From contig CADDZJ010000004.1 in assembly GCA_902812415.1 (NCBI GenBank), positions 1-64,000 on the forward strand: a DNA stretch of 64,000 nucleotides. Direction: 5' to 3'. A program made the position numbers and the translations under genes. The stretch comes from Acidobacteriota bacterium. Its GTDB lineage: Bacteria; Acidobacteriota; Terriglobia; UBA7540. Of the stretch, positions 1 to 64,000 are shown in pieces. How positions within the stretch are numbered: position 1 is the first letter of the stretch; each line of letters begins with the position of its first letter. The notes beneath the pieces are model-generated. The model was not told the origin of the DNA, did no database searches, and saw only the letters and a program-made list of their open reading frames with translations.

Positions 1-355
1 TGCTCTCGGCTCCAGCACCGAAAATCGCCGCCCGAGGCCTACCGGCGATTCTTCCGAACCACCGTCAAGCAGAACGGAACGTCTCACACGCCTGCTCCGC
101 TGTCGGTTCGCGAATAATGCAGGCTAAGCTCTTTACTGGCAAAGCGAGATTCCTCGCGGAGTTTACCCTGAGCGAAATCGAAGGGTTCGGCGTCAGAATG
201 ACAAGCGAAGAACTCGGAATGACAGCGCCTAGGATTGTTTTCCGTCAACCGGCTCGCGCAGAGAGCATCGCGAAACCGAAGTGAGCAGAACTGGTGAAGT
301 AGACTTATAGGAGAAGCCTCGCCAGGCTTGGCAGGGGACAGGGGATCGACTGCTT
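1..355. other. Intergenic DNA upstream of the sigma-factor gene
   Basis: No gene can be supported here. One plus-strand frame is open from the window edge to a TAA near position 118 and could be the 3' end of a gene lying outside the window, but nothing in it is recognisable. A GTCATTC-type dispersed repeat lies at about 147-224. A purine-rich stretch just before 356 (GGGGACAGGGGA) can serve as the SD of the sigma-factor gene. Confidence 0.4.
147..224. repeat. Dispersed GTCAGAATGAC-type repeat
   Basis: The stretch contains CGTCAGAATGACAAGCG and CTCGGAATGACA together with a GAGCGAAATCGAAGGG core. The same vocabulary (CTCAGAATGAC, GTCATTCTGAG, GAAGGCGACGAAGAATC) recurs near 35157 and 43914. 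It lies only in intergenic DNA. I infer a non-coding dispersed repeat of the kind common in acidobacterial genomes; the boundaries are approximate. Confidence 0.5.
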
Positions 356-1620
356 ATGGATGCAGCCATTGAATCTCTGTTGCGCGAACTCACGCCGCAA
401 GCGCTCAGCGCGGTCGTTCGCCGTTTCCACGATTTTGCCGCCTCTGAGGACGCCATTCAGGAGTCATTGCTTGCGGCGGCGATTCAGTGGCCGCAGGAAG
501 GCGTTCCCAACAATCCCCGCGGCTGGCTGATTCAGGTGGCCTCGCGGCGCATGATGGATCACCTGCGCAGCGAAGAGGCTCGGCGGCGGCGGGAGAATGA
601 AGCGGCCATCGAGGTGGGCCGTCTGACGCCTGTGGCGGACGCTGAGCCCGAGACGGATCAGGATGATGCCCTCACCTTGCTTTTCATGTGTTGTCACCCC
701 TCTCTGTCCCCGTCGTCAGCCATCGCTCTGACGTTGCGGGCGATGGGTGGATTGACCACAGCCGAAATCGCCCGCGCCTTCCTGGTTCACGAAGCGACCA
801 TGGCGCAGCGCGTCAGCCGTGCCAAGGCCAGCATCAAGGCCTCCGGCGTGCCGTTCCGTCTGCCCACGAACGAAGAGCGATCCCAGCGACTCCGGATTGT
901 GCTGCACGTGCTCTACCTGATTTTCAGCGAGGGCTATGCTTCAAGCACCGGCTCAAAGCTCCAGCGGCTGGAACTCTCCCGCGAAGCGATTCGACTGACA
1001 CGCGCCGTTTACGCTTTGCTTCCGGACAATGCGGAGGTCGCAGGATTGCTGGCGCTTATGTTGCTGACCGATGCGCGCCGCGAACGTCGCCGGACGGGGA
1101 GTTGATCCCGCTCGCGGAGCAGGATCGATCTCGGTGGGATCAGACGGAGATCTCGGAGGGCCTTGCGCTCCTCACCGCGGCCCTGTCGAAAGGATCAATT
1201 GGCGCGTACCAACTTCAGGCTGCCATCGCCGCCGTTCATGATGAAGCCGCATGGTCCGAGGATACCGACTGGCCGCAGATCCTGGCGCTGTATGAACTCC
1301 TTAAATGCATGTCCGACAATCCCATGGTCACGCTCAATCACGCCATCGCCGCGGCTATGGTGCATGGACCGTCCAAAGGGCTTGAGCTGCTCAAGGCGCT
1401 CGACTCCGATGCGCGAATTGCCGGCCAACATCACCTCGACGCCGTTCGTGCCCACCTGTTGGAAATGGCTGGCGACCCTCAAGCTGCCATCACACACTAC
1501 CGTATTGCCGCCAGTCGGACGGCAAGCGTTCCGGAACAGCGTTACCTTATGATGCAAGCGGCCCGGCTCAGCGAGCGCGCCACAAGCACAGGCCGGGCAG
1601 TTCCACGTACGAGCAAGTAA
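356..1620 (+). pseudogene. ECF42-like RNA polymerase sigma factor, frameshifted
   Basis: The first 240 or so codons encode sigma regions 2 and 4 (SEDAIQESLLAA, NPRGWLIQVASRRMMDHLR, a DDALTLLFMCCHPSLS stretch, then the GLTTAEIARAFLVHEATMAQR helix-turn-helix). Translation ends at TGA 1103-1105. The expected C-terminal TPR-like extension continues one frame back (DGELIPLAEQDRSRW, YQLQAAIAAVHDEA, TDWPQILALYELL) to TAA at 1620. The two halves join near 1075-1100 if a single base has been lost. ECF42 factors (Sigma70 r2/r4 plus DUF6596) have this long extension, so the full product would be about 420 residues. It is either a real loss of function or a sequencing or assembly error. No DGPF partner gene is visible. 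Confidence 0.85.
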
Positions 1621-1640
1621 GCCGGACCCTGAAGGCGTCT

Positions 1641-1702
1641 GTAGCGCCGGCATCTTGCCGGCTTTATATATATAGAATGAAACCGCCGAGGCGGGGCGCT
1701 AC
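1641..1702. repeat. GTAGCGC...GCGCTAC two-hairpin repeat, copy 1
   Basis: The element is bounded by GTAGCGC (1641) and its inverse GCGCTAC (1696-1702). Inside are two hairpins, GCCGGC-ATCTT-GCCGGC followed by TTTATATATA, and CCGCC-GA-GGCGG. It sits 20 bases after the sigma-factor stop and could act as a terminator. Three longer relatives lie at 31513, 32231 and 32948 with the same ends and layout but different stem sequences. Confidence 0.55.
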
Positions 1703-1746
1703 GTTTTCATACACTGTGGTGAGCCGAAGGCTTATGGCGTCCGCGT

Positions 1747-2223
1747 TCAGTCAAACTCGGCGCGGGGCGGGGGCTGGTTTTGGCTGACATGGCCCGCGGC
1801 AATCTCGGCGATGAAATAGTTTTCGCCGCGAATGTGAGCGCCCGCCATGCGGCGGAGCAGCGCAAGCTGGCCGACGTGGATGAGGGTGTCGGCAATGGGG
1901 CCTTGGAAGAGCTTTTCCGCGGATTCGCGCAGGGGAAGATCAGAAGCCAGGTAGTCGTCAAATGCCTGCAGGGCAGCGAAGAAGCGCGCCGTGTCCTCAT
2001 GCCAAGGAAGCGGTTTTGAACTGTGCCAGTTGGGCGTTCCCTGGGCTGTTGATAGACCCCAGTCCAGAAGGTCGCTCAGATGGGTAAGAATCTCATGCGG
2101 GGTTCGGACGCCCTCACAGGCGCGAAAATCAGCAAAGGCGCCGGGCGCGCCGTGGAGGGTTTTAGCTCATGGGTAGGCCAGAGTCGAAAGCGTGTGACGG
2201 AGCATCGGCCGGCTGACGTCCAT
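1747..2223 (-). pseudogene. DinB-like (four-helix) protein gene with an in-frame stop
   Basis: Reading on the minus strand from ATG at 2223 gives 18 codons (MDVSRPMLRHTLSTLAYP), a TGA at 2167-2169, and then 139 more codons in the same frame to TGA at 1747-1749. The continued reading is clearly protein-like: GAFADFRACEGVRTPHEIL, HLSDLLDWGLS, ARFFAALQAFDDYLASD, AEKLFQGPIADTLIHVGQ, LLRRMAGAHIRGENYF. This is the pattern of DinB-superfamily proteins of about 160 residues, which normally have Arg-Gly-Ala-Lys where this copy has Pro-stop-Ala-Lys. One G to T change (GGA to TGA) would explain the break. It starts 29 bases after rplQ and may be transcribed with it. It could be a true nonsense mutation or a sequence error. 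Confidence 0.75.
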
Positions 2224-2252
2224 AACCAAACGGCCTCATGGCGCGGGTCGCA

Positions 2253-2732
2253 CTATTCCTTCTCGGATTCTTCTTCGGGGGGAGCGGCGCTTCGTTCCGC
2301 CGCCTGAGCTTCCTCCGCCGCTTTGCGCCGTCGCTCGATGCGCTTGGCGCGGGCTTCGGCGCGCTGCGCCAGCACCTCAGTTCCGATCAGCTCCAACACG
2401 GCTGTATCCGCGCCGTCGCCCTTTCTCCATCCCGTATGGATAATCCGGGTATACCCGCCGTTCCGCGAAGCGTAGCGCGGGGCGATTTCCTCAAAGAGTT
2501 TCTTCACCGCGACCGCGCTTAGGAAGTAAGCGGCGGCCAACCGGCGCGCGTGGAGATCCCCGCGCTTGCCCAGACTGATCATCTCTTCAGCAAGCCCGCG
2601 CGCCGCCTTGGCCTTGGCCACGGTGGTCTCGATGCGTTCTTCCAGAATCAGGGAAGTCACCAGGTTACGCAGCAAGGCGCGGCGATGGGAAGTGTTTCGG
2701 CTGAGTTTTCGACCGTAATTCCGATGACGCAT
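2253..2732 (-). CDS. rplQ: 50S ribosomal protein L17
   Basis: L17 lines the polypeptide exit side of the large subunit. The N-terminal [20 protein letters not shown] and the [19 protein letters not shown] stretch are diagnostic. At 159 residues it is about 40 longer than the common bacterial form. The extra part is a charged, Glu/Lys/Arg/Ala-rich tail ([14 protein letters not shown]) that looks helical or disordered. It follows rpoA by 14 bases and is the last gene of the ribosomal block. Confidence 0.97.
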
Positions 2733-2746
2733 GATTTGTTCCTGTT

Positions 2747-3784
2747 TTAAGCCTGAGGCGAGCTTTCCTCCTGGGCGGGCGGCTGCGATGGCGGCTGAAT
2801 TTGAGAGGGCGGAATGGGATTGCCCCTTTCATCAAACTTCATGCCCAGGCTCAGCCCCATAAGTCCCAGGATTTCTTTGATTTCGTTCAGGGATTTGCGA
2901 CCGAAGTTCTTGGTCTTGAGCATATCCGCTTCGGTCTTTTCCACCAATTGCCGGATGGTCTGGATATTGGCGTTCTTCAGGCAATTATAGGAGCGGACCG
3001 AAAGCTCCAGCTCTTCTACCGAACGGTCCAGATTCTCGTTGCGGATCAGAGGCGACCTTTCTGCGGAACCCGCTTCCGCCTCCTGCGGCTCCTCGAAGTT
3101 GATGAAGATGTTCATATGATCCTTCAGCAACTTCGCGGCGTAGCCGATGGCGTCCTGAGGCGAGATCGACCCGTTGGTCCAAACGTCCAGAGTGAGCTTG
3201 TCGTAATCCGTCATCTGTCCCAGGCGCGCCGCCTCCACCGTGTAATTCACCTTGCGGATAGGCGAGTGCACCGAATCGACGGGAATGTAGCCAATCGGCA
3301 AGTCCTCGTCAAAATTCTTTTCTGCGGAAACGTAGCCTCGCCCCAGTTGAACGCGCATTTCCACGCGCAGGCTTCCGCCTTCGCTGACGGTAGCGATGTA
3401 AACATCCGGGTCAAGAATTTCAACATCCGAGTCTTCCTGGATCATCCGCGAAGTCACCTCGCCCGGCTGATCCACATTCAGGTACAACGTCTTGGGATCT
3501 TCGACGTTCATTTTCAGCGGAATCTGCTTGAGATTCAGAATAATGTCCGTCGCGTCTTCCACCACGCCGGGGATGGAAGAAAATTCGTGCATGACGCCCT
3601 CAATCTTCACGGCGGTGATCGCTGCACCCTCGATGGAAGACAGCAGGACGCGACGAAGGGCGTTCCCAATGGTTGTCCCGAAGCCTCGCTCGAACGGTTG
3701 TGCCTGGAAGCGCCCGTACTTGTCTGTCAGCGTTTCCACATCGCAGACCAAACGCTTGGGTTTCTGGAATCCTGTCCACTGCAT
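2747..3784 (-). CDS. rpoA: DNA-directed RNA polymerase subunit alpha
   Basis: The alpha subunit dimerises to start RNA polymerase assembly and its C-terminal domain contacts UP elements and activators. The N-terminal domain runs to about residue 235 ([20 protein letters not shown], the conserved dimer and beta-contact motif). A linker follows, then the C-terminal domain ([34 protein letters not shown]) at about 255-325. The 345-residue length is normal. The last 20 or so residues are a Pro/Gln-rich tail. It lies between rpsD and rplQ, the usual alpha-operon end. Confidence 0.98.
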
Positions 3785-3947
3785 TGTTTAAACACCTCCT
3801 TCGCGCTGCGAAAACCCGAAAATGGTGATCCGAGAATCCCTGGAGAAATCTCGAGGCTGCTCGCGGCCGCGCTCTGCGCGCTCACCAGCAAGAATCAACG
3901 CGCTACGATTCTCAGTTCGAGTTTTCGGGTTTCCATTTTGTGCGCTT

Positions 3948-4577
3948 TTACTTCGAATAAAGCTCGACGATCATCTGCTCCTGGATCGGGAAATTCACGT
4001 CCTCTCTCTTGGGGAACGAGGTGACCCGCCCTTTCATCTGTTCACGATCGAATTCCAGCCAGGAGGGAAGGCTGCGGTTGCCGGCCAGATCCAAAGCCCG
4101 CTGGATGGAAGCCAACTGACGACTGCCCTCTTTCACGGCAATTTCCTGTCCCGGAGCAACCTGGAAGGAAGGGATATTCACCTTTCGGCCGTTGACCAGG
4201 ATGTGAGAATGGCGCACCAGTTGGCGCGCCTCGGCGCGAGAAGTGGCAAGCCCCAGACGATAGACCGTATTATCCAGCCGCCGCTCCAGCATGGAGAGCA
4301 GGTTTTCACCCGTGATCCCTTTCGCTCGCGCGGCTTTCTCAAAGTAAATCCGGAATTGATCCTCCAAGATGCCGTAGAGGCGGCGGACCTTCTGCTTTTC
4401 ACGAAGCTGAAGCCCGTATCCGATTAGCTTGGGTCGGCGGGATTTGCCGTGCTGACCTGGCGGGAAATTGCGCTTCTCAATGGCGCACTTGTCCGTCAGG
4501 CAGCGTTGCCCTTTTAAGAAAAGCTTGATCCCTTCCCGTCGGCATAACCGGCAGACTGCATCACGATACCTGGCCAA
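3948..4577 (-). CDS. rpsD: 30S ribosomal protein S4
   Basis: S4 is a primary 16S rRNA binder that nucleates 30S assembly and in many bacteria represses its own operon. The N-terminus has four cysteines (CRLC near residues 9-12, then C26 and C31), which marks the zinc-binding form. The S4 RNA-binding domain is seen as [19 protein letters not shown], with [16 protein letters not shown]. The start is TTG at 4577, supported by GGGAGG five bases upstream. Length 209 residues is normal. Confidence 0.98.
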
Positions 4578-4710
4578 ACCATCCTCCCTGAAACTTCGAT
4601 TGCGTCATCCGTTCATTGAGTTCTTAAGCAAAGATCGATCTGAAGATCGTCCTCTAAAGTTCCGCGCCTTTAAATGACTCACTGATTCAATGATACATTG
4701 AATCGGTCTT

Positions 4711-5121
4711 CTAGACTCTCCGCCGCTTCGGAGGCTTGCATCCATTGTGCGGGATGGGGGTAACGTCCTTGATGTTGCGGACCTCCAATCCCACAGAGGC
4801 CAGCGCTCGGATGGCGGACTCGCGGCCCGCCCCAGGCCCCTTCACACGCACTTCGACGGAGCGCATGCCGTGATCTCGCGCGGCTGAAGCAGCCCGGATG
4901 GCTGCCTGCTGCGCTGCGAACGGCGTTCCTTTTCTGGAGCCTTTGAAGCCGAGCGCCCCGGAACTTGACCAGCACACCAGCCGGCCATCCGGGTCCGTGA
5001 TGCTCACCAGGGTGTTGTTAAAAGTCGCCTGAATGTGAACGATCCCAGCCGGCACAACTTTCTTTTCCTTTTTCTTAAAGACTTTTTTCTTGCCTGCCTT
5101 CGCAGGCGCTGCCTTTGCCAT
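4711..5121 (-). CDS. rpsK: 30S ribosomal protein S11
   Basis: S11 sits on the 30S platform near the Shine-Dalgarno helix. Diagnostic stretches are [34 protein letters not shown] and [15 protein letters not shown], ending [15 protein letters not shown]. The N-terminus has a short Lys-rich leader ([14 protein letters not shown]). Length 136 residues is slightly above the usual 129. It lies between rpsM and rpsD as in the alpha operon. Confidence 0.98.
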
Positions 5122-5187
5122 GATCTATTTCGTCCTTATTGAGCAGGGGGTTGTCCGCTTGAAGCTTCGAGCGGGCAGAGAGCCCGA

Positions 5188-5574
5188 TTACGTCTTCGCA
5201 GTGGCCTTCTTCTTATTGGCAATCGTGCCCTTGCGCGGACCCTTTCGCGTCCTGGCGTTGGTATGCGTCCGCTGGCCTCGGACGGGCAGATTGCGCCGAT
5301 GTCTCAAACCGCGATAAGAGCCGATTTCGATCAGCCGCCGGATGCTCAGAGCAACCTCTTTTCGGAGATCGCCCTCGATATTGCCTTCGTCCTCAATAAT
5401 CTGGCGGATGTGAGTCACTTCATCGTCCGTCAGATCCCTGACTTTCTTGTCCGGGTTCACTTTCGCCCGATGGAGGATCGAAAGCGAACGCGCGCGGCCA
5501 ATGCCGTAAATATAGGTCAGGCCGATCTCAGCCCTTTTGGAAGGCGGTAAATCAATTCCAGCAATGCGCGCCAT
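5188..5574 (-). CDS. rpsM: 30S ribosomal protein S13
   Basis: S13 is in the 30S head and contacts the P-site tRNA and the bridge to the large subunit. It begins [20 protein letters not shown], then has the helix-hairpin-helix [17 protein letters not shown] and the basic tail [18 protein letters not shown]. The 128-residue length is typical, and the C-terminus is Lys-rich. It follows rpmJ by 64 bases. Confidence 0.98.
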
Positions 5575-5638
5575 GTTGTCTCCAGGTGTCAGGCGATAGG
5601 TTACACGTGCCTACTACCTATTCCTTGTCGCCCGTAAC

Positions 5639-5752
5639 CTATCCTTGCCGTTGCTTGTGTTTGGGATTTTCGCAAATCACGCGCACCACTCCGGCGCGTT
5701 TGATGATTTTGCACTTGCTACAGATTTTCCGAACCGATGAACGCACTTTCAT
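5639..5752 (-). CDS. rpmJ: 50S ribosomal protein L36
   Basis: The 37-residue reading is [20 protein letters not shown] followed by [17 protein letters not shown]. It has the zinc ligands C-x2-C, C and H typical of the zinc-containing L36. It ends at TAG 5639-5641. The gene is very short but sits exactly where L36 is expected, between infA and rpsM. Confidence 0.97.
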
Positions 5753-5835
5753 AATCCGTTTATCCTCGGCGACGCCGTTCGCCCGAAGAACTCCCCATGC
5801 AGTCTCCGATCCTGCTCTGCCCGGGCCTGCTCCAT

Positions 5836-6054
5836 TTATTTATAGCGATAGACGATGCGCCCGCGCGTGAGGTCGTAAGGTGAAAGTTCGACCGCGACCT
5901 TGTCTCCGGGCAAAATGCGGATAAAATTCTTCCTCATCTTGCCCGAAATATGAGCCAGCACCCGATGCTTGTTTTCCAGTTCCACACGGAACATTGCATT
6001 CGGCAACGGCTCAATTACTGTGGCGATCACCTCGATCGCTTCTTCTTTTGCCAT
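5836..6054 (-). CDS. infA: Translation initiation factor IF-1
   Basis: IF-1 binds the 30S A site during initiation and helps IF-2 and IF-3 select the start codon. It is a single 72-residue OB fold. The sequence has [39 protein letters not shown] and the ending [12 protein letters not shown], all family hallmarks. It lies between map and rpmJ in the spc-alpha junction. Confidence 0.98.
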
Positions 6055-6161
6055 ATACTCCTTAAGATCAATCTCGCGGCGAATGGAATCGCCGAATACT
6101 TCTTTTCAGACTTTCCGCCATTGGCCGCGCATCATAAAAGCCGTTTCTGATCCAATCGGAT

Positions 6162-6908
6162 TCAAAGCTGGGTCAGCACGTCAGGGCCGTTCCGGGTGAT
6201 AGCCACCATATGCTCGAAATGGGCGGAATAACCGCCGTCGGCCGTCACCGCCGTCCAGTGATCATCGAGCACGCGCACATCGCTCGTCCCGGCATTCACC
6301 ATCGGCTCAATCGCCAGAACCATGCCTTCTTTTAAAACCGGCCCGTGACCCGCCCGGCCGAAATTGGGGATTTGCGGCTCTTCGTGGAGCGAGCGGCCAA
6401 TTCCATGCCCCACGAATTCCCGGACTACGGAATACCCAGCCTGCTCCGCGTGCCGCTGAACTGCGGCGGAAATATCGCCCAGGCGCTTTCCAGCCCGCGC
6501 CTGCTCGATTGCCAGTTGCAGGGATTCTTCCGTAACGCGCAGGAGGCGTTTCAGGGAATCGGAAATTTCCCCCACTGGCACGGTCAAGGCAGAATCTCCA
6601 TAATAGCCGTCCACAATCACTCCCATATCCAAGCTTACAATATCGCCACTTGCGAGAACCCGCCTCGATGGAATTCCATGAACGACTTCATTGTTGATTG
6701 AGGCGCACAAGCAACAGGGGTAGCCTCGATACCCTTTAAATGCCGGCTTAATACCAATCTGCCTGATCCGTTTTTCGGCGTATTCTTCCAGTTCCAGTGT
6801 CGTCGCGCCAGGGCGGACCTTCTGCCGCATTTCTTCCAGGATTTCCCGAACAAGGCGTCCGCTCCGGCGCAGTTTCTCAATTTCCGCCGCGCTTTTACAG
6901 ATAATCAT
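6162..6908 (-). CDS. map: Methionine aminopeptidase, type I
   Basis: The enzyme removes the N-terminal methionine from nascent proteins using two metal ions. Visible metal-binding stretches are SLDMGVIVDGYYGDSALT (two Asp), VGHGIGRSLHEEPQIPN (His and a substrate-binding His) and MVLAIEPMVN (Glu); the last Glu is in AHFEHMVAI. Length 248 residues matches type Ia, without an SH3 insert. Its ATG overlaps the adk stop as ATGA (6905-6908), which suggests coupled translation. Confidence 0.97.
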   Translation of the reverse strand: MIICKSAAEIEKLRRSGRLVREILEEMRQKVRPGATTLELEEYAEKRIRQIGIKPAFKGYRGYPCCLCASINNEVVHGIPSRRVLASGDIVSLDMGVIVDGYYGDSALTVPVGEISDSLKRLLRVTEESLQLAIEQARAGKRLGDISAAVQRHAEQAGYSVVREFVGHGIGRSLHEEPQIPNFGRAGHGPVLKEGMVLAIEPMVNAGTSDVRVLDDHWTAVTADGGYSAHFEHMVAITRNGPDVLTQL

Positions 6909-7603
6909 GATGGTTCAAGAAGGCCAAGAATCGCCGAGGTTACCGCCGGAGGATCGGGGTCGCCGTCCACCTCGCGGAGAAACCCTGAATCCCGGTAATA
7001 ATCGAGCAACGGTTTCGTCTGGGCTTCATATTCCTGCAACCGTGTTCGGATCGCCGCCTCGCTATCGTCGCGCCTCTGGGCGAGAGGACTGCCATCCTTG
7101 TCGCAGATTTCATCCTTCTGCGGGGAATTGAAATAAATATTGTAAATCGTCCGGCAGCGGGGGCACATCCGGCGGCCCGTCAGCCGCTTGATCAATAAAT
7201 TTGGGTCCACCTGGATGTTGAGCGCCAGCGGCTCAAACCGGCATTGCGATCGAAGCCATTGGTCAAGAAAGCGGGCCTGCTCCAGGTTTCGCGGAAAGCC
7301 GTCCAGGATGAACCCCTGGGCGCAATCTGGCTGGCTGAGACGCTGCTCAACTAGGGCGCAGACGAGAGGATCAGGAACCAGTTCGCCTGATTCCATAATC
7401 GACTTCACCTGATTCCCAAGTTCCGTCTTTGCGCGGACTGCCTCCCGTAACATCTCTCCCGTTGAGATTTCCGGAATCCCAAATTTCCTCGAGATCGCGT
7501 GCGATTGCGTTCCCTTGCCGGCCCCGGGCGGTCCCAGCAGCAAAAGCGCCAATGCGCGGCGGGACGCAGCGTGAGGTTGATCATGACGCAGCGCGGCGTC
7601 CAC
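6905..7603 (-). CDS. adk: Adenylate kinase
   Basis: The enzyme interconverts ATP plus AMP and two ADP. The P-loop is GPPGAGKGTQ near residue 25. The AMP site is STGEMLREAV, and FILDGFPRNLEQA follows. The lid carries CPRC and C-x2-D (CDKD), a zinc-type long lid with one Asp ligand. The only upstream in-frame start before the P-loop, apart from a TTG just before LALLLLG, is GTG at 7603. This gives a 20-residue leader and a 23-base overlap with secY. An ATG that overlaps the secY stop as ATGA (7584) is in another frame, so the exact start is uncertain. Confidence 0.95.
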   Translation of the reverse strand: MDAALRHDQPHAASRRALALLLLGPPGAGKGTQSHAISRKFGIPEISTGEMLREAVRAKTELGNQVKSIMESGELVPDPLVCALVEQRLSQPDCAQGFILDGFPRNLEQARFLDQWLRSQCRFEPLALNIQVDPNLLIKRLTGRRMCPRCRTIYNIYFNSPQKDEICDKDGSPLAQRRDDSEAAIRTRLQEYEAQTKPLLDYYRDSGFLREVDGDPDPPAVTSAILGLLEPS

Positions 7604-8987
7604 GGACTCGCCCTTTCTTCAAAAATCCCTCGTAATGCCGCATGATCAATTGCGCTTCGACCTGCTGCACCGTATCCATGGCGACCCCCACGACAATCAG
7701 CAGGGAAGTGCCGCCAAAATAAAAATGAACGTTCAGGCCGTGAAGCAGCCAGGTGGGCAGATGCGTGTCAAACCATGCGCCTCCCAGCCAAACCGGCAGA
7801 TGGTTCAAACGCAGTCCGGCAAGCATAATCTCGGGAATCAGCGCTACCAGAGCCAGATAAAATCCGGCCACCCAGGTGATCTTGGTCAGGACGTCATCCA
7901 CATAATCCGCCGTGCGCCGGCCTGGACGGATGCCCGGAATAAATCCGCCCTGCTTGCGCACATTATCTGCCACTTCATCGGGGTTATAGATGATGGACAA
8001 ATAGAAGTGCGCAAAGAAAATAATCAGCAGAATGTACGTGAGCGTGTAAAGAGGCTCTCCCCAGGCAAAGAGACCGAGAAAACCGTTCACAAATTTCCCG
8101 AACAGCCCGCCTTTCCAGAACAATCCAATCGTTTGCGGAAAGGTGAGCAGAGAAACCGCAAAGATGATGGGCATGACGCCGCCGCTGTTCACTTTGAGCG
8201 GCAGGTGTGTCGAGACGCCTCCCACAATCCTGCGACCCACGATGCGCTTGGCGTACTGAATCGGAATGCGCCGCTCGCCGCGCTCGAAAAAGACGATAAA
8301 GGCCACAATCGCCAGCATGAAGACCAGCAACATAATCAGGGTGATCGGGCTCCAGATGCGCGTCACAAAGACGTTGCTGTAGAGGTTGCCAATGGCGCTC
8401 GGCAGTCCCACGACGATTCCGGCAAAAATCAGCAACGACATGCCGTTGCCGATGCCGCGGGAAGTGATCTGCTCACCCAGCCACATAATAAATACCGCGC
8501 CGGCCGTGAGCGTCAGAACCGTCGTAAAAATAAAGCCAGGACCGGGGTTGCGGACCATCGGAACGCCCAGGCTGGTCTCGCGCTGGAGGGCGATAGCAAT
8601 GCCGAGCGATTGGAAAGCGCTCAGACCGACAGTCATCCAGCGCGTGTAATCGGTGATTTTCCGCCGCCCCAGTTCTCCTTCCTTCTGAAGCTTTTCGAGG
8701 GTCGGCGAAACAACGGTCAGTAGTTGCAGGATGATCTGCGCTGTAATGTAGGGCATGATGCCCAGCGCAAAGACCGTCAGCCGGTTCAGGCTGCCGCCGG
8801 AAAACATCGAAAGCAGCCCGAAGAGCGTCCCGCCCATCTGATTGAAGTATTGCTGAAAGACCGAGGCATTGATGCCGGGAGTCGGGATGAACGATCCCAG
8901 CCGGTAAACCGCCATCAGGATGAGGGTGAAGGTGATCCGCTTGCGGAGATCGGTAATCTCCCAGAGGCTTTTCAGGGACTCCATCAT
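7581..8987 (-). CDS. secY: Protein translocase subunit SecY
   Basis: SecY is the channel of the Sec translocon in the inner membrane. The 468-residue protein has about ten hydrophobic segments. Typical landmarks are [21 protein letters not shown] (TM1), MYSGGSLNR-like [20 protein letters not shown] (TM2 plug region), [14 protein letters not shown] in the C5 loop region, and the [17 protein letters not shown] loop. It sits between rplO and adk as in the spc operon, and its ATG overlaps the rplO stop (ATGA). Confidence 0.98.
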
Positions 8988-9436
8988 GCGGAAATGACCT
9001 CAGCCTTGCCGCCGGCTTGCTGAATCTTCGCCAGAGCGGATTGCGAAAAGAGGTGGGCCGAAATCGTGAGAGGCGCCTTCAGTTCTCCATCTCCCAGAAT
9101 TTTGAGTCCGTCTCCAAGCTGCTTCACGAGGCCGCGATCGAGGAGGGTTTGCGGCGTCACCGTTTCTCCGGCGTTAAAGTCCCCAAGATCGCGAAGATTA
9201 ACGATGGCATAATGCTTCTTGAAGATATTGGTGAACCCGCGCTTCGGCAGCCGCCGCTGAAGAGGCATCTGGCCGCCCTCGAAGCCTGGACGGATGCTCG
9301 ATCCTGAACGCGACTTCTGGCCTTTTGAGCCGCGAGTGGCCGTCTTTCCGTGCCCGGAACCTATGCCAAAGCCAATGCGCTTGCGGCGCTTGTGGGCTCC
9401 GCGAGGAGGCTGAATTGTTCCAATGTGAGTGGCCAT
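8984..9436 (-). CDS. rplO: 50S ribosomal protein L15
   Basis: L15 binds 23S rRNA late in large-subunit assembly. The N-terminus has the Gly/Lys/Arg-rich region ([28 protein letters not shown]) and [18 protein letters not shown], all diagnostic. The globular part follows ([20 protein letters not shown]). At 150 residues it has normal length. A 116-base gap separates it from rpmD. Confidence 0.97.
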
Positions 9437-9552
9437 ATCAGGGAATCCGCTTCTCAGTTTTCCGACCGGGAATTAACAGGCCGACGATTGCGTCAAGACC
9501 GGTTCCCTTGGAGTTTATTCAAGCGTCGCTGCATCTAAAAAAAGAATCTCTT

Positions 9553-9876
9553 TCACGATGAAGCAGGGGAGCCTTCGACAGCTTCAGCCGCTGAGACACT
9601 CTGGCTGGCTTCCTCAGAAGGCTTCGCTGGCGCAGTTTCGGAAGCCCGGATCGTGTATTCGGGGACTGTGGTCCATGCCGACTCCGCCTTCCGGTCGACA
9701 ACCTGAACCAGATGCGAAATCGAGCCCACCAGGCCGCGAACGGAGGGAGTATCCGGAAGCTCTACAACCTGATTCAGCCGGCGGAGTCCCAGGCTGCGAA
9801 CCCGTTCTTTCTGCCGACGGCTGAAGCCAATTCCGCTGCGAACCCACCGAACGCGGATTGTTTTGGTGTCTTTCAC
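9553..9876 (-). CDS. rpmD: 50S ribosomal protein L30 with C-terminal extension
   Basis: L30 is a small rRNA-binding protein of the large subunit. The core is IRVRWVRSGIGFSRRQK, LGLRRLNQVVELPDTPSV and GSISHLVQVVD, about 60 residues. Here it carries a further 45 or so residues (AWTTVPEYTI, then an Ala/Ser/Glu-rich end) not found in the usual form. I prefer the GTG start at 9876, which has GGGGA just upstream, over the TTG at 9894 that abuts the rpsE stop. Between rpsE and rplO as expected. Confidence 0.93.
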   Translation of the reverse strand: MKDTKTIRVRWVRSGIGFSRRQKERVRSLGLRRLNQVVELPDTPSVRGLVGSISHLVQVVDRKAESAWTTVPEYTIRASETAPAKPSEEASQSVSAAEAVEGSPASS

Positions 9877-9894
9877 TGAATCCCCAAATCCCAA

Positions 9895-10392
9895 TTAGAG
9901 TTCTTCGCGCGCCTTGCCGCGAGCGTTCGCCACCTGATCGGGATCGCAAAGCTTTACCAGCGCGTCCATGGTGGCCTTGACGACGTTATGCGGATTCGTC
10001 GTCCCCAGAGATTTCGTCAGGACGTTCTGAATGCCCGCCGCCTCAACCACGGCCCGAACCGCGCCCCCGGCAATCACTCCCGTTCCTTCAGGCGCAGGCT
10101 TCAGAAGGACTTTCCCAGCGCCAAACTTGCCAAGCACCGCATGAGGGATGGAGACGGGGGTAATATTGACCTTGATAATCGATTTTTTCGCGGCTTCAAT
10201 GCCTTTGCGAATCGCCATCGGCACTTCACGCGCCTTGCCAGACCCGTAGCCGATGTGCCCGCCGCCATCGCCCACAACAACCAGCGCCGAAAAGCTGAGG
10301 TTCTTGCCGCCTTTGACCACCTTCGTGACCCGATTAATGGAAATCACCTGGTCCTTCAGTTGCAGCGTATTCGGATCAATTCGGTTTGCCAA
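9895..10392 (-). CDS. rpsE: 30S ribosomal protein S5
   Basis: S5 is needed for translational accuracy and helps unwind mRNA at the entry channel. The N-terminal dsRBD-like domain has [20 protein letters not shown] and [20 protein letters not shown]. The C-terminal domain has [19 protein letters not shown] and the [13 protein letters not shown] ending. The start is TTG at 10392, with GGAGGT six bases upstream. Length 165 residues is normal. Confidence 0.98.
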
Positions 10393-10416
10393 ACAAGAAC
10401 CTCCTGCCTCTCTCCG

Positions 10417-10785
10417 CTAGAATTTTAACCCGCCGTCGCGAGCCGCATCCGCCAGAGCCTTGACGCGCCCGTGATAAGCATAACCGCCGCGGTCAAAAAC
10501 CACGCGCTCGATCCCGGCGGCCTTCGCTCGCTGGGCCAGGGTCTGACCCACCACTTTGGCTGCTGCAATATTGCCGCCCGTCTTCAGGGATTGCCTCACT
10601 TCACGATCCAACGAGGACGCTGAAACCAGTGTGTGGCCGGACCGATCATCAATGACCTGTGCGTAAATGTGATTCAGCGAGCGAAACACATTCAGGCGCG
10701 GCCACTCCGAACGCCGGCCCATCTTCTTTCGGATGCGCAGGTGAATGCGACGGCGTGTTGTGTCTCTCGAGAGTAATTTTAGCAT
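10417..10785 (-). CDS. rplR: 50S ribosomal protein L18
   Basis: L18 binds 5S rRNA and anchors it in the central protuberance. Diagnostic stretches are [23 protein letters not shown]-like [40 protein letters not shown] and the ending [17 protein letters not shown]. Length 122 residues is typical. It lies between rplF and rpsE. Confidence 0.98.
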
Positions 10786-10815
10786 GTCCCGCCTGATCCG
10801 TTCTAGAGAGCTTTC

Positions 10816-11364
10816 TTACTGCTTGGCCGCTCCGGCGCCTGTGGCCTTGCCCACCTTTTTCTTCAAACGCTCGTTCGTATAGCGAATGCCCTTGTTCTTG
10901 TAGGGATCGGGAGGCCGCAGCTGCCGCAGGTCAGCGGCAATCTGCCCCACTTGCTGCTTATCGGCGCCGCGCACCACCACGTGCGTCTGCTTCTCGACGC
11001 TCATCGCGATGCCTTGCGGAATGGGAAACTCGATGGGATGAGAATAACCCAGGTTAAGAACCAGTTTGTCGCTCTTGACCTCGGCGCGATATCCGATGCC
11101 CACAATATCCAGGTGCTTCTCGAACCCCTGGGTGACGCCGTGAACTGCGTTGGCCACCAGGCTGCGAACCAGCCCGTGCAGCGCGGAATCCGCGTTTCCG
11201 TCCCGTTGCGTCAAAAGATGCCCATCCTGCCGCGTCACCTGGATTCCAGGCGGAAGCGCGACTTGTAAATTCCCCTTGGGGCCTTTCACGGTGATTCGCG
11301 ACGGCTGGATTTCAACCGTCGCGCCTGAGGGCACCGGAATTATTTTTTTGCCAATCCGCGACAT
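10816..11364 (-). CDS. rplF: 50S ribosomal protein L6
   Basis: L6 lies near the factor-binding centre of the large subunit and has two repeated alpha/beta domains. It starts MSRIGKKIIPVPSGATVEI with VKGPKGNL, and the second domain ends with the family signature PDPYKNKGIRYTNERLKKK. Length 182 residues is normal. A short Ala/Lys tail (GAGAAKQ) follows. Position between rpsH and rplR is standard. Confidence 0.98.
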   Translation of the reverse strand: MSRIGKKIIPVPSGATVEIQPSRITVKGPKGNLQVALPPGIQVTRQDGHLLTQRDGNADSALHGLVRSLVANAVHGVTQGFEKHLDIVGIGYRAEVKSDKLVLNLGYSHPIEFPIPQGIAMSVEKQTHVVVRGADKQQVGQIAADLRQLRPPDPYKNKGIRYTNERLKKKVGKATGAGAAKQ

Positions 11365-11425
11365 AACTTAGTACCGTAAGTTCCGGGTCGACCCCGGTCA
11401 AAAAAATTCTCGAGACCCGGCTTGA

Positions 11426-11827
11426 TCAGGAGATATTGCAAAGCACTTCGCCGCCCACGCCGGCCTTGCGAGCCTTTTTCCCGGTCATCACTCCTTTGGG
11501 CGTGGTCAAGATAGAAACCCCCATCCCGCCCAGGACTCTGGGAATTCGATCCACGCTTACGTAGACGCGGCGGCCGGGCTTTGAGACCCGTTCGAGCGTG
11601 GAAATCACGCTCTCCCCCATTGCGTCATAGCGCAAGTTGATGCGCAAAACTTTCTTCTTGTCCTCATCGACGATTTTATAGCTGCTGATGTAGCCTTCCT
11701 CCTTCAGGATAGCCGCAATCGCCACCCTGAGTTTGGAGGCAGGCATATCGACGCGTGAATGCCGGGCGCCAATGCCATTGCGGATTTGCGTCAGCATGTC
11801 TGCAATCGGATCGGTTACCGCTGCCAT
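11426..11827 (-). CDS. rpsH: 30S ribosomal protein S8
   Basis: S8 binds the central domain of 16S rRNA and in many bacteria regulates the spc operon. It starts DPIADMLTQIRNGIGARHS, and the C-terminal RNA-binding loop is GGMGVSILTTPKGVMTGKKA with GGEVLCNIS at the end. Length 133 residues is normal. It is separated from rpsN by 98 bases. Confidence 0.98.
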   Translation of the reverse strand: MAAVTDPIADMLTQIRNGIGARHSRVDMPASKLRVAIAAILKEEGYISSYKIVDEDKKKVLRINLRYDAMGESVISTLERVSKPGRRVYVSVDRIPRVLGGMGVSILTTPKGVMTGKKARKAGVGGEVLCNIS

Positions 11828-11925
11828 GGAACTCCTGAAATTATTGCGATCAAACGGTCAAGATCTCGCGCTGACCACGTTCGTCATTTTTCGATTTCTG
11901 ACCGCTGATTCTCGAACGCTCTTAC

Positions 11926-12111
11926 CTACCAACTGGATTTCATCACGCCAGGGATATCCCCGCGCAGAGCGAGTTGCCGGAAGCACAGCCTGCACATCTG
12001 AAATTTCCGCAAAAACCCGCGTGGCCGGCCGCAGATGCGGCAACGGTTGCGGTGCCGGATCTTGAACTTCGGCTTCCGCACCAGTTTTGCCATCTGTGAA
12101 GTTCGCGCCAA
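11926..12111 (-). CDS. rpsN: 30S ribosomal protein S14, zinc-binding type
   Basis: S14 sits in the 30S head. The 61-residue length and the four cysteines in RCRICGRP and [11 protein letters not shown] identify the short zinc-binding form. The start is TTG at 12111 (reading [13 protein letters not shown]), with AGGA six bases upstream. It begins three bases after the rplE stop, so translation is probably coupled. Confidence 0.97.
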
Positions 12112-12114
12112 GGA

Positions 12115-12717
12115 TTATCCTCCTGCCTGTTGCGGCTCGCCTTCCGCCGCCTCGGAGGCGCTTCGGCGCCGCGTCTCCTGGCGGAAGGGCATTCCCAAAT
12201 GACGCAGCAGCGCAAGCGCCTCCGCGTCGGTTTGAGCGTCGGTCACAATGGAGATGTTCATACCTTTAATTTTGTCGACTTTTGCGTAATCCACTTCGGG
12301 AAAAACCAACTGGTCTCTCAAGCCTACGGTGTAATTTCCGCGCCCGTCGAAGGCGCGCGTCGAGAGTCCGCGAAAATCCCGCACGCGCGGGAAGACCACG
12401 TTGGTCAGCCGGTCCAGAAACTCATACATCGAATCGCCGCGAAGCGTCACCATCACCCCGATGGGCATATTCTTGCGCAGCTTGAAATTGGCGATCGACT
12501 TCCGTGCGCGGGTGATGACCGGCTTCTGTCCCGTGATCAGCGAAAGTTCCTGGGTTGCCGAGTCCAGCAGTTTGGCGTTTTGAATAGCCTCGCCCAGGCC
12601 CATATTTACCACAATTTTCCGCAAGCGCGGAACAGCGGCGATATTATCGCAATGAAGTTCCTTCATCAGAGCCGGAACAATCTCGCTGCGATATCGTTCT
12701 TTCAAGCGTGGAACCAT
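12115..12717 (-). CDS. rplE: 50S ribosomal protein L5
   Basis: L5 contacts 5S rRNA and the P-site tRNA. Diagnostic stretches are [56 protein letters not shown] and [16 protein letters not shown]. At 200 residues it is about 20 longer than usual because of a polar tail after GMPFR. It follows rplX by 36 bases. Confidence 0.98.
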
Positions 12718-12753
12718 AGATTAAACTCAGAACTTTAGGATCTATAGGGCCTT

Positions 12754-13080
12754 CTACCGATCCAAAACCTGTTCGCACTTGGCGCAGACCCGAACTTTTT
12801 TGCCCTCTGCCGTCTGGCGGTGCTGAACCCGGGTGGGCCCGCAGTCTCCGCAGATCAGGGCCACATTTGAAACATGAATCGGCCCTTCTTTATCCAGAAT
12901 GCCGCCGCGGATCTGCTTGGCCGGATTTGGCCGCGTGTGGCGCTTGATGATGTTGACATGCTCGACGTAGAGGCGGTTCTGGCGCGGCTCGACTTCCAGC
13001 ACCCGCCCCTCTTTCCCCTTGTCGCGGCCAGCCATCACCCGCACGGTGTCATTCTTACGGATGTCGAGCCCCTTCATCAC
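12754..13080 (-). CDS. rplX: 50S ribosomal protein L24
   Basis: L24 is one of the first proteins to bind 23S rRNA. The KOW motif is [20 protein letters not shown] and the central part [20 protein letters not shown]. The C-terminal half has two Cys pairs (CGDC and CAKC), which can form a zinc ribbon as in many L24 proteins. The start can be GTG at 13080 (GTGA overlap with the rplN stop) or the next codon ATG at 13077. Length 107-108 residues. Confidence 0.97.
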
Positions 13081-13445
13081 AGAACCTCCGGAGCCAGCGA
13101 AACGATCTTCAGAAACTTCTTCTCGCGCAGTTCCCGGGCCACCGGTCCGAACACGCGTGTCCCCACCGGCTCCCCGGCGTCATTAATCAGCACCGCCGCA
13201 TTTTCGTCGAACCGGATATAACTCCCATCCCGCCGTCGTTGTTCTTTCCTCATGCGGACGATCACAGCCTTCACAACTTTGCCCTTGGGGATGGGACTAT
13301 CGGGCGCCGCCTCTTTGACGGAAGCGGTCACAACGTCTCCGAGACCCGCCTGAAGTCCGATATCGCCTCCGACCGGCAGGATGCAGGAAAGCCTGCGTGC
13401 CCCTGAATTATCCGCCACTCGGAGAATGGTGCGCATCCCGATCAT
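13077..13445 (-). CDS. rplN: 50S ribosomal protein L14
   Basis: L14 contacts the small subunit in an intersubunit bridge. I set the start at ATG 13445 because the L14 family begins MI-M with [14 protein letters not shown] right after it. This gives the standard 122 residues. The open frame extends 41 codons further upstream, but that extension only reads the rpsQ 3' end in another frame. The ATG overlaps the rpsQ stop as ATGA. Other landmarks are [13 protein letters not shown] and RGSYI-like [17 protein letters not shown]. Confidence 0.97.
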
Positions 13446-13720
13446 GAGCTGCTCTCCGATCCGCCGGCGACGGGGTAAGCGCGCGAAATAATCTTCAGAA
13501 TCCGCCATCGCTTGCGCGCGCTGAGTGGACGGGTCTCCTGAATGCGAACCCAATCCCCCACCTGGCACTGGCCCTTCTCGTCGTGAGCCAGGAATTTGTG
13601 AGACTGCCGAACCACCCGCTTGTACAATGGATGAATAATCTGCCGCTCCACGGTGACCACCACGGTTTTCTGCATCTTATTGCTGGTCACCTTGCCGATC
13701 TTTTCCTGCCTTCTTCTCAT
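13442..13720 (-). CDS. rpsQ: 30S ribosomal protein S17
   Basis: S17 is an OB-fold protein that binds the 5' domain of 16S rRNA. It reads [39 protein letters not shown] and the [20 protein letters not shown] signature. Length 92 residues is typical. It is 13 bases after rpmC and overlaps rplN by four bases. Confidence 0.98.
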
Positions 13721-13733
13721 AAGAGTTTTACTC

Positions 13734-13967
13734 TCAGGACTCCTCCCGCCGCTCGAACGACGATTTCTTCGCCGCGCCTTGAAGCTCCATTTCCCGGCGC
13801 AGCGTCTTGGCGCGAGCGATATCCTTGCGCAACGCGCGAATCTTGACCAGCGTTTCCGTTTGGCCGTTCAAAAGCTGAAACTTGAGGCGAAAAAGCTGGT
13901 CGGAGAACTCGTGCATCTTCGCGTCAAGCTCCTTCGCCGTCCACTCCCGCATCTTTTCTGCCTTCAT
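13734..13967 (-). CDS. rpmC: 50S ribosomal protein L29
   Basis: L29 lies at the exit of the polypeptide tunnel, near the docking site for trigger factor and SRP. It is all helical: [34 protein letters not shown], then [19 protein letters not shown]. The 77 residues are about ten more than usual. It follows rplP by 19 bases. Confidence 0.97.
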
Positions 13968-13986
13968 GGCCTCGCTGCTCCTTAAA

Positions 13987-14403
13987 CTACGCGGCTCCGC
14001 GCCGGCTCACAAACTGAGTTGCGATCGCCAGCTTGTGGCTCGCCAGCCGCAAGGCTTCGCGGGCGTCCGCCTCGCCGACGCCTTCCATTTCATAGAGAAT
14101 TCTTCCCGGTTTCACAACCGCCACCCAGAATTCCGGCGCGCCTTTGCCTTTGCCCATGCGCGTCTCAGCGGGCTTCTTGGTGACCGGTTTATCGGGAAAT
14201 ACGCGAATCCACAGCTTGCCGCCGCGCTTGATAAACCGCGTGATGGCGACGCGACCGGCCTCAATCTGCCGGGCAGTCACCCAGCCGGGCTCGAGCGCTC
14301 TCAAACCGTAATCTCCAAAGGAAAGCGCGGAGCCGCGCCAGGCTTTGCCGCGCATTCTTCCGCGCTGCTGCTTGCGAAATTTGACTTTAGACGGCATCAA
14401 CAT
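13987..14403 (-). CDS. rplP: 50S ribosomal protein L16
   Basis: L16 helps shape the A site and is needed for late large-subunit assembly. It begins [20 protein letters not shown] and has the signatures [40 protein letters not shown] and [20 protein letters not shown]. Length 138 residues is normal. Between rpsC and rpmC. Confidence 0.98.
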
Positions 14404-14464
14404 CGAATCAAAACTCCTGCCTCAGATCCCTCTCTCCAAGACCCAACGACTTTTCTCGCGATCG

Positions 14465-15163
14465 TCAGACCGCTGGCGTTGCGGGGATGGGGATCGAAGA
14501 TGGCTCCTCAACCGCCTTTCCGGGCCTGCGCTTCTGCTCGAGGATCTCGCCATTATAAATCCAACATTTGACCCCGATCACGCCATAGGTGGTCTTGGCC
14601 TCTGCCAATCCGTAATCAATATCGGCTCGCAAGGTGTGGAGAGGAAGGCGGCCTTGCAGATACCACTCAGCCCGGGCGATTTCTGCGCCGTTCAAGCGTC
14701 CCCCGCAGCGCACCTTGATGCCCTTGCACCCAAAGCGCAATGCTGAATCGACGGCTTTGCGCATGGCCCTGCGGAAAGCGACTCTCTTCTCAAGTTGCAA
14801 CGCAATCGATTCGGCGACCAACTGCGCGTTCAGCTCCGGACGCCGAACCTCCTGAATGTTGATGGGAAGCACTTCGCGCCCCGTCCGCTTTTGAATCTCC
14901 TGGCGCAGGCGGTCAATCTCCGCCCCCTTTCGCCCGATGATGATGCCCGGCCTGGCCGTATGAATGGTGATCTTCAGCTTGTTCCCGGGCCGCTCGATTT
15001 CTACCGAGGCCACGCCTGCGCTGTGCAACTCATTCTTCAAGCGTTTCTTCAGGACGAGATCCTCATGCAGTAAATCGGAGTATCCCTTTTTAGCGAACCA
15101 GCGGGACTTCCAGGTTTTGTTGTATCCCAACCGGAAACCGTAAGGATGAACCTTCTGACCCAC
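14465..15163 (-). CDS. rpsC: 30S ribosomal protein S3
   Basis: S3 forms part of the mRNA entry channel. It starts GTG ([20 protein letters not shown]). A KH domain follows ([20 protein letters not shown] with the GRKG loop) and the C-terminal domain has [15 protein letters not shown] and [17 protein letters not shown]. Length 232 residues includes a short disordered tail. It is 44 bases after rplV. Confidence 0.98.
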
Positions 15164-15207
15164 GTGCTGCCTTCCTTTCCAAAAATCTCGGAGGCTTCAA
15201 ACCTCAA

Positions 15208-15549
15208 TCAGCGTTCAGGCGCCTCAACGACAATAGTGATGTGGCTCAATCGCCGTTGGTAGCGATAAGCTCTTCCCATCGGAGCGGGGCGGATGCGTTT
15301 CATGCGCGGCCCCTCGTTGACGAACGCTTTGGAGACCACCAGTTCATCGACGTCCATGTGCTCGGCCTTTTCCTCGGCATTGGCAATCGCCGAGTGCAGC
15401 GTCTTCTCCACTTCCCGCGCAATCCGCTTCTTGGTGAAACGAAGAATGTTAATGGCTTCGCCTGCGCGCCGTCCGCGAATCAAGTCCACCACCAGACGCG
15501 CTTTTTGCGGTGAAACTCTCAGGTATTTTGTTGTAGCTCGCGTTTCCAT
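15208..15549 (-). CDS. rplV: 50S ribosomal protein L22
   Basis: L22 extends a loop into the exit tunnel, where macrolides and stalling peptides act. It reads TKYLRVSPQKARLVVDLIRG, IANAEEKAEHMDVDEL and the loop region GPRMKRIRPAPMGRAYRYQR. Length 113 residues is normal. I see no change from the consensus in the RPAPMGRA loop. Between rpsS and rpsC. Confidence 0.98.
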   Translation of the reverse strand: METRATTKYLRVSPQKARLVVDLIRGRRAGEAINILRFTKKRIAREVEKTLHSAIANAEEKAEHMDVDELVVSKAFVNEGPRMKRIRPAPMGRAYRYQRRLSHITIVVEAPER

Positions 15550-15591
15550 ATTCGTGACAAACTCTGCGGTTCAGTTGTCCAACCGAGTCAA

Positions 15592-15912
15592 TTAACCGGC
15601 GGCGCCTGCTGGCCTTGGCGCCGGGGCGGCAGCGGCAGTCCGCTCCGCCGTAACTTTAATGCTGTGGCCTTTAAACGTTCGGGTCGGCGCAAATTCTCCC
15701 AGCTTGTGGCCTACCATATTTTCGGTGATGTAAACCGGGATGAACTTTTTGCCGTTATGAACGGCGATCGTGTGCCCCACCATTTCCGGGAAGATGGTGG
15801 ATCGCCGCGACCACGTCTTGACCACTTTCTTCTCGAACCGCCGGTTCAGCAATTCGATTTTCTTCATCAAGTGATCGTCAACAAAGGGGCCTTTCTTCAG
15901 TGACCTTCCCAA
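15592..15912 (-). CDS. rpsS: 30S ribosomal protein S19
   Basis: S19 pairs with S13 in the 30S head. It begins [20 protein letters not shown] and has the signatures [20 protein letters not shown] and [19 protein letters not shown]. At 106 residues it has a short Ala/Pro-rich tail. It follows rplB by 12 bases. Confidence 0.98.
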
Positions 15913-15924
15913 GAACTCCTCCCT

Positions 15925-16752
15925 TTACTTCTTTTGGCGGCGTTTCACGATAAAGCGATCCGTCAGCTTGTTGTTGCGCGTCTTATAGCCCCGCGTAGGC
16001 TGACCCCAGGGAGTGACCGGATGGCGCCCTCCGGAGGTTTTCCCTTCGCCGCCTCCCAGAGGATGATCCACCGGGTTCATGGCAACGCCGCGGACAGTAG
16101 GTCGCTTGCCCAGCCATCGCGTCCGTCCTGCTTTTCCCAAGGTGACGTTTTCATGGTCCAGATTTCCGAGTTGCCCGATCGAGGCCATGCAATCCACGTG
16201 AATCTTCCGAATTTCACCAGACGGAAGCCGCACCTGCGCGTAATCGCCGTCCTTGGAAAGCAACTGCGCGGCGCCTCCCGCGCTCCTAACCAGTTGGCCG
16301 CCCTTGCCTTGGCGCAGCTCGATATTGTGAATCGTTGTGCCGATCGGGATATTCTTAAGGGGAAGAGCGTTGCCCACCATGATATCGGCTTCGGGGCCGG
16401 AAATGACCTGGTCTCCCACCTTCAAGCCCTGGGGATAAAGAATGTACCGTTTTTCCCCATCTGCGTAATGCAGCAACGAAATGTAGGCGGAGCGGTTGGG
16501 ATCGTATTCAACCGTCGCAACGCGGGCCGCAATCCCCGTCTTATCGCGTTTGAAGTCGATAAGACGGTAGCGGCGTTTGTGTCCTCCGCCGCGATGCCGG
16601 ATAGAGAGCCAGCCCAGGTTGTTGCGGCCCGAAATTCGCATTTTCGGCTCGACCAGCGGTTTATAAGGAGTTTGGCTCGTGATCTCCTCAAAGGTCAGCC
16701 CGGTCTGGAACCGCCTTGTTTCCGTATACGGCTTGTAAGTTTTAATTCCCAT
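15925..16752 (-). CDS. rplB: 50S ribosomal protein L2
   Basis: L2 is a primary 23S rRNA binder needed for subunit joining and peptidyl transferase activity. It begins [20 protein letters not shown]. Further landmarks are [40 protein letters not shown] and the catalytic-region signature [20 protein letters not shown] with its conserved His. Length 275 residues is normal. Confidence 0.98.
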
Positions 16753-16821
16753 AGACGATCAGCGTGTCAGAAGCGGCTTTCTCCTCATTCTATCTAGCGC
16801 GCCCTTGCGAGGTTTCGCAGG

Positions 16822-17118
16822 CTAAATATTCTCCCCGTATTCCGGCATCTTTTCACCCGGCCTCAGTTTGACGTAAGCTTTTTTCCAGTCGAGGCGGTAG
16901 CCAAAGGTTCGCCCTCGCCTTCGCATCTTGCCGTGGAAATTGGCAGTGCGCACGGCTTCAACCTGCACCTTGAAGGCTTCCTGAACCGCGTCTTTGATTT
17001 CCGCCTTGTTCGCATGCGCATCCACCTGAAAGACCAGCGTTCGGGACCGCTCCTTCACGAGCAAACCCTTCTCGGTAATGATGGCTTTTCGCAGGATCTG
17101 ATAGGGGCTTTTCCTCAT
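16822..17118 (-). CDS. rplW: 50S ribosomal protein L23
   Basis: L23 is at the tunnel exit and is the docking site of trigger factor and SRP. It reads YQILRKAIITEKGLLVKERS, VFQVDAHANKAEIKDAVQEA and VEAVRTANFHGKMRRRGR. Length 98 residues is normal. Its ATG overlaps the rplD stop as ATGA (17115-17118). Confidence 0.98.
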   Translation of the reverse strand: MRKSPYQILRKAIITEKGLLVKERSRTLVFQVDAHANKAEIKDAVQEAFKVQVEAVRTANFHGKMRRRGRTFGYRLDWKKAYVKLRPGEKMPEYGENI

Positions 17119-17738
17119 TTCAGCGCCTCTTCCAGTCGAATCAGAGCCGATTCTGAAATCAGCAATCCATCGTGACTCAGAATGTCATACGGATGGACGT
17201 CGTGATGACGCATCAAATCGCAGCCTTGAATGTTTCGAGCGGAAAGCTGGAGGTTTCGGTTTGCGGAATCGTTGACAACCAGAATCGATTTCTCAATCCC
17301 CAATTTTCGCAAAGCACCGCTGAAGAGCTTTGTTTTAGCTTCGGAAAGGGTAAAATCTTCAACCACTGTCAGCTTGCTATCCTGAAATTTTGCGGCCAGC
17401 GCCGAACGCAAGGCCCCGCGCAGCATCTTGGCGGGAAGCTGAATGGCATAATCGCGCGGTTTGGGGCCGTGAGCGATGGAGCCGTGACGCCACAGAGAGC
17501 TTCGGATGCTCCCCACACGCGCCCGCCCCGTTCCCTTCTGCCTCCACGGCTTCTTGCCGCCCCCGCTCACCTCACCGCGGCTCTTCGTTGAATGCGTGCC
17601 GCGACGACGGCTGGCCAGATAAGCTTTGGTCGCTTCCCAAAGCAAGTTCGGGTTGGGATGAATGGAAAACACCGCATCGGGCAGTTCGTGCTCTTTGACG
17701 GACTGCCCCTCGAGATTTTTAACTTCAACTTTCGCCAT
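17115..17738 (-). CDS. rplD: 50S ribosomal protein L4
   Basis: L4 has a long loop that reaches the exit tunnel, and in some bacteria it regulates the S10 operon. It reads AYLASRRRGTHSTKSRGEVS and GGGKKPWRQKGTGRARVGSI, the family signature, with the globular part TVVEDFTLSEAKTKLFSGAL. Length 207 residues is normal. It follows rplC by 71 bases. Confidence 0.98.
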   Translation of the reverse strand: MAKVEVKNLEGQSVKEHELPDAVFSIHPNPNLLWEATKAYLASRRRGTHSTKSRGEVSGGGKKPWRQKGTGRARVGSIRSSLWRHGSIAHGPKPRDYAIQLPAKMLRGALRSALAAKFQDSKLTVVEDFTLSEAKTKLFSGALRKLGIEKSILVVNDSANRNLQLSARNIQGCDLMRHHDVHPYDILSHDGLLISESALIRLEEALK

Positions 17739-17809
17739 AGGTCGTTAAAAAGCCGCCAGCAAAAGAAGCGGCCTTGCTTTCCTGCTTGCTGCCTTCCGTT
17801 GATAGCCCT

Positions 17810-18451
17810 CTATTTTTTCGGCGCTTTGGCTTTGCGCACCAGCACGTAGCCGCCGTCCGGTCCCGGCACCGCCCCTTCAACGACGAGCGCATGCTCTTCC
17901 GGCAGCACGCGGAGGACTTTGAGATTCCTGACCGTGACCTGGTTCGAACCCATATGCCCTGCCGCTTTCATGCCTTTCAGCACCCGCGATGGAAACGCTG
18001 ACGCGCCAATTGACCCCGGAGCGCGATGAAACATGGAGCCATGAGAAGCTCCGCCTCCGCCAAAGTGATGGCGCTTATGGAAACCGGCAAACCCTCGCCC
18101 TTTGGAAACACCAATCACATCCACGCGCTCGTTGGGCTGAAACTGGCTGACCAAGATCTTATCGCCCACTTTCACTGCTTCATCGCCCGCATTCAGCCGA
18201 ATTTCTCGCAGTAGGCGAGTGGGATTCGCTCCCGCGCGCTTGAAATGCCCTTCGAGAGGCTTCGTCACCTGTTTGGGCCCTGGGAGCTCTACCAATCCCA
18301 GTTGAACCGCATCATAGCCATCCTTGCTGGCGCTCTTCTTCTGCACGACGACACAGGGGCCTGCTTTAAGAACAGTGGCCGCGACGACGTCGCCGTTCTC
18401 CTGAAAAACCTGCGTCATGCCCAGTTTTTTTCCAAGAATGCCGTTTACCAT
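17810..18451 (-). CDS. rplC: 50S ribosomal protein L3
   Basis: L3 lies close to the peptidyl transferase centre and is an early assembly protein. It begins [20 protein letters not shown]. The signature is [20 protein letters not shown], and [11 protein letters not shown]-like [20 protein letters not shown] follows. Length 213 residues is normal. Between rpsJ and rplD. Confidence 0.98.
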
Positions 18452-18512
18452 AACCCGTCGTTATAGCGCCTTGCCGAATCGGGCCATCGACCTGCGATTC
18501 CAGCCCCGGCGC

Positions 18513-18842
18513 TCACTTTGTGTGCTCTTTCCCAAAAGCCTTGATCTCAATATCCACGCCGGAAGGGAGGTCAAGCTTCGTCAGCGCGTCGATGGTCGAA
18601 CCGGTGGGTTCCAGAATGTCCACCAAGCGCTTGTGGGTGCGGATCTCAAACTGCTCGCGCGATTTCTTGTCGGTATGAGGCGACCGCAGCACGCAATACT
18701 TGTTTTTCACCGTTGGCAAAGGAATGGGGCCCGCGACCTGCGCCCCATTGCGCTTGGCGGTCGACACGATCTCCGCTGCGGCCTGATCCAGAATGCGATG
18801 ATCGTAGCCCTTCAATCGAATTCGAATCTTTTCGTGTAGCAT
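18513..18842 (-). CDS. rpsJ: 30S ribosomal protein S10
   Basis: S10 is in the 30S head and is also the NusE antitermination factor. It reads [40 protein letters not shown] with the conserved H and [20 protein letters not shown]. Length 109 residues is slightly above the usual 102. It begins the S10 gene set and lies 130 bases after tuf. Confidence 0.98.
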
Positions 18843-18972
18843 GAGCTCCTATTCCGAATTTCCAGCGACCTCAGGCGTCTCGACGTAAGAGACAGCCACA
18901 TCCCTTTGAAAGGATTTCAGCCATCTTCTCCGCCTGCCCGGGGTTTGCGTCGCAGAAGCATTCACCGACGTT

Positions 18973-20163
18973 CTATTGCACCACCTCGGTGACGCTGCCG
19001 GCTCCAACCGTGTGGCCGCCTTCGCGGATGGCGAACCTCAGCCCTTTCTCCATTGCAATCGGGGTGATCAACTCAATTTCCAACGTGACGTTGTCGCCCG
19101 GCATCACCATCTCCGTTCCGTCCGGCAGTTTCGCCACGCCGGTCACGTCCGTCGTCCGGAAGTAAAACTGCGGGCGATAACCATTGAAGAACGGCGTATG
19201 CCGCCCTCCTTCTTCCTTGGTGAGGATATACGTCTCCGCTTTAAACTTCGTGTGGGGCGTGATCGACCCTGGCTTGGCCAGCACCATGCCACGCTCCACT
19301 TCTTCCTTTTCCGTCCCGCGCAGCAGCACGCCGACGTTGTCTCCAGCCTGCCCCTCATCGAGCAGCTTCTTAAACATCTCAATGCCTGTCACGACTCGCT
19401 TGAAGGGTTCCGGCCTCAGCCCGACAATCTCGACCTCTTCCTGCACTTTCACCCGGCCGCGTTCTATTCTTCCGGTTACGACCGTTCCACGCCCGGAGAT
19501 GGAAAAGATGTCTTCGACCGGCATCAGGAACGGCTTATCCACTTCCCGCTGCGGCAGCGGGATGTAGTTATCTACCGCTTCCATCAGCTCGTCAATCGAC
19601 TTCTCCCACTTCGGATCGCCTTCCAGCGCCTTCAGCGCGCTCCCGCGCACCACCGGCACCTTGTCGCCGGGAAAATTATACTTGTTCAGTAGGTCCCGGA
19701 CTTCCACTTCAACCAGCTCCAGCAGTTCTGGATCCTCCACGGCGTCGCACTTGTTCATAAACACCACGATGTAGGGGACATTCACCTGCCGCGCCAGGAG
19801 CACGTGCTCCCGCGTCTGCGGCATGGGCCCGTCCGTCGCTGCCACCACCAGAATCGCCCCGTCCATCTGCGCCGCCCCGGTGATCATGTTCTTGATGTAA
19901 TCGGCGTGCCCCGGGCAGTCCACGTGCGCATAGTGCCGGTTCGCCGTCTCATACTCCACGTGCGCAATCGCAATCGTGATGCCGCGCGCCTTCTCCTCCG
20001 GCGCGTTGTCAATCGAGTCGAACGGGCGGAACTTGATCTTCGGGTTGTGCTTCGACAGCACTTTGGTGATGGCCGCCGTCAGCGTCGTCTTCCCGTGATC
20101 GATGTGCCCGATCGTCCCAATATTCATGTGCGGCTTTGATCGGTCAAATTTCTCTTTCGCCAT
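18973..20163 (-). CDS. tuf: Elongation factor Tu
   Basis: EF-Tu carries aminoacyl-tRNA to the ribosomal A site as a GTP complex. The G motifs are [34 protein letters not shown] (switch II) and NKCD, with SALKALEG for G5. Domains 2 and 3 follow ([35 protein letters not shown]). Length 396 residues is normal. Only one tuf copy is in this window, joined to fusA by a 61-base gap. Confidence 0.99.
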
Positions 20164-20224
20164 AGCTCATTCGCCTCGCTGCGATAAAATTTAAATGCCT
20201 TGGTCAGACCCTGCTTCCAGGAGC

Positions 20225-22378
20225 TTAAGAGGCCACTGCCTTACCTTGAACTCGGGCCACAATTTCCGATTCAATATGGGGAGGAACCTGCTGATATCTC
20301 AGGAAGTGCATGGTGTAAGACGCTCGCCCCTGGGTGCGCGACCGCAAATCGGTGGCGTACCCGAACATTTCCGCGAGCGGCACCGTTGAGCGGATAATCT
20401 GTGTCGATCCACGCTTTTCCATGCCTTCGATGTGCCCGCGACGGCTGCTCAGGTCGCCCAGCACATCCCCCATGTACTCTTCCGGAACTACAACCTCAAC
20501 TCTCATGACCGGCTCCAGCAGGCACGGATTTGCCCTTTTTACGGCATCCTTCAATGCCATGGAGCCAGCAATCTTGAAAGCGATTTCTGAAGAATCCACC
20601 TCGTGATAAGACCCGTCGGTAAGCGTTGCGCGGATGCCGGTCATTTCGTAACCCGCCAGGACGCCCGATTCCATCGCCTCGCGCACGCCAGAGTAAACTG
20701 CTGGGATATACTCCCTGGGCACCACGCCTCCCACAATCTGGTCGATAAAGAGCAGGTTCAAATCCGCATCAAACTTGTCAGTGGATTTCTTCTTGGTCAG
20801 TTCTGCAATTTCGTTCGGGTCAGGATGAGCCAGCGGCTCAATTTGCAGCACCACATGCCCATACTGGCCGCGACCGCCTGTCTGCCGGATGTATTTGCCC
20901 TCCGCTTCCGAAGCGCCGCGAATCGTCTCACGGTAGGCGACCTGGGGGCGGCCCACGTTGGCGCCCACATTAAACTCGCGCAACATACGGTCTACTAGAA
21001 TTTCGATGTGCAGTTCACCCATGCCGGACATGATGGTTTGCCCGGTATCAGGATCTGTAGAGACTTTAAAGGTGGGATCTTCCTGCGTCAGGCGGGAGAG
21101 CGCAAGCCCCATCTTTTCCTGGTCTGCCTTGGTCTTGGGCTCGATGGCGACGGAAATGACGGGGGCGGGGAAATCCATGGCCTCAAAAACGATGGGAGCC
21201 TTCTCATTGCAAATCGTATCGCCGGTCGAAACCGTCTTCAGTCCCACGGCAGCGGCGATGTCGCCCGCATAGATTTCATTGATTTCTTCCCGCTTGTTGG
21301 CATGCATCTTGAGCAGGCGCGCGATGCGCTCTCGCTTTGTCCGCCGAGGGTTATAAACCGTATCGCCGCTGCGCAGAGAACCCGAGTAAACCCGGATGAA
21401 AGCAAGCTGCCCCACAAATGGGTCGGTCATAATCTTAAAGACCAGGGCTGAAAAAGGCGCATCGTCTTTCGTTTCTCGCGTCAACTTCTGTTCGCCGTCC
21501 GGCGAGAGTCCTTCCACCGAAGGAATGTCTGCCGGGGAAGGGAGGTAATCTACCACTGCATCGAGCAGCGGCTGGACGCCCTTGTTCTTGAACGCTGCGC
21601 CACACAACACGGGCACCACCTTCAAGGCCAAAGTGCTGCGACGGATGCTGGCCCGTAACTCATCCACAGAGATTTCTTCCCCATGAGCGTACTTCTCGAG
21701 AATAACGTCATCCGTTTCCGCCAGCGTCTCGATCAATAGCTCGCGATAACGGCGCGCTGTTTCAACCTCGGAAGCGGGGATCTCGGTCTCGTCATAATCG
21801 GCTCCGAGAGTCTCATCGCGGTAGACCAGCGCTTTCTGCCGAACCAAGTCGATTGTGCCCTGGTAGCGATCCTCCGACCCGAGCGGTATATGAATTACCG
21901 CCGGCGTTGCGTGAACCTTAGTGCGAAGCTGCTGGACGCATTCCTCAAAATTAGCTCCCGAGCGATCCATCTTGTTCACGAAGACGATGCGGGGGACGCG
22001 ATATTTATCCGCCTGCCGCCAGACCGTTTCCGTCTGCGGCTCGACGCCTTCAACCGCCCCTAAAATAGCAATCGCTCCGTCAAGCACCCGGAGCGATCTC
22101 TCAACTTCCGCCGTAAAGTCGACGTGACCTGGCGTATCGATGATGTTAATGCGGATATCTCGCCAGAAACAGGTGGTAGCTGCCGAAGTAATCGTTATGC
22201 CGCGCTCCTGCTCCTGTTCCATCCAGTCCATGACGGCAGTGCCTTCATGCACTTCGCCCATCTTGTGCGTGATGCCGGTATAGTAGAGGATCCGTTCCGT
22301 CGTCGTGGTTTTACCGGCGTCAATGTGGGCCATGATGCCGATGTTCCGTGTTTTTTCAAGCGCTATCGTACGCGGCAT
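20225..22378 (-). CDS. fusA: Elongation factor G
   Basis: EF-G is the GTPase that drives translocation. The G domain has [39 protein letters not shown] and [10 protein letters not shown]. Domain IV carries [14 protein letters not shown] and domain V the ending region [20 protein letters not shown]. At 717 residues it is a slightly long classical EF-G. Between rpsG and tuf in the str operon. Confidence 0.98.
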
Positions 22379-22535
22379 AAACAGTTATCAGACTCTTGCG
22401 CCCAGGCGCAAATTTCAAAACCCGGTTCTTCTCCGGGCGGTAATGTGATGGGGTCTCCGTTCGAACAACCCGGCGGATCGGTGTTTCAGGAAAACAACAA
22501 CCCGTCCCGGCGGAGGCGTTCCTGAGTCGTCAGGG

Positions 22536-23006
22536 TTACCAGCGGTAATGAGCAAAAGCCTTGTTCGCTTCTGCCATGCGGTGAGTATCGTCCCTCTTCT
22601 TAATGGCTCCTCCGCGATTATTGGCGGCGTCCAATAGTTCCGCCGCGAGTTTTTCAATCATGGATTTCTCGCTTCGCTCTCGCGCATAACCAATGATCCA
22701 GCGGAGACTGAGAGAGGTTTGACGATTCCGATTCACTTCGACCGGCACCTGATAGTTCGCCCCTCCAACCCGACGACTCTTCACCTCCAGGGCCGGCTTT
22801 ACGTTGTCCAAAGCCTTCTTAAAGACTTTCATGGGGTCGTCGTTGGTTCGCTGCCGGATCTGTTCCAGCGCGTTGTAGACAATCCGTTGCGCAACGGATT
22901 TCTTGCCCCGATGCATCAGGCAATTCACCATCTTCTGCACGACGACATTTCCGTAAACAGGATCCGGAAGCGTTTCCCGACGCTCAACTGTTCCCTTGCG
23001 AGGCAT
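22536..23006 (-). CDS. rpsG: 30S ribosomal protein S7
   Basis: S7 organises the 3' major domain of 16S rRNA and is a regulator of the str operon in enterobacteria. It begins [20 protein letters not shown]. The signature [12 protein letters not shown] appears as [20 protein letters not shown], and [19 protein letters not shown] follows. Length 156 residues is normal. It follows rpsL by 34 bases. Confidence 0.98.
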
Positions 23007-23040
23007 CTCAATAGCTCTCAGCTTTCAGCATTCAACATTC

Positions 23041-23418
23041 TTACGACGCTTTGGGCCGCTTGGCTCCGTACTTCGAGCGTCCCTGCCGACGGTCGCCTAC
23101 GCCGGCTGAATCCAACGTGCCGCGAATCACGTGATAGCGCACCCCCGGGAGGTCTTTCACGCGTCCGCCGCGAATCAAAACAATCGAGTGCTCCTGAAGG
23201 TTGTGTCCCACGCCGGGAATGTAAGTTGTCACTTCCATGCCATTGGTCAATCGCACGCGCGCCACTTTTCGCAAAGCCGAGTTCGGCTTTTTGGGCGTTT
23301 GGGTGTACACGCGAATGCAAACGCCCCGCTTTTGAGGACAACTCTCAAGGGCCGGGCTCGACGTCTTATAACGCGGCGCCTTACGACCCAGGCGAATCAT
23401 TTGGCTGAAAGTAGGCAC
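23041..23418 (-). CDS. rpsL: 30S ribosomal protein S12
   Basis: S12 is at the decoding centre and is the target site for streptomycin-resistance mutations. It starts GTG ([18 protein letters not shown]). The two key loops are wild type: [20 protein letters not shown] and [19 protein letters not shown]-like [20 protein letters not shown], so nothing here predicts resistance. Length 125 residues is normal. It is the first gene after the 23506-23535 promoter. Confidence 0.98.
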
Positions 23419-23921
23419 TACGAACTCTAACCTCCGCTTGCCTCAGATTTCCCAAAACGCGAGGGGCATCCCAGACAGGAGCCTTGTCAGCGACAAAGCC
23501 TTTCAAATGTAACAAATGCCTGCAAAGAGTGTCAAGAGTTTCACTGCCCAAAAATTGGAAAAAGTTAAGCTCTTAACGTTCGCAGTCAGCAATTTCCGGG
23601 AGGAGGGCCCTGCGCTTTGTAGAATTCGATCCGGTAACCTTAAAGGGAAGCCTCAGACCTGCCAGAACGCAGCTTTCATTATACGCGATCTTCTCCCGAA
23701 TTGGCTAGTGCCTCAGCTATTGTCGCAAACCCTCACCTTATTGAGCCTGACTAGAAACATCTCTTTGCTTTCAGAGCTTTTGTCAATCTTAAGAAAGAAT
23801 CAAGGCTACGCAACGCTGCGGTTGAAGGTTCGCGCTTCCTTCGCGGATCATTTGGGAAAAGGCGGGATGTTGATTTTACTAATGGCAATAAATTTCATTA
23901 GCAAACCAAACCTTTGCCCGT
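23419..23921 (-). other. Leader and promoter region of the str/S10/spc block
   Basis: This 503-base AT-richer gap separates frr from rpsL. It holds a strong sigma-70-type promoter at 23506-23535 and a perfect TATAAT (minus strand, 23678-23683) with no good -35. An open frame on the plus strand has no recognisable protein features and I do not call it. I found no clear hairpin with a T run after frr. Confidence 0.5.
23506..23535 (-). promoter_or_regulatory. Sigma-70-type promoter of the rpsL operon
   Basis: On the minus strand, TTGACA (23530-23535) is followed by an 18-base spacer and TACATT (23506-23511). The -10 element lies 87 bases upstream of the rpsL start, leaving a leader of about 80 nt. 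It is the best promoter match in the gap and is positioned to transcribe the rpsL-to-rplQ block. Confidence 0.65.
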
Positions 23922-24482
23922 TTAACGCATTTCTAGGATTTCCTGTTCTTTGCTCTTTGCCTGGAGATCGAGCTTGCCGATAAACTCGTCGGTCAGCTTT
24001 TGACTTTCCTCAAGCCCCCGCCGCTCATCATCTTCAGAAATCTTTTTGTCCTTCAGCAATTTTTTAAGGGTCTCGTTCGCCTCGCGGCGAAGATTGCGAA
24101 CGGTCAGCCGGTGTTTCTCCACGATAGCGTGCACGTGCTTGACCAGTTCTCTTCTTCTCTCCTCAGTGAGCGGCGGAAGGGGAACGCGCAGGATTTTTCC
24201 GTCGTTCACCGGGTTGAGACCGAGGTCGGAAGAACGGATGGCCTTCTCGATAGCCGCCAGCAAGCTGGCATCCCAGGGCTGCACCGTGATCAAGGTCGGT
24301 TCCGGCACACCCAGCGTCGCCACCTGATTCAAGGGCGTTGGCGTTCCATAATAGTCCACCTTCAGATGATCCAGAAGCGCGGTTGAGGCGCGGCCCGTCC
24401 GCACCGCCGCCAGTTCATGCTGCAGGTCTTCAACGGCCTTGGTCATTCGAGCCCGTGTCTGGGCCAGGGTTTCTTTCACCAT
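23922..24482 (-). CDS. frr: Ribosome recycling factor
   Basis: RRF splits post-termination ribosomes together with EF-G. It reads [57 protein letters not shown] and [20 protein letters not shown] set the start at ATG 24482 ([18 protein letters not shown]), giving 186 residues, the family length. The open frame extends 14 codons further without family similarity. It overlaps the 3' end of pyrH by 53 bases. Confidence 0.96.
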
Positions 24483-25212
24483 GAGATCCGCCTCCGGGCG
24501 CCACCAGCGACCCCACTTTCTCACCGGCGACTACGCGTTTGAGATTTCCGGGAACATTCAGGTTAAAAACAATAATCGGCAGGCTGTTATCCATGCAGAG
24601 GGAAATAGCCGTGGTATCCATCACGGCCAGCCCTTTGGAAAGAACATCCAGGTAAGAAATGCGCGCAAACATCTTGGCGTCGACCGAGGTTTTCGGATCG
24701 CGGTCGTAGACGCCATCCACTTTGGTCGCCTTCAGGATAACCTCCGCTTTCACTTCCATACCGCGCAGCGCGGCGGCCGTATCCGTGGAAAAATAAGGGC
24801 TGCCCGTGCCACCCGCCAGGATCACGATGCGGCCCTTTTCGAGATGGCGAATCACGCGCCGGCGAATGAAAGGCTCGGCAATTTCCCTCATTTCAATCGC
24901 CGTCACGACGCGAGTATAAGAGCCGCTTTTCTCCAGCGCATCCTGAAGCGCCAAAGCGTTCATCACGGTCGCCAGCATGCCCATGTGATCTGCCACAACG
25001 CGATCGAATCCGCTGGTCGAGGCCGCTACCCCGCGAACGAAATTGCCGCCGCCCACCACGATGGCGACCTCGACTCCCGACTCGTGAATCTCATGAACTT
25101 CTTGCGCAATGCGGCTGACGACCTCCGGATCGACTCCAAAACCCTGAGACCCCATCAGGGCCTCGCCGCTAAGCTTCAGGAGGATGCGATGGAAGGCTGG
25201 CGCGCTGGTCAT
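24430..25212 (-). CDS. pyrH: Uridylate kinase (UMP kinase)
   Basis: Bacterial UMP kinase phosphorylates UMP to UDP and is a hexamer of the amino acid kinase family. It reads [46 protein letters not shown] and [16 protein letters not shown]. The family normally ends close to GEKVGSLV. Here 21 extra Gly/Pro/Asn/Ser-rich residues follow, which are encoded by the same bases as the start of frr in another frame. Length 260 residues compared with about 240. Confidence 0.96.
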
Positions 25213-25389
25213 AAAGCAGAAAATGTCATAGGTTTTGAGGTCCGTCGTTATACGTCGGAACAGAGAGCAGCGTCACGCCACCCGAATGATTGAACAGGCT
25301 CTTGGATCGTGCGCAATTGCCTTGAGCTGAAGCAGCCGCCGGGGATTTCCCGGGAAGCAGATGTTGTTAGCGAGGCTTGGCCAACAGAG

Positions 25390-26028
25390 TCACCCGGCGG
25401 CTCCATTTTCGGAAGCGGCCTTGGTGACCCCTTCTCCCACTTTAAACCGCGCAAAGCGACGAACGGTGATGTTCTCGCCGAATTTGGCAATCTTGGACGT
25501 AATCAATTCACGGATAGTCTGCGAGGCGGAAGCATCTTTGATGAAGTGCTGTTCGTAAAGGCAATTCTCTTCGTAGAATTTTCCAAGCCTGCCTTCGATC
25601 ATCTGCTCGATCACGGCAGCCGGCTTTCCGGAAGCCAAAGCTTGTTCCCGAAGAATGGCCTTTTCGCGCTCCAGCGCTTCCGGCGTCACGTCTTCCTTGC
25701 GGATAAACTGAGGATCCGTCGCGCAGATGTGCATGGCAATGTCATGCGCGAGTTCCTGGAATTCCTGATTTCGCGCCACAAAATCGCTTTCGCAGTTGAT
25801 TTCGACTATCACCGCAATTTTGGACCCCGGGTGAACGTAGGTGCCAATCAGCCCTTCGGACGTCACGCGCCCGGCCTTCTTGGCCGCCATCGCCTGTCCT
25901 CTTTTGCGCAAAATCGTAAATGCTTTTTCCGGATCGCCGCCAGCTTCCTCCAGCGCCTTCTTACACTCCATCATTGGCGCTCCGCTCATCTCGCGGAGAC
26001 GCTTCACTGATTCTGATGTCACGCTCAT
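25390..26028 (-). CDS. tsf: Elongation factor Ts
   Basis: EF-Ts exchanges GDP for GTP on EF-Tu. The N-terminal UBA-like part has VKRLREMSGAPMMECKKALE and the core EINCESDFVARNQEFQELAH, the EF-Tu contact signature (TDFV-like SDFVARN). I set the start at ATG 26028, giving 212 residues. This is the short form with a reduced C-terminal coiled-coil region, as in Thermus-type EF-Ts. Between rpsB and pyrH as usual. Confidence 0.96.
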   Translation of the reverse strand: MSVTSESVKRLREMSGAPMMECKKALEEAGGDPEKAFTILRKRGQAMAAKKAGRVTSEGLIGTYVHPGSKIAVIVEINCESDFVARNQEFQELAHDIAMHICATDPQFIRKEDVTPEALEREKAILREQALASGKPAAVIEQMIEGRLGKFYEENCLYEQHFIKDASASQTIRELITSKIAKFGENITVRRFARFKVGEGVTKAASENGAAG

Positions 26029-26242
26029 TTTGCCAACTTTCTCCACCTGCTGTCCGAGAGCCATCTGGCCGCTTCGAAGCAGAAAATAATCCCTGCAAAC
26101 TTTGGGTCGCTCGCAAAATTCCGCCTCAGGCAAGCATCGATTCTTGCATCCGCCTGCGGAGGGGAGCGCCGCATTGTGTTCCCCACCCGATCTCTTTCGA
26201 ATCAGGGAAGAGGTCGGCGGTAAAATTTAAGCCGTCTCCAAC

Positions 26243-27235
26243 TTACACCGAGTCGGACGCATCCTCGTCCGCGTCCGCTTCATCGGTTCTCAGCGGGCGC
26301 CCCTTGGCTCCTGCTTTTCGTCGAATTTTCGGAACTCTCACCGCGCCGTCCTCTTTTTCTTCCGCGGACATCACACTTTCAGGGAAAACCTGCCCCGCAT
26401 CGAAGTAATCTATCTCCGCGGCCGCTGCCTCTTCGCCTTCCGGAGCAGCCTCGATATCGCTCGCTTCGAAAGCCGCTCGCTCTCGTTCTGCCTCAAGCTC
26501 TGCCGCAATCTTCAGGGCTTCCTGCTTCTCCTCTTCGAGCCGGCGGTCCTCAGCCGCCTGGCGTCCTTCAAGAACGGCGTCCGCGATGCGCGACGTGAAG
26601 AGTCGGATGGATCGCAAAGCATCGTCGTTGCCCGGAATGACATAATCCACCAGGTCCGGGTCGCAATTCGTATCCACAATCGCCACCACCGGGATGCCCA
26701 GCTTATGGGCTTCTTTCACGGCAATATGCTCGTTATTGGAGTCGATGACAAACAGGGCGTCGGGCAGTCCCGCCATTTCTTTGATGCCTGCCAGATTATA
26801 TTCCAGGTGCTGCCGTTCACGCTCAAGCCTCAAGACCTCTTTCTTGGGCAGCAGTTCGTAGCGCCCGTCGCGGCTCATCTCCTCCAGATCCTTGAGCCGC
26901 TGGATGGATTTCTGAATCGTGGCGTAATTCGTCAGCAACCCGCCCAGCCAGCGATGATTCACATAGTACATGCCGCATCGCGCAGCTTCTTCCGCAATAG
27001 CCTCCTGGGCCTGGCGTTTGGTGCCGACGAAGAGCAGCGTCCTGCCCTCCGCCGAGAGGTCAGAGATAAATTTCGCGGCCTCTTTGAAAAGTTTGAGCGT
27101 CTTCTGGAGATCGATAATATAAATTCCGTTGCGCTCCCCGTAGATGTACTCCTTCATCTTGGGGTTCCAGCGCCGCGTCTGGTGTCCGAAATGGACTCCA
27201 GCCTCTAGAAACTCTTTCATGCTGATTGTGGACAA
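26243..27235 (-). CDS. rpsB: 30S ribosomal protein S2 with acidic C-terminal tail
   Basis: S2 joins the 30S subunit late and binds S1. It reads [51 protein letters not shown] and [25 protein letters not shown] lies five bases before TTG 27235, and that TTG is the likely start, though an ATG is available four codons upstream. After about residue 225 a tail of roughly 100 residues is rich in Glu, Ala and Asp ([14 protein letters not shown]), longer than in most bacteria. Confidence 0.96.
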
Positions 27236-27386
27236 TGATCCTCCCAAAACTCAGCGGCAGGCGACCGATGAACAATAACGAGCGGAAGCGCTTCGCTACC
27301 CGAAGCGCCGCTCTCCTCATCTGGATCCGTAGCGAGTCTGTAGAACGGGCGTTAGCCCTCTTTCGGCTCGCATGCCACTGGTTTTT

Positions 27387-27782
27387 TTACCGTTTTGAGA
27401 ACTGGAAGCGCTTGCGAGCGCCCTTCTGGCCGTACTTCTTCCGCTCTTTGGCGCGGGAATCGCGGGTAAGAAATCCGCCCTTCCGGAGTTGGGAACGCAA
27501 CTCCGGATTGAATGCCAATAGCGCGCGGGCAATGCCCAGCCGCGCCGCGCCTACCTGCCCGTGGAGTCCGCCGCCGCGGAGTAAAATCAGAATATCAAAT
27601 TTCCCTGCTGTTTCTGTCGCCACAAGCGGCTGTTGCAATTCCACGCGAAGCGCTTCGGAGGGTACGTAATCTTCCAGCGAGCGGCGATTAAGGATAAGTT
27701 TCCCGTCGCCTGGCTTCAAATAAACACGCGCTATCGCAGTCTTGCGTCGTCCTGTGGCTCGAAACTGAACGGTTTCTGTCAC
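27387..27782 (-). CDS. rpsI: 30S ribosomal protein S9
   Basis: S9 reaches the P-site tRNA through its basic C-terminal tail. It starts GTG ([20 protein letters not shown]). Further landmarks are [20 protein letters not shown] and the ending [14 protein letters not shown], the conserved tail with SKR. Length 131 residues is normal. It follows rplM by 40 bases. Confidence 0.98.
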
Positions 27783-27822
27783 CGCATTCTCTCTCTAAAT
27801 AGAATTTTCGTTGAAAGGGAGG

Positions 27823-28257
27823 TTAATGATCAAGGCGAACTTCCACCGGCTTTTGGACAGCGTGAGGGTGCATTGGGCCGTTGTAGACTTTCAAACGACG
27901 AGCCATCCGGTCGCCCAAGCGCGTTTTGGGCAGCATGCCGACAATTGCATTGCGAACCAATTCCTGTGGCCGGGTTTCCATATATCGGCGGGCCGTGATT
28001 TCTTTCAACCCGCCGGGATAGCCTGTATGGCGCCGGTAAACCTTCGCGTCCAGCTTTCGCCCTGTGAGAACAATCTTTTCGGAATTGATGATGATCAGCC
28101 CGTCGCGGTGGTCCTCATGCGGCGTATAGTCCGGGCTATTCTTGCCCATCAGGACTCGGGCGGCTCGCGCCGCCAGCCGCCCCAACGTCCAACCCTCTGC
28201 GTTGATGACCTGCCAGCGAATTTTTCCTCGCTTTAATCCCTGAAAGTAAGTTCCCAC
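27823..28257 (-). CDS. rplM: 50S ribosomal protein L13
   Basis: L13 is an early large-subunit assembly protein. It reads WQVINAEGWTLGRLAARAAR, DYTPHEDHRDGLIIINSEKI, KVYRRHTGYPGGLKEITARR and VGMLPKTRLGDRMARRLKVY. I choose GTG 28257 (MGTYFQGLKRG) because GGAG lies six bases upstream and L13 normally begins M-T-Y at this distance; an in-frame ATG exists four codons earlier at 28269. Length 144 residues. Confidence 0.96.
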   Translation of the reverse strand: MGTYFQGLKRGKIRWQVINAEGWTLGRLAARAARVLMGKNSPDYTPHEDHRDGLIIINSEKIVLTGRKLDAKVYRRHTGYPGGLKEITARRYMETRPQELVRNAIVGMLPKTRLGDRMARRLKVYNGPMHPHAVQKPVEVRLDH

Positions 28258-28294
28258 ACCTCTCTCCATTCAACTCATTTGTTGCAATCTTTCA

Positions 28295-28323
28295 TTAATA
28301 CTTGAGACACAAGAATTTGTCAA
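28295..28323 (-). promoter_or_regulatory. Sigma-70-type promoter of rplM-rpsI
   Basis: On the minus strand, TTGACA (28318-28323) is followed by exactly 17 bases and TATTAA (28295-28300). It lies 38 bases upstream of the GTG start of rplM, so the leader would be about 30 nt. It is a near-consensus promoter and probably drives rplM-rpsI and perhaps rpsB onward. Confidence 0.7.
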
Positions 28324-28370
28324 TCAGGAGCGCGTGATTTACAGAATCTGCTCGTGGTTTTAAGTTACTT

Positions 28371-28562
28371 TTATCCTTTGGAATTTAGGCGCAGGAAGAA
28401 TGCAAAAATAGCTAAGCCGAGCACCATCGTCACAATGCCAGCGCCAACTGATTTAATTTGGTGGTAAGCACGCCAAAAATCGTAAATACCGGATAAGGTT
28501 GAAGCCATTCCTACCCTAACGACGGCTCGTTTTGTCCGCGTCATCATAGGAGGTTCCGGCAA
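28371..28562 (-). CDS. Possible small membrane protein
   Basis: The frame encodes up to 63 residues. The first 18 are Pro/Met/Arg-rich, and the rest (from M19) contains one hydrophobic segment (AGIVTMVLGLAIFAFFLRL) near the C-terminus. It lies 122 bases after the anti-sigma gene on the same strand. It has no recognisable family and only a poor SD, so it may be spurious. Confidence 0.3.
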   Translation of the reverse strand: MPEPPMMTRTKRAVVRVGMASTLSGIYDFWRAYHQIKSVGAGIVTMVLGLAIFAFFLRLNSKG

Positions 28563-28684
28563 CGGTCTCCCAGGTCACGAGGGACGGTATTTTCATATGG
28601 GAGAAGGAACAAGAAAGGGTTCGGGTTGAACGCGGAAACCATGCCGCTTGCTGGAAGCAAACTTAAGGACTCGATGGGGAACAG

Positions 28685-28924
28685 CTACAGAGCCTTTTCC
28701 CGATACTTGCGCCGCAAGGCCTCATGCAATCGAGTGCGCACCAGATCGGGCATAGGAAAGAGTTTCCCGTCGCAATACAACTCAATGACCTTGTGCGTCG
28801 TATCAAAGACCACCTTGCAGTGGGCGCATTTGCAGAGATGTTCTTCCAGAATGTGCTTGAAGTCCTCGGCGAGCTCCCCGTCGAGATATTTGGAAATCTC
28901 CTGAAAAGCTTCTTTACAGGTCAA
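28685..28924 (-). CDS. Putative zinc-finger anti-sigma factor
   Basis: The 79-residue soluble protein reads TCKEAFQEISKYLDGEL, then EEHLCKCAHCKVVFD, which matches the H-x3-C-x2-C zinc anti-sigma (ZAS/HEXXH-like mycothiol-type) pattern (His, then C-x2-C). It has no membrane segment. Its ATG overlaps the stop of the ECF sigma gene as ATGA (28921-28924). This arrangement means it most likely binds and inhibits that sigma factor. No transmembrane or redox-sensing domain is attached, so the signal is not evident. Confidence 0.8.
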   Translation of the reverse strand: MTCKEAFQEISKYLDGELAEDFKHILEEHLCKCAHCKVVFDTTHKVIELYCDGKLFPMPDLVRTRLHEALRRKYREKAL

Positions 28925-29598
28925 GGTTTACTCTCTTTAAAGACTTTGCTCAGTTCCTCGCGCAACTGCAAGCGGGCTCGAAAGAGCCGGGCTTTCACCG
29001 CGCCGGTCGTCAGATTCAGCATTTCGGCCGTTTCTTCCGTCGAGAGCTCTTCAACGTCGCGCAGAAAGAAAACAGCGCGGAGGCTGGCGGGCAGCGACTG
29101 AGCGGCGTTCAGAAGAATCTGTTCCATCTCTTCCTGGCTCATCTGCTGCTCGGGGTTCGGTTTCCAGTCCCGAAACTCTCGGGGCATCACCTGCCCTTCG
29201 TCATCCACCGCGTCTTCCAGAGGCTCGGATTTATCGGAGCGCCGCTTGCGCAGCTTCATCAGGCCTTCGTTCACCGCAATGCGGACCAGCCACGTGTAAA
29301 AACGCGAATCCTGACGGAAGTCGGGCAAATGCTCAAAGGCTTTGAGAAAGGTTTCCTGGAGAACATCCTCCGCGTCCTCTGTATTTCCAGTAAGGCGCAA
29401 GGCGAGCCGGTAGATTTTCTTCTCATAGCGGTTCACCAACTCGTCAAAAGCCTCGTTGTTGCCGGCCTTTGCTGCGGCTACCAGATCGGATTCGCTCTTT
29501 TCGAGCGCCGTTTCTGGAGCTTGCGCCAAATCCTTGCGAGCAGGTTGTGCGCCGGGTAATTGATTCAATTCAGGAGACACTTGGGAAGTATAATGCAT
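28921..29598 (-). CDS. ECF-family RNA polymerase sigma factor (RpoE/SigW-like)
   Basis: Regions 2 and 4 are complete: FDELVNRYEKKIYRLALRLT, NTEDAEDVLQETFLKAFEHL (region 2), FYTWLVRIAVNEGLMKLRKR, then LPASLRAVFFLRDVEELSTE and EETAEMLNLTTGAVKARLFR (region 4 helix-turn-helix). ATG 29598 gives 225 residues. The open frame continues 110 codons upstream without sigma features. It is coupled to the anti-sigma gene downstream. The genes it controls cannot be told from the window. Confidence 0.92.
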   Translation of the reverse strand: MHYTSQVSPELNQLPGAQPARKDLAQAPETALEKSESDLVAAAKAGNNEAFDELVNRYEKKIYRLALRLTGNTEDAEDVLQETFLKAFEHLPDFRQDSRFYTWLVRIAVNEGLMKLRKRRSDKSEPLEDAVDDEGQVMPREFRDWKPNPEQQMSQEEMEQILLNAAQSLPASLRAVFFLRDVEELSTEETAEMLNLTTGAVKARLFRARLQLREELSKVFKESKP

Positions 29599-29891
29599 CT
29601 TGAACGGCGGTTCTACCGGAATTGCGCCGAAGCGAGCGCTCCAGAATTCAGAGCTCTCTCCATAGAGATGAAGTGAGAAGCTCCGAAGTTTCATGCGCGC
29701 AGGAGTGGTACTCACAGCGCACGCTTCGATGAGGGCCGAACGGATGTCGGCCTTCAGAAATCGATTCAGTTTTTCTACGGACTTCGGAAACAACCCTCCA
29801 GCTTGCGGGTTGAGGAACTTGCCCGCCGATACGCTGGCTGGCGAAGCGATGCCAGTTTCTATCTGAGGTCGACTTTTTGGGAGACTTTGCG

Positions 29892-30488
29892 ATGGAAAAA
29901 AGAATTGCGTCAGGAAATCGCCGCCCACAAACGCCGGAAAGAGCCTTAAGGCCGAGCGACATCCCGTTCTTGTTTCTAATGAACGCAGAACACGCGCTCA
30001 CCAGGCATCATCTGCCGCGCATTGCCGAATGCCTCGGAAGGCTATCCGAAAAAGACATCTGGTGGCGGCCCAATCCGGCTTCCAACAGCGCTGGAAATTT
30101 GATGTTGCACCTCGCCGGCAACGTGCGCCAGTGGATCATCGCCGGGCTGGGCGGCGAGCCAGATATTCGCAATCGAGATCGGGAGTTCCAGGAGCAGGGG
30201 CCTATTCCTCGCCGCGTCCTCTTGGCGCTGCTGCGAAGAGAAGTGAGGATGGCCTGCCGCGTTCTCGATAAGTTGACGCCGCCAGACCTATTGAAAGTCT
30301 ATTCCATCCAGAAATTTCGCGTCACGGGATTTCATGCGATTTCGCACGTTATTGAGCATTTCGCTTATCACTCGGGCCAGATCATCTATCTCACGAAGCT
30401 CAGGCTCGGCGAAGACCTGGGCTTCACGCGATTGCCCGGCCAGAAGGCGCGTCGTCCGTCCAATCGGCCCAGGCTGCCAGCTATTTGA
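29892..30488 (+). CDS. DinB-like (DUF1572-type) protein
   Basis: DinB-superfamily proteins are four-helix bundles with a three-His metal site, and include thiol S-transferases; the role of this one is unknown. It reads LPRIAECLGRLSEKDIWWRP, SAGNLMLHLAGNVRQWIIAG and FHAISHVIEHFAYHSGQIIY; the His in LMLHLAGN and in HFAYHSGQ fit the metal-binding pattern. The start is placed at ATG 29892, which has GGGAG upstream, giving 198 residues. It is divergent from the sigma gene. Confidence 0.85.
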   Translation: MEKRIASGNRRPQTPERALRPSDIPFLFLMNAEHALTRHHLPRIAECLGRLSEKDIWWRPNPASNSAGNLMLHLAGNVRQWIIAGLGGEPDIRNRDREFQEQGPIPRRVLLALLRREVRMACRVLDKLTPPDLLKVYSIQKFRVTGFHAISHVIEHFAYHSGQIIYLTKLRLGEDLGFTRLPGQKARRPSNRPRLPAI

Positions 30489-30537
30489 AAGAACAAAAGG
30501 CGGAAGGCAGTGAAGGTAACTCGCTCAGTAGGTAAGC

Positions 30538-30637
30538 CACTGGTTCGACCAGTGCGACTTGAAAAGGTTTGACCGTTGAGGCATCACAATCCTCCTCAGG
30601 TGGCTTGATGAGACCATCTGAAAACAAGGAGGATGTG
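30538..30637 (+). mobile_element. IS200-type left end remnant with a translation-blocking hairpin
   Basis: A perfect 7-base-pair hairpin (CACTGGT-TCG-ACCAGTG, 30538-30554) is followed by a stem pairing ATCCTCCT (30589-30596, with CAC at 30585) with AGGAGGAT (30627-30634) just before ATG 30638. Pairing would hide the ribosome binding site AGGAGG. IS200-type elements are known for a terminal hairpin and for an SD-sequestering stem that keeps transposase low. The matching right end was not found. Confidence 0.65.
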
Positions 30638-31387
30638 ATGTCTGAGATTTATCAGAATCTATCCCACTCAAGGTGGGATTGCAAATATCATGTGGTGTTC
30701 GTGCCCAAGCGACGACGCAAGGTGCTGTTCGGCCAAGGGCATACTGACCTGGATCATGGGGTGGGCTCGCGTCTTCAGGCTGCGGCTTACGAGCAACTCC
30801 AGGCGCTTTCCCTGAAGGAAGGGCGGCAGGCAGAAGCTTCGCTCTTCGGCTATCTGGCAGCAAAGTTTAACCCGATGAACAGCGCGCGCGAAAGGCGCGG
30901 GGAGTGGGTCTTTGGGTTGGAGATTTGCAAGCGAAACGCCGCATTTGTGCAGGTCTCGGGCCTGCTGATCCTGATTTTCGCGGGACTATTGACGGCTGCG
31001 GTGCTCATTCTGATTGCAGGCCGCCGTGGCGAGAAGTCTGGCGCACACCGTTTCAGGCCTGCGGCTACGGTGGTTGCCGTGATCAGCGGCATCAGCCTGT
31101 TGCTCTCTTCCGCCACGCTCTATCTCACCTATCGTCCTTATTGGTACATCTTCCAGGGCGCAATCCTGAACGGCGACAAGAGTCGGGTCCGCGACCTTCA
31201 CGACTTTTTAATCGCCAGCCAGTCGCCGTTCCCGTTTCTCGGTCGCGTCTACTTGCCGGAGCTTTCAGTCTATTTCTGGGCAGGCGTAACCCTGCTTTGC
31301 GTTCTCGCACTGGTTCTGATTCTTCTGCGACACCTCGGCTTGTGCGCGCGGCCTGACGGATTTCAACACCATCCTCGTATGTCTTGA
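30638..31387 (+). pseudogene. IS200 transposase N-terminus fused to a membrane protein
   Basis: Codons 1-33 read MSEIYQNLSHSRWDCKYHVV then FVPKRRRKVLFGQ, a typical TnpA (Y1-HuH) start. The HuH and Tyr motifs expected later are absent. After about 30736 the same frame continues into unrelated protein: a polar part with QLQALSLKEGRQAEASLFGY, then three hydrophobic segments (VSGLLILIFAGLLTAAVLIL, VVAVISGISLLLSSATLYLT, WAGVTLLCVLALVLILLRHL). I infer a deletion or insertion that joined a transposon end to a truncated membrane-protein gene. Translation from the IS start may or may not be functional. Confidence 0.6.
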
Positions 31388-31659
31388 AACTTCGCTGACA
31401 GCCGCAAAGGGGGCTACGGCGACAATGCGGACGTGTGTGCGAAATCAGCAGCGGTGGGGGTAGCCACGGCCAGCGTTCTTTCTGGCCCTGGGCTTTTCTT
31501 AGGGAAAGCCGAGTAGCGCAGACCCGCTTCTCAAGGTCTCGGCCTTTCGTTTGACGCGCAAGGAAAAGCCGCGGAGTTACCAAACAACTCCGCGCTACCT
31601 TGCTCTTGGCATTGCGCAACAACAAGACCGGGATTACCTGCATAAATTGGAGAATTTCC
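31388..31659. other. Intergenic DNA with a possible hairpin
   Basis: No gene is supported. GGCCAG and CTGGCC near 31475-31495 pair across a short loop, and a T-rich stretch follows (GGGCTTTTCTT), so a weak terminator is possible. The second half is occupied by repeat copy 2. No strong promoter was seen for the gene at 31660. Confidence 0.3.
31513..31598. repeat. GTAGCGC...GCGCTAC two-hairpin repeat, copy 2
   Basis: The ends are GTAGCGC (31513) and GCGCTAC (to 31598). Hairpin 1 pairs AGACC with GGTCT and hairpin 2 pairs GCGGAGTT with AACTCCGC. The conserved middle reads TTTCGTTTGACGCGCAAGGA. Copy 4 uses different stem bases that still pair, which argues for a structured element. Confidence 0.65.
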
Positions 31660-32187
31660 ATGAATCGTCAAACGAGAAGAGTTTTAGTTTCTGGACTGGC
31701 GGCTTTGCTGATTCAATCGACGGCTTTAGTTTCTTTGGCCGCCGCACGATCACGAAAAAATGCCAACTGGGACAATCTCAAATCCCTGACGCCGGGTCAG
31801 GAAATTCGCGTCGTAATGAACAACGGCAAATCTTACGAAGGTGAGTTCGAGTCGTTGAGCGATGGCGGAATTACGCTTCGGCAGGCAGCGGGTGAGCAGA
31901 CGCTGGCCCGCAAAGACTTCCTTCGCGTTTCCCAGAAGAAAGGACAAAACCACGGAGTGCGAAACACGCTGATTGGCATGGCCGTTGGTGCAGGCGCCGG
32001 CCTCGTGATTGGGCTAACCCCTTATTTTGTCCAAAGAAACTGTACTGAAGGCCCCGCCTTCAGTTGCGGTTATCCCCCCAATCCCCACCTCGTGGAGGCC
32101 CTTACGCCCGTAGGTGGCTTGGTCGGTGCCGCTGTCGGCGCAGCAATACCGACGGGTGGATGGCATGACGTCTACCGCGCTCACTGA
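31660..32187 (+). CDS. Secreted or membrane protein with an LSm-like fold
   Basis: The predicted 175 residues start at ATG 31660 with a signal-like region (RRVLVSGLAALLIQSTALVS). An LSm/SH3-like stretch follows (PGQEIRVVMNNGKSYEGEFE and LSDGGITLRQ), then a glycine-zipper-like segment (GMAVGAGAGLVIGLTP) and a final Gly-rich segment (GGLVGAAVGAAIPTGG). It is probably in the cell envelope. I do not recognise a function. It sits between two copies of the GTAGCGC repeat. Confidence 0.7.
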   Translation: MNRQTRRVLVSGLAALLIQSTALVSLAAARSRKNANWDNLKSLTPGQEIRVVMNNGKSYEGEFESLSDGGITLRQAAGEQTLARKDFLRVSQKKGQNHGVRNTLIGMAVGAGAGLVIGLTPYFVQRNCTEGPAFSCGYPPNPHLVEALTPVGGLVGAAVGAAIPTGGWHDVYRAH

Positions 32188-32230
32188 TCGCCCGCCGGTG
32201 GCGGCAAGTCTATCGGCATGGTAGAGCAAG

Positions 32231-32317
32231 GTGGCACAGACTTGTTGTTCAAGTCTGCGGCCTTTTTTCGACGCGCAGGGAAAAGCCGCGGGCCTGAACG
32301 GCGCAGGTCCGCGCTAC
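32231..32317. repeat. GTAGCGC...GCGCTAC two-hairpin repeat, copy 3
   Basis: The left end is degraded (GTGGCAC) and the right end is GCGCTAC (32311-32317). Hairpin 1 is CAGACTTG-TTGTT-CAAGTCTG, and hairpin 2 pairs GCGGGCCTG with CAGGTCCGC with one mismatch. It occupies the gap between the genes at 31660 and 32344. Confidence 0.6.
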
Positions 32318-32343
32318 CTATTGCGGTGTGGAGGGAGGGAAAA

Positions 32344-32905
32344 ATGAAAATGATCATTGTTGCAACCGTTCTCGCCATGGCAGCTTCGGCTCTCTTTTTC
32401 GCGCAGCACCCCCATCATCAAAGTCCAGGTCGGGCATACGTCTTTTTGGGCCTGGGCTGGGGCGAATCGGCTGTCTTAAACGGGCCCCCATTGCCACCGC
32501 AACCTCTTGGAGCCACGCATCCCGTTATCGAACGCTTCGGCGGCGGCGGAGAATTATTTCTGTATAAAGGGCTCGGCACGGGGCTCGATGTAGGGTACTC
32601 GCGTTATGGACGGTACGCCGACGAGAAGTTTTGGGTCGGGACCGGTGATTTGTCATACCAGTTTGGGCGCAACGCTTCGCGCGGCAAGGTAGATCCGTTC
32701 GTCCTCGCTGGCTTCGGCGGGTTTATCCCGGCGAGCCAGGGCCGCGGCACACCCTGTGGGTGATTTCGGCGCCGGCGCGAACTTCTGGTTTTGGCAAAGG
32801 ACGGCATTACGCCTGGAACTTCGTAGCTATATCAATCCGGCGAATGGCTTCGGATATCCCGGTTCCTACGAGGTCGAATTCCGTGTCGGGTTTACGTTCA
32901 GGTAG
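32344..32905 (+). pseudogene. Small outer-membrane beta-barrel protein, frameshifted
   Basis: From ATG 32344 (SD GGAGGG) a signal peptide (MIIVATVLAMAASALFFAQ) is followed by beta-strand-like sequence (RAYVFLGLGWGE, FLYKGLGTGLDVGYSRYG, VDPFVLAGFGGFIPA). The frame stops at TGA 32761-32763. The next frame continues with GDFGAGANFWFWQRTALRLE, LRSYINPANGFGYPGSYEVE and ends FRVGFTFR at TAG 32905, a typical barrel end with C-terminal Phe-Arg. The two halves fit if one base is extra near 32735-32750. The full product would be about 186 residues. Confidence 0.75.
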
Positions 32906-32947
32906 CGAGGACCCCCCGGTTTTGGGGTCCTCGGTTTGTCAACGTTA

Positions 32948-33036
32948 GTAGCGCAGACCTGCTTCTTAAGGTCTGCGGCCTTTCGTTCGACGCGCAGGGA
33001 AAAGCCGCGGACCTGAAAGGCACAGGTCCGCGCTAC
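32948..33036. repeat. GTAGCGC...GCGCTAC two-hairpin repeat, copy 4
   Basis: The ends are GTAGCGC (32948) and GCGCTAC (33030-33036). Hairpin 1 is AGACCT-8 nt-AGGTCT and hairpin 2 is GCGGACCTG-7 nt-CAGGTCCGC, a perfect 9-base-pair stem. It lies downstream of the barrel gene and has the best-preserved structure of the four copies. Confidence 0.7.
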
Positions 33037-33361
33037 GTTCCCTATCGTAGAGAGGCGAACAGCCATCTGGAAGCATTTTGTCAAGGCATTGCTTTGCGTG
33101 TGCATCATATCCGCCCGCGCCTTTCCCGAGTTCTCTTGAGAACAATCTGCGGCTCTCGGCGGGCATCACGCCGCACCTCAGCAGATTGGGGAAATAACGG
33201 GATAGCGCCGCGCGGCCTTGCCGCAGCCAGCATAGCCATCTCTGTGCCCTCCATGTTTAAGGTTTCCGGTGGCCGGATAACACAGAAAAGACCTTTTAAA
33301 CGCGTAAACATGCGGCCAATTCACAAAACCAATTCCGCGGAGACTCCCTCAGGAGGGGAAG
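33037..33361. other. Intergenic DNA upstream of the methyltransferase
   Basis: About 325 bases with no supported gene. One open plus-strand frame runs into the methyltransferase start but has an unlikely composition (many Arg and Ser, no family). I see no clear promoter. AGGAGGGGAAG just before 33362 is a good SD for the next gene. Confidence 0.35.
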
Positions 33362-33904
33362 ATGCGCAAGCTGGATTTAGGCTGCGGCCGCAATAAGTCT
33401 CCTGGATTTATTGGGGTGGATTCAAACCTGGACGCTACGGCGGCCGATGTTATCGCTGATCTGAACTGTCCCCTGCCTTTCCTAGACGACAGCTTCGACG
33501 AAGTTCGCGCCGTGCACGTCATCGAGCACACGCAGGACATCATGCAAACTATGGCGGAAATTCACCGCGTGACACGCGACGGCGGGCGAGTTTACCTGGT
33601 GACGCCGCACTACACGGATTCAAGTTCATGGCGCGACCCTACCCACCGCTGGCATCTGAACACCTATTCATTCCGATACTGGACGGCTCAGGGGCTGCAT
33701 CACGAGCGCCATTGGTATACCCGACTGGAATTTCGGGAGAGCGATTTGCATGTGGAATTGGCACGGCTGTGGAAATGGATCGGCATTCAGTGGCTGGTGA
33801 ATAGCTTTGAGTGGTTCCGGCGTTTCTGGGAACGGTACTTATGCTTTGCCATTCGCGGTAAGCAGATGGAGTTCACCTTCGAGGTCGTAAAAGTTCATGA
33901 CTGA
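33362..33904 (+). CDS. Class I SAM-dependent methyltransferase
   Basis: The 180-residue protein starts with the SAM-binding motif LDLGCGRNKSPGFIGVD (motif I). Then come IADLNCPLPFLDDSFDEV and VHVIEHTQDIMQTMAEIHR, a Methyltransf_11-type motif, and GGRVYLVTPHYTDSS. The later part is rich in Trp, Tyr and Phe (RRFWERYLCFAI). It is small, with no extra substrate domain, so the acceptor is unknown. GGAGGGGAAG precedes the ATG. Confidence 0.85.
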   Translation: MRKLDLGCGRNKSPGFIGVDSNLDATAADVIADLNCPLPFLDDSFDEVRAVHVIEHTQDIMQTMAEIHRVTRDGGRVYLVTPHYTDSSSWRDPTHRWHLNTYSFRYWTAQGLHHERHWYTRLEFRESDLHVELARLWKWIGIQWLVNSFEWFRRFWERYLCFAIRGKQMEFTFEVVKVHD

Positions 33905-33935
33905 CGCCGAAGCTTCTCACCCGGGGGGAACATCG

Positions 33936-34532
33936 ATGCGAAATCTCTTCTTCATCGCTTGGCTTTGCACAACTCTGGTAGCTGCCTGGCCGATGGCGGG
34001 TTACGGGCAGAACGCGGCGCCGAAGGTGGAACTGTTTGGCGGTGGCACGAAAGTGTGGGGTTATGCAAACGGCAGTCGGTTCGATGAAGGTGGCGGTGAG
34101 GTTTCGGCCACCGGATATTTCAATCGTGTGGTTGGTTTAGAGGCCAACTGGAATATGTTCAGTGGGGAAGTTCCCAACGCGCCCGCATACGGAACCGAGT
34201 TCAGCCTGCTGTTCGGGCCTCACTTCACTTACCATCGCAGTGGTTGGGTGAATCCATTCGCCCATGTTTTGGTGGGTTTTACGCGAGGCACTGCCGAGGC
34301 TCCGAATTTCAGCCTGGTTCACCGTGCAGTTTTTACCATCGGCATGGGCGGCGGGGTCGATGTGAAAATCTGGCGCTTCCTCTGGTTGCGGCCCATCCAA
34401 TTAGACTACCTTCGCGAGTCTTTCCCCAGTGTTCCATACCCCCCAGAGCCATTCCCGAGCACTCTTGAAAACAACTTGCAGCTCTCCGCGGGCTTTACAG
34501 TCCATGTCGGCAGCCTCCGGAGAAATCCGTAG
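33936..34532 (+). CDS. Outer-membrane beta-barrel protein
   Basis: The 198-residue protein has a signal peptide (RNLFFIAWLCTTLVAAWPMA then GYGQ). The mature part has alternating aromatic and Gly residues of a small barrel (KVELFGGGTKVWGYANG, GYFNRVVGLEANWNMFSG, GPHFTYHRSGWVNPFAHVLVG, AVFTIGMGGGVDVKIW) and ends LSAGFTVHVG. I set the start at ATG 33936, preceded by GGGGGG. The open frame also extends to 33897 and overlaps the methyltransferase. It resembles small OmpA-like barrels of Acidobacteria, and the function is unknown. Confidence 0.7.
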   Translation: MRNLFFIAWLCTTLVAAWPMAGYGQNAAPKVELFGGGTKVWGYANGSRFDEGGGEVSATGYFNRVVGLEANWNMFSGEVPNAPAYGTEFSLLFGPHFTYHRSGWVNPFAHVLVGFTRGTAEAPNFSLVHRAVFTIGMGGGVDVKIWRFLWLRPIQLDYLRESFPSVPYPPEPFPSTLENNLQLSAGFTVHVGSLRRNP

Positions 34533-35156
34533 AGTTAGCGATATCCGGCGCGTACCGAAAGGGCCCTCCTGATTCTCACGTTGCACTTCAGCGAGGACGT
34601 TGGAATCGAGGATTAGTCCCATACGGTGGATTCAATGGTTCGCGATGACTGTTCATGTGGCTTCCGAGTCGGCGACAAGCTGCATTGTGGCTTGACTTGG
34701 ATAGGCTAGATACTTAGACTATTTAGAACGAATTGAGTAAAGGTATACGCTGCGTGGGAATCTGTGCGAAAATCAAAGCAGAGGGGCAAGGGGAGGATGC
34801 GAGCAAACCTTTGAGGATGAGCTTTTGCCCGGGCTTCCACTACGCGAGGGAGAGGAAAAGGTTCCTGGCATCGCTTAATTCTTGCAAAGAAAGAATGATT
34901 TGGAATATCAGCAGGCGTACGAGAATCAAAATTTCGCCCACGAACCCTAATCAGCCTTTAGAATCAGTAAGAAAGATTCCGAGGCGGAAGCGCTGCCTGA
35001 AGCCGGAGCTTGGAGGTACAAATCCGGAAGAAATGCTTTTTTCAGGAACGAACCCTAAGTATCGCAGCTCTCGTATTTTAATACGTGAAATATGTAGTGG
35101 AAGTTATCGAACTCATTTGCTTCGTCGTGGAGTTTAGCGTAAGCCGCAATACAGCG
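34533..35156. other. Gene-poor region with a PIN remnant
   Basis: Apart from the PIN remnant at 34563-34622 nothing can be supported. A plus-strand frame at 34733-35137 is long, but it is rich in Lys, Arg, Ser and Cys without any family signal, and I do not call it. Base composition is lower in G+C than around it, which fits decayed or transferred DNA. Confidence 0.35.
34563..34622 (-). pseudogene. Remnant of a PIN-domain (VapC-like) toxin gene
   Basis: On the minus strand from ATG 34622 the reading MGLILDSNVLAEVQRENQEG matches the first strand of PIN-domain RNases, which begins with I-L-D-S/T-N-V-L and a catalytic Asp. After about 20 codons similarity stops, and the frame runs into the barrel gene of the other strand. 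The rest of the toxin and its antitoxin are not seen. I infer a 5' remnant of a toxin-antitoxin locus. Confidence 0.5.
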
Positions 35157-35250
35157 GTTCTTCGCTGCCGCTCAGAATGACCGAACCGTTGCAAGTGCTG
35201 AAAAACCCTCGCAAGCTGTCATTCTGAGGAGCCGAAGGCGACGAAGAATC
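35157..35250. repeat. Inverted GTCATTCTGAG repeat pair
   Basis: The left arm reads GTTCTTCGCTGCCGCTCAG then AATGAC (35157-35181). After 36 bases the right arm reads GTCATTCTGAGGAGCCGAAG then GCGACGAAGAATC (35218-35250), which is largely its inverse. It can form a long hairpin just upstream of argS. Related DNA is at 147 and 43914. Confidence 0.6.
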
Positions 35251-35415
35251 TCAGTATTTGATTGATCCTCTAAGGATCGGAATGCTTCGTCGAGTTGCCC
35301 TAAGCCGAAAGACGATGATGCTTCCGAACTATGATTTCCAAAACGGAGGGATGGGGCGCGCCCCGCGCGTTCTTATGGCGGCGGTTGAACATATTTTTAG
35401 AGAGAGGACTGAAAC

Positions 35416-37413
35416 TTGTTTCTTGAAATTCAACAAGCCACACGCGAGAAATTTGCAAAAGCTGTTCAGGAGATTTTTCATGTCGAGGTAAGCGAAGTCG
35501 CCCTGGGATTTCCGCCGTCTCCGGAAATGGGTGAAATCTCAATTACCTCCTGCTTTGATCTGGCCAAGCAGTTGCGCCAGCCGCCGCGCAAACTGGCCGA
35601 GCAGGTTGCGGCGCGCCTTTTGCCTATCGAAGGAGTGGAGCGCGTCAGCCTGGCCGGCGCGGGTTACATCAACCTTCATCTGGATCGCGCCGCGGTTTTT
35701 TCAAAGCTGCTTCGTACCCGCGCAACCAGCCCGAAAACGCCCGCCCCCACCAGAACTGGCAGAAAGACTTTGGTGGAGCACACCAGCATTAATCCCAACA
35801 AGGCCGCGCATATCGGTCACCTCCGCAACGCCGTTCTGGGCGATACGCTGGCGCGCCTGCTGCGTTTTCGGGGCGACGAAGTGGAGGTGCAAAACTACAT
35901 CGATAACACCGGCGTGCAGGTGGCCGACGTGGTGGTCGGCTTTGCACATCTCGAAAAAAAATCGCTGGCGGACGTGCGCAAGCTGATTGAGGATTCCTCC
36001 GGCCCGCGCTTCGATTACTACTGCTGGGACCTTTACGCGCGCGTTTTTCAGCGCTATGAGGCGCAGCCGGAGTCGCTTTCCTTGCGGGCGGAAACCCTGA
36101 AGGCCATTGAGGAAGGGCACGGAATACTGGCGGAGATGGCGGAAGTGATTTCGACTGCCATTGCGCGCCAGCATCTTGAAACCATGCAGCGGCTCAATAT
36201 CGAATACGATCTTCTGGTGCAGGAAAGCGAGATCCTAAGGCTCAATTTCTGGCAGTCTGCCTTTGATCTGATGCGCCAGACCGGAGCGATTCAGTTTGAA
36301 GAGTCGGGCAAAAATCGTGGCTGCTGGGTGATGGCGCTGGGCGATGGCGCGCGCGCTGACGAAAAGTCTGAAGCCTCCGCTGAAAACGAAGACGTGAAAA
36401 TCATCGTGCGCTCCAATGGCACGGTGACCTACGTGGGCAAGGATATTGCGTACCATCTTTGGAAGTTCGCGTTGCTGGGCCGGGATTTTCAATACCACCG
36501 TTTCTATCGATACCCCGGTGGCCGGGAAGCCTGGCGCACTACGGTTCAAGGTGAAAGCGAATCTCCCGCCTTTGGCCGAGGACGCGAGGCTTACGCCGTC
36601 ATTGATACCCGCCAATCTTATCTGCAGGACGTTGTGCGACGGGCTTTTCTGGCTCTGGGCTACACGGAGCAGGCGCAGAATCTCCACCATTTTGCCTATG
36701 AAGTGGTAGGGCTTTCGCCGCGTTGCGCGGAAGAGATGGGATTGGAATTGGATGAGGAAGATCGCAGCAGAAGTTATGTGGAGGTCTCAGGAAGGAAAGG
36801 GCAGGGAATTAAGGCGGATGATCTCATTCAAACGCTCATCGAGCGCGCGCTCGAGGAAGTTCAGGCGCGGGAAATGACTTCCGACCTCGAAGAGCAGCAG
36901 TCGATTGCGCGGATGATCGCGGTGAGCGCGTTGCGTTACTTCCTGCTGAAATACACTCGCCGGACAATCATCGCCTTTGACTTCAAGGATGCCTTGGCGT
37001 TTGAAGGCGAAACCGGCCCTTATCTGCAATACACGGTCGTCCGCGCGCTGAATATTCTCCGCAAGCGCCAGGAAGCTCATCCGGATTCCAAACCCGAGCA
37101 ATGGGAAACCATGCTCTCGCGGGATCAGGCTGCCGCAATGCTCGCTTCTCCGGATCTTTGGGAGTTGACGCTGCTTGCGGCTCAACTCGAAGCGGCCGTG
37201 GAGCAGACCATCGTTTCGGAAGAGCCCGCCACGCTTGCCAAATATGCCTTCCGCCTGGCCCAGGCCTTCAATAACTTCTATCATCATCATCCGGTGCTGC
37301 ACGAGCCTGACCCGGTCCGGCAGGCACTCCTGCTTCTCCTTGTTCAGCTTGCCAGCAATGCACTTCATCAAGCCCTTGATCTGCTCGGAATCCAGGTTCC
37401 ATCGCGGATGTAA
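35416..37413 (+). CDS. argS: Arginine--tRNA ligase
   Basis: ArgRS attaches arginine to its tRNA. The class I motif appears as AHIGHLRNAVLGD near residue 132, preceded by NPNK, and the anticodon-binding (DALR) domain is at the end (FALRYFL-like ALRYFLLKYTRRTIIAFDF, LAQAFNNFYHHHPVL). The KMSKS site is replaced by KGQGIKADDLI, a natural feature of many ArgRS, which use a Lys before HIGH instead. The start is TTG 35416 with GAGAGG upstream. Length 665 residues is slightly long; Ala/Glu-rich inserts are near 320-330. Confidence 0.95.
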   Translation: MFLEIQQATREKFAKAVQEIFHVEVSEVALGFPPSPEMGEISITSCFDLAKQLRQPPRKLAEQVAARLLPIEGVERVSLAGAGYINLHLDRAAVFSKLLRTRATSPKTPAPTRTGRKTLVEHTSINPNKAAHIGHLRNAVLGDTLARLLRFRGDEVEVQNYIDNTGVQVADVVVGFAHLEKKSLADVRKLIEDSSGPRFDYYCWDLYARVFQRYEAQPESLSLRAETLKAIEEGHGILAEMAEVISTAIARQHLETMQRLNIEYDLLVQESEILRLNFWQSAFDLMRQTGAIQFEESGKNRGCWVMALGDGARADEKSEASAENEDVKIIVRSNGTVTYVGKDIAYHLWKFALLGRDFQYHRFYRYPGGREAWRTTVQGESESPAFGRGREAYAVIDTRQSYLQDVVRRAFLALGYTEQAQNLHHFAYEVVGLSPRCAEEMGLELDEEDRSRSYVEVSGRKGQGIKADDLIQTLIERALEEVQAREMTSDLEEQQSIARMIAVSALRYFLLKYTRRTIIAFDFKDALAFEGETGPYLQYTVVRALNILRKRQEAHPDSKPEQWETMLSRDQAAAMLASPDLWELTLLAAQLEAAVEQTIVSEEPATLAKYAFRLAQAFNNFYHHHPVLHEPDPVRQALLLLLVQLASNALHQALDLLGIQVPSRM

Positions 37414-37439
37414 GAACCCTCTTAAAGTGGGCAACTGGG

Positions 37440-37735
37440 AATTGGGCAGCCCTCTCTGAAAGGGCGATGCGGTGGCAAGCGCATTTTCGCAACAGTCGAT
37501 GGCGGCGGGTCCGCAACACGGCGATCCAGCAGCGTTGCAGGGCTCGCAGCCACAGTTCCCGAATTGGGGGCCGGGGGGCGCCACGCTTCCAGCAATGGGT
37601 CCCGGTCGGCGACCGACAACTTGCGAGCCAGACGCTGGGCATCCAGCCGGTCCGACTTCTGCTTCTGCAAGCGTGGCTTGACATTGTTTGCCTGGATGTC
37701 CATAGTCGAGTGATCCGTGTGCCACATAGCCGAGA
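37440..37735 (-). mobile_element. IS110-like transposase remnant
   Basis: Minus-strand frames read QKQKSDRLDAQRLARKLSVA near 37660, which resembles the IS110 DEDD motif K-T/S-D-x-x-D-A-x-x-L-A. A neighbouring frame reads PIRELWLRALQRCW, like the motif that follows in that family. At least one frameshift is needed, and both ends are missing, so it is not active. It lies between argS and the phosphoesterase. Confidence 0.5.
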
Positions 37736-37744
37736 GGAGGCCGC

Positions 37745-38833
37745 ATGGCAGCGAAGAAACGTTCCGGTTTGCAAAAGAAAGCCCGTCCCACTTCTTCCAA
37801 GCGGAAGCCGGTGAAGCCTCAGAGGCCCAAGCCAGCGCCGTCGCCAAAGCCTAAGCCAGGTTCGCCGCCAGTTGCGGCCACAGGACCCGGTTCAATCGCC
37901 AAGGGCTCGGTGGCCCACGTGGTGATCATCCTCAAGGAGAACCATACTTTCGATTGCTACTTCGGCACTTTCCCCGGCGCCAACGGAGACGCCACTCTGG
38001 CCCACGCGAGCGACCCGCCGACTGGCACATTCCGCAATAATCATGCGGCGTGGCTCTCCCGCGCCTCGACAGCCGTGCGCGAGCAATACGATCAGGCTGA
38101 TATTCCGCAATACTGGGCCTATGCGCAGCAGTTCACGCTGTGTGACAACTTCTATAGCGATGTTGCCAGCGATTCCACTCCCAACCATCTGATGCTGATC
38201 GCGGCCGATTCGCCGGTGATCAACAATCCCGGTTCCGGCTCGACGCCTGCTTATGACATTCCTTCGCTGCCCGCCAATCTGGAGGCCGCCGGACTCACCT
38301 GGCGAAACTATGGAGGCTACGCCTTTTCTTATATCGCGGCTCTTAAGAATAGCCCGAACAACGTTACCTCGCAGCAGTTTGCCACGGATGCGGCGGCTGG
38401 GAATCTGCCCGCTGTCTCCTGGGTCTATGCGCCGCACCTGCAAAGCGAGCATCCTGATGACAACGTGGCGTACGGCATGCAATGGACGATGGACCAGGTC
38501 AACGCCGTCGTCCAGGGCGGCTTGTGGCCAAAGACCGCGATTTTTATCTCGTGGGACGATTGGGGAGGCTGGGCCGATCACGTGAATCCGCCCAACGTCG
38601 AACAGTGGACCGATGGAACCCAGTTCCGCTACGGTTCGCGCGTGCCTTGCCTGGTGCTTGGCCCGTTTGCGAAAGCCGGATACATCTCAAAGACGCTGCA
38701 CTCTTTTGTCAGTATTGTGAAGTTCTGCGAAAACAATTTTGGTCTGGTCCCGATCAATCAGCGCGATGGCTCGGCTGATGATATGGCAGACTGCTTTGAT
38801 TTTACGCAGCCACCCCTCGGTCCGCCAAAGTAA
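37745..38833 (+). CDS. Phosphoesterase (phospholipase C/acid phosphatase family)
   Basis: The family (PF04185) cleaves phosphate monoesters or phospholipids with a catalytic Thr/Ser and metal ions. The motif VVIILKENHTFDCYFGTFPG is the catalytic start, and DSTPNHLMLIAADSPVINNP and WDDWGGWADHVNPP fit the metal site. Residues 1-50 are unusual, a Lys/Pro/Arg-rich tail (KPVKPQRPKPAPSPKPKPG) with no normal signal peptide. GAGGAGG lies just before ATG 37745. It is convergent with the esterase gene. Confidence 0.85.
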   Translation: MAAKKRSGLQKKARPTSSKRKPVKPQRPKPAPSPKPKPGSPPVAATGPGSIAKGSVAHVVIILKENHTFDCYFGTFPGANGDATLAHASDPPTGTFRNNHAAWLSRASTAVREQYDQADIPQYWAYAQQFTLCDNFYSDVASDSTPNHLMLIAADSPVINNPGSGSTPAYDIPSLPANLEAAGLTWRNYGGYAFSYIAALKNSPNNVTSQQFATDAAAGNLPAVSWVYAPHLQSEHPDDNVAYGMQWTMDQVNAVVQGGLWPKTAIFISWDDWGGWADHVNPPNVEQWTDGTQFRYGSRVPCLVLGPFAKAGYISKTLHSFVSIVKFCENNFGLVPINQRDGSADDMADCFDFTQPPLGPPK

Positions 38834-38876
38834 GACGCCAAGCCGGCAATGCAAATCCCGTCTTCGGTCTTCCAAA

Positions 38877-40019
38877 TCAACGCTTCACTTCTCCGATGGG
38901 ATAGCCCTGCCAAACGTATTCAAGAGCTTCAGGCAGGGTTTGTTGTTTTATGCGGCGGTCAACGTGGCCGGCGTTACGAGCAAAGACGAATTGGTAATGA
39001 TAGCCCTTGGCCGCGAGCGCCTTGGCCATGTCTTCATTGGCGATGACCCAATCGTGCATCCCGTCGCGCATGACGTTGGGATTGAGAAGGTCCCTGTCGC
39101 CCACTTCCAGCCAGATTCGCAGAGGCTTGCGGGGACTTTCCGGGATCAGGTGTTCATGGAATTCCCATGCGCCGTGCGGAGTCTGCGGGTTATACGGCCA
39201 CTGCTGATTGACGAAAGTCCCCGAGTAGCTCAGAACCCGATGGTATAGCTCCGGGTGGTACCAAGCCATGATCAGTGCGCAAGCGCCGCCGGAACTGCCG
39301 CCCATCGCCGCCCGGCCATTCGGGTCCCGTGTGAGTCTTACGTGGTATTTCGCCTCAACAAGCGGCAGCACTTCTTTCTCCACAAACTCCGCATACCGGC
39401 CGGACAGGGTGTCATATTCGAGACCCCGCTCGCTGCCCTGGGCGTCGCCTCCGCCATTGCCGATGGAAATAGCGATCATTACAGGAACCCGGCGCTCGGC
39501 GATCAGGTTATCCAGGGCCGTAAACAACCCCAAATCCGGTCCGTCCGCGCCGACAATGAAGGGTGCGACCGTGCCCGGGAGATATTGGTTGGGGACATAG
39601 ACCGCCACTCGGCGGGTGTAGGGAGCGGGGTGGCTGGTGGTCACGATCAGTTTGGCGGGATTGGCGGGATCGGGAGTTCCAAACGTATGGGCATCCCGCG
39701 CGATGCCGGGGTAAAATTTGCTATCCGCCGACTTCATGGTGAATTCATATACCGTTCCGTGCGGCACGCCTTGGTGCGCCATCATCTCTGGCGCGGGGTT
39801 GTGAGTGGGCCCGATGATGAAGTTTCCGTCTGCGTTGGCCGGGGGCACGCTGCCGTCGGGTAACTCCCTGGCCGAAACAAAGCCAGGGGTGTGGGGATCG
39901 CGGATAGGAGGGGTGGGCCGCCTCGCTGGCGGCGCCTGCGCTGATGTCAGGCCTGAGCCAGCCAGCAGACCAATCAAGAGCGCGATGCGCAGTAGACGGA
40001 ACACTGGAATTCCTTTCAA
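38877..40019 (-). CDS. Secreted esterase (putative esterase family, Fes/Est-like)
   Basis: A signal peptide (LLRIALLIGLLAGSGLTSAQ) is followed by about 60 Pro-rich residues and an alpha/beta-hydrolase domain. This contains VAVYVPNQYLPGTVAPFIVG, the nucleophile elbow GGSSGGACALIMAWYHPELY, LEVGDRDLLNPNVM (acid region) and AGHVDRRI (His). Length is 380 residues. It is like PF00756 enzymes (enterochelin or feruloyl esterases, antigen 85), but the substrate is unknown. It probably acts in the periplasm. Confidence 0.85.
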   Translation of the reverse strand: MKGIPVFRLLRIALLIGLLAGSGLTSAQAPPARRPTPPIRDPHTPGFVSARELPDGSVPPANADGNFIIGPTHNPAPEMMAHQGVPHGTVYEFTMKSADSKFYPGIARDAHTFGTPDPANPAKLIVTTSHPAPYTRRVAVYVPNQYLPGTVAPFIVGADGPDLGLFTALDNLIAERRVPVMIAISIGNGGGDAQGSERGLEYDTLSGRYAEFVEKEVLPLVEAKYHVRLTRDPNGRAAMGGSSGGACALIMAWYHPELYHRVLSYSGTFVNQQWPYNPQTPHGAWEFHEHLIPESPRKPLRIWLEVGDRDLLNPNVMRDGMHDWVIANEDMAKALAAKGYHYQFVFARNAGHVDRRIKQQTLPEALEYVWQGYPIGEVKR

Positions 40020-40457
40020 TCTCCCTGATGTTTGATTCCCGCTTCAGGGAGAGACACTCACGTTGACATCAAACGCGTACATTCAGCCCCGAGGCCAGGG
40101 AGGGAAATATATCATTGAGACTGAGGCCAGAAAAGGCCTGCGTCGTTGGACCCGGCGGCTGGAGTATTGGCTGGCCTCAGGCGCAATGGAAGATGGGTCG
40201 GAGGCTCCTGACACAGCACAGCAGAGCCGCAACCAAAGCCAAAGTTCAAATTCCAAATTTCAGAAGCAGCGCTCACCCAAACAAGGGACAAATCGCATGA
40301 CAAAAATCTCTGCGGATCAAGAGGAATTTCAAGGCTAGTAATGCATATTAGAGGGAGAGAATGGATTGCTCCGGCTTTGTCACCATGCGGCGGGGCCGAC
40401 AAAGCGTACCGTCATTTCCGTATGGAATTGACGTAAGATATTTCCCTAGGCGTTCAG
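40020..40457. other. Intergenic DNA with repeat copy A
   Basis: About 440 bases without a supported gene. The part at 40245-40341 is a direct repeat of 41628-41728. An open plus-strand frame covers it, but its translation is Gln/Ser/Lys-rich and starts from repeat DNA, so I reject it. No strong promoter was seen for the gene at 40458. Confidence 0.4.
40245..40341 (+). repeat. 100-base direct repeat, copy A
   Basis: It reads TTCAAATTCCAAATTTCAGA, then CAGCGCTCACCCAAACAAGG, and ends CAAGAGGAATTTCAAGGCTA. Copy B at 41628-41728 has the same blocks in the same order with point changes. The two copies flank the gene at 40458-41447. Confidence 0.6.
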
Positions 40458-41447
40458 ATGACTCGTGGCAGGAAAGTGGGAATATGGGCTGGCATCATTG
40501 CAGCAACCGCTAGCGGTTTAGCCGCAGGGCTGCTGGTTCGCCACCGCAGGCCGATAAAGCCCCTGATCCTGGAGGGAGCGGTAGTGCGCCGAGCCTCTCA
40601 GGCAGACAAGGAACAACCTCTCTCCGATGTGGAGGTGACGGCCACAGACGGCTTGGTGGTTGCATCCGGCAGGTCGGATTCCTCTGGATTCTTCAAGCTC
40701 GCTTTGCCAATTAGGATGCGACCTGATGCGCCTGTGACGCTCAATTTTCGGCGCCCGGGATACCTGCCGCTGGAACTCCCAGTAACCGGCGGAGCCAGGC
40801 TCTATGTGGCAAAGATGACCCCCACGGCACAGCAGCACGCGGCCAGCCTCCGAGATCTGCAAGTGACCGTCTCGAATATCTCAGTGAGATATACCGTGAA
40901 GACGACAACGGCGGTGAACGTGGGCAGCGCCGTCAAAACGTTCCAGGTGGTGAATGCCGGCAGCGCGCCTTGCCAGTACGAGGAGCCCTGCTCGCCCGAC
41001 GGTAGGTGGAAAGCAGTAACAAGCTCCATATCGCTGGACGCTGGAGAAGGAAACGTATTTCGCAACGCACGGGTTTCCTGCATTGCGGGCCCCTGCCCAT
41101 TTACGAAAATCACGCCGCAGCGCCTTCCCAGCGACGTGCGCACCCTTAAAGTTACGGCATACGACTGGTCCGATACGGCGACGTTCCTGGTCGAAGCCGA
41201 GATCTTTCATCCCATGGAGAGCGATGAGGTGCGCAAATCGTATCCTGTGATTTTCGGACGGGTTCTGGATTTTACGTTGCCTGCATCCGCCGAAGGAGTG
41301 TGCATTGAAGCGGACGTTGGCGGCGCTGCCATTGTCTTTCCGCTTGGACCGGATCCCATCTTGCCCTGGGCTGAGTGTCACGACAGGGTCATCCAGAATG
41401 AAACGCAGGTCTACCGGTGTGAGCTTGCTCCGGGTTATCGCTTTTGA
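40458..41447 (+). CDS. Membrane-anchored protein with a carboxypeptidase-regulatory-like domain
   Basis: An N-terminal hydrophobic segment (VGIWAGIIAATASGLAAGLL) is followed by a CarboxypepD_reg-like beta-sandwich (LSDVEVTATDGLVVASGRSD, SGFFKLALP, VTLNFRRPGYLPLELPV). The rest, about residues 130-329, is beta-rich with paired cysteines (CQYEEPC, CIAGPC) and no family that I recognise. It is probably tethered in the periplasm. ATG 40458 is the only reasonable start. Confidence 0.7.
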   Translation: MTRGRKVGIWAGIIAATASGLAAGLLVRHRRPIKPLILEGAVVRRASQADKEQPLSDVEVTATDGLVVASGRSDSSGFFKLALPIRMRPDAPVTLNFRRPGYLPLELPVTGGARLYVAKMTPTAQQHAASLRDLQVTVSNISVRYTVKTTTAVNVGSAVKTFQVVNAGSAPCQYEEPCSPDGRWKAVTSSISLDAGEGNVFRNARVSCIAGPCPFTKITPQRLPSDVRTLKVTAYDWSDTATFLVEAEIFHPMESDEVRKSYPVIFGRVLDFTLPASAEGVCIEADVGGAAIVFPLGPDPILPWAECHDRVIQNETQVYRCELAPGYRF

Positions 41448-41627
41448 CCGGAGGGCGCAGCGAAGCCGGAGAGCGCAGAGCGTGGCAAAGCCGCTGGCCA
41501 TGTGTCACTAACGTTTCTGGACAATATGGGTCGTGGCCAAGATGACCATACTACAATCGTGGCAGGGGCGTCCGGCCCGCGAGTTCAGTCCAGGTATTTG
41601 TATGACACACGACTAGCCAGGACGAAT

Positions 41628-41728
41628 TTCAAATTCCAGATTCCAGAGAGCAGCGCTCACGAAGACAAGATACAACTCGGATAACCGAAATCTTTGCGGG
41701 GCAAGAGGAATTCGACAGCCAGGAGTAC
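41628..41728 (+). repeat. 100-base direct repeat, copy B
   Basis: It reads TTCAAATTCCAGATTCCAGA, then CAGCGCTCACGAAGACAAG, and ends with CAAGAGGAATTCGACAGCC. It matches copy A at 40245 in layout, with changes. It covers the most upstream possible start (TTG 41694) of the following gene, which argues against that start. Confidence 0.6.
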
Positions 41729-41765
41729 AGGGGAAGGTATTCTTCCCAATTCGAAAACGGCCAAG

Positions 41766-43175
41766 TTGAGACATAGACGCCAACCCGAGGATAGCCACCC
41801 GTTCGATTCGCGCCGCGCGCTGCTGCGGCAGCTCCTGGGCGCGGGCATAAGCCTGCCGCTCACCGGGCTTGGGATGACGCTGCCTCAAGCGCTCATTAAA
41901 TCCCAATCCCGGCCTGCGACTCCTCCCGCCAAGACGCCTCTTTCAAAAGATGACGACAACTTTCTGGAAGACCTGGAGCGAGCTAACTTTGCTTTCTTCT
42001 GGGAACAGGCCAGTCCCCAGACAGGTCTGGTGAAAGACCGCTGCAACGTGCGCGGCCCGGACCACACGGTGGTCGCAAGCATCGCCGCCACCGGGTTTGG
42101 CCTGACGGCTCTGTGCATCGGCCATAAACGCGGCTATATTTCCTACACGCAGGCTCGCGGGCGAGTGCTCACGACGCTGCGCTTTCTGTGGAAAAAGCTG
42201 GCCCATCACCGGGGCTTTTTCTTTCACTTCGCCAACGTGAATACCGGCGAACGGCTATGGGATTCGGAGGTCTCGTCCATTGACACGGCAATCCTGCTAT
42301 GTGGGGTTTTGACATGCCGGGAGTATTTTCACGATTATGAAATCCGCCGGCTGGCGGTCGACATCTTTAACCGTGTTGATTGGTCATGGCTGGCGGAAGA
42401 CACGCCCCTGTTGTCGCAGGGATGGATGCCGGAGATTGGCTTTTTGCCCTACCGTTGGGATGATTACAGCGAACTCATGATGATGTACCTGCTGGGAATG
42501 GGAGCTTATCACCGCCCCCTGCCCGCGCGAACCTGGACCTCCTGGAAGCGGGTTACGTTCGAATATCACGGCCTGCGTTATATCGGTTCATTCGCGCCCT
42601 TGTTCGTGCATCAATACTCGCAGGCGTGGTTCGACTTCCGAAGGAAACGCGACTCCTATGCGGACTATTTTCAGAACTCGATCATCGCTACTGAAGCCCA
42701 TCGCCTCTTCTGCCTGGAGCTGGCGCAACAGTTCCCTGACTACAGCAATGATCTATGGGGCATTACGGCTTCGGATTCGCAATCGAACGGCTACGTAGTC
42801 TGGGGAGGCCCTCCCGAAATGGGGCCGATTGATGGGACCGTCGTGCCGAGCGCGGCAGGAGGATCGTTGGCTTTTACGCCAGAAGCTGCCCTCCGCGTCC
42901 TGCGCAACATCAAGACACGCTACGGAACGGGCGCCTGGAGCAAATATGGATTCATCGACGCCTTCAACCCCCTCAAGAACTGGTACGATCACGACGTCAT
43001 CGGAATCGACACGGGAATCACCATGCTGATGGCTGAGAATTTGCGCACCGGGTTTGTCTGGAATACGTTCATGAAGAACCCGGAAGCGAAGCGCGGCATG
43101 GATCGCGCTGGTTTCGAGCCTTATCAGCCATCCGCTGCGCCCGAGACGCAACAACATATCGCTTTGAGTGATTAA
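41766..43175 (+). CDS. Tat-exported glucan hydrolase of the GH144/glycoamylase-like family
   Basis: GH144-type enzymes (PF10091) cleave beta-1,2-glucans. The catalytic (alpha/alpha)6 domain is visible as LERANFAFFWEQASPQTGLV, CNVRGPDHTVVASIAATGFG, SSIDTAILLCGVLTCREYF, GYVVWGGPPEMGPIDGTVVP and YGFIDAFNPLKNWYDHDVIG. A Tat-type signal (SRRALLRQLLGAGISLPLTG) lies about 20 residues after the chosen TTG 41766. No in-frame ATG precedes it, and upstream codons fall in repeat copy B. Length is about 469 residues. A glucoamylase-like specificity cannot be excluded. Confidence 0.85.
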   Translation: MRHRRQPEDSHPFDSRRALLRQLLGAGISLPLTGLGMTLPQALIKSQSRPATPPAKTPLSKDDDNFLEDLERANFAFFWEQASPQTGLVKDRCNVRGPDHTVVASIAATGFGLTALCIGHKRGYISYTQARGRVLTTLRFLWKKLAHHRGFFFHFANVNTGERLWDSEVSSIDTAILLCGVLTCREYFHDYEIRRLAVDIFNRVDWSWLAEDTPLLSQGWMPEIGFLPYRWDDYSELMMMYLLGMGAYHRPLPARTWTSWKRVTFEYHGLRYIGSFAPLFVHQYSQAWFDFRRKRDSYADYFQNSIIATEAHRLFCLELAQQFPDYSNDLWGITASDSQSNGYVVWGGPPEMGPIDGTVVPSAAGGSLAFTPEAALRVLRNIKTRYGTGAWSKYGFIDAFNPLKNWYDHDVIGIDTGITMLMAENLRTGFVWNTFMKNPEAKRGMDRAGFEPYQPSAAPETQQHIALSD

Positions 43176-43418
43176 CGTTGTCCTGAAACAGATATTTGCA
43201 GGCGATAAACGATGAGCGCAATTTCAGGTAGCCTGGCATCTGCGTATCCCTTGGATGGGTGTACCCCTCAAATTCCATTAGCGACGGCTCAATGGGCTTG
43301 ACAGAACCATCGGTCTAGTATAAATCTGCCCTCGGAGACATTTGTCGCGCATTTGTCTCAACATCAATAACAGAATCCATGAAGTTCAGCACTCGAATCC
43401 AACGCGTGGGAGGCATTC
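43176..43418. other. Intergenic DNA with a possible promoter
   Basis: No gene is supported. On the plus strand TTGACA (43298-43303) is followed by 15 bases and TATAAA (43319-43324); the spacer is short, but both boxes are near consensus. A good SD (GGGAGG) precedes the gene at 43419. The rest shows nothing notable. Confidence 0.45.
43298..43324 (+). promoter_or_regulatory. Candidate promoter of the two-charge protein gene
   Basis: TTGACA and TATAAA are separated by 15 bases, about two fewer than optimal. It is about 95 bases upstream of the ATG at 43419. This is the only promoter-like pattern in the gap. Activity is an inference. Confidence 0.45.
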
Positions 43419-43886
43419 ATGCTGTTTGACGATGAAAAAGAGCCGGATGATGAGTTCGAAGATTACACAGGCGAGCTTTCTTCGGATTATCGAGAAGAGG
43501 ATGAGGACGAAAGCGGTTTAGAGGGCGACGAGGCGGTGGGGGAAGAGGTTTCTTTTGAGGTAGATAGTGAAGAGGTTCATGAAGAACCTTCGGAAAGAGT
43601 GGAGGAAACTCCAAAGCCTGCCGAACCTGCTCAAGCTCCGGCGGCGCCTATGATTGAAGAGCAGAGAGAGAAGCCTAAACCTAAGCCTCGGAAAAAGAGC
43701 GCGAAGCAGGCCCCCAAAGCTGCAAAGCGTAAGACGGCGGCGAAAAAACCCGCAAGAGCCGCTCTGCGCTCTGGCGCGCGGGCTGCGGCTCGAGCGCCTG
43801 CCTCAAAAGGCAAGAAGAAGGCTGCTTCCAAAAAGACGGCATCTAGAGGGAAAACCGCTTCCAAAAAGAAATCGAAGCGCTATTAG
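43419..43886 (+). CDS. Acidic/basic two-part protein with histone-H1-like tail
   Basis: The 155 residues split sharply. The first 75 or so are acidic (EEDEDESGLEGDEAVGEEVS), a Pro/Ala hinge follows (PKPAEPAQAPAAP), and the rest is Lys/Ala/Arg-rich with PKAAKRKTAAKKPARAA and KKTASRGKTASKKKSKRY. The tail is like H1/Hc1-type DNA-binding tails. GGGAGG precedes the ATG. No enzyme domain is present. It may bind DNA or RNA, with the acidic part as a self-shield, but this is only an inference. Confidence 0.65.
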   Translation: MLFDDEKEPDDEFEDYTGELSSDYREEDEDESGLEGDEAVGEEVSFEVDSEEVHEEPSERVEETPKPAEPAQAPAAPMIEEQREKPKPKPRKKSAKQAPKAAKRKTAAKKPARAALRSGARAAARAPASKGKKKAASKKTASRGKTASKKKSKRY

Positions 43887-43913
43887 TTGGTTGCTGAAAC
43901 ACTCTTTCAGCCT

Positions 43914-44038
43914 GTCGTTCCGAGGAGCCACAGGCGACGAGGAATCGCTGTATTTACTTCATCTTACAGCGCGGAGACGCTGTGCCGAATCTGATTTGGA
44001 TTGGAATACGGGGACTCTTCGTTGTCGCTCAGAATGAC
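43914..44038. repeat. GTCGTTCCGAG/CTCAGAATGAC repeat pair
   Basis: The left block GTCGTTCCGAGGAGCCACAG with GCGACGAGGAATCGC is followed about 60 bases later by CTCTTCGTTGTCGCTCAG with AATGACGG. Both relate to the blocks at 35157, here with a longer spacer. It sits between the two-charge protein and the MBL-fold gene. Confidence 0.5.
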
Positions 44039-44104
44039 GGGCTGGACGGGTTTTCGTAAATCCTGAAGGCGACCCTAAGGGCTAGGCCTCTGTTCCAGCG
44101 GAGA

Positions 44105-45061
44105 ATGCTCATGGAGCTTTATCAAGGCGTCTATCAGATTCAGTCCCTTTTTGGTGGGCGCAATCTTTTTCAGTACTTCTTTAACGGCGACCAGCGCGTT
44201 CTGCTGGATACCGGCATTGCCCAGACGCCGGAAAAGGCCATCTTCCCTTACCTTGACCGGCTCAAGATCAAGCCCGAACAATTGACGCTCGCCATCACTA
44301 CTCATGCCGATATTGACCATCAGGGAGGCAACGACGCCATCAAACGCCTCTCGCCGGGCACATGGCTTGCGTGTGGCGAGGCTGATCGCACCCTGGTGGA
44401 AGACCCTGCCGCCCTCTATGAGCGCCGCTATAACTTCCTCAAGGTGGAAAATGATGTGGCCCTCGATCCAGTTCCACCCCCGGATGCCGGGAAGCCGCGG
44501 AAGATGGACCTGACTTTTTCCGGCGGAGAAACCATTCGCTTAAAGGATGACTGGAGGCTGGAAGTGCTCCATGTGCCGGGCCATTCACGCGGGCATCTGG
44601 CGTTCTATGACGCCAAACACCGGGCTGCCTTTGTGGGTGATGCCATCCACGGCCGCGGTTGCCCTAAAGCAACCGGCGAGTTGGCAATACCGGTGACTTA
44701 CTACAATGTTGATATCTACCTTTCAACTTTGCGTTACTTTGAAAGCTTGCCTATCGACGTTCTCTATTCAGGCCATTGGCCTGTGATGCGGGGCGAAGAA
44801 ATACGCGATTTCATTGCGGATTCCCGCCATACGGTTGAGCTTCTTGACCGTGTGATCCTTTTGAGCCTCGAAAGGCAGCGGCCGGGTCTTACGTTGAAGG
44901 AGCTGATTGACGCGGTAGCCAATGCGGTCGGCGAATGGCCCCGGGAATCATGGACTTTGGCCATGTTTCCGGTCAAAGGTCATCTGGATCGCCTCGAGAC
45001 ACAGGGTAAGATTCAACGGGTTGCCGGCGCGCATCCGGCTCGCTGGCAAAAAGCGGCATAG
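44105..45061 (+). CDS. MBL-fold metallohydrolase
   Basis: The metallo-beta-lactamase fold is seen in VLLDTGIAQTPEKA and ITTHADIDHQGGNDAI, then VPGHSRGHLAFYD (His), FVGDAIHG (bridging Asp) and LYSGHWPV (last His). The first motif is H-x-D-x-D-H instead of the usual H-x-H-x-D-H, so one metal ligand is changed. The C-terminal 80 residues form a winged-helix-like part. GGAG lies upstream. The start could be 44105 or the second Met at 44111. The substrate is unknown (lactonase or glyoxalase-II-like). Confidence 0.85.
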   Translation: MLMELYQGVYQIQSLFGGRNLFQYFFNGDQRVLLDTGIAQTPEKAIFPYLDRLKIKPEQLTLAITTHADIDHQGGNDAIKRLSPGTWLACGEADRTLVEDPAALYERRYNFLKVENDVALDPVPPPDAGKPRKMDLTFSGGETIRLKDDWRLEVLHVPGHSRGHLAFYDAKHRAAFVGDAIHGRGCPKATGELAIPVTYYNVDIYLSTLRYFESLPIDVLYSGHWPVMRGEEIRDFIADSRHTVELLDRVILLSLERQRPGLTLKELIDAVANAVGEWPRESWTLAMFPVKGHLDRLETQGKIQRVAGAHPARWQKAA

Positions 45062-45171
45062 CGCATTCTTGGCAGGATCAAAGAACGCGCATTCCCCTCA
45101 GATTTCAACCTCTCTTTTCTTTGCATCCTTTTCCCTTTCGTCGTCATCCATCTAGGTGTAATGAGGAGAGG

Positions 45172-45546
45172 ATGATGGCGCAGGAACGCTTGATGCAGCT
45201 CGCGCAGGATTTGCAAAGGCTCGGCGCTGAGGAGTTTTATTACAACCAGCAACAAGAGGAAGGCTCGCGCCTGCACGATTTCCTTGAAAATCAGCGGCAG
45301 GTGCTGATTACGGCGGATAAGCTGGAGAAGGAGCTTGTCGAGGAGATTCGGTTCAACCCCACGCAGTTGATGGGAATTGATTATCCGCTGGATGACGAGT
45401 TGAATTCTATTGTTTATCTCCTGGCAGGACTCGAAGACATCAAGCGTTCAGCCGTGCATTCGGTGGAAGACCTACCCGCGAAAATGCAGGTTTTTAAGCG
45501 GTTGCTCGAAGCCCACCTGATGCAAGAAGTTTTAGCGGCTTCCTGA
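45172..45546 (+). CDS. Conserved small helical protein of unknown function
   Basis: The 124-residue protein starts at ATG 45172, after GAGGAGAGG. It is rich in Glu, Gln and Leu, likely helical (AQERLMQLAQDLQRLGAEEF, LHDFLENQRQVLITADKLEK, DELNSIVYLLAGLEDIKRSA). It has no membrane segment or signal. I do not recognise the family. It stands alone between the MBL-fold gene and the convergent sugar cluster. Confidence 0.6.
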   Translation: MMAQERLMQLAQDLQRLGAEEFYYNQQQEEGSRLHDFLENQRQVLITADKLEKELVEEIRFNPTQLMGIDYPLDDELNSIVYLLAGLEDIKRSAVHSVEDLPAKMQVFKRLLEAHLMQEVLAAS

Positions 45547-45584
45547 GACATCAATCCGCGCGCGAGCGTTATCATTGCACGTAC

Positions 45585-46481
45585 TCAAACGTTTTGCGCT
45601 GATCGTGACGTATTTCGAATAAACGGCAGCAGAAATTCGGCAGACTGGCGAATCTCCTCCAGACCGTTCACCCCGTCCTCGATTGAAACCCACCCGTCGA
45701 ACCTTGCGTCCCGCAGGATTGCAAAGATTTTCGGATAGTCGTTCAGTCCTGTGCCGATAACGCCGTGAGTGAGAATGGCGGCATAGCCCACGGAATCCTC
45801 CACGCTGCGAAGCTCCTCCAGTGTGTGCCCGGACTTCAGGCGGCGGTCGCTCGCATGCATCGTCACAACACGGTGTTTGATCTTTTGAAGCAGATCGAGG
45901 GGGTCTTCGCCCGCCAGAATGGTGTTAGAAGGATCAAACTGCGCGCCGAACCAGGGCGAGTTGACCTGCTCCAGGATTTCGATAAAAACCTCGCTTTTCT
46001 GCGCGAATTCCGGATGCTGCCAGTAATTGTCCTTGTAATGGTTTTCCATAGCCAGGACCACGTTCTTTTGCGCGGCGTAATCCAGCAGCTCACGGATGCA
46101 TTCGACAACCCATCGCACGCCTTGCTCCCTTGAAACTTCCGGGCGACGCTGACCGGAAAGAACCCGACAGAAACGCCCACCCAGCACGGCAGTAACGTCG
46201 ATCATCTGTTTCTGGCGTTCTATTTCCTGCCGGCGCTGCGCGGGATCAGGGGAAGTGAAGTCCGGGGAGCAGCAAAGCATGGGCATTTCGAGACCGCGGC
46301 TTTCAATTGCAGACTGTACTTTCTCAAGGTAGGAAGGCTCATAACTGGTCAGGAAACCGCTGTACATCTCGAGGCCGTCGACGGGCAGATCGGATGCCAT
46401 TTCGATCCAGTCGAACACAGTCATGCTGCGTTCGACCACCAGTTGATCCATGTAGCATTTGGGAAAAGCGGCGAGTTTCAT
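45585..46481 (-). CDS. Sugar phosphate isomerase/epimerase (TIM barrel)
   Basis: The family (PF01261, AP-endonuclease-2-like) isomerises or epimerises sugars with a metal ion. It reads VDGLEMYSGFLTSYEPSYLE, VVLAMENHYKDNYWQHPEF (Glu), WFGAQFDPSNTILAG (Asp), VVTMHASDRRLKSGHTLEEL (His) and DGWVSIEDGVNG (Glu), the expected metal-site pattern. Length 298 residues. It is the last gene of a minus-strand run, 42 bases after the SDR gene. Confidence 0.9.
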   Translation of the reverse strand: MKLAAFPKCYMDQLVVERSMTVFDWIEMASDLPVDGLEMYSGFLTSYEPSYLEKVQSAIESRGLEMPMLCCSPDFTSPDPAQRRQEIERQKQMIDVTAVLGGRFCRVLSGQRRPEVSREQGVRWVVECIRELLDYAAQKNVVLAMENHYKDNYWQHPEFAQKSEVFIEILEQVNSPWFGAQFDPSNTILAGEDPLDLLQKIKHRVVTMHASDRRLKSGHTLEELRSVEDSVGYAAILTHGVIGTGLNDYPKIFAILRDARFDGWVSIEDGVNGLEEIRQSAEFLLPFIRNTSRSAQNV

Positions 46482-46523
46482 CGAACTCCTTCTGAATAAG
46501 CTGAGGGTAGGTTTCCGTCAATC

Positions 46524-47303
46524 TCAGAGATCGGGCAAGGCGCCGACAGGAAGCTGCTCGTAATCAAGAACGGCGCCTGTGACGAGTTCGGCAGTGGCCA
46601 GGAACAACGCGGCATGCGCAATATCCTCGGGATACAACATTCGGCCAAAGGGGCGCGTCTTCAGCGCGTCTTCCAGCCAACCTTCGCCTTTGCCTTCGAT
46701 AATCGATTCCGTGTAATGCTCGCCTTCTGTGAGCACCCAGCCTGGGTTGATCTGGTTAACGCGGATGCGATAGCGGGTGAGATAGTTCGCCAGATTTTTG
46801 GTGAATGTCATAAGCCCGCCTTTGGAGGCGGAATAGGGCAGCAGTTTGCGCTCGCCGATGTAGGCATTGACCGAGCCGATGTTAATGATGCAACCCTGGC
46901 GGCGCTCCTTCATATCCTTCACAGCTTCCTGACACAGAATGAACGGCGCCCGCAGGTTGATAGCAAAAATCTCATCCCAGAGCTCGACGGTTGTATTTTC
47001 GATGTTGGAACGATTATAGATGCCGGCGTTGTTCACCAGAATGTCGATTCGGCCAAAATGCTGGATGGTTTGCTGAATCAGGTTGCGGCAATGGACTTCA
47101 TCCTTAAGATTGCCTTTGATGAGAATGGCGTCACTGCCCGCTTCGCGGATCGCATTAAGCACTTGTTCGCCAGGGCCATTTTCGAGGCCATGAAGAGTGA
47201 TTCGCGCGCCGTGAGCGGCTAATTTCTTTGCAATGCCTGCGCCAATGCCTTGCGTTGATCCAGTCACAACCGCCACCTGACCTGAAAGGGAACTTTCGCT
47301 CAT
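46524..47303 (-). CDS. SDR-family oxidoreductase
   Basis: Short-chain dehydrogenases use NAD(P). The cofactor motif is TGSTQGIGAGIAKKL, then LVNNAGIYNRSNIE, the Ser of IINIGSVNAYIG and the catalytic YSASK in PYSASKGGLMTFTK. Length 259 residues is normal. It is likely a sugar or polyol dehydrogenase from context, lying between the zinc dehydrogenase and the isomerase. The substrate cannot be told. Confidence 0.92.
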   Translation of the reverse strand: MSESSLSGQVAVVTGSTQGIGAGIAKKLAAHGARITLHGLENGPGEQVLNAIREAGSDAILIKGNLKDEVHCRNLIQQTIQHFGRIDILVNNAGIYNRSNIENTTVELWDEIFAINLRAPFILCQEAVKDMKERRQGCIINIGSVNAYIGERKLLPYSASKGGLMTFTKNLANYLTRYRIRVNQINPGWVLTEGEHYTESIIEGKGEGWLEDALKTRPFGRMLYPEDIAHAALFLATAELVTGAVLDYEQLPVGALPDL

Positions 47304-47357
47304 GAAGGCATTCCTCTTATGCGGAAATTAAGACTCAATAGGTTGCTTGAAAGGTGT

Positions 47358-48422
47358 TCAAGAAGCCACGGCGGGCTTCACAACGCTTTTAACGTCTTTT
47401 CCTGCGGCCATCTCTTCAAAACATGTTCTCCAATTTACTAGCGGCTCTACGCGGGAAATAAGCGGCGTGGGATCGAGGCGCCCGGAAGCAAGCAGCGCAA
47501 TAACCTTTTCCCAGATCATGTAGTTATGACTGAAGCTTCCCTGGATGCGAGCCGCTTTTTGCACCAGTGCGTCAAGCGAGAAATTCAATGGCTGCGGCCC
47601 CCAACCCACTTTGGTAATCTGTCCGTTGGGGCGCACGGTTGCCAGCGCTAATTGCAGGGTTGCGGAATGTCCGGCGGCGTCGATCACCGCGTCCACTCCG
47701 AGGCCGTCTCCCAAAGACCGAATCACGCCCAGCGTCTCTTCCGAACTTCCATCCAATGTGCGGTCTGCGCCAAGCGCTTTGGCGAGATTGAGGCGCTCGC
47801 GATCCTGCTTCAGACCGACGATGCCTACCCATCCGGCGCCGGAGAGCTTGGCGAGCGCCAGGCAAAGCAACCCAATCGGTCCCGGACCCAGAACCAGGAT
47901 GGAGTCGCCGGGGCGAATGGGAGTCTTGACGCAAGTCGCGTTGTAAGCCACGCAGCAAGGTTCGGTCAATGCAGCCTTTTCGAAGCTGACAGAATCAGGA
48001 AGATGATGCAGGCAACGCGCAGGAACCTTAACGAAGGCCGCCATTGCGCCGTCAACTCCATACCCAAAGCCGAGGCGCTCCGGGCAGATGTTGTACTCGC
48101 CGCTGCGGCAGTAAACGCAATGCCCGCAGATGCGGGCCGCGGTCTCGCCCGCGACGCGGTCGCCTTCCTTAAAACCTTTCACTCCTTTTCCAATCTCCGC
48201 CACCACGCCGCAAAATTCATGTCCTAAAATAACAGGGACGTTCACACGCCAGCTTTGAGTGTTATGAAACTGATGCACGTCGCTGCCGCAGACGCCAACT
48301 GCCTGACTTTGGAGCAGAACTTCGTCATCAGCGAGGGAAGCGGGGCGAGGGACTTCACGCAGTTCCACGGCTCCCTTTTCAAGGGCGTAGTGCACAAGCG
48401 CGGGCATCGTTGAGTTGGGCAA
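47358..48422 (-). CDS. Zinc-dependent alcohol/polyol dehydrogenase (MDR family)
   Basis: Catalytic zinc ligands are in VGVCGSDVHQFH and VILGHEFCGVV; the structural zinc loop is ARICGHCVYCRSGEYNICPE (four Cys). The NAD-binding motif is LVLGPGPIGLLCLALAK. The best start is TTG 48422 (reading MPNSTMPALVHYALEKG), with AAGGAG seven bases upstream; ATG 48407 is also possible. Further upstream the frame runs through a palindromic repeat, so the long 404-residue reading is wrong. It resembles threonine or sorbitol dehydrogenases. Confidence 0.93.
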   Translation of the reverse strand: MPNSTMPALVHYALEKGAVELREVPRPASLADDEVLLQSQAVGVCGSDVHQFHNTQSWRVNVPVILGHEFCGVVAEIGKGVKGFKEGDRVAGETAARICGHCVYCRSGEYNICPERLGFGYGVDGAMAAFVKVPARCLHHLPDSVSFEKAALTEPCCVAYNATCVKTPIRPGDSILVLGPGPIGLLCLALAKLSGAGWVGIVGLKQDRERLNLAKALGADRTLDGSSEETLGVIRSLGDGLGVDAVIDAAGHSATLQLALATVRPNGQITKVGWGPQPLNFSLDALVQKAARIQGSFSHNYMIWEKVIALLASGRLDPTPLISRVEPLVNWRTCFEEMAAGKDVKSVVKPAVAS

Positions 48423-48510
48423 TGATTTTCTCCTTGTCGGGTATGCTTTGCGAGTTTGCCGAGACGATCTATGGCGTGGTTTGTGACTTCTGAATCCCTT
48501 CCTCGTCAAC

Positions 48511-48559
48511 CCCGCGAAAGTGGCGTCTAGGGTGGATTCCGGCTTTCGCGGGAATGACA
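48511..48559. repeat. Palindromic repeat upstream of the dehydrogenase
   Basis: CCCGCGAAAG (48511-48520) pairs perfectly with CTTTCGCGGG (48543-48552), followed by AATGACAG. This is the GTCATTCCCGCGAAAG type of intergenic repeat. It lies upstream of the dehydrogenase ORF start and could form a hairpin in the leader. Confidence 0.55.
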
Positions 48560-48652
48560 GCACTATTTTCATCCGCTAGGACGAATCGAAGGCTCATGAT
48601 CTCTATGCTAAGGATGACAGACCTTCAGCTTGGTCAATCTCCTTGCGTTACT

Positions 48653-49378
48653 CTACGGCGCTGCGGACGATTGACCGGAATCGCGCAGTTTGGCGATGAT
48701 TTCGCGCAGTAAACCTTCCAGGTCGTGCGCCGGCGACTTGAAAGCGTCTGCGTCCACCGTGAGCGGCGCTCCAAGCACCAGGTGGTGGACTCCAAATTGC
48801 GGCAACTGGATGACCTCCCCAACGGAAAGGCCCCCGACCGCTTGCACAGGAATCGTCACGGCCTTGACCACCGCGCGAAGCTCATCGAGCGGGCTGGGGG
48901 CGCGCCCTTTGTGAGCCGCGATTACTTCCGGGTCGCGTCGCTCGTCATATCCCACATGATGGACGATGAAATCAACGCCCAGATCTTCCATCTGGCGCGC
49001 AGCGGCAGGTTTATCTTCGCATCCCAGATCGTCCCCCATCACCTTCACACCATAGTCGTGGCCTGCCTTGACCACGGTCTTGATCGTCGCCGGGTGAGCG
49101 CGAGCCATCACCACCACGTGCGTGGCTCCGGCTTTGGCCATCATTTCGGCCTCCAGGTAACCGCCATCCATGGTCTTGAGGTCAGCCACAATCGGATGCT
49201 TGGGGAACTCGCGACGCAAAGCCTTTACGGCGTGCAGGCCCTCGGCCAGAATCAGAGGCGTTCCTGCTTCGAGCCAATCAACGCCGGCGCGAACGGCCTT
49301 TCGAGCATGGTCTAACGCTTCGTCGATTGAAGTGAGGTCCAAAGAGATTTGAACTATCGGGCGGTTTGTGGTGTGCAT
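48653..49378 (-). CDS. OMPDC-superfamily enzyme (3-hexulose-6-phosphate synthase/KGPDC-like)
   Basis: The barrel core shows the suprafamily motif DLKTMDGGYLEAEMMAKAGA, preceded by FPKHPIVA. DWLEAGTPLILAEG is near the start, and VQAVGGLSVGEVIQ with HHLVLGAPLT forms the phosphate-binding end. ATG 49378 (MHTTNRPIVQISLDLTSID) gives 241 residues, normal for this family; the longer open frame adds a non-homologous leader. Members act as aldolases or decarboxylases on ketohexose or ketogulonate phosphates. No PHI-type isomerase partner (HPI) is beside it, so the reaction is uncertain. Confidence 0.85.
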   Translation of the reverse strand: MHTTNRPIVQISLDLTSIDEALDHARKAVRAGVDWLEAGTPLILAEGLHAVKALRREFPKHPIVADLKTMDGGYLEAEMMAKAGATHVVVMARAHPATIKTVVKAGHDYGVKVMGDDLGCEDKPAAARQMEDLGVDFIVHHVGYDERRDPEVIAAHKGRAPSPLDELRAVVKAVTIPVQAVGGLSVGEVIQLPQFGVHHLVLGAPLTVDADAFKSPAHDLEGLLREIIAKLRDSGQSSAAP

Positions 49379-49577
49379 AGGCTTGGGTGGTGCTGCTTCA
49401 TTTCCATTCTGGAGATGAAATGCTATTGACAACCAAGCTAGAAAGTATGCGCTGTCCTTGCAGCCGAAGTCAATCAACCTACGAGATTCAGGATGAATAA
49501 GGGTTGCAATTTGGAATCTTCTAATGCAAAGATACCGGCTTCAGACATTTATTTCAATCTCATCATGAAGGTTGACC

Positions 49578-50498
49578 ATGAATCGACGTTCGTTTGCGCG
49601 AAAGCTTGCCGGAGCGGCGCTGGGGAGCGCCGCGTTCAGCGGTGCAGTTCGGGTGCAGGGCTCGCCCGAGCCGGTTCCTGAACGGGAAGATCAGGGATCC
49701 GGCATTCCCTTTAAGTTTTCGATTATGCTTTGGACGGTGTTCCGACAACTACCATTTGAGGAGCGTCTGGAAAAGGTTGCAGAGGCCGGGTATCGCAATG
49801 TGGAACTGGTCGGCGAGTTTCACAATTGGTCTGACGCTGAATACGCCAATGTGAATCGTCGAAAGCGCGCGCTGGGCATCAACTTTGACTGTACCTCGGG
49901 CCTCCGGCATGGGATCGGGAATCCCGAAGAACGCGAGGCGCTCTTGGCTGACCTGCGTAACATCTTGCCCATCTTGGATAGGCTCGAATGCCCCGCGCTG
50001 ATTGTGATGTCGGGTAATCGCGTGCCAGGTTTGGATCGCGAAGCGCAGCACGAAAGCTGCATTGAGGGGCTTAAACGCGCGGCAGAATTGGTGGAAGGGA
50101 AGAACGTAAGGCTGTTATTGGAAAATATCGATCCGGAGGAGAATCCGCATTACTACCTCACTTCCGTTGCGGAAGGCTTTGAAATTATGAGGGCTGTGAA
50201 TCACCCTCAGGTGCAGTTTCTTTATGACTTCTATCACGAGCAGATTGCCGAGGGGAATCTGATTGAAAAACTGGAAAAGAACATCGATCTTGTAGGTCTC
50301 GTGCACATTGCCGATGTTCCCGGGCGTCACGAGCCGGGGACTGGAGAGATTGATTATCGAAACATCTTCAAGAAGCTCGCCCAACTGAACTATCGCCATT
50401 ATGCGGCGATGGAGTATCTGCCTACCTATGATGCTGTGAAGAGCCTGAGGGCCACTAAAGAGATGGCCACTCAGGCCGCACGTTCTGCCAAAGTCTGA
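49578..50498 (+). CDS. Tat-signal TIM-barrel isomerase (hydroxypyruvate-isomerase-like)
   Basis: A Tat signal (NRRSFARKLAGAALGSAAFS) is followed by a sugar isomerase barrel: FSIMLWTVFRQLPFEERLEK, YRNVELVGEFHNW, VRLLLENIDPEENP (Glu), VQFLYDFYHEQIAEG, HIADVPGRHEPGTGEIDY (the His and Asp metal ligands) and YAAMEYLPT (Glu). The start is ATG 49578. Hyi-type enzymes are cytoplasmic, so an exported version points to a periplasmic role. It is divergent from the HUMPS-like gene. Confidence 0.85.
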   Translation: MNRRSFARKLAGAALGSAAFSGAVRVQGSPEPVPEREDQGSGIPFKFSIMLWTVFRQLPFEERLEKVAEAGYRNVELVGEFHNWSDAEYANVNRRKRALGINFDCTSGLRHGIGNPEEREALLADLRNILPILDRLECPALIVMSGNRVPGLDREAQHESCIEGLKRAAELVEGKNVRLLLENIDPEENPHYYLTSVAEGFEIMRAVNHPQVQFLYDFYHEQIAEGNLIEKLEKNIDLVGLVHIADVPGRHEPGTGEIDYRNIFKKLAQLNYRHYAAMEYLPTYDAVKSLRATKEMATQAARSAKV

Positions 50499-50666
50499 AA
50501 GTTCATTGCGTAAACTCGTCGGCAAGAGCTTTCCCGGGCTACGGTAGTAAAAGCAAAATGACGAAGAAGCCAGCCCGCAACCGCCATAAAATGGGCACAC
50601 TTTTTCCTCATGCCGAGAGACAAAAACATAGCTGCCTTTCAACCAAGAAAAGAGTCGAACTCAGAC

Positions 50667-50846
50667 CTACGAATCAGGTGAAGACTCAACCTTACGGGGC
50701 CGATGAGGAGGGATGCTCTCCTGCCGCCGTCGAGCACGCCCCACTTCCTCGCGCAGAATGATGCGCTGGCAATCCATACAGATCAGGTGTCGCCCGCTAG
50801 GTGACTTTGTGTTTCGGGAGGAACCGCACGCTGGACACTTCTTCAT
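50667..50846 (-). CDS. Small zinc-ribbon protein
   Basis: The reading MKKCPACGSSRNTKSPSGRH with LICMDCQRIILREEVG has two CxxC knuckles (CPAC and CMDC), a zinc ribbon of about 35 residues. A basic tail (RARRRQESIPPHRPRK) follows. I choose ATG 50846 and note GAAGGG just upstream; the open frame extends six codons more. The whole is 59 residues with no known partner. It lies alone between the Hyi-like gene and the dehydratase end. Confidence 0.5.
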   Translation of the reverse strand: MKKCPACGSSRNTKSPSGRHLICMDCQRIILREEVGRARRRQESIPPHRPRKVESSPDS

Positions 50847-50973
50847 ACCCTTCACGATACTCAAAATTTAGCACACAAGCTGCTTTTACGTAAGTCGTCA
50901 TCAAAGAGTAACTCATTATTGATTAGTTTATGTTTTTATAAAAATAGCTCGTCGCCCCCGAGGTGGCTTGCGA

Positions 50974-52677
50974 TTATACTTTTCGGAGGTAATCGAAGTC
51001 GCAACCTTCGTGCGCCTGGAGAATATGTTCCAGGAACATCCTTCCATAGCCGCGCTGATAATGAGGTTCAGGGGGAGTCCATGCCGTCCGGCGTTTTTTG
51101 AGTTCAGCCTCGGGAACCAGCAGTTCCAGGCGGCGACCGTGAACGTCTAACTCGATCGTATCGCCCTCCTGCACCAGCGCGAGAGGGCCGCCATCGGCTG
51201 ATTCCGGCGAGACGTGCAGCACAACCGTTCCGTAAGCTGTGCCGCTCATTCGCGCGTCGCTGATGCGCACCATGTCCGAGATGCCGGCTTTCAACAGTTT
51301 TTCCGGAATCGGCATATCGCCCCATTCGGGCATGCCCGGCGCTCCCTTGGGGCCTGCGCTCTTCAGGACCAGAACACAGTTTTCATCTACACTGAGCTTG
51401 GGATCGTCCACGCGCGCCATCATATCTTCGTAGTTCTCGAAGACAACGGCGCGGCCCTTGTGTTTTTGAAGGTGCGGCGAAGCTGCCGTCTGTTTGATCA
51501 CTGCTCCGTGAGGGGCGAGGTTTCCTTTCAGAATCACCGTGCCGCCTTCCGGGTAAAGAGGTTGACTGAGTGGTTTAATGATCTCTCGATTGAAGCATTC
51601 GGCTTGCGCAATGTTCTCGCCCATGGTTTTTCCGGTCACGGTCAGCGCATTAAGGCGCAGCAGAGGGCTTAACTCTTTCAGGACGGCAGGCAAGCCGCCG
51701 GCGTAGTACATGTCTTCCATTAGATAAGCGCCGGAAGGCTTGATGTTGGTAATGAAAGGCGTTGTGCGCGAGATTTCATCAAACATTTCGAGCGGCAACG
51801 GGATGCCGACACGGCCAGCAATGGCGACAAGATGGATGATGGCGTTGGTTGAACCGCCGATGGCCATATCGGCGCGGATAGCGTTCTCGAACGCTTCGAG
51901 GGTGAGAACCTGCGAAGGGCGCAAGCCTTCGCGGGCCATCTCAACCGCGCGTCGACCGCTTTCCTCGGCGATGGCGTAACGCCTTGAATCCGCCGCCGGA
52001 ATGTTGGCCGCGCCGGGCAGGGTCATCCCCAGCGCTTCGGCCATGCTGGTCATGGTGGAGGCTGTGCCCATCACCATGCAGTGGCCCGCGCTGCGCGAGA
52101 TGCAGCGCTCAATCTCACACCACTCTTCATCCGTAATCTCGCCCGCTCTTTTCCCATTCCAGAAACGGCGGGTGTCTGTCCCGGAGCCAATCGGCTTGCC
52201 TTTCCACATGCCGCGCAGCATCGGCCCGCCTGGAACGACGATGGCGGGCACGTCGGCGCTTGCCGCGCCCATGATTTGCGCGGGCGTGGTCTTGTCGCAA
52301 CCGCAGAGCAACACCACGGCGTCAAGTGGGTAAGCCCGGATGCATTCCTCCACGTCCATCGCCATCAGGTTGCGATAAAGCATGGTGGTCGGCTTCATCA
52401 GCGTTTCGCCCAGGGAGATGGTGGGGAATTCCAACGGAAGTCCGCCCGCAGCCAGAACGCCGCGCTTTACAGCTTCCGCCACTTGACGCAAGTGAGCATT
52501 GCAGGTGGTGAGTTCGCTCCATGAATTGCAAATGCCAACCACGGGGCGCCCGTCGAAAAAACTGCCGGTGAGACCTTCCGCACGCAGATAGGCGCGCGCG
52601 GTCATAGCGCGAAGATCGTTGGGTCCAAACCACTCGCGGCTGCGCAATGGCGGATGTGAAGTGTCGGGATCGCTCAT
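50974..52677 (-). CDS. IlvD/Edd-family dehydratase, sugar-acid type
   Basis: These enzymes use an iron-sulphur cluster to remove water from dihydroxy acids. Three cluster or active-site stretches are visible: SWSELTTCNAHLRQV, LLCGCDKTTPAQIMGAASAD and GHCMVMGTASTMTSMAEALG. The N-terminal LRSREWFGPNDLRAMTARAY is the pattern of arabinonate/xylonate-type dehydratases rather than of true IlvD. At 567 residues it is of normal length. AGGAG precedes ATG 52677. With the sugar cluster nearby it more likely acts on an aldonate than on branched-chain amino acid precursors. Confidence 0.85.
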   Translation of the reverse strand: MSDPDTSHPPLRSREWFGPNDLRAMTARAYLRAEGLTGSFFDGRPVVGICNSWSELTTCNAHLRQVAEAVKRGVLAAGGLPLEFPTISLGETLMKPTTMLYRNLMAMDVEECIRAYPLDAVVLLCGCDKTTPAQIMGAASADVPAIVVPGGPMLRGMWKGKPIGSGTDTRRFWNGKRAGEITDEEWCEIERCISRSAGHCMVMGTASTMTSMAEALGMTLPGAANIPAADSRRYAIAEESGRRAVEMAREGLRPSQVLTLEAFENAIRADMAIGGSTNAIIHLVAIAGRVGIPLPLEMFDEISRTTPFITNIKPSGAYLMEDMYYAGGLPAVLKELSPLLRLNALTVTGKTMGENIAQAECFNREIIKPLSQPLYPEGGTVILKGNLAPHGAVIKQTAASPHLQKHKGRAVVFENYEDMMARVDDPKLSVDENCVLVLKSAGPKGAPGMPEWGDMPIPEKLLKAGISDMVRISDARMSGTAYGTVVLHVSPESADGGPLALVQEGDTIELDVHGRRLELLVPEAELKKRRTAWTPPEPHYQRGYGRMFLEHILQAHEGCDFDYLRKV

Positions 52678-52861
52678 GGGTGAAAGCTCCTCAATCGAAA
52701 TTTGGCCAGGAATATCGGTTGCAATCGTCTGTTCGCAAGCCAGTTCTTGATTATAACCAAAGTCCGTCCGTTTCCGGGTGGCGTAATCCGACAGCCTCGA
52801 GTAACATGCTGCTTTTGGTCCGCCTCGCCACGGATCATGAGGCGTTTAAAGGAGCCGGTGA

Positions 52862-55516
52862 ATGACTGAAGAAGAGAGACGTCTGGAAGAAGCCCGCCAG
52901 CGCCGGGTGCATTGGAAGCGCTGGGGGCCTTATTTGAGCGAAAGACAGTGGTCCACTGTCCGAGAGGACTATAGCGCCAACGGAGACGCCTGGGACTATT
53001 TCCCCCATGATACTGCGCGCTCACGGGCTTATCGCTGGGGAGAGGATGGAATCGGAGGCATTTGCGACCGGCATCAGTTCATCTGCTTTGCGCCGGCGTT
53101 TTGGAACGGGCGCGATCCTATTCTGAAAGAACGGCTCTTTGGCCTGAGCGGCCATGAAGGTAATCATGGCGAAGACGTTAAGGAGTATTACTTTTACCTG
53201 GATTCCACTCCGACCCACTCTTACATGAAATATCTTTATAAATATCCTCAAGCCGAATTCCCGTATGCCCGATTGCGGGAAGAGAACATGCGCCGCACCA
53301 AGCTGGACCCGGAATTTGAGTTGATGGATACCGGCATCTTTGATGGGAACCGCTACTTTGACGTTTTCATCGAATACGCCAAAGCGACGTTTGAGGATAT
53401 CCTGATCCGCATCACCGTCTTCAATCGCGGTCCGGAAGCGGCTCACCTTCGTCTGTTGCCTACCTTGTGGTTTCGCAACACCTGGTCATGGGGATGGGAC
53501 GACCGGAAACCCCGAATATCTGCGGGAGAGTCCCTGGATGGCATGGCCGTGCTCGAAGTGGATCATGGTTATTACGGCAAACGATGGCTGGTGTTTGAGG
53601 GATCGCCTCCTCTGCTTTTCACGGAGAACGAGACCAACTTTAAGCGGCTCTATGAATCGGAGAATCATAACCCTTACGTCAAAGACGCCTTTCACGAATA
53701 CGTTGTTCACAGGGACTTAAAGGCAGTGAATCCAGCTCAGGAGGGCACCAAAGCTGCGGCGGATTATAATCTGCTGGTTCAGCCCGGCGGGAGCATTGCT
53801 CTCCGAATGCGCTTCACAAACCAGGCGCCTTCGGCAGGCATGTTGGGCAATGGATTTGAGTCAATGTTCCAGCAGCGAATTGCCGAGGCGGATGAGTTTT
53901 ACTCGTTGCGGCTGCCCAAGAACGTTACACCAGATTGCCGAAGCATCCAGCGGCAAGCTTTTGCGGGGCTGCTCTGGAACAAACAGTTCTATCAATACGA
54001 TGTGCGAACGTGGTTGGAGGGCGATCCCGCTATGCCGCCGCCTCCGCCTGAGCGCCGACGCGGACGAAATCATAACTGGTCTCACCTTTACAATTCTGAT
54101 GTCATCAGTATGCCGGATAAGTGGGAGTATCCCTGGTACGCCGCTTGGGATCTGGCGTTCCATTGCATCACGTTGGCACTGATTGATCCGGATTATGCCA
54201 AGGAGCTACTCATTCTGTTCCTTCGCGAGTGGTACATGCATCCCAGCGGCCAACTGCCTGCCTACGAGTGGGCTTTCAGTGATGTGAATCCCCCCGTGCA
54301 TGCCTGGGCTGCCTGGCGAGTTTATAAGATCGAGCAGCGTATTCGCGGCAAGGCCGATTTTGCCTTTCTGGAAAGAGTCTTTCACAAGCTTCTCTTGAAC
54401 TTCACCTGGTGGGTGAATCGCAAAGACCCGGAAGGCATGAATGTTTTTGAAGGGGGATTTCTGGGGCTTGATAACATCGGCGTCTTTGACCGTTCTGCGA
54501 AGCTGCCGATGGGCGGACACATCGAACAGTCAGATGGAACCAGTTGGATGGGGATGTTCTGCCTGAACATGCTCGATATTGCCATGGAACTGGCTTCGAT
54601 TGACCCCGTTTACGAGGACGTGGCCAGCAAATTCTTCGAGCACTTTGTCTTGATCGCTCATGCAATGAACGACTTGGGCGGCGAGGGCATTCCGCTCTGG
54701 GATGAGCATGACGGCTTCTATTACGATGTGCTGCATCTTCCCAATTCCGCCAGTTGTCCGCTTAAAGTGCGCTCGATGGTGGGACTGATTCCGCTTTTCG
54801 GAGTGATGACGATCGAGCCGGAAGATGTGGACCGGTTGCCGGGCTTCAAACGCCGCATGCAATGGTTTCTGGACCACAAGCCGCTCATGGCGCAACATGT
54901 GGACGACAGCATGAAAACTGAAAAAGGGCCGCGCAGGCTGCTTTCTCTGGTAAACCGCAAGCGTCTGGAGCGAGTGTTGCGCTATGTCCTGGATGAGTCG
55001 GAATTCCTTTCATCTTATGGCATCCGGGCGCTTTCAAAATACCATCAGGCTCATCCCTACGTCCTTCAACTGGATAGTTACGAGCATCGTGTCAGCTACG
55101 ATCCCGCTGAATCCACGACGGGGATGTTCGGAGGCAACTCCAATTGGCGCGGGCCGGTGTGGTTTCCGGTGAATTTCCTCATGATCGAGTCGTTGCAGAA
55201 ATTCCATTGGTATTATCGCGATTCGCTCAAGGTGGAGTTCCCCACAGGTTCCGGGAGAAGCGCCGACCTGTGGGAGGTCAGCATGCAGCTCTCGCGCCGG
55301 CTGATCAGCATCTTCTTGCGAGGATCAGATGGCTTCCGTCCGGTTTATGGTCGCGGTGAGAAGTTTCAGAAAGATCCCTTCTGGCGTGACTGGTTACTCT
55401 TCTATGAGTATTTTCATGGCGACACAGGACAGGGGCTCGGCGCGAGTCATCAGACAGGATGGACAAGCCTTGTCGCCAAGCTTATTGAACAAAGCGGCCG
55501 ATGCGCAAGGTCGTGA
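52862..55516 (+). CDS. Large glycoside hydrolase, GH63-like (alpha/alpha)6 barrel
   Basis: The protein is 884 residues with no signal peptide. N-terminal beta domain: [39 protein letters not shown]. Catalytic barrel: [60 protein letters not shown] and [20 protein letters not shown], the conserved regions of GH63-like glucosidases and mannosylglycerate-type enzymes. The likely role is cytoplasmic removal of glucose from alpha-glucosides. It is divergent from the dehydratase, with GGAG seven bases before the ATG. Confidence 0.85.
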
Positions 55517-55544
55517 GCGTTCTGCGATCGTGCAGCGAAACTTG

Positions 55545-56652
55545 TTAGGCCCTCGCGGTCGCGGCGCGATGGGATAAAAGATAAGCCTTGATAAAGGGAT
55601 CGATGTCCCCATCAAGGATGCGATCCGCATCGCCCATCTCGAATTTTGTGCGGTGGTCTTTCACCAGTCGATAAGGGTGGAGCACGTAAGAACGCACCTG
55701 ATTGCCAAAAGCGATCTCGCCCTTCATCTCTTCCAGTTTTTTGGATTCCTCCCGCCGCTTCTCAAGCTCAAGCTCGTAAAGTTTTGAGCGGAGAATTTTC
55801 ATGGCCATATCACGGTTGCGATGCTGTGAGCGCTCGTTCTGGCAGGTGGCAATGACGCCAGTGGGAAGGTGAATAATACGCACGGCCGAGTCCGTGGTGT
55901 TGACGTGCTGGCCCCCAGCTCCGGTTGACCGATAAGTTTCAACCTTGATGTCTTCAGGTTTGATCTCAATTTCGATATTCTCATCAATCTCCGGGCTCAC
56001 GAACACGGAGGCGAAGGAGGTGTGCCGCCGCTTGGCCGCATCGAATGGCGAGATTCGCACCAGACGATGTACGCCGATTTCCGAGGTGAGCAGCCCGTAA
56101 GCGTAATCGCCCGTCACGGAAAAAGTGGCGGATTTCAAGCCTGCTTCTTCACCCGCCTGATAGTCCATCAGGTTAAACTCAAAACCGTGTCTTTCCGCCC
56201 AGCGGCGATACATGCGCAGCAGCATTTCCGCCCAGTCCTGCGATTCCGTTCCGCCCGCGCCGGGGTGAATCGTCACAATGGCGTTGAGCCGATCGTTTTC
56301 ACCTGAAAGCAGCGAGGCCGTCTCAAGCCGATCGACTTCGTTGCGCAGGGCCGCCAACTCCTGGCTGATCTCATTGCCGACGCTTTCGCCTTCGCGCGCC
56401 AGCTCGAAATAAGCGTCGAGGTCGGCGAGACGCTGTTCCAGTTTGCGGTCTGTTTCCAGCGTTTCTTCCAGGCGCCGGCGGTTGGGCAGGATTTTCTGCT
56501 GCGCCTCGGGATTCTGCCAGAAATCCTGCTCTGTCATTTGCTTTTCAATCGCCGCGAGTTCCCGGCGTACGCGGGGCGCGTCAAAGATAACCTCGCAAGT
56601 CTTCGGCGCGCTGCCGGATAGGCTGATATTCTCTTTCCAGTTCTTCAATCAT
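55545..56652 (-). CDS. prfB: Peptide chain release factor 2 with programmed +1 frameshift
   Basis: RF2 reads UAA and UGA. The true start is ATG 56652 (SD AAGGAG), reading MIEELEREYQPIRQRAEDLR then GYL, and the 24th codon is TGA at 56581-56583. The slippery sequence is CTT TGA C, identical to the known prfB site; a +1 shift at CTT continues as DAPRVRRELAAIEKQM. Domains: GAGGTESQDWAEMLLRMYRR with the GGT/GGQ loop seen as YRSTGAGGQHVNTTDSAVRI. The product is about 368 residues. The GAGGT just before CTT may help the shift. Confidence 0.95.
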
Positions 56653-56779
56653 GATGTCTCCTTATGAGGGTTGCAAAATGCTGCGCTCGCCATCGGGTGT
56701 TGTTAAACAGGATGGCAGTTGTCTGTTCCTTTGCAGTCTCGATTGAGGATTGCGAATAAGTAATGATGGTGCGCTGCCT

Positions 56780-58348
56780 TCACAGCGCGGTGCGGCGTCC
56801 AATGCTCCATACCGCTATGATGATCGTCAGCGCAACACAGCTCCACGCAAAAACATCTCCATATCGATTATAGAATGTCTGGCCTGAGATAAAACCAAAA
56901 CTCGCCGCAAGCGCCGTCCGACAATAGAGGGGCGCTTCAGCGGCGATCCGCCCGTAGGGATCGATAACAGCCGTTACCCCGTCGTTTGTTGCGCGCAATA
57001 AATATCGATGGTTTTCAATTGCGCGGAAGCGGGCCATCTTCAAATGCTGGAATCGCGCCGCGGAAGTTCCATACCAGGCGTCATCCGAAATATTCACCAG
57101 GACGCCCGGTCCGGGAGGCGTTAGACGCCGAACGAGTTGAGGGAAAATCGCCTCGTAACAAATGAAAACCGCGAGCGTGCCATTGGGTGTTTGAGCGCCG
57201 CCATACTCCGAGCCGGGAATGAAGTCTCCAACTTCGGAAGTCACTTTACTCATTCGAGTGAATCGCAGCCAGCCAGGCACGTATTCTCCCATAGGTACGA
57301 GGTGGATTTTATGATACTCCAGAATCACATTGCCCGAGGGGTTCAGGACCATAGCTGTATTCTGCGGCATCATCGGGTCGGAATTCACAAAAGTAATTGT
57401 GTTGACCACCACATCAGCATGGGCCTCGCGGGCCATCGTCTCCACTGCGCCGCGAAAGATGGGGTCGCGATGAAAGAAAAAAGGCGCCGAGTTCTCCGGC
57501 CAGATAATGAGGGGAGGCCCTTCCGTATCCTGCTCGTGCTGAGAGACAACATGAATGGAGAGATTGACGAGGTCTTCAAGCGGTTCGGGATTGCGCCAGG
57601 GAGCCCATTTCTCAACGCCGCTTTCATCCAGCGGGACATTAGGCTGGATGAGCACCGCCAGGTGATTTGGCTTTGGCAAATGCGAAGGAGCTAGCCAGAT
57701 ATCGCCCACGAGCAGAACCACAAGCCACGCGATCGCCGCCCGTTTTGCGCGAGAATGAGGCTCGATGACCACCCCGCAGAGCAGCGCGCTCGTGGCCGCG
57801 ACGATGAAGGAGAGGCCATAGACGGCTGTGACCGAAGCGATTTGCTCCAGCCCTTTTGCCTGCACGGCGTAACCCAGCAAGTTCCACGGAAAGCCTGTGA
57901 TCAAATAAGTGCGAGCGAGTTCCAACGCCACCCACAGAAACGGAGCCAGCAGCAAGGCCCGACGCGCTGAGCGTCGCGCCGTCCAGACTTCAATCAGCCC
58001 AAAGACAGCCCAGAAGGGATTGAACATCGCCAGGAATAACACCATGGCCGCCATCGCCTCGATCAGCGTCAAATGGCCGTAAGATTCCATGACTCCAACG
58101 AACCAATAAAGACTACCCGTTAAGAAGACGATTCCGGTGATGAGTCCCCAAAGGAAGCCGCGTCCCAGATGCGTTTCGCTGACCAAGGCAAGGAAGAGCG
58201 GAACGCAAGCGATCCAGACGAGCAGAGGAACATCGGGGCGGGGAAATACGAGCACCAGAAAAATTCCGCTCAAGATGCTTGCGCCCAGGCGAGATGAAGG
58301 ACGCATCATCATGAACGGGATTTTTATTTTGTCGTGAGGTTCGGTCAA
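56780..58348 (-). CDS. lnt: Apolipoprotein N-acyltransferase
   Basis: Lnt adds the third acyl chain to lipoproteins in the inner membrane. The N-terminal half has about six hydrophobic segments (LGASILSGIFLVLVFPRPDV, GITGIVFLTGSLYWFVG-like). The nitrilase domain shows the catalytic triad: Glu in LIIWPENSAPFF, Lys in EYHKIHLVPMGEYVP and Cys in LAVFICYEAIFPQL. A final hydrophobic segment is near the C-terminus. At 522 residues it has normal length. The start is TTG 58348 or ATG 58312; neither has a strong SD. Confidence 0.92.
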   Translation of the reverse strand: MTEPHDKIKIPFMMMRPSSRLGASILSGIFLVLVFPRPDVPLLVWIACVPLFLALVSETHLGRGFLWGLITGIVFLTGSLYWFVGVMESYGHLTLIEAMAAMVLFLAMFNPFWAVFGLIEVWTARRSARRALLLAPFLWVALELARTYLITGFPWNLLGYAVQAKGLEQIASVTAVYGLSFIVAATSALLCGVVIEPHSRAKRAAIAWLVVLLVGDIWLAPSHLPKPNHLAVLIQPNVPLDESGVEKWAPWRNPEPLEDLVNLSIHVVSQHEQDTEGPPLIIWPENSAPFFFHRDPIFRGAVETMAREAHADVVVNTITFVNSDPMMPQNTAMVLNPSGNVILEYHKIHLVPMGEYVPGWLRFTRMSKVTSEVGDFIPGSEYGGAQTPNGTLAVFICYEAIFPQLVRRLTPPGPGVLVNISDDAWYGTSAARFQHLKMARFRAIENHRYLLRATNDGVTAVIDPYGRIAAEAPLYCRTALAASFGFISGQTFYNRYGDVFAWSCVALTIIIAVWSIGRRTAL

Positions 58349-58418
58349 GCGATCTTAGTCAACTCCCGGGGTCGATTGCGAGTGAGGAGCTGCACGGGGT
58401 GGAATTTAAAAGAGATCA

Positions 58419-59054
58419 TCATTCCTTGATGAATGGCTTGAAGCCCTCGCGGCTCAGTTTGTGAAGCGTCCGGATCGCTTCCTCCCGGGACCCGAACGGT
58501 CCCACCTGCACTCGATAGAGACTGTCGCGCGCTCCCGCCTGTTGGGGCGTCACCAGACGGGCATGGTATCCGTGGGCTGCCAAAGTTTTCACCAGGGATT
58601 GCGCATCCTGCTCCGTGTGGGTTGCAGCCACTTGAATCATGACCCTGCCCCTCGTGGGCTCTTCGCTGATCTGCTGTGCTGTGGCGTTTGAAGCAGATGA
58701 ATGAATGGATGTGGAAGTTCTCGCGGGCGCCGAAGACGGCGGAGACGATGAGAGTGAAGCCGCGTTTGTGGGATTCAAATCCTGCTCGACTACTGTGGGC
58801 GATTGCGAGTTGGATGAGCCGCCGCTTGAATCAGAGCTTTCGAGCGGCTGATTGACGGTGGGCGGAATTTCGCTGGGAGGAGAAACGCGTTCCACTTGCG
58901 GCGCCGAAGAACTGGAAGTTCGCCCGTTGCTTCCCACGAGGAAGCCGAGAGCAAAAAACACGGCACAGACTCCTACTCCGCCGAAGAAAATCAAAGTCAA
59001 TTGGCGCACCGAGAGACCTCGCGAAGCGCCCGATGGGTCAGATTTGGATGCCAT
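58419..59054 (-). CDS. SPOR-domain cell-envelope protein
   Basis: One membrane segment (LTLIFFGGVGVCAVFFALGFLVG, residues about 20-42) is followed by a Ser/Pro/Thr-rich periplasmic linker and a C-terminal SPOR domain (MIQVAATHTEQDAQSLVKTL, YRVQVGPFGSREEAIRTLHK). SPOR domains bind denuded peptidoglycan glycans at division sites. The 211-residue layout is like FtsN- or DedD-type proteins. Its neighbours are lnt and the slipin gene, so an envelope role is likely. Confidence 0.88.
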   Translation of the reverse strand: MASKSDPSGASRGLSVRQLTLIFFGGVGVCAVFFALGFLVGSNGRTSSSSAPQVERVSPPSEIPPTVNQPLESSDSSGGSSNSQSPTVVEQDLNPTNAASLSSSPPSSAPARTSTSIHSSASNATAQQISEEPTRGRVMIQVAATHTEQDAQSLVKTLAAHGYHARLVTPQQAGARDSLYRVQVGPFGSREEAIRTLHKLSREGFKPFIKE

Positions 59055-59141
59055 AGATGGTTGTCTCTTTGCAAAGCGTCAGATTTAACGCGACGGTCAA
59101 GAAATCAAAATTATTCTGACGGACTCATGGTGGTCCTATTC

Positions 59142-59969
59142 TCAACCTGCCTTCTCGCTCACGGGCTGAGGACTGGAACCAGTGGTTACAGGCTTCGGTT
59201 GTCCGTTAGCGCCAACAATCTTGCCGGACTTATTGATGAGTCCGGTCAGTAAATCGATCGGCAGCGGGAAAAGGATCGTGGTGTTCTTTTCGACGCCAAT
59301 CTCTGTGAGCGTTTGGAGATAACGCAAGGTGATGGCGACCGGCTCTTCTTGCATCAAAACAGCAGCAGCCTTCAATTTTTCGGCGGCCTGATATTCGCCA
59401 TCCGCATTGATGATCTTGGCCCGACGCTCGCGTTCCGCTTCCGCCTGGCGGGCGATCGCGCGCTGCATTTCCTGTGGCAGGTCCACTTGCTTTACTTCCA
59501 CCTTGGCCACCTTCACGCCCCATGGTTCGGTATGTTCGTCCAGAATCGTCTGAAGGCGCAGATTGAGCTTTTCGCGCTGCGAGAGCAAGTCGTCCAGTTC
59601 GACTTCTCCCAGCACGGAACGCAGCGTGGTTTGCGCAAGCTGTTCGATCGCGTAGCGGTAATTTTCAAGTTCCAGCACCGCTTTCTGGGCGCTGATGACA
59701 CGGAAGTAGACCACAGCGTTGACTTTGAGCGACACGTTGTCGCGGGTGATCACGTCCTGAGGCGGCACATCCCAGGCGACCACGCGCAGAGAAATGCGCA
59801 CAATTTTATCAATCGGCCAGAGGATGAAGATAAGCCCCGGCCCCTTATCGGGAGTCTGGATTCGGCCCAACCTGAAGACCACCGCACGCTCATATTCCCG
59901 CATGACATTCAAGCAGGCAAAAACCCACAAGATGATGATAATCACGATCACAATCAATCCGTTTCCCAT
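59142..59969 (-). CDS. Slipin/stomatin-like SPFH protein
   Basis: An N-terminal membrane anchor ([19 protein letters not shown]) is followed by an SPFH/band-7 domain: [40 protein letters not shown]-like, [20 protein letters not shown], and the coiled-coil end ([20 protein letters not shown]). The start is ATG 59969 (AAGGAG upstream); the open frame runs 25 codons further. Length 275 residues. Slipins are usually encoded beside NfeD proteins, as here (124 bases to the NfeD gene). Confidence 0.92.
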
Positions 59970-60093
59970 GGGCGCTCCTTGTCCAGGAATATCACGTCGC
60001 TTGTTGCCGAGCGACATGATGACGAATATAAAGCCGGGTTCCACATAGAATAACAGCCAGCGATTGTGCCGCGTAATCCTCGCGGCTCAATGT

Positions 60094-61413
60094 TCAGGAT
60101 TTTGCTTCTTTAGCCGGCTCGACGACCAGTTTCAAACCCTCCACTGCGCACACCTTCACCGGGTCTCCGGCCAGAATTCTTCCGACAGCGCGCGCATCCC
60201 AGAGTTCTCCATGCACCAGGATTTTGCCTTCTGGGGCAAGGTCGGTGCGCGCAATCCCAATCGCATTCAACATGCCCTCGGCGCCCGTGATAGCCTTCTG
60301 TCGCGTAGCCTTCAGGGCTGCCCCCACCAGCAGAACCACAATAATAGCCAGCGGCAAAGTAACGCTCAGCGAAGTGGTCAGGCGGATGTGTGCGCCCGGC
60401 CAGGGCGTCTTGATCAAAATAAGCGAGCCAAAGAGCATGGCGGCAATGCCTCCAGCAGCCAACAGGCCGTGGGATGAGACGTGAGCTTCCAGGGCAAATA
60501 GCGCCAGGGCCAGCACGATGAGAATCACGCCCACATAATTAATTGGCAACAGTTGAAAACCGAGCAGGGCCAGCACAACCAGGATAGCCCCGGCGATACC
60601 CGGAAGCACCATGCCTGGATGAGTGAATTCAAAATAGAGCAGGATAGCGCCAATGACGCCCAGTACAAAGGCTATATTAGGATCGGCAAGTTGAGAAAGG
60701 AAGTGCTCGCGCGAGCTCATGGCATACACATCGATGTGAGCGTTAGCGAGATCGAGAGTTGTCGTGCTGCCGTTGAAGCGCTTGATGGATTTACCGTTAA
60801 ATTGCCTGAAAATGTCCTGGGGGCTTTGCGCGATTGCATCGATCAGGTGGCCCTGAAGCGCCTCCTGGTCGGTATAAGACTTGCTCTGGCGCACGCCCTC
60901 TTCGGCCAGCTTGGCATTGCGCCCTCGCTGCTGGGCGATGCTGCGGATATAGGCGGCGGCATCATTTTCGATTTTCGCAGCTTCAGTCTTGCCCACATCT
61001 GCGCCGCTCAGCAGGACAGGATGGGCTGCTCCCGTATTTGTGCCCGGAGCCATGACGGCAATATCGCCTGAGAGAAGCACAAAGAATCCCGCGGAGGCCG
61101 CCCGGCTTCCGCTGGGCGCCACATAGGTAATCACGGGGACCTCGGAACTGACAATGGCTTTAATGATTCCCCGCATGGACGTCCCTAACCCTCCCGGGGT
61201 GCTTAAGGCCAGCAGAATAGCCTGGGCGTGAATACGGTTGGCATAAGCAATGCCGCGCTCAACATATTCAGCGCTGATCGGCTGAATGATACCATTCAGG
61301 TTGATCTGCACGACTATCGGAGAGTTTGGCGCAGCGCTCTCCGCAGGCCGGCTGCCGCCCAAGGCCGCCGCCAGAATGATGACGAATTGAAAGGTCAGAC
61401 AATGCCGCCTCAA
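60094..61413 (-). CDS. NfeD-family membrane serine protease (ClpP-like)
   Basis: A signal segment (FQFVIILAAALGGSRPAESA) precedes a ClpP-like domain: LALSTPGGLGTSMRGIIKAI, APSGSRAASAGFFVLLSGD (Ser nucleophile in ASAG) and PGTNTGAAHPV. Four or five hydrophobic segments follow (AFVLGVIGAILLYFEFTHPG, VILIVLALALFALEAHV), and a C-terminal OB-fold NfeD domain (GILVHGELWDARAVG-like). Length 439 residues. The start is TTG 61413, which overlaps the TPR gene stop (TTGA). It is thought to act on slipin-like partners. Confidence 0.92.
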   Translation of the reverse strand: MRRHCLTFQFVIILAAALGGSRPAESAAPNSPIVVQINLNGIIQPISAEYVERGIAYANRIHAQAILLALSTPGGLGTSMRGIIKAIVSSEVPVITYVAPSGSRAASAGFFVLLSGDIAVMAPGTNTGAAHPVLLSGADVGKTEAAKIENDAAAYIRSIAQQRGRNAKLAEEGVRQSKSYTDQEALQGHLIDAIAQSPQDIFRQFNGKSIKRFNGSTTTLDLANAHIDVYAMSSREHFLSQLADPNIAFVLGVIGAILLYFEFTHPGMVLPGIAGAILVVLALLGFQLLPINYVGVILIVLALALFALEAHVSSHGLLAAGGIAAMLFGSLILIKTPWPGAHIRLTTSLSVTLPLAIIVVLLVGAALKATRQKAITGAEGMLNAIGIARTDLAPEGKILVHGELWDARAVGRILAGDPVKVCAVEGLKLVVEPAKEAKS

Positions 61414-63044
61414 GGGTTTTTGGAAGACTTCTTCATCTCGCGCTCGATGGAGTCAATCAAACCTTCAGCATCCCGATTTCCTGGGTCCATACTCAGCGCC
61501 ATCTGGCTCTGACTTAAGGCCTCAGAGGGCTGGTGAAGAGAAAGATAAGCATGCGCCAGCCAAAGATGGGTAATGGCATTGTTGTTGAGCGCGATGGCCC
61601 GGTTAAATTCATCAAGCGCTTTTTGATGCTCTCCGTACAACTCATAAGCCTGGCCCAAAAACAGGCAGACCTCGCTGTTGTCGGGCAGAAGGGAGTCAGC
61701 CTCCGTAAGCTCGCGGATGGCTTCCGGGAAACGTCCTTCTTTGATGAATTCCTCTCCGCGAGCCAAGTGGAAGTGTCCATGTTCCTGGGGCGGCTGATGG
61801 GCAAGCTCCTTTTCCAGCGAGTTGCTGACGGCCACGGCCAGCAAGCGGAAGGCAGCGCCGTTGAACGTTTTCTTCAGGCGCGGCTGCGGCAAAATGCTGG
61901 CGTTCAGGTCAGCCATGGCTTTGCCATCATGTTCGGCGACCCATTGCAGTTGAGCCTGGCTTTCTGTCTGGTTGCCCATCTGTTGCAGGGCGTAGGCCAG
62001 CAGCGTGCGCACTCCCAGATCATCCTGATGCTGAGCCAAAGCTTGCTCAAGATAATGGGCGGCCTGACTGTACTGCTTCAGATAGCAGTAACAAGCCCCC
62101 AGATTGAAGGCGTAGTCCGCATCGGTTTCATCGCCCTGGTATGCTCGTTTAAAGCTGGCAAGGGCGTCCTGGTAATCTGCCCGGCGCGCTTCCAGCACCC
62201 CTAAATTGTTCCAGACTTCATTCAGGGGGATCTGCTGAGAGAGCGTTCTGAAATCGTTTTCAGCTTCCTTATCATGACCGAGAAAGAAATCATCAATCCC
62301 ACTCAAAAAGAGGGCGGTGTGGTACTCCGAGTCCTGAGCGTTTAACTTTGAAAGCCACCGAACGGAATTGGCATAATCCTTTTGTTTAAAGTAATACTGG
62401 CCCAGCGCCAGCGCAGCGCGGTGATCGTTGGGGCTGAGTCGATCCGCGGCGGTGAGAAACTGAACCTTGGTCTTGCCGTCGCTTGCCAGCAGGCCGCGGG
62501 TATAGTTTTCCAGTGCGTCCAGGCGGAGTGGCGGAAAACGGCGGGCGAAATCCTCTTCGGTTCCTACCGTGAAATCCTGGCTGTGGGTTGCCAGCAGCCG
62601 CCAGGCGAGGCGCGTTTGAATCTTGATCATGTCGGAGAGGGCGCCAGATTCCTGGATAGCGGGATAGAGCTTGAGGTCATGCAAGTCCAGCCACTGAGCC
62701 TGAGCCTGAAGCGCCTGTCCGGTGACTCGGAAGCTTCCGACCACAGCCCAATCCACGCCCAGCGTCTGGGCGATCTTATACTCGCTGGCGAGCGTGAGTG
62801 TTGCATCCGGCGGCGCGCCCAATTGCCGGTAAGCGGTGTTGACTTCCTGGCGTTCCAGCACGAAACGATGCGAGCCCGCAAGCCGCCAGGAGAGCACCTC
62901 CGCAAAGGCTTCAGACATCCAACCCAGGTCTGAGTTCGAGCTTCGGTTCTCAAATGGAAAGACAATGATCGTCCGGGTGGGAGGCGCAGCGCTTAACGCG
63001 CATGCCGAGAGCAGCAGAAACAGCAGGCTTACAGTTTTTTTCAT
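61410..63044 (-). CDS. Secreted TPR protein with a TolB/FlgO-like N-terminal domain
   Basis: A signal peptide (KKTVSLLFLLLSACALSA), with Cys in the lipobox-like region LSAC, precedes a TolB/FlgO-like domain (IIVFPFENRSSNSDLGWMSE, AQTLGVDWAVVGSFRV). From about residue 190 there are repeated TPR helices (AALALGQYYFKQKDYANSVR, VWNNLGVLEARRADYQDALA, CYCYLKQYSQAAHYLEQALA, CLFLGQAYELYGEHQKALDE). Length 544 residues from ATG 63044. It is translationally coupled to the NfeD gene. It is probably a periplasmic scaffold lipoprotein. Confidence 0.85.
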   Translation of the reverse strand: MKKTVSLLFLLLSACALSAAPPTRTIIVFPFENRSSNSDLGWMSEAFAEVLSWRLAGSHRFVLERQEVNTAYRQLGAPPDATLTLASEYKIAQTLGVDWAVVGSFRVTGQALQAQAQWLDLHDLKLYPAIQESGALSDMIKIQTRLAWRLLATHSQDFTVGTEEDFARRFPPLRLDALENYTRGLLASDGKTKVQFLTAADRLSPNDHRAALALGQYYFKQKDYANSVRWLSKLNAQDSEYHTALFLSGIDDFFLGHDKEAENDFRTLSQQIPLNEVWNNLGVLEARRADYQDALASFKRAYQGDETDADYAFNLGACYCYLKQYSQAAHYLEQALAQHQDDLGVRTLLAYALQQMGNQTESQAQLQWVAEHDGKAMADLNASILPQPRLKKTFNGAAFRLLAVAVSNSLEKELAHQPPQEHGHFHLARGEEFIKEGRFPEAIRELTEADSLLPDNSEVCLFLGQAYELYGEHQKALDEFNRAIALNNNAITHLWLAHAYLSLHQPSEALSQSQMALSMDPGNRDAEGLIDSIEREMKKSSKNP

Positions 63045-63116
63045 ACGGCCTGACCTTCGATGCATTATAGCACCGAGCTGGCAGCGACTCGGAAAAGCCC
63101 GGCGGGGCGGTCCGTG

Positions 63117-64000
63117 TCAGTTTTGAGGCTGAGGGGGCGGCGGCTGACTTTTCGATTTGTGATGCTTGAAGACTGAAAAAATTTTCTTAATGACACTGTC
63201 TGATTTTTTTGGCGGCGGAGGGGAAGCTGTCGTCGTTTGTGGTGAGTCTCCGGCAGCAGGGTTGACGCCGGATTCTGAGGATGAGCCAGGGTTTTGTGCC
63301 GTTGTCGCCGAGGAAGACCCGCCCGGAGCAGAGGTTTGCGCGCCGGGCGCTGCATTCTTGTTCGCGTGCCCGAAGGGGAGCAATTTCTTGATCCAGCTGG
63401 CCAGGCCCGAGGCTGGATTTGTGGAGACAGGCTGCGTTCCGTCCACGAAAACATCCTGAGTTACCGCAAGAGGATTATTCGCGGTGAGCAACTGAGTTTG
63501 GCTGTCAATCGGCGCAACAATCACGCCTAGAGGCGGCGTGAACGGCTGGACTTTCTGGTAAGCCGGCACTTTGATGGCGTCTTTCATGAAATCTGCCCAG
63601 ACAGGCAAGGCGGAACTGGCGCCGGAGAGGCCAAGGTTCCTGTTGTCATCGTAACCTACCCAGACGACGGCCAGCAGATTCGACGTAAAGCCAGCGAACC
63701 ATCCGTCATGAGAAGTCCCGGTCTTGCCGGCGGCAGGAGCCGTGAAACCGCGGGCCCGGACCCCTTCGCCGGTCCCGTGATCAACCACGCTCTCCATCAG
63801 GCTCACCATCAAGTAACTGATGCGCGGGTCAAGCACCTGGCGCGAAACCGCGGGGCTTTGCCAAAGCGTTTGTCCGGACGAATCCTTGACGGCAAGAATG
63901 CAGCGCGGCTTTTCATAAACGCCGCCATTCGCAAAGATGGTATAGGCTCCGGCAACCTGGAGCGGCGTGGCGACGTAGGCTCCTAGTGCGATCGCCGGCG
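63117..64000 (-). CDS. Class A penicillin-binding protein (PBP1A-like), 3' part
   Basis: The reading frame enters from the window end, so the start is missing. Visible sequence begins PAIALGAYVATPLQVAGAYT with IFANGGVYEKPRCIL and runs to VLDPRISYLMVSLMESVVDH. The KTG motif is in APAAGKTGTSHDGWFAGFTS and WVGYDDNRNLGLSG follows, as in the transpeptidase domain of glycosyltransferase/transpeptidase PBPs. The C-terminal 100 residues are Pro/Ser/Thr/Ala-rich and end in a Lys-rich stretch (KKIFSVFKHHKSKS), a long disordered tail. Catalytic Ser is outside the window. Confidence 0.92.
   Translation of the reverse strand, partial: PAIALGAYVATPLQVAGAYTIFANGGVYEKPRCILAVKDSSGQTLWQSPAVSRQVLDPRISYLMVSLMESVVDHGTGEGVRARGFTAPAAGKTGTSHDGWFAGFTSNLLAVVWVGYDDNRNLGLSGASSALPVWADFMKDAIKVPAYQKVQPFTPPLGVIVAPIDSQTQLLTANNPLAVTQDVFVDGTQPVSTNPASGLASWIKKLLPFGHANKNAAPGAQTSAPGGSSSATTAQNPGSSSESGVNPAAGDSPQTTTASPPPPKKSDSVIKKIFSVFKHHKSKSQPPPPQPQN

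Follow-up and report, generated by a model that had tools for sequence, protein, structure and literature searches.

Three two-hairpin elements in the window (the whole 64,000-nucleotide stretch analysed, bases 1-64000 of contig C4) are very probably REPINs, i.e. head-to-head heterodimers of GTAG REPs that would not move by themselves but be carried, as single-stranded DNA, by a RAYT (TnpA-REP), an HuH/tyrosine transposase related to those of IS200. Reading the sequence together with an exact search verified two-hairpin elements at all four places where an initial annotation had put them (Table 1). They do not constitute one four-copy element as had been claimed, since the copies at 31513, 32231 and 32948 belong to one family and the pair at 1641-1702 is built from another REP type. 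Each member of the three-copy family has two GTAG-headed hairpins inverted around a conserved linker, with a left arm of the GCAGACCT type, a linker close to TTTCGTTYGACGCGCARGGAAAAGCC, and a right arm of either the GCGGACCTG or the GCGGAGTT type. When aligned, the three copies resemble each other across arms and linker and not at all outside GTAG...CTAC. The pair at 1641 has a similar layout with stems GCCGGCA/TGCCGGC and CCGC/GCGG and a different spacer, and sits between ORFs 688-1620 (+) and 1707-2000 (-).

Table 1. Hairpin elements and adjacent genes in the window, with the reading or search on which each assignment is based.
Feature	Position	Strand	Description and basis
Putative REPIN copy 1	31513-31598	.	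Read from sequence; exact GTAGCGC...GCGCTAC search; hairpin scan
Copy 1, left REP	~31513-31540	+	Degraded stem AGACC/GGTCT
Copy 1, right REP	31598-31570	-	GTAGCGCGGAGTTGTTTGGTAACTCCGCG; linker separates it from left REP
Putative REPIN copy 2	32231-32317	.	Sequence; hairpin scan; pattern match 32282-32317
Copy 2, left REP	32231-32257	+	Head decayed to GTGGCA
Copy 2, right REP	32317-32287	-	GCGGACCTG/CAGGCCCGC, one A.C mismatch
Putative REPIN copy 3, intact	32948-33036	.	Sequence; exact search; hairpin scans
Copy 3, left REP	32948-32977	+	9-bp stem, 8-nt loop
Copy 3, right REP	33036-33006	-	10-bp stem, 7-nt loop
REPIN-like pair, other REP type	1641-1702	.	Sequence; exact search; hairpin scan
Single GTAG hairpin	32902-32933	+	GTAGCGAGGACCCCCCGGTTTTGGGGTCCTCG; singleton REP or terminator; scan and reading frame
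Gene A (outside element)	31660-32187	+	Small and apparently secreted; weak match to a YMGG-like Gly-zipper
Gene B (outside element)	32344-32905	+	Outer-membrane beta-barrel; frame-shifted near 32757

Among the six arms of the three-copy family, one has lost its canonical head and another has a broken stem. The GTAGCGC...GCGCTAC ends ascribed to all four elements are exact in three, the left end at 32231 reading GTGGCAC. As for the stems listed in the initial annotation, AGACCT/AGGTCT does pair, in the copy at 32948 and not in that at 31513, where the left stem is reduced to 5 bp with one base lost below it; GCGGACCTG/CAGGTCCGC is intact in the copy at 32948 only and imperfect at 32231. With grouping, ends and stem details thus corrected, compensatory stem change is merely suggestive within the window, and it is across relatives that the claim holds strongly (see below). 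The single GTAG hairpin in Table 1 had been overlooked. The TAG stop of gene B (window 32902) lies within the GTAG head of this hairpin, and the stop of a RAYT gene on contig C120 (locus L071, near 1468) is likewise placed within a REP head. The frameshift in gene B marks either a pseudogene or an assembly error. The three copies are spaced at 717-718 bp, which might suggest a tandem unit, but the intervening genes are unrelated and this reading was rejected. Window 33083-33187 encodes 35 residues that are 60% identical to the end of ORF 33897-34529, a partial duplication.

GTAG-headed hairpins are abundant beyond chance. The window contains 10 perfect hairpins with a GT[AG]G head and a stem of at least 7 bp; five shuffles under a first-order Markov model gave 1-3. 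A 464-kb sample of the organism's own genome (a 4.84-Mb assembly) had 30 GTAG-headed hairpins with stems of at least 8 bp, whereas each of eight alternative head words, 1.1 to 3.8 times as frequent as GTAG, headed 0-6. The feet of all perfect hairpins, taken with no condition on the head, gave GTAG as the top 4-mer with 27 occurrences, followed by TTTT with 8. As to whether copies occur inside coding genes at an equal rate, a possibility named at the outset, they do not: 34 of 40 GT[AG]G hairpins fall outside called genes in a sample that is ~80% coding, and one lies in a divergent gap, these figures being rough because the simple gene caller missed genes A and B. A GTAG or GTGG head immediately 5' of a short hairpin, an inverted unit with sharp ends, and many mostly extragenic copies are features by which GTAG REPs and REPINs are recognised, and all three are seen here; a fourth, a RAYT gene flanked by hairpins of the same type, is seen in relatives (see below). 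The own genome has a low number of window-type copies, its 10 pattern matches including about 6 or 7 with hairpins.

Relatives were searched with the pattern GTAGCGC-N18-36-GCGGCTTT, which picks copies by head and foot alone and not by pairing. It gave 519 matches in 37 family genomes against 43 for the reversed pattern. In a phylum sample of 149 genomes (own included), matches outside the family were at about control level, and those listed do not resemble hairpins. The phylum, Acidobacteriota, was assigned through the Acid31F primer signature, which the 16S genes of relatives in this family carry; a 16S gene of the own genome was not found in its assembly. The median number of copies per genome was 15 with an intact cognate RAYT and 5 without one (one-sided Mann-Whitney p = 0.009, genome quality being uncontrolled); genome G001, which is 77% complete, has 39 pattern matches and no good cognate RAYT match. 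Another, GTGG-headed repeat family, GTGGCACGGGCGTCCCGCCCGTG, was noticed at five loci, and L125:11116-11152 holds a palindrome, GTCGCAGACATGGCGTACNGTACGCCATGTCTGCGAC, that has a GTCG head on each strand.

Since these copies were collected without regard to pairing, their stems could be examined for covariation. Among 150 listed copies from relatives, 105 have at least 5 contiguous inner pairs, whereas across 1000 swaps of arms between copies this number averaged 17.1 and never exceeded 31. In genome G008 taken alone, pairing is seen in 64 of the 72 distinct insides, compared with an average of 25.2 and at most 35 under swaps. Every inner stem position shows several Watson-Crick types. About one third of the 150 copies pair poorly, part of them chance pattern matches. 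The wider collection of copies recommended by the initial annotation thus bears out its argument for selection on structure: the covariation is real, and it fits recognition of a head plus a hairpin shape. Covariation as such is not new, since REP subfamilies whose stem residues vary and still complement each other have been described before (PMC3733652). G.T pairs (16) are not clearly preferred over A.C (13), a weak test whose counts do not separate selection on DNA from selection on RNA because the elements occur in both orientations. The stems of G008 fall into 15 seven-base classes, of which seven have at least 6 copies, and this genome has about four RAYTs nearest the clade described below; G007 has 9 five-base stem classes and one good cognate RAYT match. 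With 9 to 15 per genome, stem classes therefore exceed the cognate RAYTs that were found, which number 1 to about 4. This excess could also be explained by past RAYT turnover or by RAYTs missing from incomplete assemblies.

The link to a transposase comes from the loci of RAYT genes. Hairpins of the window type, with its 6-8 nt loops, flank RAYTs at nine loci in relatives; the hairpin at L064, GTAGCGCAGAGTTGTTCTGTAACTCTGCGGCTTTTTG, can be compared with that at window 31598 (-), GTAGCGCGGAGTTGTTTGGTAACTCCGCGGCTTTTCC. Hairpin density around 49 RAYTs is 1.52 per kb in the nearest 250 bp and 0.23 per kb farther out, with a hairpin within 250 bp at only 29 of the 49, and GTAG is again the leading hairpin foot at RAYTs when no head condition is imposed. 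In a RAYT tree of 41 rows, those flanked by long-loop and those flanked by short-loop REPs each fall on one side of a branch with 99/99 support, and REP type requires 1 change each versus a shuffled mean of >7, near-copies easing such clustering. Members of the long-loop clade score above the NCBIfam REP_Tyr_transpos cut-off and have HuH and Y..xNP motifs; the HuH motif is DHWH in 13 of 13 clade members and in none of the other RAYTs examined. One cognate RAYT was matched to TnpA-REP of E. coli (4er8) with an E value of 1.6e-21.

The search for a RAYT-like transposase in the own genome, also advised at the outset, was successful in that RAYTs exist there, but the intact ones carry another REP type. 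Two intact RAYTs score above the NCBIfam NF047646 cut-off and both are flanked by short-loop REPs with other stems. An intact window-type (long-loop) RAYT was not found in the own assembly, which holds fragments only; as this assembly is ~96% complete in 261 contigs, an intact cognate could be absent from it. The fragment on contig C43 is 60-72% identical to long-loop RAYTs and takes its tree position among them, and fragments on C103 and C189 are also closer to the long-loop side. Because the own intact RAYTs go with other REP types and the window-type RAYT was found in fragments only, the copies in the window have the look of orphans in early decay and are presumably inactive at present. The end of contig C120 and the start of C189 apparently share a common gene end and then diverge, one of them into a RAYT locus, possibly as an insertion variant or a repeat-broken assembly.

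An alternative, raised in the initial annotation, is that the elements are bidirectional intrinsic terminators, or mRNA-stabilising or processing elements, kept for the small neighbouring genes, with the covariation reflecting RNA structure. We consider this very unlikely. The window arms do have feet of GGCTTTT or GGCCTTT, which were flagged as terminator-like, the copies sit between tandem genes, and roles in termination and in mRNA stability have been suggested for REPs elsewhere (PMC3733652). However, terminator-like sites in the region (8) are hardly more numerous than in shuffles (5.4, sd 2.2), and the conserved T-run that should follow the hairpin of an intrinsic terminator is not kept at RAYTs: of 29 hairpins adjacent to long-clade RAYTs, 5 have T at five or more of the 8 positions that follow the stem. 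GTAG was present in 28 of these 29, a figure partly built in because the scan required GTAG or GTGG, and neither GTAG nor a transposase neighbour is necessary for a terminator. The lack of a clear preference for G.T pairs, weak as that test is, points the same way. No REPIN lies next to the best orthologues of gene A (L127-L129), and an Rfam search of the window gave no match above the gathering score. A secondary effect of the elements on transcripts may nevertheless exist.

That the hairpins were instead moved by an IS200-type transposase, a 5' tnpA fragment of which lies ~0.8 kb from the first copy with an intact IS200-type gene elsewhere in the genome, is exceedingly improbable, as the intact protein (L013) scores 123 bits as IS200 versus 35 as RAYT and window-type hairpins flank RAYTs of one clade in relatives. 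The fragment, at window 30540-30740, resembles this intact copy (contig C127) and runs in frame into unrelated sequence up to 31387; a weak Y1 transposase match at 30569-31384 was considered as a RAYT remnant and rejected in favour of the IS200 fragment.

The REPIN-like mini-mobile element, another of the possibilities listed initially, is thus the one favoured, given that the elements are GTAG-headed, inverted in pairs, sharply bounded and intergenic and that hairpins of the same kind flank the RAYTs of relatives. According to this REPIN model, the hairpin would fold in the strand that reads GTAG-stem-loop, the RAYT would read the GTAG head and the hairpin and cut at a CT close by, after which the unit of two hairpins would be copied or moved elsewhere, mostly between genes. 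Stem sequences could drift because the head, the stem base and the folded shape would suffice, and a change within the stem would survive if the partner base changes too. A CT lies within 8 bases of the stem in 21 of 29 RAYT-adjacent hairpins, a count for which there is no background figure. The proposed cutting agrees with published biochemistry of E. coli TnpA-REP, in which GTAG is essential, changes in the upper stem and loop are tolerated, and the cut is made at CT (PMC8266576). No filled and empty site pair for the window copies was found via gene A orthologues, whose sites are not comparable as empty sites because they lack gene B as well as the REPIN. A more tentative proposal, which we regard as possible and somewhat doubtful, is that one HWH-motif TnpA-REP clade mobilises many stem classes at once by reading GTAG, the CGC/GCG base and the shape while ignoring stem sequence, which would leave the stems of one genome free to diverge through compensatory change.

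These elements resemble known GTAG REP heterodimers and REPINs (PMC3733652; PMC3116915) in having a GTAG 5' foot, stems of 6-13 bp, hairpins paired in inverted orientation, usually at a distance of 20-100 bp, subfamilies in which stem residues differ and yet remain complementary, intergenic location and linkage to RAYTs. They differ in forming one lineage-restricted type, GTAGCGC...GCGGC, with many stem classes per genome. The portions of those sources available list GTAG REPs for Proteobacteria, Cyanobacteria, Chloroflexi and PVC, and Acidobacteria appear there solely with TIR-flanked transposases. The transposase clade is similar to TnpA-REP group 2, subclass 2.2, the E. coli type (PDB 4er8; PMC6006769, PMC8266576), in its HuH and W[QE] motifs, its catalytic Tyr motif of the form Y..xNP (YIHLNP here, YIHYNP in subclass 2.2), its long REPs and its sequence match to 4er8. 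It differs in the middle HuH residue, which is W, whereas the published class 2 list has L, V, I, F, Y and M (PMC6006769, PMC8266576). Most REPs here combine a perfect stem with a larger loop, unlike the bulged REPs of E. coli; the REPs beside one long-clade RAYT (L057:1301-2229) have a mid-stem T-T mismatch that recalls this bulge. The short-loop REPs of the own genome, with an 8-bp perfect stem, a 3-4 nt loop and GTAG at the foot, resemble the group 3 REPtron of Stenotrophomonas maltophilia (PMC8266576), from which they differ in stems and loops, and this group 3-like type is not that of the three window copies.

The elements are a new acidobacterial GTAG REPIN family with a group-2-like RAYT clade, ordinary in kind, its novelty judged against literature outside subscription. 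As REPINs have mostly been described from Proteobacteria, an acidobacterial family and its transposase clade are added to them. Intergenic hairpins of the REPIN kind should not be annotated by default as terminators or RNAs. The stem variants found under one head and foot, 15 classes in G008 and 9 in G007, form a natural series, which makes it directly testable whether the enzyme reads stem sequence or shape.
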